In this document: one piece after another, positions 1 to 64,000 of the stretch
How positions within the stretch are numbered: position 1 is the first letter of the stretch
Layout: each line of letters begins with the position of its first letter
DNA from: Odontesthes bonariensis
Lineage: Eukaryota; Chordata; Actinopteri; Atheriniformes; Atherinopsidae
NCBI RefSeq assembly: GCF_027942865.1
Contig: NC_134522.1
Coordinates: 10,071,849 to 10,135,848 of the forward strand
Direction of reading: 5' to 3'
DNA length: 64,000 bases
Program-made: the position numbers and the translations under genes
The notes under the pieces: model-generated
The model's database searches: none
What the model was told of the DNA's origin: nothing
What the model saw: only the letters and a program-made list of their open reading frames with translations

Positions 1-126
1 AAACAGAAAAGGAAGTGAACATTTTTCTTGGGTTTATTTGGATTCAGACTCACCGTGCTCACTTCAATTCACATGAAAAGTTAAACTGCTTTGTGTAAAC
101 CAAGCACACAGATCTAAGTCGCTTAC

Positions 127-3100
127 CATTTTTCTCTTGGAGCAGAGGAAGGCATGACACTCGAGACTCTCATTGTGTTGGCTCTGGACAATGTAGGCAA
201 ACACTTTGTCATGCATTTTGTCCGCAGTGCAGTACGATATTCTGAAACAGACAGACAGATGCAGACTTTAATAAAAACTAATTATTTTCATACTTGTCGC
301 AGATAAAGCAAGACCCTGCAAAACTTTATCTGCTCTAAGCCTTTAAGCTCGTCTAACAATCTGATTTAAACCGCTCACGAACTATTACAGAAAGAATAAA
401 ATCCCCGACATTCTTACAGCCAGCTGCACTCAGGATCTAACCTCTGTAAGCATGATCAAAAACAGGCACCAGCTGTGCAGGTACACAGCTCAACAATGTC
501 ATGAATGTGAAGGCAGCACATGCGCAGATATCTGTCCCATTTCTTTCTGTTCACACACCCACTTTGCCCAACTGATGCAGTGTTTAAGTAAAAGCTTTTA
601 CACCGGCCTCGAAAATACACCAGGGAACTCGCACAGGAAAGGAGGCGACTATTGGTGTCATTTTGTGGTGTAGAGGTGCGATTCCCGTCTCCTCTGTGAG
701 GCATCACTCTTGCTAATCAGTCTCAGCTGCAGAGTAAGCTTATAGAGTAAGAGTATAGCTATTCTCCACATTTGAGCACCATGTCATGACTCCGTTTCCA
801 AAGTAAAGAGCACATTGGCAAAGAGGGTAAAACGATGGAGAAATACAATAACAGATGTCTGCCATCTGTCATTGATTTGCACCAACTTTTCTGTGGGATA
901 ATTAAACATCAACTAAGGACTATTATATAGGTAAATAAATATAAGAGAGCGTGGGGAGAAGAAGAATCCCAGCTGTGGTCTGAACAACACATTCAAGATT
1001 TACAGCAAGTGTTTGGGTGGGAGGGCATTGGGGAAATTGGGTGTCAAGGCAAATCAATTTTTCTATTGGCCGTCCATCTTCTCAGCAGATGTCCGAGACG
1101 AAAAGGCGCAGAGGGGTGTGACAAACAGCTGCTTTAAGTTTCCACGCTTTATTTAGTCAAATCTGAGCACGCAGTCGTGCAACATGTTATTTTCAGATTT
1201 CACATGCAGTCTGTTACACGTCCCAAAGAAAGAGAAAATTAAAGCAGAGACGGAGATTTGCTTCTTGTGTTAACCGAACTCGGTGACAGTCGTGTGTATA
1301 TCCATAAAAAAAGTAAACTAAAGCACGACTGCCCAACTCCACCCTGGAAAGGTTGTAGTTCCTTTTTACGTTTCTCGAAAGCTTCCTTTTGCTTTTTGAA
1401 GTTTCTGCACCAATCATAAAAAATAAAAAGAGTTTATGGGGCTTTTATTTTTTTATATATACTTTGACATTTTAAAGACCAAATGAAGAGCTGGCTTTGA
1501 TGTGCTTGGAAGCATTTACAGCTTTATTACAACTTTTGATTCATTTTCAACAGGTGAATGGTGGATGAAATCGACCCCATCCTGTACAGACAGGGAACAG
1601 ATGTTTGCTGACAACAGGTGGAAAGACTGAAACTCTTCAAGGAGATCGCTGATCATCCATAGGTGGAGCAGGAAGAAACACGGTCGCTGAAATCAAATAC
1701 TCAGTCAGTGTTAACCTCAGAAAACTTTCAGCTGAAACTAAGCCTATGAGATTTAAGGTAAAAAAAAAAAAAAAAATAAATCAAACATAAGCCTATTTGT
1801 AATTGGGAAAAGAATGGAAATTCCCATCTGTCCTTGATGATGCAGCCTCACAAAAGGGGGGATTTAAGGGAAGTGATTCAAGCTTGGCTCATGAGCTTGA
1901 GGCCAATAGAAGTAAAACAAGCATGCAGGCTGGGACAGGCAGAGCGAGTTGTGTAGGTATTTAGCAGAAAAGACGAATGCGAGTGTGCGACTCCCCGAGG
2001 TAAAAGCTCAGCTGTTGCAGTGCTCTCAAGAGAGCTGAGATTGATGAGACATACAGATGACAGACTGACTGCTCTCCCCCTCGTGCACAGAAACAGAAAC
2101 ACTTTGCTGCCTCAGGAAACCACACAAACACCCGGTGATGAATGAAAGCAGGACCAGAACAACAGCTTTGGCTTTAGTGCGGATGATCAGAACAAGCAAA
2201 GCATTTCAAACTCTGGAGTCGGGGACACAAAGTGTAACAGGCTGAACCACTGGCTGAAGGCTGGAAAGAGGAAGACTGACCTGTATATGGAGATATTTTC
2301 TATCAGCTGGTTTGAGGCACTGTCGTAAAGGATGATTCCACGAGGGGAGACCGTTAACGTGACTTTCTGGAGTTTCTTTCCACTGGCTTTGGCCTGGAAA
2401 GAAGGGAAGTGATGAGACAGCAAAAAGGTAAAAGAGGATGTGTGTTAGAGCGAGAAAAGACACCAGTCCTTCAAAATGTCCACTGTGTATGGAAATTACA
2501 ACTTTGGCTGTTTATTTCTAATAAGACTAGACAGTCAAACACTCAAATGGTCATGTGGAAAAGCTGATTTTCTGCCACAAAGGAAAAAACTGTAGGGAAA
2601 TATGCATCAAAACTGTATAAACTGTGTGAAACAGCAAACCTATGATGCCCTCAATCCTACTTTTCATTGAGGCTGACCATTAAACAAAATGACAAGCCCC
2701 AGAAAATATTTCCCATTATCCTTTTCAGAAGGACAACGAGGGCAGCCAGCAGATTAGGCTAAATCACAGCCTCTCTCTTAAAAACGTTACCATGTCCCAA
2801 GTCGCACCATTGTGCCACCGCTAACTTCATTATCCACTGAGCTGCCAGATCCAATAACATTAAGCCTCTGCTGCTATGATAAAGCCGCCTGAGCCATTCA
2901 CTGAGTAACAGTGTCCGCGCTAATTGCATCCTCTCCTAAAATGTCAACCTGAGCCTCGGGTGTGGGGCGGTGGAGTCACAATTCACTGAGGCGGCGGTCA
3001 GGTCATAAAAAGAGAAATCTGCTGGGTGATTTCTAAGTGGTGGAGTTGATGATGTGGAAAAAAATGTTACAAAAGCTTGATGAAAACTCATTTCCTGGGA

Positions 3101-6100
3101 GGTTATTTTAAAAGAGAAGCATTAAGAAGAGAATTGGGTGTTTAAGCCATTTCAATGCGTGTGTGTGTGTGTGTGTCGTCTCTCACCGTGGCCACTATCC
3201 TCTTGACAGCTGCCGCAGACAGCTCCTCGCCTTTGGGCTGCTCAACCATCGTGACCCCCAGGTACTTAAGGTGGAACACCATGCCCTCCAGAAGGGTTTC
3301 TCTCGTGTCGGTCCAGTTCTCTGGAAGCTCTGCAAGAAGACAAACACACACACACCGGTGACACTGCTGCTCAACAACAGCCCTGCTGATCACACCATAA
3401 GGCCGGCTGGAAATCCTCTGCGAGACATGTCTGGGCAAGACTTCAGTCCACTTGTAGGATGTTAGATAAGACAGCAGCCAAACCATTAACTATCAGCCAA
3501 TGCTTATAAAATAGCTCGACTAACGTGGACAGTGTGATGTAATTAGAAGAGCAGCCGAGGAAGCGAGAGCATTGGTTGTGGACAATATCACCACTAAGGT
3601 GCTGTTTACACATACCCGGGTATTTTGATAAACGCATATTTTCTAACCTTCGTTTGCAAAAATAACTAGGTGCACACAGCCCCGTTTTAAAAAAAAAAAA
3701 AAAAAACACGTCTACATTGATCAGCATAAATACGCAGTCCGTCCGGGTCTAACCCAGAATCGCCGTCGCTGGCGGTGGTATGGCCGGGCTCTGTCTGTCA
3801 AAAGAAGCTCCGCAATTGCTGCCCTCCGAGCACAATGCGTCTTTGTTGGTCAATACATTGTATGACTTTAATTTTCAAAAGCACACAAGCGAGTATAGCT
3901 CTTAAAAACAGAAGTGCTGCTAGTACCTCCATGCTTGCCAGATAAACAATGGACATCGGTCTTTTACCGCGGATATTGCCCAAAACTCCGTTTTCGTCTC
4001 TTTCAACCAGTTTACACACAAACGCTAAACGGAGTTTTTAAAAAATCTCCACTTTTGCCGGAGTTTTTTTTATGCCTCGTTTTCGGAGAAAAAAACTCCG
4101 TTTGTGTATAAACGAAAGGCACAAACGAAGGGAAAGGTCTTCGTTTATCAAAATACCCGGGTATGTGTAAACAGCACCTAAAGCTCTGTTTCGTTTTTTG
4201 TTTTTTTTAAACAGTCATTCTCTTTCCCGTTGCATCATGCAGAAAAATATCTGTTTTTCAGAGAAAAAGGTTTCAACCTGTTCTTCAAGTTGCACCAGTC
4301 CAGTCGGCGCCAAACAAAATCCACAAACTCCAGAAAAATATGAACAATGCACACATATTTCTATGCAAATGAAAGTAAAATCAAAGTATCCCATTTATAA
4401 ATGTAGCAACTTGTGTCTTTCAAAAAGAGCTCATTAAGACAAGGGGTTAAAGTCTTCTTTTTTTAATATCCAATGCATTAATAGTTTTTAAATCCACAAA
4501 GATGAATCTGTGACAACTCTGGAAATTCAGTGGCTAAATGCACCTTCTGGTGACAAATATGAGAAGCATAGTTTTGAAGTTACTTGTCATCATGCATCTT
4601 TTCATGGCCTAACCTGCTGTTACAGTTTCCCTGCATGGGGTCAAACACAGAAACACAAGAAACACTGTCCCTTCTCCACTGTAAACCATTACTTTCTTCT
4701 CATCACTCCATGCAGTATTCATTATTATTAGGCTATTATAATTAAAAACACTATGAGGTAGTAAGTAACATCAAAAACTGGTTCCTCTTGCCCATTTCTC
4801 TCAGTTAATTTACAATCCTGCCAACTATGTTCGAAATACAGGCGGCATGAACAACTCTGCAAGATAATTTGAACATTTAGCAACATTCAAACTGAGCAAA
4901 ATTAAGCAAATTAGTTGCTTAAACAATAGGAACAACATGGAAGTTCACACAAGCTGCTTTGGCACAGTAATATGCATCCTAACTTCTCCTTAAGCTCATA
5001 AAAAGCTTATCGAATTGACACTTTGTGGTGTGATTGAGCGTTCATCGATTCATAAATGATCAGTTGATGATAGAAAGCGATTTATTTTCTAAGCTTCCGT
5101 ATTTGGCAAACTTTGTAACGGCTGCATGAATAAAACAATTCAACATCCATTTAACGGAATAATGCATAAAATATGCATTTCATTTAAAACACTAAAAATA
5201 GAGAGCCGTTACTCAGTTTGGTTTAGCATTTTCAATGCTCGCTGATCGCATTTCAGCTGAAGATAGCATATCATTAGAGAATATGAACCGTTTGGAAGAG
5301 GCAGCAGAGTCTAACCTATAATATTCCTTTCTTCAGAAGCCAAACCGAGCAGACTGTGAGTGGTTATGGAGAATGGTTTTTAATAGCCTAAATGCAGCTG
5401 TGACCAAACCCGTACTTTAATAATGGGCGAGTCTGACGGTGAACACCCAGTCTCATGTCAAGGTCTCTTAGCTCCTAAGTGTTGGGAACAGACCAGGCTA
5501 TCCTCTCTGAACCTGCAGCTGCATTGGTGCCTGGATAAGTAACACTTTTGCTGTAACAGAATCACTGGCTGCTACTCATGGTCTAAATCAGGTTACCCGG
5601 TGAACTATAAATGTCCATTAAGAGGAGTAGCCGCTCAAGACTTTTACAAAAATATAACAATCAGCCTTAATTAGCCTCGCATCAACTTTGAGTCCAGATA
5701 TTTTCAGTGGAGACGATAGGAAACCATGCAGGTGGGTCGGACACACTGAATTTCAACAAAAAGGCAGGATGTATTTAAAAAAAAAAATGCTCCGTGCGAT
5801 TTTTTTTTAGTCGGAATGTCAATCATACAACGCATACAGCTGAAGGAGGAAAGTTGTGATGGCCCTGCAGAGATTTCAAAAGCAAGCCTCTCCGCTTAAA
5901 CAGGACATGCTTATGTTTGAAAGAAGCAAGTCTCTCAGGATACCCAAAAGTTCTCTCAGACAGCAGAGACTTAAGAATCCCCCTCATCAAGAGCATAACG
6001 CCTGCAAGACCAGGAGGCACAAATGAGGGCAGACTTCTGGGCTTTGCTGCTGAGATGGATGAATCTTCAAATATGTACATGATGGTTATTCAAAAGAGCA

Positions 6101-9100
6101 ACTTGTGCACCGAGGCTAATTTCAAATTCAAATTGGTGTTTATACCCAGAATTCTGCCGAGTGTAATAACCCAATTTCATATTGGTCATATTTGCACTGA
6201 ACCAACACCAGCAACCACCACCACTGGGACCCACCCAGGCAGCTTCCTGCAGCTGCGGTGGTGATTAGAGAAAACTTCAAAGGCTTCATAACCGCGTTGG
6301 AGCTTTGGCTGGTCGGTGTGAGCTGGTTGCTCGGGTGACAGCTTCTAAATAGGCCGAAAGCAACAACAAAAAGCAGGTGATGGAGCACTAATGTCTTCTC
6401 AGAGGGAAAGGCCAAGACTGGGGTAACAGGTAGAGGGGCAGAGCTGATGCAAACAGCACAGGGGATTAGAAATGGGAGGGTATGACTGGCTAATAACCCT
6501 CTAAAAGATTTAGGGTTTGTCTTCAATGAGCCTGTTATAGGTCCAAGTAGTAAACAAAAAAAAAAACCTAAGAGGTATTTTCTAAGTCATATAAGAACGA
6601 TCATGTCCCACAGCTTAAACAAATTTTAAATGTTTCTTTTATTCTTGGGCAAAAAAAAAAAAAAAAAAAAGACCCAAAATCCCCAAAAAGATGTCAAAGG
6701 TCATCCAACGTTTGGTGGGAAGACGATTGTCATTGCAGAAGTTTATCATTGTGTGATACAGCAGTGAGACAGACACAACGGTCTGGTTATTGCATAAGAC
6801 ACCACAAACCTTTCTCAAGAAAGCTCTCGTCTTGTGTCATCGTTTGTAAGACAGCCAAAAAGATCACTGCGTGCCGCTGTATGGATTATAACTTTGAGTC
6901 AGGGAGAGGGTATTTTAAAGCATTCAACCAGTCTCCAAAAAAGTTGTTCCTCCGACACCTTTCAGCCATCTCGTACAAGGTCTCCATGACTGCATGAAGT
7001 TTTGGATGTGATAAGAACACACTCGTAAGCCTTGACAAAAACCTTTTGGCAGCAGCTGGTAGAAGTGTAATCAGCCAGTAATAAGACAGCCAACAGTGAA
7101 GTCCACTCTGCCAATCAAAACCCTCTTCCATCCCCTCCGTCTCCTCCTGCTCGAGACAAGTCTGAACACTCCACTCACTGGAAAGGCAGGAAAGAAACAA
7201 ACGAGTTCGTCTGATCTTAAATTTAACTCCAAAAACCTCACGAGAAGCATGCAAAAGCAAAACAGATTTGATCATTCAGAGACTTTAGATGTTTGGATCA
7301 AACACCAAAAAGGAGTGTGAAGACGGGTCATTAAAGCAATATGATTTCTGCACAAAGAACGTCTCATGGTGCCTCACAAAGCATCAGATTGTCAGCGTTT
7401 ATTCCATAATTCAAGCTCCTGAACCCTTCTGCATTTCACAGTTTTGCTTCTTTGAACATCAAAAAAAACCCAAAACTTCCCAAATACTAAAACTGTACAA
7501 GGCAGAACAAAAGCCATTTATACCAACGTTTCCATCCCCAACGTTGTTAGATATCTGTGGTTAGACTGTAGAGAACAACATGTGGGTCTGCAGAGGTCTT
7601 TGCTTCTCCTTGAATATTCCATCATTTGAGGTTATACTTAGGCCAGGTCTTCTCATGCAGCTTTAATGATGATAAAACTACAGAGAGAATTGGGTTCTTT
7701 TGATGCAACAAGAAATTTGAAGAGGCGAGACAGCACTGGAGGAAATGAGAGATTCATAAAAAAGAGATAAAAGAGGAGAATAGAGTTGTGTACCAGATCA
7801 AATCTGTGAAGGCTCCAAGTCAAACATTTTCACTATAAAACAAGATACATACGAGGTTTACATAATAAATGTTGAGAATTGGGGAGAAGCAACAGTTTGA
7901 TCAGCGTGGAAACAGCAGGAGCGTTCTGCTAAGCTGTGCAGTCAGCTTCACCCGAGGCTGTGAGACGGCAGCCATCGCTGAAAGAAACACAAATCATAAA
8001 TCACAGAGCCACTCCGACAGCTCTGGAGTTTCAGCACTGCAATCCAGCTTCCAGCCAACATCGAGAGGCTTTTCGCGCCTGAAAATGGATGGACTCTAAA
8101 ACCTACGATATGATTGCCCAACTGTTGAGAACAGACAAAAAAAAAGATAAAAGATTAAAATTCTCCTTTCAACACAAAACCAGCTCAGAAATGACCAAAT
8201 AGGGCAGGAACGTAATGACTTGGTGCATTGAGTGAATCAGATCCACCAAGATGACTAACAGTCACACCTACCCGGGTGAGTTAATGTTCCAACGGGACCT
8301 TGGAAAATACTGTTTTTGACTTCCTGTTACAAGCGATCACGATTTCACAAACTCGGTCAAAGCCTCGTCACCCCTGCAGGACGTGAGATGTCCAACATGA
8401 CCGATCCGTCACGCTACATGACAGCGAACCTGCATGGTTCTCATTTTTTATGAGTAATCTGCAAGAAAAGTCTATTTGATGAAGCATTATTTAATTCGTT
8501 TTCTGGGTTTGGGAGATGTTCTTTCAAACGCTGGACAGGAAACCCAGGTCCAGTACACTTCAAATGACACTGGAAAGCCTGAGGGCTCCGAGAACTTTCC
8601 ACTCGGTGTTGTGTGTCACAGGAGGACTCTGTCGAGCCAATCCAAAAACAATGAGTCACAGTCATAGTTTGGAATCCAGTGGGCTCAGACGAATACTCCA
8701 ACTTCTGCCAACCTGCATACTTTCTCCTGAACAATAAGGGGAAATTAATTCTTCATTTGAACACTTCGGGGCGAAACAAAGGAACAATGACAGAAATCTC
8801 TGAAGAAACTCTAGAGGCTCAGCTTGCATTGCTTGGAAATGTGCATCACTCTGGGATATTGGGAAAAGCTGTGTTTTCTGGATCTCTTTTACATGATCTT
8901 TTCTGAGACTTAGAGTTCAACTGTGGACAGAAGTAACACTATCTGCACCCCGGGGAGGGAGGTTTTGTCTGTTCATACCCAAGTCAAGGTCGGCTCTCAA
9001 CCCGAACAAACTGGCACCGGAGGAAACAACCCGAAATGAGTCTGCATTTTTCTCTTTTCTGTCATTCCTACTGAGGATTAAAAATATAAAACATTTTAAA

Positions 9101-12100
9101 ACATTAAACCTAGCCCTTTTATTTTTTAATACAGCGTGCGAGGTCCTTTCCACATTTGTTGCAATGATGAACAGGACGACGTGATGTATCATGTGAAAAT
9201 AGCCCTGAAACCGTGGGGAGACTTCAAACATCAGTAATGTTTTAAGACTGAACAATTACAGTCTGTAAGTGTCTGAGACCATAGCCTGTTTGGACAGATG
9301 TTAGAAGTAGCTGGCCTTGTGATCCAGCCAATGGCACTCTGGTATGAGTCAGAATTCCCCGACAACCTCTCAGTAAAGAAGCTAATGTTATGGTTGCTTA
9401 AACAATGGAGGACGCTGGTGAGAAATGCATTTAAATCCATTAGATTTTCTTATTTTGCTGTTAGCATTTATGTTCAAAAGGAAAACAGATTTTTCAGCTA
9501 CTTTTATCTATCCCTTTTGTACTCGCCTAAAAAAAATAAATTAAAAAAACTAGAATAATCAGCCAAACAAGCTCCCAGCTCAATTTCAGCCTATATAAGC
9601 TTCTGTGTGTCGGTTCATCGTAATGATTGAAGATGTTATGCGGTGCAAAGGTGCGAGGCATTTATGTGCTTTAATGTTTATTAGTTTATGGCCCAGAGGA
9701 ATATCACATATCCGGCTTCGAGTACACGGGCAGCACTTGCTTGTTGGAGCGTTTCCCTGTTGGTTTTGGTCTTTCCACTGAGTTTCTGGAAGAGCTTAAA
9801 GAACAGCACCACAGACCTTATGCTGCAAGACATCTTAGGAACAACCAACAAATGCCTAAAAGATCAACATTTCCCAGTTATTCTAATGAAAGCCAGCTGA
9901 ATCTCGTCATGCATCCTCAGCTCTCTTGGGCCTGTAATGATGACCCTTTTTTTCCCTTTTCTTTTTTTAAAAATCTCACGACAAGACGGGCACATTAAAT
10001 AAAAAGACGTTTTCCAGCCTTATTAGATCACAATCAAAACACATTGGGCTACAATAGAAACTGCACTCAGATGGGGAGGAGATACCTGAGGGAATACTCA
10101 GAGACATTGCACAAGCTTGATGATAGAGATTTCCAAAATTCCTCCTACGCCACAGAGAAGTTAAGTCTTATTGCTCTGACAAACTGATGCGATGTCTGTT
10201 CAGCCTGGCGGTGTGAGAGAGGGAGTGTGAGAGACAAGCACAATCATCAATAATGACTCGCCATTATGGGAAAAGGCTGAGAGAGAGCATTGTAAAGAAG
10301 AGAAAGACTCTGTTTGTCAAAGGGGAAAGTGTGTTTGTCCACACGGGATGACTGTCGCCGTCTGTCCCCGCCTGGTACAAAGAGAGATTCAGGACTGATC
10401 CTCCACTCTTAACCTCAGCTTCTGTGGAAAATGTTTTACATATTATTGGAAGCCCAAGGTCAAAGTCTCCCTGCGTGACTTACACAAATTACCACAGAAA
10501 TGAAAAACAAAATGAAAAGTGACCTCTTCTTTTTCTCTTCCATCATGGAAAATCGGGATGCTTCCCTTCCCTCCTCCTCGAGTCCAGCAGGCTTGTTGGA
10601 ATATTCCCAAATATAAAAAGGATGTGTCGCAGCTATCAGAATTAGATTTGAAGACCATCCAAATCAATTTCATCAGGGTGAAGCGAGTAAGAGTCTTATG
10701 GTTTAAGTCCTAACATTGAGACACGTGTCTTTCAGTATTGGCTAAATCCACTCAAAGGAGGCAAGTGAGTAGAGGGACAGAGAGAGATAGAATAAATAAA
10801 TATGAGTGGCCATGCCAGTCAGGGATTAAAGCTCATGACCAGCTGAGGCCAGAATGTACTCTCAACAAGAATCTGGGTTATGAAACTGATCCCTGACAAG
10901 CTCTGCTCTCAGCCCCGCCAAACAGGAGGCTCTGGATGCTATCGAAACTCAAAACATACTCACAAATACGAACGCCTTCCATAAAAAGGACAATGGGTGC
11001 ATCAATTCTCAAGTGAATATCCACAAACAGTTTCTGGACCTGATCCAGGACCTGATTTACAATCAGTAAATCAGAACTGGCAGTCAGAACTGTTGAAAAT
11101 AAAGTTATAATTAGACTTATTTGAAATTACGATCAAGCAGAGCCGCAGCCTCGGGGCAGAAGGAGTCATTAATCAACAGCCTCCAGTCAAATACACTCGT
11201 AACGATCAGACTTTTAAAATAGTACTTTTAATTTCAATGTTTGGGTTCTTTATTAAGCCAAACATTGACAGGTTACAACTTCTCAAACGCACCAGTGGTT
11301 AAAATAACTGATAATGATTCCTCTAAAAAAGGTATTTGACACTTTGACCAATAAAATGGGATCCTGCCTGGATCCAGTTAAAATGAAAGTAGTTTGGAAC
11401 CAGCTCTGGGAAGGAGTTACAACCCACTGAGACCTCTACACCGAGGCATCAGAGCACGTAACATATTATAGGAGCGATGAATATTCTTCATCACTATTCT
11501 GTCTTGTTTAACCAGTTAACACACTGAATCACAGATCAGCCATGTGCCTTTTAACAGGGAGCCCATCAGCTCCTCTACAGATCTGTATCCACCTTACAGA
11601 GGAAAGAAAGATGGATTGGAGAGAGGGAAAAGAAGTATATCATATGACAAAAATTCCTTTTAATTGCAAAGAACTTCATATACAAAACAAGCCTAGTGTA
11701 GAAAGCAGGTGTGTAACCTCAGGGGTTTTCTCCCAGGTGTAGATACGGGTGTCCTGGGGCAAAGTTTGAAGCAAGCATCAGCTTTCTTTACCTGAATTAC
11801 CCAGGCTAGGGGGGGGGTAACTACTGAGTTTCATTCCTGACTGCTGGTCAAACACCCAAAAGGCACCCGTAAGCCATCGAAGCTCGACTGACAAGTTAGA
11901 TAAAAGGGGGCCGTTCATCCTGTAGACCTACAATAATGTCTAGCTCATGCTTTGAGACAAGATTAAAGGGAAGGAGATCTAATTCCTTTTAACAATAGTG
12001 CAACTACTCCCAGGCTGAGAATACCGTCTAAATATACATAATCAGTATCTGTAAGGCTTTCCTCTTGTTGTAGAAGTCTCAGATGGTGTTCTTTTAGTCA

Positions 12101-14895
12101 GCATTAGCCAATACTGACAATAAAACTGAAGATTTCAGCCGTCATGGAGACCATATGTCTAGACATATGGCTAAAGAGCATTACATCAATTATTTCTTAA
12201 GAGAAAAGTGAACTGGTTAGCCCATATTCTTTAATGCCAGCACTTCCGTGACTGGTTTAATAAAACAAGACAGCCTTTCAAAGAAGTCTAAACAGTTAAA
12301 AGGTGAGAAAATAAGATGGTTTTGGGGGTTTCAGCAGATCACAAAAACAGGATGAAACCATGCTTTCTCAGTGAGAAATGACTAATGGGAAACATGACAC
12401 TGCCGAGAGCAGATATAACCAAACCAGCTTTTAGTTTCACATATTTATCTACTGTAAATACGCACTGGGATGTTTTTAAAAGTATCGTATTTATCCAGCC
12501 GAGTCAGGCGAAACCAGACAAAGGCCAAATATGCAAATGTCCTTCGAGAAAAACTGTGACAAAGCATGATTGTGCAGCCCCGTCTCCACATGACACCGAC
12601 TGGGCACACAGAAGCAGCTTACAGATACATAACATCTAACGGGGTCGTAATTCAGTGGCGACTTTACTACACCATAAAGAAATCCTGCAGGAGGCAATCT
12701 CCATTACAGCCTGGCACCCCCCCCCTTCGGATGACTTTGTGCAGGGGACACAGCGCTGACCAGCCATGCTGCTCAGCAACATGTCATAGGGAAGCTGCAG
12801 ATGTACCATTTCACACCAACCCAACTTCTAACGCTGCCGTGGCATATGAACATCTTAATTAGTAACAACTAAGACTTCTGGAGGCAGCATCCTCGAGACT
12901 CACTCACACATGTGGGAGTTAAACCATTTGGACTGCATTTCGTTTAGGATCTCTTTACCCATCTGAATGGGTTGACTGAGCAGACATTTTTGATTGCTAG
13001 CTGTTTGAATGTTTGACCAGTGATGTGGGAGGGAATCGGATCTGTCAGCTCAGCACTGAGTAGTAAAAGCATGCAGGGAGCGAGTGTAAAAGCAGAGCAA
13101 ATGAGGAAAGTAGGCTTTATTTATGTTGACACGAGGCGAGTACATCAAAAAAAACATTATCAAACAATAACTGAACATGTTGCAAACCAATACTTACAAT
13201 AAGAGAGAAGGAATGCAGTGCTGATAGATGCCTGAGAAGTGAATAGGCTGCTTTGACAAGGCCAAGCCCACACTCAAGCTCTACAGTTCCAAAAACCCTT
13301 ACCTCTAATTATGGACTTGTCTAAACTTAGAAAAGTTGAACGTCTGCGCTAATACAATCCAGGGCAGAGGGAACATTATTGGAGCCATCTTCACTCTGAA
13401 CTACAAACGCATCGATGCAAAAGACAAGAGTCCCAACTCTGAGCAGAAGCTTAGACACATCACATAACAAATCACAGTTTATTCACAACACTGAGACAAA
13501 GTTAAGCCTGTAATTACATTGCAACCCTTGGAAAGAGGAAGATGAAAAGATACTTGAACACAGACAAAACTGGAACCTCTGGTAAATGTGTGAAATAGAG
13601 GGATAAAAAATACTGACTGCATTTGTTCGTCTGTGGCAGATGTGACTTTTAACTGCAGACTCGATGTATAGTCATGACAAAGCTCAACATCAGCTTCAGC
13701 TTCCTGTGCTGGTTGGTTGGTTGATTGATTGATTGATTGATGAGTGTGTGACCACCGCCTGCTCAGATGTGTGAGGACCCTGCTGATTGTGTACGCATCG
13801 CTCCCCGGAGAGGAGTGGGCCAAAACAAAGCATCGACCGCGCCGTGCAGCATGTGTAACAGCGAGCTGCCCACCGCTTCATTGTCTGTGAAATAAAAAGG
13901 CAAAAAGGCAAAAAGGCAAAGAGCCCCCCCCCCTCCCCTCCCCTCCCCTCCCCTCTGTGGAAGCAAACATAAAAAGGATCTAGGCAGATAGAAACCACGC
14001 CAGCAGCATGCTCGGTGTGATCATGCCCAACCTGCAGGGTGATGGTTGTACACCCTGGAAAAATTAAACCAGGCATTCCCAACAAAGCCTGCGGTGGCTT
14101 TCGTGATAATTAAACCCCTAAATTAAACCCAAGCACGAGGCTTCAGACTGAAATAACCACTCCTTCATGCAGTCTCCTATTTTTATTTTTTTATTTTTTT
14201 GTTTCACATTATGTATTGCCTAGCAACAGTGCGTTACTAGGACTGTACGGGCTTGCCACGAAGGCGACCTCACATTTCTGAGCCTCCCCGCTCATGCGGC
14301 TCTCCAGCCCGCGTCAAAGAATTTCACCTCCCGGCAAAGTCCCCATGGTACATTTCAAACCACGTACAGTCTGCAAACTAACGTGGCAGGCGACAACTAC
14401 ACGATTTCACGACACTCCTCAAACTTTTGTAGCGCCGTGTCTCGGTGAACAAACGTGAGAAACTCGAAGGACTTGCGGAGAACCGGTTTAGGAGCCGGAC
14501 TTGTTGGGCTACCGTGCGCGTAAAGTCGCAACAGGAGTCAGATTCCGATCTGAGGGCGCTGCTGTCAGTTTGAGTGTCAAGTTCTACAGCAAAACTATTC
14601 ATTTTTCAGGGTGTCGACTATCGGCTGTGTGTATCCTGCAACTGCGCCAGCAGACGGGCTGTGAAGTGCCGCGGAGTTAAACACCGTTTTCAACGCTTTT
14701 AACGGTTATGAAAGCTAGCTTGGTTTAGCCAAGTTAGCCGTGGTTATAGCCAAATTAGCACCAGCTAATGCCAAGAGTCGTGGTAGTGTGTTGAGAAACT
14801 GAACACTTACTTTTATGTCTGCCCGAACCCCAGGACTGTTTAGCGATACTGGGACTCCGTATAATTGCCCTCCCGGCGGATTTCAAAGCGTCCAT
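127..14895 (-). CDS. ldlrap1: LDL receptor adapter protein 1 (ARH), N-terminal part, exons 1-4
   Basis: Clathrin adaptor whose PTB domain binds FxNPxY tails of LDL-receptor family proteins for endocytosis. Minus-strand coding exons: 14811-14895, 3187-3329, 2281-2393, 127-241; phases join without a stop to give the first 152 residues. Residues 1-28 begin MDALKSAGRAIIRSPSIAKQ. Exon 2 carries LPENWTDTRETLLEGM and GEELSAAAVKRIVAT, exon 3 SGKKLQKVTLTVSPRGIIL, and exon 4 CTADKMHDKVFAYIVQSQ followed by SLECHAFLCSKRKM; these match the mammalian PTB domain closely. The rest of the PTB domain, the clathrin box and the AP-2 binding region must lie beyond base 1. Intron 1 is about 11.5 kb. The start is the conserved MDALKSAGR methionine. 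Teleosts have ldlrap1a and ldlrap1b; I cannot tell which this is. Confidence 0.96.
242..2280 (-). other. ldlrap1 intron 3
   Basis: No coding exon recognised. It holds short A-rich runs (for example near 1760-1778) and otherwise unique-looking sequence. Confidence 0.8.
3159..3176. repeat. (GT)9 microsatellite just downstream of ldlrap1 exon 2 donor
   Basis: Perfect GT dinucleotide run. In the ldlrap1 transcript it reads as a CA repeat starting about 11 nt after the exon 2 donor. A complementary (AC)6 run at 3344-3355 lies 15 nt upstream of the exon 2 start. Confidence 0.95.
3598..4178 (-). mobile_element. Harbinger/ISL2EU-like non-autonomous DNA transposon, copy 1
   Basis: 581-bp element with long terminal inverted repeats: GGTGCTGTTTACACATACCC on the left and its complement on the right, extending through a GGGTATTTTGATAAAC core. 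It is flanked by a 3-bp TAA duplication (3595-3597 and 4179-4181). An internal minus-strand reading frame (MEVLAALLFLRAILACVLLK, from about 3932) matches one in the copy at 40763-41440, so it is probably the remnant start of a transposase-associated frame. TWA duplications suggest the PIF/Harbinger-ISL2EU group; the family name is an inference. Confidence 0.85.
12151..12170. repeat. perfect 20-bp palindrome
   Basis: CCATATGTCTAGACATATGG is its own reverse complement; the match stops at both flanking bases. Two CATATG E-box-like sites sit in the arms. Function unknown; chance occurrence is possible. Confidence 0.9.
13715..13742. repeat. TTGG/TTGA tetranucleotide repeat
   Basis: Tandem GGTT units pass into tandem GATT units inside ldlrap1 intron 1. 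Confidence 0.85.
13924..13955 (-). repeat. G-rich tract, quadruplex-capable on ldlrap1 strand
   Basis: A C10 run followed by repeated CCCCT on the plus strand gives, on the minus (transcribed-sense) strand, at least five G4 runs separated by single A bases and then a longer G run. This fits the usual G-quadruplex pattern. It lies in intron 1, about 0.9 kb downstream of the ldlrap1 start codon. Confidence 0.8.
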
Positions 14896-15300
14896 ATCGT
14901 AATCCAAAAGTGGGGCAAAAAGCCCAACTGGCCCCCGTTTGTGTCCGTCGAATCACTTCTTCGGGTTGAAAACAGCACTCTCCCGTCCAAACTTTTTTTT
15001 CATCTGTTTTCTTCTCCTCTCTGCACGGTTAGGCTTTAGCCGATGGTGGATTATCATGTTCGTCCCCTGGGCGGTGTTATGTATGTAAATTAACCGGATA
15101 ACGCGCGTGACGCCCGTTTGGGCTGTCACGCGAGTTGTTGCAGCAGCGGCAGCAGACGGGCGGTGCTGTTGCTGTGGTTTCCGTTAACACACGCGCGAGC
15201 AGTTTTGTTCCCGTCCAGTGTCGTTTTGCGGTAGAAGATCAGCAAAACACGCAGCAGACTGCGCTTAAACCTCCGTCATATTCGCTGTCTGAGCTCCCGA
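14896..15300 (-). promoter_or_regulatory. ldlrap1 5' UTR and CpG-rich promoter region
   Basis: The sequence immediately upstream of the ldlrap1 start is richer in CpG than its surroundings, notably around 15090-15190 where CGCGCGTGACGCC and GTCACGCGAG occur. This fits a CpG-type promoter without a TATA box. No start site can be set from sequence alone. Confidence 0.5.
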
Positions 15301-17883
15301 AAGGGGTTAGCAACGTGCGGAAGTTAGTTGGAGCCACCTCACCTCAGCAGGTGAATTTAAAGGTGCTGGGCAGGTGCTGTAAGCAGGGTCTGATTACTGT
15401 GGTGTTCAGTCACTTACTGAGAACAGATCAATGAAAAATGTTATCTAATCTGAATATTTTCAGATTACTGTCAGAATGCTTTCAACCCAAATAGTAAAGA
15501 TAATTAACGTTTTGCTGAAAAATGGACTTTGCTTCCAAATATTCAAAAGATATCCATCAAATGTTCAAGTGGCAGATATCCTGTGTGTTCTGCGACACTT
15601 AACACACTGTTGTGTACATTTTTGTTGCCGGTTAAAGGCTGAACGGAGTTTCTTTGTGTCTTTGCCTTGTCCATCTCCATCTGTCTCGGTTTCAACATTT
15701 CAAATGGTTCTGTGCTCTCTATTGTGAAGAAAATCCGCTTTCGCACAGCATCCCAGCTTTTTTGGAGCTGAGGTTGTACAATGGAATGGATTTAGTGTGC
15801 GTCATTGAATAAATCCAATTGATCTTACATTAAACATCAGATACACTGCATTACTGTGCTACGTTGTCATTCAATATTCCACGATGTAATAAAGTAATCA
15901 ATGGAAATATAATATGTAATCTGGGTGGAACATAGCTCCCAATTTTTCTAATCCTTTTACATAAATCCTTCAACTTTGGTTGTAAAAGATCTTGAAGAAT
16001 ATTATTGCTGATTAAGATGTCAGACACACCAGTAGACCGCCTTGAACAGCATCAGTTTGGGTTCTTTAACTTTACAGCATTGTATATTATATTATATTAT
16101 TATATGCATCTTATGCTTCGTATAACATCTGCTTCAATATTTCACCCCAGTTGCCAGATCTAATGGCCAACGTAAAGCCAACAGTTGCAGAGTAAGGATG
16201 AAAAAGTCCCCTGAAGGTCGAGACTCTTGGTTCATTTCACTGACCTGAGGAAGAGAATCTCTGGCCAAGAGGGATTCCCGTTATACTGAGCATGAATAAG
16301 AATAAAGGTTAACACGGTTTAAGCTTCAATCACCTCAGAACAATTTCTATGTTTGAAATTTCCTTTGAGAATAAAGGAAACCTCAGGTAACTTTTATATC
16401 TGAAGACCTTTCCAAATGCATGAAAACAACGAGCCAACCATGCATCATTATACCCAACATCCCAATTATTGTTGTAAAACTATCCTCAAAGTTTTCTCGT
16501 ACTTTCTTGGGCACACAGAAGCTTTCACTGAGTTTACATCACCACCAATAAAACGGATCACTCAGGGGAATGGCTTGCAAAAAATCTCGCAAAACCAGAT
16601 TTCATGGGAGACGACAAGCTCAGAGACGTCAGTTCAGGAGGCTAACGCCTCCCTGGAGACATGTTAGGCAACCTCACCGCTTTCTTCTATCAGAAGCTCA
16701 GTGAGCAGTGACAGGACATGCTTTGCTGTAAAAAAAAAAAAAAACTGCATCAAAAAGGATTATCATATCATTAGTTTAGCTTTTTAAACAAACCTGCTCC
16801 TCGGCGCTCAGGCCGGTGCGTTCCCTGTAGATCGCCGCTTCATCGCGGGCAGCTGCAGTCTGAAGGGTTACTGAGGTGTGCAGGACATGCACTGACCTTC
16901 TAAACTGTACTTTTCACAGAAGGTGAGTGTTTGCTGTGGGGATCCTCACCCTGAAGATGAGCATAAACCCTGAATGCACCCATCTGCCCAGACACGCTGG
17001 CAGCGTTATTATCAGTTTATAAATTGTTTTGCAGTGACGAGAAGTGACTCATAAACTTTACACCAATAAGTCAAAGGAAACAGAAAAGCTTTCATGTGTA
17101 ATCTCCTTCTTTAAATCTTTTCTTTAAACAGCTGGATTTACCGCTGCTAAATGCACAGACAGACTAAATCTGCCTCGCCACACAGGCTATTCAGCCTGTA
17201 TCTTGGGAAGTATTGTGCGATGCAGAATGCTGAGCAGAGGCCTTCTTTCATGAATTGTCCTTGGCCGAGGGATTCTTTATCCCCTCAAGAAAATGTATCT
17301 GCATCTGAGGAGTTATCGCTCAAATCAAAATGTGTGGCAGCACATCATTTTGCTCTCTTTTGTGCTCCCATCTCAGACTGAAATCACAAATCTAAAAAGG
17401 TCAGAAAAGCAGAGAATCTCCCTGCTGGTTAGTGAATGACTAAATACAAAATGTGCACAAAGAGAGACTGTGGGAAAAACAAATGTGCTGAAGTGCTAAG
17501 TATTTCCCCTTTGGCAATATTTAAATGGGGCACGCCCACCACTAAACTCAGCACTGGTGGACAGCGTTGTAAAAGCAGCATCTTTTGACTTAGCAGTCGT
17601 CAGAATCACTCAAGAAGAAATTACTCCCAATTTACTTCTGTCTGAGCTAAATGGGATTTTATGTTCTTGAAATGACAGAATGATGGTTATTGACGGGGTA
17701 ATTAACCAGAGCTTGTCTGAACAAGAGAGAATTTCTTATAGCTGAGAAGCAGATGGAAACTGCCCCCTAGTGGCAGAAAGATGATGTTGTATTTGGAGCC
17801 AGATTTACAGTTTAGAAACTGAACCATGTTCATTGTGGATTTACTAAATGAAAAACTATGTCTGCAAGAAAACAAAAAAGGTT
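15301..17883. other. intergenic spacer between ldlrap1 and maco1
   Basis: No exon or recognisable mobile element. It contains a short TATAT/TTATA microsatellite near 16082-16105 and an A run near 16730-16744. Confidence 0.7.
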
Positions 17884-17889
17884 TTTATT
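17884..17889 (-). terminator. candidate maco1 polyadenylation signal
   Basis: TTTATT on the plus strand is AATAAA in the maco1 sense. It is the first such hexamer found downstream of the maco1 stop and is followed in the transcript sense by a U-rich stretch. It would give a 3' UTR of about 1.8 kb; no transcript evidence is available. Confidence 0.5.
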
Positions 17890-19710
17890 TTCTGTAAACC
17901 TCACAGAGCGAGAGCGCAGCCAAGGTCAGACCTGGGGGAGAACAGAACAGTGACTGTGGGGCATAGAAAACAAAAAACAAAACAAAAACACATCTCCGTA
18001 CTTTCAACCATCAGTTGGCCGAACAACCGACTAAACTGTCACTTTCACAACATTTTCAAGAAGCCAACGACGGCAATCTGAGCGAGAAAAAGAAAAAGCT
18101 TCTTCTGTGTGCGGCAGGTGAAAACCGCACGCGAGGTGACGCCGAAACCCCCGTGGGGCTCAAGCAGACCACCCCCCCCCGCAGGAAAATAACGATAATA
18201 CCAGAAACAGGAGTGAAGTAAACTGCTTTTAAAAAAAACAGCCACGTTGCAAATACTGAATAACATTCACAAAAAGAAACGTGGCTCTACTTCCTCACTT
18301 TCTACTACACAGTCGACTACAAACAGACAGCGGCTTTCTCTGAACGATCAACAGAAACTTTTAACTGCGTATTTGACAAGACGTGAGCCAAAGTATTAGC
18401 AGTTACATTCTCCAACACATTACCAGAGAAACTCCAGTCTTGGCACACAAACTGAAGTGGCAGATAACTATCTTATCTGGAACATGGCATTTCCAAAGCT
18501 TTGTTTACATTGCACAGTTCATCTTTACAGTTTTCCCTTTCAGAGCTGCACGCGTTTTCAACGGCGCGCCATCAAAATAAAAAAATAAAAGAACCCAGGG
18601 AGGCGGCTCAACCAAAGGACTCGGGGTTAAACGGCAGCAGCGATGAGCGTCTTTTAGAACACGATGAGCTGCAGACGGTGGTGGCTTCCCTCGTGTCAAC
18701 ATACTGACAGTGTGAAAATAAGTACTGTGAAATTTAGAGCTGTTCAATGTGCCTGACAAAGGACACGGCGGCTCTTTGAAAGTGGATGACGATCAGCTTC
18801 CCTACCAGCGGGGAAGTCAAAAAGACAAAGAAACACAAGGGAACGATGTCCCACTTCACTATGCTGACTGGAAGCCTTCTTCTTTCCAGCTCAGTGAGAT
18901 TTCCCCACCAAATTCAGATGGTTTGGGTGGCATCTCATGTCCTCAACTCAAGGCACTGTGATCATATCAACCAGAATATCTGCTCGGGTCCGTTTACTTT
19001 ACTTTAAAGTTTTCTGCTTATAACACAAGTTATTTTCACAGCTTTTTGCCATCAACGTTTCCAGTCTGTTGGGAAGAAAAAAAAAAAAAAGAAAGAAAGA
19101 AAGAAGCCTGGTGAACACAGAGCCACACAAAATGCTTTAAAAACTATGAAAACGCCACATGCCCAAGCAGATTAGAAAAGGGTGAATTTTGGTGACCGAT
19201 TGTGGATTAAAACAATAAGTTAAACAAGTCTGTGCCAGTCTTTGCACTACATTCCTCTGGTTGTACAAATGTTGTCCAACTATATCCGGAGGATAATGAT
19301 CTGTCAAATAAATTAGGATGCAGGTCGGGACGTTTTCCCAATTTTAGGAGGCATTAATCAACCTAAAGTAAATACGGTAGCTTGTTCCAGGAACAGAGAG
19401 CCAGTTTCTGGTTGCAGCGATGGCGGAGATGAAGATGCACACCCGAATCTGTGAGGTTTCACTAGACATTAAAGAGAAAAAAAAAAAAAAAAACTGACGC
19501 TTCCTAATTGACGTGGGATGTCCATTTTTAAGTTGTTTTTTTTTTTTTGTCTTTTGTTTTAACTACAACAAATACAGTCACACAATACAACAACTTCCTT
19601 CTGACCTGGCGAGGAGAGAACAGAACAAAACTATTCCCAGCCACAAGATGATGGACCTGCGGGAAAAGTAAAAATGTTGGGAGGATGGATGGAGGGGCGG
19701 GACAAAGCCT

Positions 19711-22700
19711 TCACTTTTTGAGGGGCTGGTAAACGGAAGCGTTGGGGTCCAGGCCGGAGGGATTGGTGTCCATGAACTTTGAGGAGTAGTGGGGGGCCAC
19801 GGGGGTCATGCTGCTGGTGTCGGCTGTGTAGGAGATGCTGGGCATGACGGCCATCACTTCTGCTATCTTCTGCTTCAGGTCTTTGATCTCCTGGTCCTTC
19901 TGAAGGATTTGACCTGAAAACAGAAGAAAAAAAACGCGTCAGATGTGGCGACTTGACGATATGTGGAGGCGTCACGGTGATTCGAGCATTATGGACATGG
20001 CATGAACCTTGTGCGATCTCCAGCTGCCTCTTGGCGTCTCCAAGTGCAGAGAAGAGGTCCAGTTTGATCCTGGTCTCTGCGCTCAGACTGTTCTCCAGAT
20101 GCTGGGTCTTGTCCTGCATGGCTGACAGGGCTGACATCAGCACCTCTGTGTCTTTTTCATTTTCCTTATATTTATGAAGCTCCTGAAAGACAAAACATGC
20201 AGTCAGAGTCAGCATCACAGGTTAATATCCAGGGCTCGTTGCTTTGGTACACTGGTGATTACATGTATGAAACAAAGACGGTAAATAAAGATCACCGACC
20301 GAATGCCGATTAAACACGTCGCCACGGCACTCAAAAACCAGATGTTAGTGAGTATTTTTGACCAGTGGGAACGAGGCTTTGGGTTCAGCATCTTTAAACA
20401 TGCGTTTTTAATCAAAGTGGCAGCAGATAAAGGCCCCATCCACACGTAGCCGGGTATCTGCTAAAACGAATATATCTTTCTACGTTTGGACCTGTCATCC
20501 ACATGAAAACGCATCATAAACTAATATTTTTAAAAACTCCGGGCAAAGTGAAGATTTTTGAAAACTCCGTTTATGCAGCTGCGTGTAGACGGAGATAACC
20601 GGAGTTTTGCGTTTTCGAACGTCACAATATGCGCCAAAACAACAACAAATCTGCTCTGACGTTAAACGTGCGACCTTTGTTTACTGAAGAAGCATGGATG
20701 TCTTGAGAACTGTGGTGGTTACTATTGTGCAGGCGCTGTTTACTGCCTTGATTTTAGACGCCCAAGTCGTACTCCCAGAGGAATGGCGTGACAATTTCGC
20801 ATGTCCCGGTGTCCTCACTCCTGTCGCTGTCGGAATTATTACGTCCTCATATCGAGGGGCAGTCATGCGATTACCTGTCAGTGTGCTCAAAAAAGTTGCG
20901 TGCACACTTTATTATTTAGCTGACGAGGGCAGATTGCGCAAAACAGAAAATGCATTTGGGTTGTCAAGACAGGTGAAAACGCAGATGTTCGGTTATGTGT
21001 GGAAGGTGTTTTTTTTCGAAAACGAGGTAATGTGGATACAGATTATTTTATAAACGGAGGGGGGGAAATATTCGGTTTTAAAAATACCCGGCTACGTGTG
21101 TACATAGCCAAAGACTGGGCCACTTCTAATGTTCTTCAGAGCACAACAAATACAAACAGAACATGGTATGAAACTATCCACACCCCTGTGCAAATAAAAG
21201 GAGGGACACGCAGCTTCACTGGTGTGATAATGTGAAAATGGTGTCGTTTTGAAATAAGCTTTCTGAGGCAAGTTATCAGAGCTAAGGTTGATGAGGAGGA
21301 TTATGAACCTCAAAGCATTTTCCTTTTCTTAGTGATATCAAACAATAGCCGGTTACTTGGCACAGAAACATGACGTGATTATCAGAGGATAATCGGCCTT
21401 CGTTCAGTTGTTAAAAAAATCCAAACATTTCATGAATGACTGAAGAGGAACGAGTCTGAAACCAAAGTGTCAAACAACAAACCTGTACTTTTAATTCGAG
21501 CTCTCGTATCTGGTCCTCCTTTAACTTGATGTCCATTGTTAATTTTTTACACTCTGTTTCTAATTCAGCGATCCGCCGCCGCAGCGTGTCTGTGCACTCT
21601 CCCCTGAGAGAAAAGAGAAACAGATGTGTGAGAGCAGAGCAAAGAGGTTGCTGAGGAGCTCATTTCATATATATATCGCGTCTGCCCTCACCTGGATGCT
21701 GCTGCTAGCGCTACTGCTCTGGCTGCTGTGGCCTCCTCTAACTTCTTTCGTTTCTTTTCATCTGCGAGCTGCTTCTCTGCAGAAGCTCGGGCCTCCTGCT
21801 CTGCTTTGAGCCTCTTCTCCAGCTGGCCCACAGCCTGTTTGTCCTTTTGCTTCGCCTGCACAGCATTATGGAGCCTAACACATCCAACCACACAACATGG
21901 AGCAGGTGAGCAAACTTGACAGAATAAGTAACAGAATCACTCCTTCATACTTGTGCTCTATATACACTCAATGCTGACACCAAGCTTTACAAGGTAAGCA
22001 ACCCAAGTAAAAGTCTTAAGTACACTGGAAAAAATGCCCCTCCAAAAATAAGTAAAAAAAACAACAAATACAAGACGTTTTTGCTTGAAATAAGCAAAAA
22101 AATCTGCCAATGGAACTAGTGAAAATCGGCTTGTCAAGATTTCTTGAAATAAAATGTGATATTTAGGACTTTTGAGTTAAAAGTGACCTTGAAATTAGCA
22201 AAAAAAAAAAAAACTCTTCAAATGAAAAAAAAAGCTTGTTTCATGTGAAATATGACTCAAAACAGATGTTTTTAACAAGATATTCAAGATGTATTGTATT
22301 AAAACAAGTCCCTATATCTTGCTGAAATGGTACTTGTTGGGCAATTGTGTCTTATATCAAGTGTAATGAGATACTCAATGAGAAAAATATACTTGGTAAG
22401 ATTTCGATTTTTTTCCAGTGTATACGGTGTGTGAGTTTAATTTACAGTGAAAACTCTGCACAGATCAGGCAGATTTCTCTGAAAGTAGCTGTTAGCAAAC
22501 AAAACTTTGAACTTGATCAAAAGGTCAGCATATAACTCATCTATAATCAGTGCTGTATACCATTAAAAACTCTATAACCCCAGCTAATCGTGACCAAAAC
22601 TGATCACTAGCCCAACTTTGTGTAGACAAGAGTCGCCCCACTTACTTGCTCTGCAACAGCTCATTTTCCTGGCGCAACTGACCCAACTCAGTGCGTATGG

Positions 22701-25700
22701 AGCGCTCAGCGCTGCCTAGCGAGCCGATCTGGCTGCGTAGGTCCTGCTCCACCTGCCGGCTGGCCTGCAGGTCAGCCTTCAGCTTCTTAATGTCCTGCTC
22801 CAACCTGTCCCAGGTGGAAATGTAAACACACACAAAGTAAATTTAGGTCCGATGACCCAGCTAAACAAATGATTTGTTTAGGGTTTCACATATATTTATG
22901 AATTTCGATTAAACAAAGACATCCTGAGTTCAACTTGTAATGAGTCAAATTCACAGCGTAACGAAAACTATTTAAAAATCATGGCTATATCATGAGCAAA
23001 GAACAGACGGAACAGAGTGCACTTTGATGCAAATGGTATTTGTGTGGATCAGCCACACTGATTTATCAAAACATTTCTGGTATCGGAAAGGTTTTCACCT
23101 CGACTACTCTGTGCATGCCAGTGATGAGAGATAGTTCAAATTTACAGTTAAAGTCACAAAATAAATCTGCAATATGAAGCTGTGACAGGTACTTTAATGG
23201 TGGCCTGCATGGCTAAGCATGCACACAGCTGCTTGGTCTTCCTGAGCCTCGACACAGTCGCCTCTTAAAAGTGGAAGAGACCAAAGTCCTTAAAGTCAAG
23301 ATAAGTTCTTAAAACAGCTCACTGCACAATTAAACCAGTGAAGTTACTTTATGAAAACACTGGAGTGAGGCGTTAATGAGAACTCATCTGTGCCTGATCA
23401 TGACTGTCTTACCTAACAAGTGCTTCTGGCTTGCTCAGCTGGTTGTTGGGGATACAGTTTTCGGTGGGATCCCTGTGGGAGCCCCCTGTTGTCCCTTTCC
23501 CAACTGGTAACTTTTGCTTCTTCTCGTTCTTCCCTGAGGAGGACGAAGATGACGACGCAGAGGAGGGGACGCTGCCGTTGGTGGCGCAGTGGCCGCGGGG
23601 TGAGGAGTTAAGCGCTGCGGCGTTGCTGCTGGCATTTTTGTAATTTTTAGAGGAGGAGGATGATGAAGAAGAACAGGAGGAATTGTTATCCTCTTTAAGC
23701 AACAGATTCTCTGTGCTGCCCAGCTCTGTGGTCAGTCTCTTGTTGTTCATATGGTTCTCCATATACTCCATCTCCTGGAGTTTAGAGTCCACTGATGATG
23801 GCAGGATGTTGTGTTGCTTTTTAGCCTCCCCGCCACCTTTTCCTTCTTTCCCTTTTTCTCTATACTCGAGCTCTGGCAGTGGCGCTGATGTCTTTTTATT
23901 GCCCGGAGCACCATTTTGTGACACTGGCGGTGTGTCCACTTCAGATATTCCTTTAGCTGCTGCTGCTGCTGCATGAATACAGAGGAGAATAAAAGAGATG
24001 CACATAAAACATCTGCCCAGAATTACAGGCATCATATCCATTTTTGATCATTTATAAGAATCCCTGATATACAATTCTGCATATTCTTTATTTAAAAAAT
24101 GATTTTCTCTATCTACTGTGAGCACTGATATGATCCACATGTAGTTTGTGGTAATTAACATCTCAGGTGATGTGAATTTGTTTGAACCATTTCCTCGCCG
24201 ACTTCTCGTTCTGTAAGAAAAGCAGGACTTCTTTCATGTGTCAATGGAACCCCATCAAATGACCAAATGAATGATTGTGTGCATGGTGTGTTTGCTTAAA
24301 CTGTGAGGCAGGTGCACCTGTAACCGCAGCCTTTGAATAGAAGGGGAAAGCATGTGCTACAGATGTATGTTAGCATAATGATGGCTTTGTTAAAGTAAAT
24401 AGGAACAAGAAAAACATTTTAAGATTAATGACAAACCAATAAAACAAAGGAAAATATGTACAAATGTTCAATAGATCTCCCCTTAAATTATCGGAAAATC
24501 ATCAAAACATTAAGGTGAATGTATCACCCGTGCCCAAATCTACAAAACTGCCCAGAGAGATAGAGAACTATGACTTTACCAAGTGTAAAAAAGAAAAAAC
24601 ACAATTAAAACAGCGAGGGGATCCAACTACCCAATCCATGATTGTACCATTACTGACTTAAGACAGCGAGCTTGTCCACTGGACAGTAGAAAGACAATAA
24701 AATCTACTTTTTTCATGTCTGACGAGAGGAATAAAGTGACTTTTGTTCACTCGTTTACGTGCACGTGAATCAGGAGTGTACACAGCATGCATGTGGGTTT
24801 TCGTTCTTACCTTCTTCGGCTTCTCGCTCTTGTCTCTGAAGCATCTGTTGCTCTGGAGGCAGAGCCTGCTGTAGCAGCTGCATATAAAATTCATTCTCCT
24901 TCTGCACCTCCTTTTGCTTCCTCAGGCGCATTTTATAACTAACGTAGCTCTTGAAGCCAAAACCCAGCGTGACCACGGGGTAGCCGATGCTGAAGAGATG
25001 GGACACAAAATGCACACAAATCACAACGTGCTCATTCAATCAAGTCAAACTGAGTCAAACAGCAACTGGATTATTAACTATACAAAGAAACAATCACATT
25101 TCTTTCTATGACACAGGTTCAAAGCTAAATCTGCTTCAGAATATCAGCCGAAATGTGGAAAGACTTCATAGATTGCGTATCGATGAATAAAGCTTTGTGA
25201 ACATTAAGATCGATAGCTATAATACTGTTATTATTCCACACTGCCTGTAGTTTAAACATAACAGAAGCTTACCAGTGTGCGGCAAAAGGACGGCACAAGT
25301 CCACGTGGAAGTTCTTCAGGTCTTTGAATCTGATGGCTGCCTCTATGTACACAAAGAGTATCCATAGAGACACGGTGGGCAGACAGACGCCCCTCTCTGG
25401 GGACAAAAAAAAAAGGGAACAAAAATGTCAGAACTGCATTTCAAACCTGAAATGTGTTCATGACAACACCTAACCAAATTTGTTCAAAGTATACAGAACA
25501 CCTGGATCCCGAATGACAAAACTTTGGACTTTAAGAAAAAAAAAAGCCCATTTCATGACACCAGATGAAAATACGCTTGTTCTTGTAAAAAAAATGTAAT
25601 GAAACTTCATCAGTTAGAGACCAAATCTGAATCAAGACAGTAAAGACTTTCACAAAGATTTGTCCCACTCATCAATGTGGTCAAAGAAGGTAGATCCTGC

Positions 25701-26499
25701 TTTCATAGAAATCTTTATAGCTTCTCTACACTGGGGTTGTCCAAAATCCTCAGAGACAAATAGATCCTAAAAATCAACATCTAATTAGATGCTCATTTGC
25801 AGCGGTATTGATTGGAATGTTCCGTCTTCATTGACAAACTAGCGGCGAACACTGATCAGCTCAGAGCTGCTGCGGCATAAAAGCAACTTAATATTATTCT
25901 TATCATTGTTGGAAGAGGTCCAAACTTTGACCACCGAGACAACGAGGCGCACCGGTGAGACGAGCAGCCAGACCTGTGACACCAAATCCTGCTGATTCAG
26001 CGTGAAGCGGTTTATCATGTAGAAGTACTGCAAAGAAGGGACAACGCTGCGTGTGTTTGGTGTACCACTCATGTTGTGGTCAACGTTTGTGGCGATAACT
26101 ACTGCAAATGTTTATTTGCTCGCTCGACCCCAAACTTGGATAAACTCTGTAGAGACAGACAGACAGACTGGGCTGCAGGAAGTCTAAAGAACTGGACCTT
26201 AGAGAATGAGCCGCTCAGTGGAAGTGAGTCAGCTCATGAATATTTATTCCATATTAACGCCATTACTAATAAATGTTTTGGTAATGAACAGACAGTTTAA
26301 CCTACAGAAATACAAAGTGCTCTTTATTCTAAAGGAAGGGACTGGTGAGGGATGCTCATTTAGTTGGCCTCTGGATTTAAACAAAAAGAAAAAGAAATAA
26401 AAATGAACATGTTGCACTGAAGTTGATGTAAGGGCTGCTTCTTTTAAAAAGGTTTCTGACTTTAAAATGTAGTCTGGATGCTTCTTTATTAAAACACTT

Positions 26500-26538
<39 letters not shown>

Positions 26539-29500
26539 ATTTAATTTAAAAAAAAAAGCGCCTTTCTCAACACTCAAGGACACTTCACAACACACTAAAA
26601 ATACAATAAATAAAATAACACAAGTTAAAGAGGCTAGAGGGAGAATGCAGCTTGAAACAGATGGGTTTTGAGTTTCGATTTGAAGATTATACACCTCTTA
26701 ATTTGATATTTTTCCCTCCACTGCACTGAAAAACATTACTTTGAAATCCTAATATCTTGACAGCCCTACTCTACACTGTGTACAGGTTTCTGCTGCCCAC
26801 CACTATCACCACACACATTCACCACCGAGCTGTAGAAGATATTAATACCCCTGTGACATCCTATGGTTCTGAATGTCACCGGTGAGTTAAGTTCGAGAGC
26901 TCGGAAAGCAAATGGGAACCACTCGGTTTGTCCCTCCCCCAACAGGCACTGGGATTTCCATCTGACACCTGGCCTTTGGTCGCCACGGGTAGTTGTCACT
27001 AAATCAATCTGACAGCTAATCTGCAGAGCGCAGCTCGCTTACACCATGTAAAATTCTGAGAAACAAGCCAACTGTTTGTAAACAAGATAACACAATGTGC
27101 ACTGCTCATGCATAAAACCGTCCATACTTTTTTTTTTTCTCACTATCGAAAGTAAATCGTTTCACTGTCGCGAGTTAGATCATATTCCTCTGTTCACACT
27201 GAAAAAAAAAACAACTTTAAAAGTAAGAAAAACCCAGACACAGGATGAACTCACCTGTGTGCCAAACATACTGCACCCACACATAGGTACTGGCAGCAAA
27301 GAACAGCCATTGCACTGGGATGAAGAGGAGGCAAATGATGTCCGAGGTAAACGCCACACACACAAAGAATACTGAGAAGGCCTGATGGAGAGAGGAGGTT
27401 ATGATAAACTGTGCAGGAAACAAAGAAACCCCCCCCCCCCCCCCCAAAGAGTAATTATGCTCTGAAGATTAGGAATTAGCTGTTTGACAGACGTGATGTC
27501 TACCATATTGTAATCCTTTAAAACGTGTGGAATAAACCACTTCTTTCCCTAAACAAACAAAACCATGACTAGCTTTATAAATATGACCTCTTCAGTTCTC
27601 TTTCTCCCTTCACAGAGAGACAAACAGACACGCACACTGCACATTTTAATAATAGCAAGCTGCCCGGCACCAATAATGGACCAGAGGCTAAATAAAACTA
27701 TAAGAAATTAACCATCAGCATACACTTAGCAGATGTAAGGCTGACTGATGACCTGCAAGTCTCATCAGAGCTCAACTTTGTTTGCATGATGAGAACTTAG
27801 ATCGGAAGATAAACATGACGTGTTGTTTTTAGGTTTGCAGTAGAGCTCCACTCAATTTACAGTCACGAAAAGCTAATGATCAAACAAATAACTGCAATTA
27901 TAGTGTTTTATGCCACGTTTACAGTATGAATCTGGTCAGTTGTCATCAACACATGCACCTTATGATGAGGAAAGAGGTTGGATTTCAGATTGGTGGTATT
28001 AGTGCCTTTGTTTTTGTAATAAATTTGACTAATTGCATCCTCCAAGTTAATGGGTGCTCCATTTTCTCTTAGCTAAAAAACAAAAATGTGTCAAACGCTG
28101 TCTTGTAGTATTTTTACTGCGGCTTTCCAAGCAAATATATGATGTTAACATCAACAGGGAGTCATCAACATGGCGTCGCCTGTATGGTAGAAATTGTCCT
28201 CAAGATAAACAGCTGATGAGACTAATTCTCTACAAAATTCTCATCAAAGCACAGCAGGAAAAGGGAGGACAGTGAGAGGTCAACATTTAAAGAGCGCCAA
28301 CCCTCGAACCTTAGAAATACTGAATACAGATGTTGAAACAAAAAAAGGCAAAATAATCCCAGATTAGATTTACCCGTGTACACAGCCCTGCTTTGCCTCC
28401 TAGACTTTTATTAAGTTTCTACTATATTTGTTTGGGTTTGGCCGCCTCAGAAACAATGTGACCATCTTGTGGCTTATTTTGTGGCATATCTGACGGCACA
28501 CGGTCTGACTCTGTACTCCACGCTGTCACTTTGTCTTTATCAATGCTAATTCCTAAATGTGTGCACAGAAGATATCAGATAGTTGTTAGAAATCAGGTGA
28601 GGCGCCAGTGCATCTTTGAATCAAGGCTGACTAATAAAACAGCGCTACAACAATCAGCAGCATATCATCTGGTCTTTAAGCAGTTAGCCAAGCGATGACG
28701 GACATTCTGCAGTGTGAGAGACACTTCAGTCTTAATGTGGACATGCATCTATACTTTATGAACAACTTCTATCAGCAAAATTCAGGAATCTCTGTTCTGT
28801 CAAACAGTATTTCCTATTAATATTTATTTTTGTTGTGTTTACATATTTCGTTTAACTTTTATAAGTCTTTGGAGAAGCTTGGCCAATAAATAAATAAACA
28901 TCCAAAGCTACTCACCAGCCCCTGGTATCTAAAGGAGTCGTACACACTCCGGATGAAGAGCCAAAATGGCCAGAGGTACTCAAACCTGAATTCAAGTACA
29001 AAGTCTGCCAGTAATACCAGTGCCCACACCACCAGGAACTTCAGGTACAGGAAGGTACTGAATGAAAGACAAAATGAGTGAAAAATTATATTTTGCAATA
29101 TAAACACAAAACATTTAAGAGTGTTTTTATGCACTGGCAATTAGATTTGCTTTCAATCAACCAAGAATATCATCAATTATCTTAAGCAGCTTATGTTAAA
29201 CAATGCAGGGATGCTTCTGAAGGCATTCGAGAAAAAGCCTACAGTACACCGATGCTCAATTATGTTCTCATATGTTATTCTGAAGATTTGCACATGACAA
29301 TAATGCACAACTACTTCAGAGTATGTTTATCTCTCAAGAGCTGTATTATTTGCACACACAGAGAATAGGTACTGTTGTGATTTGCAACTGGTTTTGACTG
29401 AATTTTACAATTAACTTAAAAGAATAGATAAGATAGGGTGACCATACGTCCGTATTTCCCGGGACACGTCCGTATTTCACTTCCTGTCCCGGGCGTCCCG

Positions 29501-30429
29501 TGAAATACGGACATGTCCCGGGAAATACGGACGTATGGTCACCCTAAGATAAGATATATTTGACCATAGTTGACTGATCCAGACTTGGACACGGTCGGTC
29601 GAGGGGTTCTCCGATCGGATCATTTTATGATGTGGGGCACCTGCTCAATAATTCAGCAACTGACCTATATCTTTATATCTTGATGCCACGTGTTTAACTA
29701 GTGGCTGATCAGATATATAGGAAGTCACACAGAGGTGGAACCTGTCAGGGTAAAAAAAAAACAACCCAGCCTCTGTTCAGATTAGACAACCCGTGAGTGC
29801 ATAACAAGCGCCTCACAAGTCGAGACTGATTGCAATCTTATCAAGGGATGTTTGGTGTTAACAAAGCTCACAGCACTTTAGCATTAGTAAGGCTCATGTG
29901 ATGATGTTGGCAGTGAGAAGGCAGAGCTGCTGTGGTGCTGACCTAAGTTACGTTCACTAAAAGGGAAGCAGCTAGTTTTGACAGGACCAGCAGATGTCAA
30001 GTGACATGGGCAAACAAAAGTCAGGGTTTTTGAGTTATTTTGCAAAAATATGCAACAACATACGCCTTACACCAACACTGCTGTAAAAGAGACATTGGTT
30101 AATAACTGGCTGTTTTGGGGCCTAGCGGTACAGTTAGCTTAACAGCTAACGTTACCTGCTAGTGTACAACGAAAACATCGCTACAGCTAGCTTAGCTAGC
30201 ATCCAGCTAGGTTAACGGGCTATCAAGCAGTGACAGTTCATTGGCATATGTGATAACGACAGGAAGCTAAACGTCCTGCATCGTGTCTAGCCAGTGTCCC
30301 CACATCCTGTCGTGAGGAAGCCCCTTTCGTTTAGCTCCATGCAAGTTACCTGCCGTATATACCCTCGGTGATTCGGTTCCGTTTTAACGGCCGTCGGAGT
30401 TTGCTGCAGTCCGCATTGCGCCGCTTCAT
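19711..30429 (-). CDS. maco1: macoilin (MACO1/TMEM57), complete
   Basis: ER and neuronal multi-pass membrane protein with a long C-terminal coiled coil. Eleven coding exons: 30350-30429, 28916-29057, 27255-27381, 25273-25396, 24811-24989, 23413-23968, 22646-22804, 21692-21874, 21483-21603, 20008-20182, 19711-19913. They sum to 2049 nt, 682 residues (human about 664). Start MKRRNADCSKLRRPLKRNRI; end NASVYQPLKK. Residues 27-180 hold several hydrophobic segments (TFLYLKFLVVWALVLLADFV; VFFVCVAFTSDIICLLFIPV). Residues 218-403, one large exon, form a serine-rich linker expanded relative to mammals (an eight-serine run). Residues 403-616 are heptad-rich coiled coil (LEQDIKKLKADLQASRQVEQ). The gene is divergent from rhd. 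Teleosts may have maco1a and maco1b; the paralogue is not resolved. Confidence 0.97.
20432..21109 (+). mobile_element. Harbinger-like DNA transposon, copy 3, with transposase remnant
   Basis: 678-bp element in maco1 intron 9. Its termini are inverted repeats sharing CACACGTAGCCGGGTAT with the complement at the right end, flanked by AAA on both sides (20429-20431 and 21110-21112). It is related in layout to the copies at 3598 and 40763 (repeated AAAACTCCG motifs, CCGGGTAT termini) but its terminal sequence differs, so it is a sister subfamily. Confidence 0.8.
20694..21053 (+). pseudogene. truncated Harbinger (HARBI1-like) transposase N-terminus
   Basis: A 119-codon plus-strand frame beginning MDVLRTVVVTIVQALFTALI. 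The stretch KKVACTLYYLADEGRLRKTE followed by NAFGLSRQVKTQ resembles the helix-turn-helix region seen upstream of the catalytic domain in fish HARBI1-like transposases. The frame then runs into the terminal repeat and no DDE catalytic region follows, so it is an internally deleted, inactive remnant. Family assignment rests on pattern memory, not a search. Confidence 0.65.
22021..22422. mobile_element. short inverted-repeat DNA element (MITE) in maco1 intron 7
   Basis: About 400 bp bounded by TACACTGGAAAAAA on the left and the complementary TTTTTTCCAGTGTA on the right, flanked by TA. Near the right end, ATATACTTGGTAAGATTTC is typical of a MITE abundant in teleost genomes. It has no coding capacity. 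TA flanks suggest a Tc1/mariner-type origin; the family is not certain. Confidence 0.75.
26507..26690. repeat. (ATA)n microsatellite and degenerate dispersed repeat
   Basis: A perfect ATA/TAA run (26507-26537) adjoins sequence reading AAGCGCCTTTCTCAACACTC and ACACTTCACAAC, similar to a common fish dispersed repeat tail. Too worn to classify. Confidence 0.5.
27429..27445. repeat. C17 homopolymer in maco1 intron 2
   Basis: An uninterrupted C run, read as G17 in the maco1 transcript, about 48 nt upstream of exon 3 (27381). Likely length-variable. Confidence 0.9.
29436..29544. mobile_element. 109-bp palindromic MITE in maco1 intron 1
   Basis: Near-complete hairpin: GGGTGACCATACGTCCGTAT at the left is complementary to the right end, the arms continue through TTTCCCGGGACA, and only a short central loop is unpaired. 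It is flanked by TA on both sides (29434-29435 and 29545-29546). No coding capacity. It resembles a compact TA-inserting miniature element. Confidence 0.85.
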
Positions 30430-30677
30430 CCTCCTCCCCTTGGCTTTGGCCTTCGAATAACAACTGTAATCTTATCCAGTTTTCTTGTGTATACGGACAA
30501 AGATAATAAATGAAGTGCCTGTGGTATATGTCGCTTTATTATTTTTCCCCCAGTGAACACAAAGAAATAAATAAAGGACTCTATTCGGGAACCTCCTCTT
30601 TTTCTGTTAGCGCAGGCTCAATAAGCCCAAACAGCGCTGTATTTTACAGACATCAAGTTGTCAGACGGCTGGAATGT

Positions 30678-30894
30678 CCAATCAACCTGTCTGAGTATGC
30701 TTCTTTCTTTGACTGGCAGGCACATGAGCCAATCAAATTGCACAAAGGCCGCTCGCTCACATCTTCCCTGTCAAAGAAAACGGAACAGAGCATAGAAACT
30801 CCATGTGGACATGTCTCACCGCTCAGCCAATCAAATCTTTGTGAACAAATCGGGCATTGTTCATTAACCAATCAGATGATTGCAGAGGCGGGGC
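30678..30894. promoter_or_regulatory. CCAAT-box cluster plus GC box between maco1 and rhd
   Basis: Four copies of CCAATCA in the same orientation at 30678, 30729, 30827 and 30868 (NF-Y type), followed by GGCGGGGC (Sp1/KLF type) at 30887-30894. They lie 250-470 bp upstream of the maco1 start codon and 0.6-0.8 kb upstream of the rhd start codon, so they could serve the shared divergent promoter. Binding is inferred from motif only. Confidence 0.6.
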
Positions 30895-31033
30895 ATTTGG
30901 TTCTAGCCTTTGGATTTGGTTTATTATGAGCAGAAAATATGCAGTCTTTGGTACAAAAACTCCATTTGTGTCAGATACAAAACCATCCATTCCAGCATAC
31001 ATATTTATATCAGGGTCTTTGTGAGAGGTTCAT

Positions 31034-31443
31034 TGATAGATTTGCCCCAGGGCGCTGAATGCCATTTATGCTTTGTTACCAGGTTAAAATGTGCGCACGG
31101 TGAAAGCAGACGTGTGCGCGTTTTATTAAAAAGTAGGGGTTGTATTTATTGTTGTATATGTTATGATGAAACCGTTTGTATATCACAACCGAAGGCTTGA
31201 TTAAATATTGTAAGTATTCAAAATAGTTAATTAAAAAAACAATTACAGAAAGTGGCCCAAATTAATTAGTCAAAACGGTACATTTAAATTTCACGACTCA
31301 AACCATGAGTGAAATATGTTACACAGTCACTGTAATTCTTCAAATTTGTCTCTTGAAGCATTAAAGATCAACCTTTTTTTTCGTGGCAACGTTTTTTTTT
31401 TTTCTTCAAAGACATACTTGTCTTCGTGTCCAGCGGCTGATAA
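31034..31443 (+). promoter_or_regulatory. rhd upstream region with two GATA motifs
   Basis: TGATAG at 31034-31039 and TGATAA at 31438-31443 fit the WGATAR consensus of erythroid GATA factors; the second is about 70 bp upstream of the rhd start codon. Rh30 genes are erythroid in mammals, so the placement makes sense, but short motifs like these occur often by chance. Confidence 0.35.
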
Positions 31444-31511
31444 AGACCTGTGCTGGTTGCGCCCATTTTTTAAACCGTCGTGGCGACTGAACCAAGCAGA
31501 AAACACCTTCA

Positions 31512-33946
31512 ATGGCTCCTCAGTACGCTCCAAGTCTGCGCTCTCGTTTGGCACCTTTATTGTGTTTTCTGCAGACAGGCTTTATCGTCATAGCTGCCTT
31601 CTACATTGAAATCGAAAAAAATGTAGAAGTGGATGGGAATACCTTCAGCAACTTTTACGCAGGTGAGGTTTTGTGCGTTTGGACGGGTGGAGGACTGGGG
31701 CAGTTGGGGTCTATAATGGGGCAGTTTATTTTTCATTTGTGTTGTATATATGAGGAGAAACATATTTCAAACCAACTTTACATGCCTTAAAAAAAAGCTA
31801 AATCAACTTAATATAGTCCAAAAGAGAGAAGTACATCCAATTTATTTTATTTGTGACCCAAACCTTGTGCCTTTTTCTTTTTTTTCACAGAGTTCCAGGA
31901 TGTTAATGTAATGGTGATTCTAGGTTTTGGCTTCCTATGCACCTTTCTAGTACGCTATGGTTTCAGTGGTTCAGGGTTCAACCTCCTGGTGGTTGGCATC
32001 GCCTCCCAATGGGCAATCATACTGAATGGCATCGAGTCCTGGTATAACTTAGGAAAGATTCGAGTTGGTTTGAGAAGGTAGGATGTCACATTTGAATTCA
32101 AATGACACAGTAGAAATGACTTAATTTGAATCTGTTTGACAGAATGTGAGATCCATTTTGTAAGTTTCTACTGTCCTAATTTTTAAGTCACTGCTAATAA
32201 TGTTTGATGTAGCATCTTGGTTGGTGAGATGTGTACGGCTTCTGCCCTCATTTCAATCGGAGCAATGCTGGGGAAGGCCAACCCTGTCCACCTCATCCTC
32301 ATTGCCCTGCTAAATGTGTCGGGATTTATCTTGAATGAATGGCTCCTCCAGACCCTCCTGAAGGTATGAAACAGTGCCCGTGTTTTACCCACGCTCTGTG
32401 TCATACACATTTTCAATCTGTTTGACGATGATGTTTCCTTGTCTGCAGGTCCGACCTCTGAGCAGCATCATGCTGCTTCATGTCTTCGGGGCCTTCTTTG
32501 GACTCATGCTGACGTGGATCCTGTACCGTAAAGGCTCAAAGCAAGGATTTGAAAAAGAGAAATTTGACAGAAAATCAGGATTGTTTTCCATGTTCGGTGA
32601 ATAGAAGGCTGTCTGTAACCTGAAGTTATGTTTTTATTTTCAACATGTTTAAATCCAGCATCTGCATTACTGCTGTACATGTGAATCGATATTCTGGGAT
32701 TTGATGTCTTTGTTCTCCAGGCACTTTGTTTCTATGGATGTTTTGGCCCAGTTTTAACTCGATCCTGGTGGACCACCGTACTCCTGAGAGGAAGCTTGGG
32801 GCCATATGTAGCACCTACCTGGCCCTGGCTGTGAGTGCAGTGACGGCAGCTGCTGTGTCCGTGCTCTCCAGTCCCAAAGGAAAACTAAACCTGGTATGAT
32901 CTGACACTGGATATGTTAATACGTTATCATGCAGCTTCAGGGACTAAACTCTTGTCAAACATCCCAAAAAAGAACCCAACAAGTCAAGTGATATGAAGGG
33001 GCTTTTGCTTCACTCTTTGAGCAGATCCAAATGCAGTCGTGCATCCTCGCTGGTGGTGTCTCTGTTGGGGTTGCCATGTCAGCAATTCATCAGCCATGGG
33101 AAGCCATGGCAATCGGATTCACTGCTGCTATTATATCAACCGCTGGATTCAAATATCTTAAGGTTTTCATCACAAGATGCAAATGTGCCTCTACTTTAAA
33201 CAATCTATACATACACCTCATGCTTAACTTCTTTTTTTTTTTTACCAGATCCACATGCTATTTGCATTCGAATGCCACGACACCTGTGCCACTCTGAGCA
33301 CACACGGACTCCCCGGTCTCCTGGGATGGCTTGCACAGCTCCTCCTGCAGATTAAAGACTGCAATGATCACACAGTGTAAGAATGTAACCAGCATACAAC
33401 AGGCATCAACAACACGCAGGAGGTGTGGCAGCCTGTGTAACTGCTCTTTATTTTGCAGGGCTATTCGTTTTTCCGTGTTTCACATCAGTACTCTCTTTAT
33501 CACCATCAGTACGAGTTTGTCCATGGGAATTCTTACAGGTATGCCTCTCTTTTTTTTTTTTTTTTTTTTTTTAAAATTGAGCTTTCTATTATTGGCCGAG
33601 GCTCTGGTTAAAGCCGATTTTGGATTTTCTAGACACCAATACGCTGGATGGAATCTAGTGTAGATCAATACAATAAGCTGCTTTCTTCCTTAATATTTTA
33701 TCATCGTTTAAAGGGTTTCTACTAAAGTGGAACTTCTGGAGACCATCTCAAAACAAGAAATGCTTTGATGATCAAGCTTTCTGGGAGGTGTGTAATCATA
33801 ATTTCAGTATATTTCTTTCCTGAACGGTCTCATGTTTGGCATTAGCTCGTGCTGTGCTCTGAAATACCTTTGAGGATGACTTTACGAAGCTGCTATGAAT
33901 ATATTTTTGTGTTTTGCAGTTTCCACATAATGCAGTGCGCAAATAA
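31512..33946 (+). CDS. rhd: Rh blood group (Rh30/RhD-RhCE type) membrane protein, complete
   Basis: Ammonium-transporter (Amt/Mep/Rh) superfamily protein of the Rh30 branch. Ten exons: 31512-31662, 31891-32077, 32213-32363, 32449-32596, 32721-32893, 33025-33162, 33249-33376, 33459-33538, 33714-33787, 33920-33946. They give 418 residues (human RhCE 417), and the coding exon sizes 187, 151, 148, 138, 80, 74 and 27 agree with human RHD/RHCE as I recall them. It has about a dozen hydrophobic segments, the signature LFLWMFWPSFNS (residues 215-226) and a C-terminus CFDDQAFWEFP like human YFDDQVFWKFP. His174 and His335 align with the pore histidines of RhCG; Met119 and Pro166 replace its Phe130 and Asp177, and Phe224 matches Phe235. 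It is convergent with tmem50a and divergent from maco1. Confidence 0.95.
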
Positions 33947-34264
33947 GAAGATGGAGAAACACAACACATCGGGGCACTGATTGGTGTCCGTAATTTCATG
34001 TAGTTTTTTCTTTTCATGTGAAGAAGTTATTACATGCTTTTGTGTGCAGGAGGTAAAAAAAAATAAGGTCAGATTGTAGAAAAGAGAAAGGTCAGTCCCA
34101 TTTACTGCTCAGTATGTTTAATGTTGCCATGGTGTCAGAAACAGACCCAATGTTTGGGGTGTTACATGAGAAAAATGGAGAGCTGATGCACATGAATCCA
34201 AATCTGTTACACAAACAACATGCTGTTGTCTGCAGGTCTGCAGTGTGGGCTAATAGAATTCAAC

Positions 34265-34270
34265 AATAAA
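34265..34270 (+). terminator. rhd polyadenylation signal candidate
   Basis: AATAAA about 320 bp after the rhd stop codon; a second AATAAA lies at 34319-34324. The stretch 33947-34766 between the facing rhd and tmem50a stop codons holds only their 3' UTRs as far as I can see. Confidence 0.6.
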
Positions 34271-34766
34271 TCTGAATACACGCAAAGTTACAGAGATGAT
34301 GATGTGTTACTACAGAAAAATAAAAAGCAAACAACCCCATTTGGTTACATTCAGCAAATTTGTCAATTGTTCTGAAACATTTCCCTCAATGATATCTTGT
34401 ACCATAAGAACTCAGCCGACTAACTAAAAGATGTCTTCGAAAAAAAGTCAACCCAAGGTGGAGTAGTCACAAAGCTCCCAATATACACGAGTTGTAAACC
34501 ATTTTAACAACATGGTTACACAGTCTGAGTGCAAACAGACACGTTTAAAGATGTGCCACATTTGAAAATATTCAACCTTTCAACAAACCTATGAAATTTT
34601 GTGCTTAGTTGTGATTGATCTATTATACAGCAAATACCATAAATTAAACATGTTAATTTGAAAGCTAAAAAAATATATAAAGCGTAGAATTGCTGAAGCA
34701 TGTCATCTCATACAACACAGATAGTAAAGAGTGTATAACCGTGGACAAAAAGACACACGTGGTCCA

Positions 34767-40044
<5,278 letters not shown>

Positions 40045-40050
40045 TTTATT
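40045..40050 (-). terminator. mgst3 polyadenylation signal candidate
   Basis: TTTATT (AATAAA in the mgst3 sense) 440 bp past the stop codon; another at 39994-39999 is an alternative. Confidence 0.45.
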
Positions 40051-40490
40051 GTCACTGATCAAGTACAAGCACTTTAACAATCAAATACAGCCTTGAAACA
40101 ATCTTCTAAAAAGTAAAAACACATTGTCCTGCAGGGTTAGTTAGATATAGTCTGCAAATCTTCAAGAAGTCATTTGTTGTATGCCCTAACTGATGGGAGA
40201 TTTGTGACTGAGACATCATGCATGGGTCACATGGAGCCTTCAATCCTGCTGCTGCCAGCTCTTATATAGACACAAACTGTACTGCGTATAAGAGAGCGGA
40301 CAGAGCACAGAGAGAATGCATTTGAGGTTATAGCATCAGTTAGCGTCTATATATTACTGAGGATTATCAGGTATTGTAAAGTACATATAGGAGACATTAA
40401 CAAAGAACATACTTATGCTCAAAGGGCAATTTTATGTCAGTGGTTCATGGAAAAAAAAACAAGACTGGCAAATGCTTGTTGACCATCATC

Positions 40491-40616
40491 TTAAAAAACT
40501 CCAAGCAGCTGCAAGGCTACAGATATGGACAGAAAGATGACTCCAAAATATCCAATGTAGCCATAAACCCCTTGCATCCTCTTGGCTGGATCTGAAATAA
40601 AGTAAAACAATGCATT

Positions 40617-40648
<32 letters not shown>

Positions 40649-42309
40649 CACACCATAATACTGTATATTAAAAATATAATATGTTGTGTAAGTAATTATA
40701 GCAAATCTATAAGAGAAACAATAAAAGAGCTGTGATTTTTGTGAAACCCGGACTGCTTTTTAGGTGCTGTTTACACATAACCGGGTATTTTGATAAACAA
40801 AGACCTTTCCCTTGTTTGTGCCTTTCGTTTATACACAAACAGAGTTTTTCCCTCTGAAAACGAAGCCTAAAAAAACTCCGGCAAAAGTGGAGATTTTTTA
40901 AAAACTCCGTTTAGCGTTTGTGTATAAACTGGTTGAAAGAGACAAAAACGGAGTTTTTGAGGAGTTGTCCTCATAGTACAGAGCCCCGCCCCTATCCGCC
41001 ATGTTGGCAGGATGCTAGCCTGATAACGCCATTCTCTCCGTCCATTGTTTATCCGGAAAGCATGGAGGTACTAGCAGCATTTCTGTTGTTGAGAGCTATA
41101 CTCGCTTGTGTGATTTTGAAAATTACAGTCATACAATGTATTGACCAACAAAGACGCATTAGGGCTCGGAGGCAGAAGAAGCTTAGCTTTAGCTTTTTTT
41201 TGCAGTTCTTCCTGTCAGCAGTTCTCTTTTAGGCTTCTGATTGGCTTGTGTGGAATTCTCATTGTTCTAACACTGCCACTCAGGCTTGGCGTAATTTAAC
41301 AGCTCTTGATAGCGTATTTCTCCGGTCAATGTAGACGTGTTTTTTTTTTAAAACGGGGCTGTGTGCACCTAGTTTTTTCTGAAAACGAAGGTTATAAAAT
41401 ATGCGTTTATCAAAATACCCGGGTATGTGTAAACAGCACCTTAGAGACATTAGCATTGTTCTTTTGTGCAAATTATATCATTGTGAGTTAAATCTCTTAC
41501 AATAATAATTTGATTGTTTTGTGTGGGTATGAAAGCTGCATGATCACTGTGGGTGAAATGAGTCTTGGTTCTTTGGTGCTCTTAAAGTTAGTCTTACCTC
41601 CTGTGTAGTATCCCCAAGCATAGGAAAACTTGCTGGTCACCCAAATAGCCCCCAGCACAGATGCAGATAGCTGGTTATAAAAACAAGTTAATCACGTCAA
41701 TTAAAATCCACTGGGGAAGTAATGCTGTTTGCTGAAAATGTGCTTAATCACCATGAAGCCGTTTTTTTTTAGACTTGCTATCTGGAGAATTCATGCCAAA
41801 GATCATGGGGAGTGGTTTCCCCACCCCCTGTCACATTGCGAATGGTTGAACATTTTAGTGGCCTGCATATAACGTGTTGCACAAAAAGAACTATCTTATT
41901 TTAAATATGTACTATACCCACCGGATAAACAAGGGCTGCAATGGTTTGGAAAACTAGCCACTGAGGGTACACCTCTAAGGTGTTCTGGTGGGCTCTCTGG
42001 ATACAGTTGAACACTGGCTCCTTGTCGCTGTACATCGTAGGATACTGGAGAATAAACGTGAAATGTGGATAACTTTCGCATAAACATATATCGAAACGCT
42101 TAAAAAGCCGTATAAATGCAGAATATAGACTTTACCAAGAAATTTTGTTATTATTTTTGCACTAAAGTACAAAGTAAAACTACCTTAACATCGTATTTCT
42201 TCCTGGCGGATCCAACCTTGATTCCTAAATAACTTAGCATAATCCAGCTGTAGAGGTAAATAAATATGGCATAACCGAAGCTAGATGGTAACACAGTTAG
42301 GATATCCAT
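40491..42309 (-). CDS. mgst3: microsomal glutathione S-transferase 3, complete
   Basis: MAPEG-family integral membrane enzyme with glutathione transferase/peroxidase activity towards lipid hydroperoxides and LTC4-synthase-like activity in mammals. Four exons: 42184-42309, 41922-42044, 41598-41670, 40491-40591; 423 nt, 140 residues. Start MDILTVLPSSFGYAIFIYLY. The signature VFNCIQRAHQNTLEVYPQW (residues about 50-68) is the MAPEG/MGST3 glutathione-site region, and YAWGYYTGDPAKRMQGVYGY matches human YAYGYYTGEPSKR. Four hydrophobic segments. It ends LQLLGVF, so the human C-terminal extension with its terminal cysteines is absent. Intron 3 is two-thirds filled by a Harbinger-like element. Fish have mgst3a and mgst3b; the paralogue is not resolved. 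Confidence 0.94.
40618..40642. repeat. (TA)n microsatellite in mgst3 intron 3
   Basis: Uninterrupted TA run of about 12 units. Confidence 0.9.
40763..41440 (+). mobile_element. Harbinger/ISL2EU-like non-autonomous DNA transposon, copy 2
   Basis: 678-bp element with inverted ends beginning GGTGCTGTTTACACATAACC, nearly identical to copy 1 (3598-4178, opposite orientation), and flanked by TTA duplications at 40760-40762 and 41441-41443. It carries a frame starting at 41061, MEVLAAFLLLRAILACVILK then ITVIQCIDQQRRI, shared with copy 1. After that frame the two copies differ, showing separate internal deletions of one parent. It sits in mgst3 intron 3. Confidence 0.88.
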
Positions 42310-43299
42310 TTCGGAGCGGTGTATGACCTGCGTAAAGTTTCAGGGTAGTAGAATAGATTGTTGAACAATCCACGGTTTTATACGCCGGGAACGACAAGGT
42401 AAATAGCAGAAGTTACATAAAACATCGCGAGATTACATACCACGGGCGAGATTACAAATAAAGGGAAATGCCTCTAATATTTTCAACAGTTGAATTTATT
42501 CCGCTGTACCTCTCAATAAAGATATGAAAAAACTTATCACACAGGCAGGATTTTTAAAAGATGTATACTGTATATGATAAGACACTTTGCACAGGGCTGA
42601 GCTCCTTTGCAGTTACCTTTTTTTCTCACATCACGATCTTTACTCAGCTTTGGAGAGCACTAATACACTGATTCAATCGTATTACCCAATGTTTAACAAC
42701 AAATGGGAACATAGGAAATACAATTAAGATAAGCACATTGCTCTCTCAGCAATTCAGTAACATTTTCCGCTACAAAAAGGACAGATGAATAAATAAATAG
42801 TCAGATAAAGCATTCATAATGTGTGCAATTTTGATCGAATTTCAAACTCAAGGTAAGCCTTCATGTTATTCTTGATTTCACTGTTAATCGGTGTGAAGAT
42901 TGAGTGTACAAATTCACAGAAACTGTCATTTCTGAACTGATTATTTTTGCGAAAAACCCATTCTGCATATTTATCTTAAAAAACAAAACAGCTTTCACTC
43001 GTCCCATTGCCTGCAGCTTTAAGGGTCTTTCTGAACGATTGGGTTATTTGATCAAGGACCGAAGTCGAGTTATTTCCTTTAACCCTCCTCAGCCTCCATT
43101 TCAAGTTTAATTATTAATCAATAATAAAGATGCATATGAACATTACTTTTGAATCTCGTTTTGTGGACATTCAGATCTCAGAAGTTAAATCAAGAGTGAA
43201 CTGAACAGGTTCGGCTCCAGCAAATGAACGCTTGAGAGTGAGGTGTTTAAAAGAATGGACTCGTCCGGGGCACCCCCGTAAATGGAAACTCCCAGACTC
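42310..43299. other. divergent spacer between mgst3 and rsrp1
   Basis: About 1 kb that should contain both promoters. No exon or repeat recognised; the part next to rsrp1 (43260-43400) is the more CpG-rich. Confidence 0.6.
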
Positions 43300-43543
43300 T
43301 TCTTAAAACCCGTTGCTGCCGCAGCTCAGCCATTCGCGTGACGACATCAAACGGACCGACTACGAGGAAAACACAAAGTTCTTGGTTTCCGAAATTTTAC
43401 GCTGTAAATCAACGAATTTGATCACCGTTTCGCTTTATTTAGAAATTGTGTCCTTGTGATACATATTTAGAGGCGGTTTTCTTAGATACTTCTTGTTTTT
43501 ACAGACCGTTTTCAGAAAGAGTCTCAACGCCGCTGTTCACCTG
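43300..43543 (+). other. rsrp1 non-coding first exon (5' boundary approximate)
   Basis: A strong donor CACCTG|GTAAGT closes an exon at 43543, and the coding exon opens at 43968 after a pyrimidine-rich tract and CAG, so a 5' UTR intron of 424 bp is implied. The upstream start is not visible. Confidence 0.6.
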
Positions 43544-43749
43544 GTAAGTTGTAGGCCTACATCATAAAGCTTTGTGTTGTTTGACCATTAGCGAATATAT
43601 TACTCAAAGGGTTGGCTTCGTGAAATGTATTATCTTTGTGATGCTTGAATTAATTGAATGTTACTATTACGGAGCCGGTATGAAGACGAATTCAAGCAGG
43701 ATTTCAACGCGGTAGCATATGTTAGCAAAGCTATTTGTAGCCTGCGTCA

Positions 43750-43772
43750 TTCTGGAAATTTCCAGAACTTTC
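43750..43772 (+). promoter_or_regulatory. five-unit heat shock element in rsrp1 intron 1
   Basis: TTC-GAA-TTC-GAA-TTC at 43750, 43755, 43760, 43765 and 43770, each unit exactly 5 bp from the next with alternating orientation. This is the canonical HSF binding array (three units suffice for an HSF trimer). It sits in the first intron about 210 bp after the exon 1 donor. Binding itself is inferred. Confidence 0.75.
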
Positions 43773-43988
43773 CAGTCAGCCGTTGAAGTTATGCAACGGC
43801 GCTTCGGTCGCTAGGGGCAGCACTAAGAAAAACAATTACGCAACATTCTCTGTTCATTCACTTCGGGTTGTATAACAAGAATGTCACCATAGGCCTCTGT
43901 ATGGTGCAAGTGTAAAACTTATATAATACCGTAGTTCTAATTCCGTTCTTTTTCTTTCCCATTTCAGCCCGCGGCAGACGACTAAACA

Positions 43989-46207
43989 ATGGCCAAACGA
44001 CCAAACTCCCACTCTGACATGGCCCAGGCTCGTCAGAGCGATGGCATTAACGTGATCTTCGACCAGAAGAGTCCCGATTCCTCTCACTCGCGCTCCCGCT
44101 CGACAAGCAGCAGCAGCAGTCGCAGCAGCCATCGCTCTGGCAACTACAGAGGACGCAAAACCCAGAGGACACGCCACAGGTCTTCATCTTCAAGCAGTAG
44201 TTCCTCTTCTCGCTCCAGGTCCCGCTCCTACCCTCGTTGCCACAGACGTTCCTCCTGCTGTGGTTGCAATGACCATCGCAGATATGGCCGGGGCCGTTCT
44301 CGCTGTTCACCACCACGTCACGATAGGGCTCATTCTCGCTCCTACAGTCGCTCTCCTGTAGAGAGGTACTCCCATCACAGCAGATATTACAGATCCCGCT
44401 CCAGATCTAGGTCTTCTGGATACAGGAGACCTGTGAGCCAGTTAAGAAGAAGATTCTCCAGACCCCCAACCAGAACACACAGGGCCCGGTCAAGATCCAG
44501 ATCTCCTGCACACTCTGTCAGTATGAGCATGCAAGGTAATTACATTAGTTACTTCAGGGACTTAATGTTAGAAATGACTGGTTAAGTCCAATTCATTAAA
44601 TGCTGTCGATCTTTTTTTGTTGCTCAGACAAAAGGGAACTTCTTGAGGTTGCCGAGGCCAACGCGATGAAGATCCTGGGAGCGGAGAACCTGGAACTTCC
44701 TGAGAGCGTGAAACCAATCCAATCTGAGTCCAGAGGGTTGTCACCAGAGCCACTGGCAAGGGTGAGACATGGCTCCGAAAAAAGTGACACACAGGTGAGC
44801 ATCTGAAACTGTTAACTTTGAGGAACACAGCACACACTAAAGACAGAATGTTTTCTCACAGCCCGTCAAACCGGGAACTTTTTGTTGTTTTCAAATCATT
44901 CTAAACATTTTAAGCTTTTTTTTTTTTTTTTTTTTTTAAAAGAAAGAAAATTGTTTATACACATGGTAACGGTGCACACACCATTAGTTTTACACCATAC
45001 ATACAGGTTCCTGATTTCTTTTTGTTTCCATTTTAATCAAACTTACATGGTCTTATTCAGTTGTCTGCTGAACTGTGCTGTTGAATTTCCTGTCTGTTAA
45101 CCCTTGGACCTGTGAGGGAATACACATACTCTCTGTATTTATTCCTGTCTTCATAGATAACATGACAGTGGTCTCCTTCACTCATCGGCACCTGGGATTA
45201 AAGGGCTGTCATGTGACTTTGGTGACAACAATATGTTTACCTGAAAGGTTATCAGATGAGTCTTGTGATGTCTTCATGTGTGATCTTTTAGGGGTTAACC
45301 AGATACAGATCATGCATATCCACGATGTACACTTCTGCTAATTGCACACATACATTGATGCACAAACAATTCAGAATATATTACTAACTCACCTTCATAT
45401 ATATAGATGTAGTAGAATGTTGACATTACAAATGTATTTATGCTTGCAGATGAAATGGGTTATTGTTATTTAGCAGAGTTCTCCACTCGCTGATGGAACG
45501 CAGGCGTGTGGACTGCATTATAGTGACTATTCCTGTCAAGAGAACTATAAACAGATGAAGAACTCCACTCCGTATGCCAAAGATAAGTTGGTACACAGGA
45601 CGTGTGCTTAGGGGCTGGGGGACCTGCGTCGTCATCATTCTGCCACAGTAGACAGAGAAGACATCTTTTATTTCTGATAAATATTTGACATCTTTGTTTT
45701 GTCCAGCTTTAAGGTCTGTCCTTGAAGCATTTATTCAATTATTGGAAGGGCTGCATGAGGGATGCAGTGTGAACATACTTTTAATGCAAAAGAAATGATG
45801 TAACCGTAGTAATCCATCTATATGAACTTCAGACTGTCAAGCTCACTGTGCCGTTGGTTTCTCACTCATGATTAACTTTCCATTCTTCTTTTTTTTTAAT
45901 TAGGACGATGAAGAGGAGCCTGATGAGTCCAGCCCAAGGCTGTCTCCAAGGAGGAAAATTTCCTTCAGCATTAATGTAAGTGACATGGAGCTGCAGTTAA
46001 TGCAACAAGCTCATCCTGACCTAATGTGAAAATGGATTATAATGCAAATCTTTGTTCCATTTCCAGAATTCTGTGGCCAAACCCACAGCAGCATTGCCAT
46101 CTTCTGCAAAGGTAACTCCCAGAGTGGACAGCTATGAAAGCAGGAAGCCCTACGGCCACTGGATTCCAGTCCGTTCAGGCCGAACCTCCCGTGCACGCAG
46201 ACACTAA
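43989..46207 (+). CDS. rsrp1: arginine/serine-rich protein 1, complete
   Basis: Nuclear RS-domain protein (human C1orf63/RSRP1), thought to act in pre-mRNA splicing. Coding exons 43989-44535, 44628-44794, 45904-45975, 46067-46207; 927 nt, 308 residues. Residues about 30-180 are dense in SR/RS dipeptides with serine runs. Exon 3 carries RELLEVAEANAMKILGAENL, matching human ELLKIAKANAAKALG. The end has NSVAKPTAALPSSAK and KPYGHWIPVRSGR, matching human NSVAKP and SPYGLWIPI but extended by an arginine-rich tail. There is no RRM, so it is not a classical SR factor. The 92-bp intron after exon 2 stays open for 16 codons before a TAA; retention would give a 198-residue RS-only form. It is convergent with syf2. 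Confidence 0.95.
45631..45722 (-). mobile_element. 92-bp fragment of the same hAT element in rsrp1 intron 3
   Basis: The reverse complement of 45631-45722 matches 36691-36782 inside the tmem50a hAT relic almost base for base (for example AAAGATGTCAAATATTTATC and TGTCTACTGTGGCAGAATGA). It is therefore a second, inverted, strongly truncated copy of that family. Confidence 0.85.
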
Positions 46208-46387
46208 AGACACGTCACCTTAGTGTAGCAGGGAGTGTAAATCATGTAAATATTTTGTACATACCGTGATGCATCATTTCGTGGTCGTTTTTTTTTCTTC
46301 TTCTCCAGATTTATGTGGGAAAGAGTGAAGAAAACATTCAGGTGGGATTATTTCTTTCCCTTTTGTGTACTGTTTATTTATAGATTC

Positions 46388-46393
46388 AATAAA
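46388..46393 (+). terminator. rsrp1 polyadenylation signal
   Basis: AATAAA 181 bp after the rsrp1 stop, with a GT-rich stretch beyond it. Confidence 0.75.
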
Positions 46394-47574
46394 ATGACTT
46401 TTTTGAAAATACCCAGCTGTTTCGTCTCATTATTAAAATAATAAGCCCCTCACTAAGTATATAAAATCCAACTTGACGTTAAGGACACGTGTGACTACTT
46501 TAAAACCTTAAACATGGAAAAGCTCCTCGAATAATCCTGCATGAACATACAGAACGAATATGGTCACTATGAAGATGTTCCCACAATGACCACATGGTGT
46601 CAGTATCGTCATGTCTGGCTGCAGACATTCATGATGCCAACATTGAGCGAGAGGGCCCTTAATGAGTCAAAGGAAAGCTAAATGTGAAACTACAAGCACC
46701 ATAACACTGTCGGAGGGGGCTTCATGCTGTTTTGGCTGCTTTGTAACTCACCCTAAAGCTTCTGACAGCACCTTAAAATTACAACTGAATTATTAGAGTA
46801 ATTAAGTGGTGATAAATTAAAATCTGTCTGATAGATCTGTATCACAACTGTAATAAAAGGGTGTTTGGAATGTCTGACTGCCAGACTCTGCGTCTCCTGC
46901 TGTAACCTGACCTGAGATTCTGCGTAATTACTTGAGGGTGCGGGATGCAAATATCGCTGCATAAAATGTTAGCGTTGCTTCTGCTCCCGTTACACAATTC
47001 AGTTAACCCGATGATTGATCTCGCAGGACTCGAGCGAAAACAATGTTTTGTGTTCGCGTTTGTCCTCACGAAGCACTCGTCGTGTTTACAAGCTTTATAT
47101 CAAACCTTTCAGATGTGTCAGACTGAGACACGCCACAGTAAATTTATGCTGTTTAATCATCTACCTGATGTCCTCAGGTTAATCAGATAAGACTTCAAAA
47201 ATACTTAGTACCTCATCCACTCTGTTGGTTTGACTTTGTCCTGCAGAGGGTGCAGCGCCCCCACGTTTGGAGCTCGTTAAGCATGGGAACCCATTGGCCC
47301 GTCTCTGCTGCAGTCACAAGGCTTTCCTGCTTACGTCGCAGCCTGAGGCGAGTTAGTGCCGAGATGGAGGTGATAACTAAATTGAAGTACTCCAGTGATG
47401 ATCCTTATCTCTGCGTGCACCTTCACTAAAACATTCTTTTGGCCGACATCCTCTGCCGAACATGCCCAGAGGTTAAATGGCGGTTCATTCTCAGGCTCAA
47501 GATGTCTTCATCATGAGACCACACACAGTAAACCCTCAGAGGAACAGAGAAGGACGCAGGATAATTAGAAGGGG
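46394..47574. other. spacer between the facing 3' ends of rsrp1 and syf2
   Basis: About 1.2 kb with no exon or repeat recognised. Confidence 0.65.
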
Positions 47575-47580
47575 TTTATT
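47575..47580 (-). terminator. syf2 polyadenylation signal
   Basis: TTTATT (AATAAA in the syf2 sense) 207 bp past the syf2 stop codon. Confidence 0.75.
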
Positions 47581-47786
47581 TAAAAATAAGGGTAAGAATA
47601 ATGACAGCTGTTCTGACTTCTAATACTATACAAAGGAAACGTCTTGAGAGAGATTTGTCAGCTTCAAATAACTCTCGTCTTACAACGAATACTCCACGTA
47701 AGCTTTTAAGTATATGTACTTTTGGTATGCAACAACAAAACGTAATACAGCCAAGAAGCAAAGAACCACTGAGGTGACTGGACCCG

Positions 47787-50700
47787 CTAGACAGCTGTGC
47801 CTCTCTCCAGGTTCTGTTTGATCTCGGCTGTGTATTTGCCGTAGAAGCGCTCCGCCTTCTTGTTGAACTTGGCATTCCTCTCGTTAATGTAGTCGATGTC
47901 GGCGTCGTCGTTGTAGGCCCTGCGCCGGCTGTACTTGGCCCGCTTCTCGATCCTGACAATCGCAAATAAAGGCAAAGTCATGGAGGATTTCATAAACCAG
48001 CGTGGCCACTATCCATGCCATATCCAATAACAATAATTGGCCACGGGCAATAATTTGAGGGTTATGTATTTAAATTTGGCAATGGAAAACGCACACATAC
48101 ATACTTAAGAGGAAAATACAGTCAAACTGTGAGCTCCGACCCTTGATTCACTGTGTCTTCAAAGCATTGTCATGCGTCATACCCTGGCAGCCGAGTCCTT
48201 GTCTAATGCCCCACAGTTGCATCTCTACCACAGGCCTGAGACTGCCTCAAATATAGAACAGCTCAGGGAAAGACCAGTGATCAAAGGTTAGAGACTTCTG
48301 TATTGAAGGCTAAACTCTCAAAGACTCCACGGTTTAAATAAAGAACACTAAAGCTACTTCTCAACTCTTTCCTCTTTACCATTTCAGTGTGGAATAAAGT
48401 CTGCTTAACCATTCCACCCACGCCAGCTTGGATTTCTGTGGTAACCATTTGTCATTTATTTGACACATGGTCATGTATGTGGTCTCAGCAGGTTCCGTGC
48501 CCCGACCAGGACCGCTTACAGTTACCAGCGATCTGCCTCCTTGTATCAGGATTTATACCCTGGAGTTGGCTTCCATCTCTACGTTTGACTGACTGAAGCG
48601 ATCATTGCATGATAAATGGAAAAAAGGGGTTGTTTGGACTGTCTGAGCAGATCAGAACCATCAAAGTTTGAGGCTAAATCCTCCTGAGCACCACTCTTTC
48701 TTTTCTTAAAAAGGGCCGTGAATAGATGAACTTGTGTCCTGTCGATAGATTTCAGCTCGTTAGCTCAGTCTTGTGCTCTTTTTCTTTTTGTTAATGGCAA
48801 CAACAGTCGGTAGGAAAATCGACCCGAATAATCTGCCCAGTGAGTCAGGCTGGTATTTAATGGGCAGACTTGAGGCTGAACTCAAATTAACTTAGGACTG
48901 GGAAAGGATAGGGCATCTCTTTTTATCATCTACCAAGTGTGACTTACTGTTTCTCAACATCCTCCACCATGCGGTCAATGCCCTCCTTTGTGGGAACATG
49001 GGTTCCGTGTATCAGGCTGTTGGACGTGGGGTAGAAATCCTCACCACTGTGGAACACCAGCAAAACAATTAGAAATACATAATTAAAGATAATCACCATT
49101 TACTGACTTTTCAATTCCATCATTGTGATTATGGCTGTCCAAATGAGGGATGCTGACGTGGCTTCGGGGCACATGGCGATGTGCTCATCCTTCGCGCTCC
49201 TGCATGTGGCAGCTTTTTAAGGGTGATGAAACCTTCAGGCGCTGAATTCTTTTTGACCTTAGCATGCACGCTGTACACATTAACGCTTTAAAATCTTCAA
49301 ATTATTTCTGGATCGTGCAACCACGTCAACACGAAACCCAGGGGGAATTAAGGGTGACCGAACATATAGAAAAGGCTTTATGAACATGTGATGGGATGAT
49401 GTAAGGGCTCATTAACGCAAGTTAATGGTTACTATTCATTTTAATGGACTTGAAATTTGACTTAAAATCCTCGTTATTACCCTGTTTGTAGAATTCAGAG
49501 AACTTTTACAAAGCTAGATGACATTTCTTTGCATTCTTGGCTGCTGATGTGGAAAGGAAGACGGAAAGGAGGCTCGACTCACCTTTCCTCTCTTTGCCTC
49601 ACGTAGCTTTCCAAGTCTGGTCGGATTTGCTTGGTGAGTCTCTGGTACTGTCGTAATTGTGCCTCGGCATAACCTGTCGTCCATTGTGTGTTTGTGTGAG
49701 AGAAGAGAACAAACAAACAAAAAAAAAAAATCGAGTTATAATTAGTGGAACAAACAGCAAGCAGGCACGAGGCTCAGCAACACAACCTGCGGCTGCTTAA
49801 GGAGGGCCGAAGAGGCAGCTCTCCTCCTCCCGTCCTCCCTCGGAGCCCCTCTGGTGATCATTTTCTCTCAGAGGTTTTAATTCAGAGGAGGGGGTTTGAT
49901 GCAACAGATGGCAGCCATATTCAGCAGACACAGCAAGTCTTTTTTTCTCAGTAGATTAAATTAGGAGCCGTTTTAAATGACTGGCATCCACGCTCTCACA
50001 TACAGCCAGTATTGCTTTATTTTGTGCTACTAAGTTTTCTACCAACCTTTCTCTGTGTGAGAGATCACATGCCGCACCACAGTAAAACAAGAGAACGGTG
50101 CAACCCTTTTCCCATCTGTAAACTGTATTAAATTACTATTAATTTACTAAATGAATAGACTGATGCTCTATGGCATGACAGGAGGGTTACCCATACCTAA
50201 AATAAAACCGTTTGATCAAATCACTGCGTGCTGGAAGGGATCTACGACTATAAAGCCTTACAAAAAGACTCCAAAGTCAATACAATCTTTAAGTAATGTC
50301 TATTTCAGTGTGTTAAACAATGTTTCGTAACTGTGTTAAATGTGAAACATCCTTAACTGACAACAAAATGTTCAATCAGATTAGATCGCTATCAGCTGAA
50401 GCTAAATAAGGCTGCCGTCTGTAGTCTGCACTTCAAACTGAAATGTCCCAGTAAATTAATCCTTCGATTGAATATGTGGCTGGTGACATGTGTAACAAAA
50501 AGATGGCATCCTAGTGTTTTAGACCGGGTCCGGATGTTTGGATAGGTTTATGCTCACAAATGGTTTTAATTTTTCCGTTTGATTCTCTTTGATCAGAGGA
50601 AGTTTCAGTGAACTTTTTGCCAAGTTTCAGAAGACACGAACAGCATGAGATTGTTTCCAAACATCATTTAACAACCTGCAACAAGTTCTGGTATCTGCCA

Positions 50701-53700
50701 TCTCATCATTACAGAAAAATCTCCAGTCATCAAACGGGAGACGTTGCCAAAAACGCGCAGAACACTGTCGACTTAAGAGGCAAGCTGCAGTACACTGCAT
50801 GTCCAAAACCTAGAATACTGCGCCGAAGAAAGATTAGCACAAACAAACTCATCACCTAAAGCTCTTTTCAGACCTGAAACACAACATAAATCAATCGTAC
50901 AACATCTATCTGTTAAAGCGACGACATTCTTTCACTTGCATCTTGGTCACCGTTACATAGTTCTTTCATTCATTTATCGAACTTGTATTCTAACCAAGAA
51001 CTCAACCACTCATAAGGACAATTTGACACATAAAAAAACTCCAGGCTCTCAATATCACATAAAACAACACCGACCTTCCTATCATACCATATTCAACATG
51101 ATTTCTTTAATTAATTTATCCATGTAGGAGCTTCCAGTTTACAATATAATCTTTCACTTCTTCTTCATATGCAGTCTGCCGCCTCTTTGAGTTTTGTTCC
51201 CACCATGACAGAAGCATTAAACCTAATCTCATTTGCTTTAGATTGATAAAATCATTTTGTTGGTCTGTAATGGCTGCTCAGTAATAAACGCATGCTATGA
51301 TCCTATCACACTTTTCTCACTGTCTAACTGCTTAAGGCAATCGGCTCCGAAGCCTCTGATGTTGTTTTTCCAGCAAGTTCTGATAATTGTGGGTCAAAAG
51401 CCAACAAAATGACACCACTATAAAATACAGACAAAATATAATTTAGCTTTGATTATTTAATACATTTTTCATGTGGAAAATTGATCGTTAAAATAAATAA
51501 ATGTCTGGGCTTTATAGGACATTTCGAAGGTCTGGTTCGAAGTAGTTCGGTATTGTTCTGTGTTGAAAGCTATAAATAAATGTCGCCTGGTTCGACCAAG
51601 TGAGATTGTTCTTGTGATTTGTGACTGAAACACAACCGTGTACCCTTCAGAAACATCAACATGTTTGGTTGCCATCAAATTCATGGAAGTTGCACACATT
51701 CCGTTTGTGGAAGACTGGCTCCATGATTGGACACAATCTGGAGACGCTCGAGGCCGTGATGGAGAGGAAGACTCCGAACAACTTTAATCGATCGTGGATA
51801 ATCCTGAACACCCTCTCCATCACGTACTGGAAAAACAGCGGGGCTCCTCCTCGTCCAGGAGGCTCATTCAGCTCCGCTTTCACAAGGAAGGCTACAGGAA
51901 AGCCTTCCTGTCGTATGCCATCAGACTTAACAACAGTTCACCTCCGTCTTACAGAGACTCAATGAGTGAAAAAGTATTTATCTGTGTTTATAAATGCCTG
52001 CACCTATGTTCACCCTCTTTATTCAATATTCATACCATTTGCACATTACTGTACATAGTTTTGTTTCTTATTCTTTTGCTCTGCACTGGCTGCTGTAACA
52101 CAGAAATGTCCCAGCCTGGGATCAATGAATTAGAACACATCTTAGTAACATTAACCTGCTAGTTAAAGATTTGTAATTTTTCATTTGAAGAGAAACCTTT
52201 TAAAAAATCTCTTGAAATTTTCGCTAGAAAGTGATGCTATTTACTAAGATTGTTCTTACATTTTAGGCATTTTTATTCATACAAACACAAAACGCGAAAG
52301 GGAGCAAGGGGATGATGGTTATTTAATTTATGTCAACCATGAGGTAAGCTACCTGACCACTCAGCTCACTTTATATCCTACAATCCCACTTTAGTACCCG
52401 TTTCATACCCTAAAAAACACGTGTAATGAAAGTGTGAACTGCAAACAATCGGCCTCCATCTTTGGAGGCGCCACCAACCTGCAAATCCTGTGTCTGGATT
52501 CTTCTTCTTCTTCTTCCTCTCCCATCGCTCTGCATCATCAGCAGTGATTTCCAGCAGTTTCACCCGGTCATAGTCCTCTCCACGAGAGGCACATTCCTAA
52601 CAGGCAAAGATTAGTTGGATTGAAAACGGGACAACACACTTTGGAGAAATTTTAGACACTATTTTTCTTAAGATTCTGGTCCATCACACAGTTTCTTTGG
52701 GTGTTTTACTCTAAAGCTGATCCTGTAGCATGATGATAACTACTGATTAAACTCTTAAGTTGTGTAATTCATGGTTTTTAGGGGTCTAGTGCTTAAAAAC
52801 CTAATTTAGTGCATTTCTTTGATTGACTACTTACCCTCTTCCGATTTTACAAAGTCCAATAATTGCTTTGCTCCATCAATAAATCATCCACTATTATCAT
52901 GTTGTTTTAAGGACCTTCTAGTGCTTCTGCAAACCAGCAAAAGTTGAACTTTATATCCATCGTTCTTTCTTTCTGTTTCTTCCAAGTACATTTCATATCC
53001 AAAAGGATCTTCCACCTTTTTTATATAAAAAAATGAACCACTTTATCCAGCTACATAATTGTGTTTAATGTTGTAATGATTACCATATGAATTCTTGAAA
53101 TACAGCCCAAACATTTTTTGTGAGTATAGTGTGAGCTTATCCTTTAAGTCCCTAGCAGTTTTATCCTGAAAAACTATATTTTTTACCAGATTTAAAGAAA
53201 TTATCTGAAGAAGTTCCTGAAATATTGGATTTATCAAAATGGAGTGGGGCAGTTGATAGAAAGGACGAGTGAGTTTTGAGCCTATAACCTTATTAAAAAC
53301 TGAATAATCTTGATAAAATAGGTCTATGGCTACAAATGTAGACTGAAAGACCAAAAATACCTTTTTCTTTTCACCTTCAGCGAGCTCCCACTCCAGTCGA
53401 GCTTTTTTAGCCTCCCAGTTGGCAGGAAGTTTCTGCCTCTTATCCTCCTCCACAACCTCCTGATGATTTAGTTTACGAGCTTCGTTCTGTAGTGAAAATG
53501 AACACACACAGAAAAACAGGATTACAGGGAGAAATATGTCAAGAAAGTGACGCTAAACACGACTGGAATCAAAACCATGATTTATTGAACTGAAAATAGA
53601 ACAGCCCTCTATGATTTTGTTTTTAGCTTTGTGACAGCCCAGCTTACCACGTACCATTAATTATGAGAACCTGTACAAGTTACAGTGGTTTCTCTTGGTT

Positions 53701-54157
53701 GATTAAAGCATGGTTTTGATTTATAATTTAAAGTAAAAACAACTGACCCGTTTAAAATGTAACTCTCTAAATTTACGAAGTCTCGCTTCTCTCTTGTGGC
53801 CAGTCAAAGTTTCACTTGGTTCCCCCTCAGCAGCTGTGACAGTTTCCTGCAAGTCAGAACAGTTATTCAAAATATAAAATCGTCCTGTTTTATGGCGAAG
53901 AGTAGTCTACTACGGGTGAGACAAATGTAAACACCTCAGAGATGTAACGTTAGTTAGCACATACGCTAAGAACTGTTAGCTTAGCACGACAACATACGAC
54001 GGTAAAAAAGACGGAAAAGAGACATAATCTTCCGGTAAACAGAAACTGAATTACTCTGAACAACAGTATTTATCAATTGTTAATCCCACGTATAATGTCA
54101 AAAACTATTTTCCAAATCCTTTAACATAAAAGTACGAACCTCGCTACACGACGCCAT
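47787..54157 (-). CDS. syf2: pre-mRNA-splicing factor SYF2, complete
   Basis: Spliceosome component (Prp19-related, joins catalytic complexes) and cyclin-D-type interacting protein GCIP-interacting p29. Seven exons: 54140-54157 (only six codons, MASCSE), 53748-53846, 53361-53486, 52479-52596, 49583-49673, 48948-49046, 47787-47952; 717 nt, 238 residues (human 243). Conserved blocks: [90 protein letters not shown], and the near-invariant end [40 protein letters not shown]. Highly charged, mostly helical. An ETS-type CCGGAAGT lies about 26 bp upstream of the start codon. Intron 4 (49674-52478) contains a LINE relic. Confidence 0.97.
51720..52150 (+). mobile_element. 3' end of a fish non-LTR retrotransposon (LINE) in syf2 intron 4
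   Basis: A plus-strand stretch whose frame at about 51830-51960 reads [20 protein letters not shown] then [18 protein letters not shown], a pattern I associate with the C-terminal end of fish LINE ORF2 proteins. It is followed by an AT-rich tail ending GGGATCAATGAATTAGAAC. It is 5'-truncated as usual for LINE copies. The clade (Rex1/CR1/L2) is not certain. Confidence 0.5.
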
Positions 54158-54182
54158 TGTTGTGCTAGGCAGGGGAAAGGGA

Positions 54183-54190
54183 CCGGAAGT
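54183..54190 (+). promoter_or_regulatory. ETS-type site in the syf2 promoter
   Basis: CCGGAAGT close upstream of the syf2 start codon, typical of housekeeping promoters; a weaker CCGGAAAT is at 54371-54378. Confidence 0.4.
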
Positions 54191-57100
54191 GCGACTTTCA
54201 TACAGGATATTACGTCAAAATCTAAACACGTATATTCATAACAAAACAATACAATAATAATTATTATTATAACAATAACAACGGTCATAGTAATAGTAAC
54301 AATAACAGCAATAGTAACAAAATAATAAGACAACTATTTTTCAAGGGATGCTGAAGTAATTCTAGTTCATCCGGAAATGTCGATCTCTCCCTTCAAAAAT
54401 AAACGTCATGGTCTACTCAGTAGATGGAATAAAACAACAGCAGCATAGTCTTTCCTGATCATTTTAACCATACATTAATTTACTTTTAGACAGAAATATA
54501 GTACATCCATCTCTGCTCTTTCAGTTGTTGGTCTTTTTCAAAATAGATTTTAAACCCATCATTATTTTGTGAGCCGTGCTTCTCTCACATGAGAGAGATC
54601 TTATTTTTAACTGCTCATATAATATTTGCTGTTCATGCTTTATTCAAAATATTAATCTCAGTACACCTCAAATAATGTCAAGCCCAGCTTCTGACTTACA
54701 CTTTGATTTCTTAAACTAACAGTCAATAAAACAATTAAGTTACACTTGGAAATTAAATGCAGATGCTTCTATTTGAAGAATAAATCCACTTGTGTTTGTC
54801 ATTGTACTGTATGCCTAAATCAGCAAGTCAAGATGCAGAGTTGGAATTTTATTTTTCTTCTAAGCCGAGATAGACACTTTTTGAGACAGATTAATTATTT
54901 GTGATATCGGGAAAAGTAGAATCACAACAGTTTCAAGGTAGGCAACGAAGACTAGTGACAATCATTTTGTATATGATCAAATGACAGTTTTGTTTACATT
55001 CTTAACTTCTGCTGACTTTGAATAAAGGGGAAAAATGCGTTTTTACACAAGAAACAATTTAATTTTGCATAATGTTTTGTAGGAATTGACACATCTGGTC
55101 CTGAGTTACATCCAAAATCCTTATATCTTTTAGGCCACAATGACTTTTGACAGCAAAACTTTAATCATTTCATATCTGATTCCAAGTAAAAATGTAATTC
55201 TTTCAAGAGTTGCTGAAATATGTCCTTTCTAAAGAAAAAAAGCAGAAAACATAAAGCCTTCCTCTACAACTGTTTCCAGCTGCGGAGAATTTTAAAGACT
55301 CATCTGATTTGCCAACGTTACAATTTAACAGAACAATTTCTATATCCATCAAAAAGATCCTTCTTGAGCATCATTAATTAACGCTCGTAAATGAGAATAC
55401 ACAGAAACAACAATAACAAAAAAGACACAAATACACTCATCACTTGGGTGGTTTTTATCTGCGTCAATTGTACATTATTTTGTTATTTTCAAGCTGTCTG
55501 AGCAGAGTAAGAAAACTCAACGCACTACCCGGTCATGAATAAAAATGAACCTCTTTGATACATTCGTTTTCCGTGTGTGTGTGTTTCGTTATTTTCCACA
55601 CCTCCTGTGGAAACTCCTCTTGTAAGACGGCGATCCATCTCGCTGATTTTATTTGGTGTTGTTTAGTCTGACGACTGCACGTTTGTGTAAACAGAGTCAA
55701 ATTATTATGACACATAAAAACCACCCCCAAAACTGGTCGTATCATCACAAGAGACTCATAACTGTTTGTTGTTATGCTTCCTCAGTTGTGTGCATGTTTG
55801 CTCATTTCATCATGGCACCATGGTAAAAGTAATTGCCAGACGTCTTGTGTTTTACAGAAATGTCTTTGTGTATAATTTTAAACCCGCCCATATTGCTTCC
55901 TTTTGAAGTTTAAATTCACCGAAAAATCCTGCCGGACTGTATTGGAAACTGGCATGGCACACACTGACAGCAATTATGAACATGACTGGAGGTTATAAAG
56001 TGAGAGGCATGAAAGGTCAGGCATAAAGTCTTCAGTGTACCACACAGAGAGTCTGTTTAGACTCTCCTAAACCCAATTGTTATGGTCGTTTTTGCTGCAA
56101 AGAAACTAAATCTTGCATGTATTATGATGCATTTTATTTTTACCCAGAAACACACGAGTATCATTCAAGGCCTTGGAACACGGGACCTTCAAATCTGATT
56201 CAATGATCTGATCAGAAGACAAAAGTAAACACTTTCCAAAAGCCATCTGAGCATGTTTGACTTGCCGAAATGGATGTGCTCCCTGTTTGATTGCATTATA
56301 CTAATAGAGATCCTTTGGAGGATGTAATTAAGTGAAGTTTATAGTCTTAGATTAAAGCATCCTCTAGATCACAGGCAATGTTAATGGAGTGATGCATTTT
56401 CACTGGAAACCAGATGGGAGTACATCACAACAGAGCAAAACATCACTGGGTGCTGTAATGGGCATGGGTCTACTATTAACATGGAAAAAGGAAAACATCT
56501 TCATAACGAATGACTCTCAAATAAGTGACTGAAAAAATGGCTGGTGTAAGAAACAGGATGAAAAATAAAGAGCATTTCCTCTGTGCTTGATTAAAATTCA
56601 AAATGGACACGAGCACAACAACTTAGAGTGGTGTTTATTACTTTAAAATCTCCAGACGTAAATACAGAACAGTCATGAGTTTACAGTGTGTCTTATGGGT
56701 GAATATTTTTTTTCTTGATAGCTGTTAATCTCTCTCTGTTGATGTCATTTACACATTATTCACTGTTCTCAAGTATTCTCATATGTCAACTTCCCTCAGG
56801 GTGTATTCATTCACTCTCATGGAGATTCGAACATTTTGTGCTCTCTGTCCATCGAGAACAGAAAGAAACGGAGCCAAGAAGTCGACAGCTTGTCGGCAGG
56901 AGTTTGCTCAGTTAAACAGAGTCCACTCATGCAGGAGGTGTTGACTGTGATCAACTCACAGATATCAATGAAGCAATTATTACCTAACAATTCATTAATA
57001 GGGGATCTCCCGATCTGGTGCCTGATAACGGATCATTAGCAGTAATGATGTCCTCCATTATGGATCTTTAGGGAAGCAATGATTTACAGATTCATAATCT

Positions 57101-58628
57101 TGCAAGAATCATAACATAACAAGAATATAGAGAAAAAAAGATGTATAGAAACCAGTGAAATATTTACAGACGTTATGCTGACTGCGAGAGTTATACAGCT
57201 ATAAACATTCAAATCTGACATATGACAACATCCCTCTCCAGACTTCCACATCAGTTCATAAGTTACAAAAACAGCCCTTCCGACATTAAATGCTGCAAAC
57301 AAGCTGTTATCTTAAAACCCTTTCTGCTGTTCTGTTCTGTTCTTTTTTTTTACATGAGTGTAGAGTCATTCTTGTGTTAAATAACATAAATCCAGAGTAT
57401 GACATTTCAGATGGATCAGATAAAATCCTGTCAATCTGAAGAATGTCTTGCAAAGTGAAGGATAAATGCATTCCCATAACTTTCCCTGCTGTTTTCAACT
57501 AATCACTGACTTCATAGCTGGCGTTTGATCAGGATTTGCTTGCCAACAAACATTACTTTGCAGCTATACCTCATTTGCCACCTATCTGTCCCCTATAAAT
57601 TACTCAAATTTTATGCCCCCCCTCCCCTCTGCACTGGTAACCATAAAGTTTGATGTTCAATACGTGTAAATAAAACATACTTTAATGTGTAGTATATTTG
57701 ATTTTTGCAACATTCAAAGCACATTCAAACGATTAAAGAGTATTGATGGTTTCCAAGACTCAGTTGGGAGAATGTAACAAAAGCACAACAGGATCATGAA
57801 CACATTAGGCTTAAGCAGCATTCTAAGTTCACTAAGTTTATATATATATGCTTTATTTGTGGGGTTGCTATGAAGCACAATCCCACTTTATGTTGCCAGA
57901 ATGAAAAAAAAAAAAACTTGAAAATTTGTCCTGCAGCGCTTATCAGAGAGCAGAGCAACGATTGCTATGACTTTTCTCAGATAAATACAGTATGTAGTGC
58001 CTTTTCTGATTAAATAACTCACAAGTAACTGTGAAATAACTCAAACAAACAAACAAATAAATATCCTAATTCAAAATCAATGCCTAAAATGTTCAGAGAT
58101 GAGGAACAAAGAAAGTTTCCACAGTTTTCACTCTACCTGAATAATTTTTTAAGAATTTTTTTCTTATCCTCATAAAACAACTCTCAAAGGCAACAAACCG
58201 GCACTTTTTGAGCTGGAAGCCTCCAAATGACAAGAATACCACCAACAGCCAACATAAACTTCAACACAAAATGAGAGCAGGTTTTTCAGTGAAATCCAGA
58301 GGTTACTTTGTTTTTAAGTAGTTCATATCGCCACATTTTGTAATGTCTTACTGATGTGTGCGGGGCCTAGTGCTCACAGAGGCTCAGTCATATCAGTAGG
58401 AGTTACAGTTTTCCTCTGAAAGGCAGCAGATTGAGACAGCAAAAGTAAATTTTGAGGTAACCTCAACTCACAGTTGATGGACATTTTGTAATCAACAATT
58501 TCTCCCACCTCTGTCTGATAGATTTAACTTCAACTTCTTAAGCACTCATCAAGAGAGAAGTGTTGACAGAGACAATTTCTGCAATCCTGTGTAATTTCTC
58601 CAAAAATTGCATAATCAAGAAGCAAGAA

Positions 58629-58728
58629 GGTTGCTGGTTCAAATCCTCAAATGAGAGCTGGGATAGGCTCCAGCTCTCCTGTGACCCTGAGTTGGTTTAA
58701 GTGGGTATAGAAAATGGATGGATGGAAG
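58629..58728 (+). mobile_element. 3' tail of an L2-type LINE or derived SINE
   Basis: GGGATAGGCTCCAGCTCTCC then TGTGACCCTGAGTTGG and a terminal AAAATGGATGGATGGA run, the standard 3' tail of a very common fish retroposon. Confidence 0.75.
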
Positions 58729-61179
58729 ATCACTAATTTGACAACACTTCTTACGAGCCTACAACATGTTCATTTCCTGCAATAGACACAGATTTGCTTT
58801 CAATTTTAAATCCAGACTGAATGTGTGACGGGCAGCCTAAGGATCTCAGTTACGTTGTCGTGGCCATTTAAAGAATACTAAACTTTAGTGCAGTAGGACA
58901 TGGATCTCACATGTTGGGGCCACCCAAAAATGCTGAACAGTCACTCCTCAATATTAACTTTTCCAGTCAAGCAAATCAGTTCTGAAATAGGGTAACATTA
59001 TATCTGCAAATAAATTGCACTTTGGTGGCAGATTTATAAATATGAAACAGACTTCATGGTGTTTTATAACAGCCTCCCATTAATAAAGGAAAAAGTTTGT
59101 TGAGTTTGCTTAATGCTATGAATGAGATACTATATGTTTTTTTGCACACATGCACGTGTTTGACTGGTGCTCTTATCACGCTCTTAATAAGAGCTCCTCT
59201 AGATAGCACACAGGGGGGGCAGGGCCTCTTGCTGAGCAGGCAGCTGCTTCACATCTGGAACTTAATATAAACATCATGGCCAATAAAATCATTCCATTTC
59301 CTTAATTACTATTCCTGTCATTTCCGCACTAAATGAAAAGTTATTAATTCAGGGCCAACACAAACATGGTTCTCCAATACGAGGAGCTGCTCCGAAGCGT
59401 CGCCACCCTGACTACAGGCTGCTGTCACTGGACTGGAACCACAAGCTCCTGCCTCGCTCTGCCAGTGTGCGTTTGAGTGAGTGTGTGTAGTGAACAGAGG
59501 CCAGGACGCTACAGACATGATTGGAAGACAAGATGCCGTCTTGTTTTCCATCTCCTCCAAATGTCCCAGCTGGTGCCAGCATGATCATGACAGGCAAAAG
59601 CAGTCCTGTTTCATCCCCCTACCCCCTCCTGCTCTTGTTATTTCGCTGCCTCTCAATGTGTTCGACACATGCATCGAGACCCTGTTCTCTGTTTATACTA
59701 GGCTTCCAATGTATTCATTTTCTCTCGTCCTTGTTAAAATAACCTAAAGGGTGATGATAAGACTGTTCACACAGTCTCAATCTGTGAATACTTAACACTG
59801 TTAAACTTGTTCGAAGAAGGGACAGCGTCATATGTCATGATGAAAATGTTCATCTGAGGCTTTCCTCGCAGCATTTTGTTGTCAGCCATCATAAGCGGTT
59901 AAAGGCTTTCCATTGATTTGAAAGCTGTTGCTGCCTTAAGATAAACACATGTCCAAAGGGCATGGATGTATGGAGTGAATGAGGTTCTAACTGGATGATA
60001 GTCCCCCCATCACTTAATGCATCTTTGTGAGGGCACAAATGACAGTGTGTGTGTTGTTATACAGTGTATGCCTCACTAATTAAGTCTTCCCCTGCAGGCA
60101 AAATAATGCTAACATAACGTAGATCGTGACATATATGATTTGACACAGTTCTAGCTGCACTGGCTCCAACTGAAGCCTTCCTCAGGCAGAGATGGGAAGA
60201 GGATCTGGTGAGCCACACATATACTTACACAAAAGATGCATGCATGCACTCAAATACCACCAGTTTTGTAGTCAATGCTTTTGCTCCACCACACACAATT
60301 AAAGTTCCAATTAAAGGCCATTATGGGTTCTCCACTAGCAGCAACCGCAGGGAGAGCAGCTCCACGACCCGTACATTGCGGGCGCACAGATGTCTCCTGT
60401 GTTGTCATCCAAAGGAACTCAGACTGATCCGCAAACTTTATGATCATAATTACTGATCAAAATTAAAGTGCAACAACAATATAAACTCCGAGGACTGCAA
60501 TAAAAAAAAGAAAAAAGAAAAAAGTTTGAGCGATTCCGGTAAGTGGGGCCAAGGGGGACTGTCAGAGAAGAGTGTTTGTAAGATGCTCATTCTGAGGAGA
60601 ATTTATTGAGGGGATGACAAGCACTGTCTGAAGCTACTCAAACCACTCCTGTTTAACACAAGAGGGAGCCATTTTCCTGATATTTCACCAGAGTTTGAGT
60701 GACGATATTAAATGAAAAGGCCACTTTTCATGCCTGTTCTAACTAAAGCTACATGACCCTCATTTCACAATGCCACTATTACCAGCAGATTTGAGTTCTC
60801 ACCATCAGAAAAGAAAGCAGAGGGCCCAATATATCAACTGTGAAGCATCCATTCACCACCAGACCCACACACAAGTTCAACAGAAGTGTCTTCCCTTGAG
60901 CGGGGCCCAAAAGTGTCATGGGTTTCCGCTTCTGAGTTCCCATCCTCTTACCCAGTGACCTTAATGAGAGAGTAAAGCTCTCATCTGGCCAAACAATACT
61001 CTGTTGTATACGGTCGTGATAAGAGGTGGCCACTCAACAGCCTCTGGACATGCAGCTGTGTAGGCGAACAGTCTTCTCTATTTGTCTCCGGCATGACACG
61101 CAAAATCAGTTGCCAGATAAAATAACTTCACACAGAATCACACACACGTGTCAAAATGCATGAGGCTGCGCCAACGCAC

Positions 61180-61220
61180 ATGCACACACACACACGCGCG
61201 CACGCCCACGCGCACACACA
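61180..61220. repeat. CA/CG dinucleotide repeat
   Basis: Alternating purine-pyrimidine tract mixing CA and CG units (CACACACGCGCGCACGCC), capable in principle of Z-DNA. Confidence 0.85.
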
Positions 61221-62306
61221 CAAGAAGTGAGTCCCATTCCCACCCAATTCTGCTCTCTGAGAACAAACAATCTGTTTAAACTGCGGTGGCTTCTTTCATC
61301 TTAGGTTCAAGGCGCCGATGATCTAATTTCAAATCTGATGATGAACAAATCAGAGCCAAATAACTAAAACAAGCGTCAACAACAACATCACAGTGAACTA
61401 AGTGATAAATGAGCTCTTTCTTCGCTGACAATATGGCTTATTCTCTGAACTATTTAGGGATTAGAGAGGTCTTTTACATTAATGGGCAAACTTATTTTGC
61501 AGGGCAGAAAACTCGAATTAAGTAATTTTCAGAGTGGAGAGTATTTTCCCCTGGGAAAAATGTAAAAGAAGAACTTTCTGAGTGAGAAAATGTAATATTT
61601 TTGTAGAAAAATTAGTCTTATAATTGGCAGAACAAAGTTCACCAAAAGACACTAAAGCTTTAAAACATATGTAAAGATAAGTGAAGTGAAAAAAATGGGG
61701 AATGTGTACCTCTACGGTTTCATAAAAGCTTTACAAATTCAGTAAACATGATACAGATCATTTTGCCATGCAAAGGATTGAAGGAGACCATTTCAACACA
61801 TACACAAGTTACTACAGGGGTCCGGTGGAATAGTCTCATAGTGTTTTGTTTAGGAACCTTTCTGACAGAGGGAAATGATGGAAGCATCTGAGTAGCAGCC
61901 AAAATAAGAGCTGTTTGAATTCTTCAAATGCCAAAGGAAAGGAGCTCAAATGCTTCCCTAATTATCTCCTTTAGCAGAGGATACCCCGGACCATCCTTTA
62001 TGAGAGAAAAGACATAATTCAGTCCAACAGTCACCAGCGGCCGGGGCTTTCATAACAACGCTTGATTATTTTCATCCACGTGTACTAACTGTGATTCATG
62101 TGGGTAAATATGAGGACGGGATAATTATTGTTCTTATGATATGATTATGATTTATGTGGCATAATTTTCAAATGACAGCGTAACAAATTGTATCAAGTAT
62201 CTAAAGCACTTATTGAGGAAGATTTTTTGAACATTTGTAGTTTCCGTGCTGCAGACCCACATCGCTGCTCAGTGTAAGTGTGGTTGGATTCTCGTTGCAG
62301 TGTGGT

Positions 62307-62402
62307 CGTCTTTTCCTAAGTCTTTAAGAATTCTTCCTACCATCTTTCCTTAACCCCATGACATTTTCCAGGAGGTCAAGGAAAAGAGCTTAGGAAAAGA
62401 CG
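62307..62402. repeat. inverted repeat with 14-bp perfect arms
   Basis: CGTCTTTTCCTAAG at 62307-62320 is the exact reverse complement of CTTAGGAAAAGACG at 62389-62402; the intervening sequence is partly self-complementary. It may be a small hairpin-type MITE. Confidence 0.75.
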
Positions 62403-63089
62403 GTAGGAGGTCATTTTTTAAAACGTTTCGACAGGATCCACAGTCACGGGCGGCAGCAGCTTTTAATGGAAGACAGATTGAACCTATAACCACCTGTAAC
62501 AAAACAAAGGATAGTTTGTGCTTCAAAGGTTGTCTCCCACACTGAAAACAATAAGATAAAACTTGACTTTGCTTTTACTTTCATGTGTATTGATTTTTCT
62601 TATAATGACCATTTTGACGTGCCCATATTTATTCTTCAACCGTTTTCTGTACAACGTTGCGTGATGAATTGAAGTGGTGAATTACAATTGTGATGTGTTT
62701 GTTAATAAAAACATGAAAACACAGACATGCAGATGACTGTAAACTATCTTGACAATGGTGACCTTTCCGACCCTGTCTGTCTGGACACACAATTAAGATG
62801 CGTTTCAGATGGGACAGTTTGTGGGCACCAAAACAGGAGGAGTGGTAGGTGAAGAGCAGCATAAACAGATGATGAAACAATAAAACAAAAAAGCTTGTAA
62901 ATACGAAAGAACACATTAAACGTTGTCTACAATATTACTCTAATGACTAACATATTGCATTATAGTAGTATTGTATGTACAGGTAGGTAACACAGTCCAA
63001 CAGTTAGCACTAATAATTGCAACTAAAAGTAAAAAAAATAAGCAGATTTCATTTATACCTCTGGTAAGCTGCTCATTTTCACAGCTACA

Positions 63090-63310
63090 CCTCAAGAGGA
63101 AGAGATGTCACATGCCAATCAGAGGTTGATGGTTCAACTCCCGGCTTACCTGGACCACATTACAAAGTGACCTTGGGCAAACACCGAACCCCACATTGTG
63201 CAGTGTAGCCTGTAACGCTGTTTAGACTAAGATGTGATGTATGAGTGTGTGTGTTAATGGGTGAATGAGTGCACAACTAGGCTAGAAAAGCACTATATAA
63301 GCAGGCTTTT
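63090..63310 (+). mobile_element. diverged tRNA-derived SINE
   Basis: GGTTCAACTCCCGGCTTACC (box B-like, 63132-63151), then CCTTGGGCAAACACCGAACC, GTGTTAATGGGTGAATGAGT and the ending TAGAAAAGCACTATATAAGC. These elements occur in this order in a very common teleost SINE. Confidence 0.75.
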
Positions 63311-64000
63311 TATCATTTATTGGACATTTTTTCACATGGACAGTGCAGACAAAACAAAGCACAGCGAAGGATCACATGGAGAAAAAAAAAACAAAATGCT
63401 GTTGTCAAATTGCTATTGGGAAATGTTACGGTTTGTTTCATGTTATTTTATTGTGTTATTTGTTTTATTTTTGGGTTATATTTTCCATTTTGTTAGTAGA
63501 AATTCCTGTTTTGTTTACAGAAATGTGTTTCCTTTTGTTTTTTGTTGTCGGAAATATTGCTTTATCTGTTTTGTGTTTTCTTTTCTTTTCAAATAATTGA
63601 ACATTGTTGTGTTTGATTTGTGGTTTGGTTTTATTGCAGCGCTTTCTGCTTGATTGCGTTTGCTCAGATGTCACATTTTATTTAATTTGAGCCACTGACA
63701 TGAAGGCATCCTGGTAATACCGGTCGATAACCGCTCTGTAAACACCTTATGAAGATCTGTGAAGGTGGAGCTGTGGAGGAAGGTGACAAGCCTGTTGCAG
63801 GAAATAAAGAGCTAATCAGCTGGTTAGCGCACAATTCAAAATGAAATTATGAAGCAGAATTAGAAGCAGAAGAGGAGGAAAGAGAGGGGGACAGAGCCGT
63901 GGCGCAAACCCAAACCATGACAACCAAACTCAATTAATGACTAAAGCAATTGCTGCTGTTAGAAAAATCTAAAGTGTAAAAATTTCCAGTGTGGGGTTGG

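Follow-up and report, generated by a model that had tools for sequence, protein, structure and literature searches.

A run of heat-shock factor units in the first intron of rsrp1, the gene of a protein with RS-domain character, poses the question of whether heat acts on this gene through HSF1 or whether the run is an accident of sequence composition. The region analysed here is a 64-kb stretch of the Odontesthes bonariensis genome (hereafter, the window), and the array was assessed with respect to its motif, its genomic setting, its frequency across the 945-Mb genome, its resemblance to the heat-shock elements (HSEs) of heat-shock genes and the literature on RSRP1 under heat. Statements on cited papers apply to the passages covered of each source.

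The Array and Its Motif

As reported in a first-pass annotation, TTCTGGAAATTTCCAGAACTTTC at 43750-43772 on the + strand consists of five TTC/GAA units in perfect 5-bp phase; the search pattern used for such arrays (TTCNNGAANNTTCNNGAANNTTC) has this single exact match in the 64-kb window and none in 100 dinucleotide shuffles. It is also the only run of at least three perfect HSF units in the 64 kb. By definition an HSE has three or more nGAAn pentamers, alternately inverted and phased at 5 bp (PMC8379338), and the array contains five perfect ones. Both of its TTC-NN-GAA pairs carry a pyrimidine-purine step (TG and CA), a feature that is frequent in HSEs without being strict (PMC8379338), and long contiguous arrays are preferred by HSF1 (PMC12366260; PMC8379338). 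The first 18 bases form a perfect palindrome, and the five units are therefore not five independent events. The palindrome can fold as a hairpin, but a structured RNA at this place was rejected (z = -1.80, with 11 of 200 shuffles equally good); at gathering scores, Rfam returned zero matches for the window. Apart from a TA run, the window has its longest palindrome without a spacer at 12151-12170, a perfect one of 20 bp (CCATATGTCTAGACATATGG).

The Gene and the Setting of the Array

Judged by its sequence, the rsrp1 gene at this locus is complete, and its predicted product belongs to the RSRP family (Pfam PF17069; E = 1.5e-20, 74.4 bits against a cut-off of 27, residues 29-297). The intron 1 location was likewise borne out: within the predicted intron, whose boundaries were derived from sequence alone, the array begins at an offset of 206 bp, and 217 bp separate its end from the ATG (Table 1). 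The family was found at one place in the genome, leaving no RSRP paralogue for comparison, and tblastn with the rsrp1 C terminus returned zero relatives on the other contigs searched. Against a median CpG observed/expected ratio (o/e) of 0.48 across the window, the array sits in a CpG-rich, presumed promoter region.

As for the neighbours, exons of a Macoilin gene (Pfam PF09726) lie at 19631-24047 on the - strand, and a macoilin gene presumably also neighbours human RSRP1. An open frame at 53043-53552 (- strand) has no Pfam match but appears to resemble part of the splicing factor SYF2, so that rsrp1 and a second splicing gene may be convergently oriented.

Table 1. Features at the rsrp1 locus (positions within the window)
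Feature	Position	Strand	Basis
CpG-rich stretch (o/e at least 0.95), longest of the window; presumed promoter region	43200-44100		CpG profile
rsrp1 intron 1, predicted, 424 bp, in the 5'UTR	43544-43967	+	GT...AG; consensus donor at 43544, acceptor ending at 43967
Five-unit HSE, TTC/GAA alternating every 5 bp	43750-43772	+	exact match; top-scoring HSE chain of the window
Perfect 18-bp palindrome TTCTGGAAATTTCCAGAA, four of the five units	43750-43767		sequence
NF-kB-like decamer GGAAATTTCC inside the array	43754-43763		sequence; match to consensus
C/EBP-type site GTTATGCAAC (RTTRYGCAAY), 15 bp past the array	43788-43797	+	sequence; match to consensus
Second C/EBP-type site ATTACGCAAC	43835-43844	+	sequence; match to consensus
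TATATAA, only + strand TATAWAW in 43201-44000; possible internal core promoter (speculative)	43920-43926	+	sequence
rsrp1 coding region, 308 aa; coding exons 43989-44535, 44628-44794, 45904-45975 and 46067-46207	43989-46207	+	gene model

Five-Unit Arrays Across the Genome

The earlier description of the array as very unlikely by chance in 64 kb holds for the window and fails at the scale of the genome. From trinucleotide frequencies, 3.1e-4 five-unit arrays are expected in the window and 4.5 in 945 Mb, while 239 Mb simulated with a third-order Markov model contained one, corresponding to about 4.0 per genome; such an array is improbable in one window, yet a few are expected genome-wide. The pattern matches 88 times in the genome, against 26 matches for the same pattern read backwards as a control, and the 88 were grouped into 30 places. 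Seventeen of these places represent one repeat family (13 on contig C2, two on C7 and one each on C13 and C19); a BLAST comparison of nine (five on C2, four elsewhere) showed a core common to all of them, and the other eight were assigned from the 23-base match alone (the same matched sequence or a close variant). Eight of the other 13 places lie in tandem repeats according to TRF (C4, C6, C15, C16, C21, C25:4712211, C26 and C27), and five lie outside repeats (C3, two on C17, C25:2879470 and rsrp1 on C22). Since these five stand against 4.0-4.5 expected, with no excess, length alone is no proof of function. Furthermore, 10 open frames from seven other array loci, namely transposase-like, SPRY, HECT, MFS, Shroom and sub-cut-off VPS13 frames together with three lacking any match, contained no chaperone domain, and perfect length is therefore not in itself a mark of HSF targets in this genome.

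The repeat family shares perfectly phased units with the rsrp1 array and differs from it in being multi-copy, with five or six perfect units and a CRE-like TGACGTCATGACGTC close by. In contrast, rsrp1 intron 1 has a single match in its own genome, with no second copy found by a search that passes over very common words, and TGACGTCA is absent from the window; TRF reports no tandem repeat at the site, and a repeat origin of the array was rejected. Copies of the family occur at L009 around 4983, in L014, L015, L016 and L021 and at places on C2 between 1.7 and 3.1 Mb, the core shared by the nine compared copies measuring at least about 170 bp (in two pieces in L014). The family may represent a mobile element, or the promoter of one, that responds to heat. 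A minisatellite at L025:4813-5250 (C26:2498612-2499049) also stays in HSE register and includes a stretch of 28 consecutive perfect units; its contig carries ten hsp70-like open frames, the closest of them about 95 kb away.

It is unlikely, though it has to be weighed before any other alternative, that the rsrp1 array is a product of chance without function, one of a handful in the genome that fell in an intron. The count of unique places, the 26 matches of the backwards control and the units made non-independent by the palindrome are what such an origin would look like, but only 0.12 arrays are expected by chance within 500 bp of any gene start (25,000 genes assumed) and 2e-6 within rsrp1 intron 1; the CpG-rich setting, the heat response of mammalian RSRP1 and its citation as an HSF1-response target, both discussed below, also speak against it. 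Among the five non-repeat arrays, only that of rsrp1 has a CpG o/e above 1 within ±250 bp (1.03, versus 0.26, 0.43, 0.46 and 0.76 for the others), the tandem array on C26 having a value of 1.10.

Comparison With the Heat-Shock Elements of Heat-Shock Genes

HSE chains were scored by a simple ad hoc weighting of G, A and A per unit in phased chains, which is not a published matrix. The background comprised the window minus 100 bp at the site, along with the flanks of 16 loci (L011-L026), and in these 212,556 bases 11 chains reached at least 13, two at least 14.5 and none at least 16. The comparison set consisted of 32 regions (88,324 bases) upstream of Hsp70, Hsp90 and Hsp20 family genes, of which 20 score at least 16 (the best 24.4), a count that reflects fewer independent cases than is apparent, many of these genes being near-identical copies. 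The threshold of 16 is reached by 11 of the 15 Hsp70 family regions (nine at 16.1, one at 17.7 and one at 20.6 with four perfect units; the C15 copy, the C6 gene, the second C21 gene with 13.1 and the C14 gene remain below), by one of three Hsp90 family regions (20.6; one of the others scores 15.8 and one has no chain of 13) and by eight of 14 in the Hsp20 family (22.7-24.4, all of them C27 genes, the six others having no chain of 13). With 22.5, the rsrp1 array ranks above 24 of the 32 regions and below the eight C27 genes. In both clusters of heat-shock genes, ten hsp70-like genes at C26:2.59-3.06 Mb and eight small-Hsp-like genes at C27:8.15-9.21 Mb, most copies are preceded by HSE chains that are nearly identical to one another.

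The elements upstream of the small Hsp, hsp70 and hsp90 genes of the same genome (putatively named hsp30-like, hspa8-like and hsp90aa1-like) resemble the rsrp1 array in the alternation of GAA and TTC at 5-bp steps and in total score. They differ in that their chains hold imperfect units, the longest perfect run in the 32 regions being four, whereas the rsrp1 array has five perfect units, is intronic and belongs to a non-chaperone gene. Because the array combines a high score among the HSEs of its own genome with a position in the longest CpG-rich stretch of the window, its setting says more than its length.

RSRP1 Under Heat in Mammals

In the mammalian literature the gene also appears as C1orf63, and D4Wsu53e is taken here to be mouse Rsrp1. 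The passages covered contain five mammalian data sets on RSRP1 and heat, four with an increase and one with a decrease. RSRP1 rises 2.03-fold in CHO cells kept at 40 C for 1 h, in a table that also includes HSPA1A/B, DNAJB1, HSPB1, HSPH1, CLK1 and BAG3 (PMC9138356), 14.73-fold in bovine oviductal organoids exposed to 42 C (PMC10605953), in calf leukocytes on day 5 (PMC13152581) and, as D4Wsu53e, in mouse hippocampus after experimental febrile seizures (1.65), where seizures confound heat (PMC4684321). The decrease was reported for heat-stressed bovine granulosa cells (LogFC -1.07), whose Hsp response the authors call relatively blunted (PMC9105522). In addition, mouse Rsrp1 is cited second-hand as an HSF1 heat-response target in testes, provided that the wording 'heat shock protein 1' is read as HSF1 (PMC8246266). 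In the passages covered on other stresses, Rsrp1 is one of the two genes with the strongest downregulation in one comparison of alcohol exposure in mouse embryos, and zebrafish rsrp1 drops on lead exposure, with no heat test; turtle cold-stress data give no direction for the gene, and alligator C1orf63, a table entry with sex- and temperature-dimorphic expression, was left out of the evidence.

Mammalian RSRP1 thus shares with the present gene its Pfam family, and brings heat induction in four data sets and the mouse HSF1-response citation; it differs in that no HSF1-element sequence was met for it in the literature passages covered. Similarly, the part of the open-licence literature that was covered yielded no description of an HSF1-element sequence in RSRP1 and no report on fish rsrp1 under heat. 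The link between HSF1 and Rsrp1 seems to have been noted already in mouse, and the specific cis element in this genome seems to be what is new; the kind of element is already known, and the rsrp1 site itself is new.

Other Stress Pathways and Post-Transcriptional Control

The consensus sequences with which GGAAATTTCC, GTTATGCAAC and ATTACGCAAC were matched are typical of NF-kB and C/EBP. On this basis, the array could be thought to serve mainly another stress pathway, as an inflammatory or acute-phase intronic enhancer, which we regard as improbable. An NF-kB-like core at 43754, further kB-like decamers at 43267 and 43284 and the concentration of two of the three RTTRYGCAAY matches of the window in the 424-bp intron 1 agree with it, but the loose GGRRNNYYCC matches 26 times in the window (both strands) as against one five-unit HSE match, and a kB site leaves the outer units of the array unexplained. 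A STAT reading of the site was rejected, as TTCNNNGAA is absent from 43000-44100, its count in the window being 42. The NF-kB-like overlap and the two nearby C/EBP-type matches may nonetheless indicate a wider stress enhancer.

It is very improbable that the heat response of rsrp1 is instead post-transcriptional, with stress altering the splicing of its own transcript, as it may for CLK1, and with the array incidental: RSRP1 and CLK1 do rise together in heated CHO cells (PMC9138356), but the array would be left unexplained, and both controls can act together.

Proposed Mechanism and Implications

By its sequence, the array is a well-placed HSE, and it probably functions as an HSF1 element through which heat induces rsrp1. 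The argument for an HSF1-responsive element draws on the presumed open promoter region, the high-ranking site and the mammalian heat induction in which HSF1 is implicated. Against it stand the chance-level number of arrays, the decrease in bovine granulosa cells, the downregulation in mouse embryos after alcohol exposure and the lack of chaperone domains in the open frames scanned at other arrays, and none of the 32 heat-shock regions exceeds four consecutive perfect units. The direct control of rsrp1 by HSF1 proposed in the first-pass annotation is accordingly favoured by score rank, CpG-rich setting, four mammalian heat rises and the mouse citation, and weakened by the bovine decrease and the lack of a genome-wide excess; for the present locus, we infer HSF1 binding, open chromatin, the direction of control and the effect on splicing alike.

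The element would be a contiguous HSE of the long type in the promoter-proximal first intron. When heat or another stress damages proteins, the five units would be occupied by an HSF1 trimer, perhaps by more than one acting cooperatively, at a candidate site in a CpG-rich region that is presumably already open, and a fast rise of rsrp1 transcription would follow. The extension from heat to splicing would depend on the RS-domain character of the rsrp1 protein. A further possibility, which we consider doubtful, is a second, stress-only promoter in intron 1 with the array as its upstream element, laid out as HSE at 43750, C/EBP-type sites at 43788 and 43835, TATATAA at 43920 and a start near 43950; its transcript would lack exon 1 and need no splicing of intron 1. 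The TATATAA starts 148 bp past the array, and since TATAWAW occurs 113 times in the window (both strands), it adds little to this proposal.

Should the site be a product of chance, it would counsel caution, as five perfect units arise a few times per genome. If the stress-only promoter is real, it would permit the synthesis of an RS-domain protein at a time when splicing is impaired by heat. Direct control of rsrp1 by HSF1, if it exists, would supply a simple cis-acting cause for the repeated appearance of the gene in mammalian heat lists, and the gene would provide a handle on the adjustment of splicing after heat, as well as a marker of thermal stress beyond the chaperone genes.
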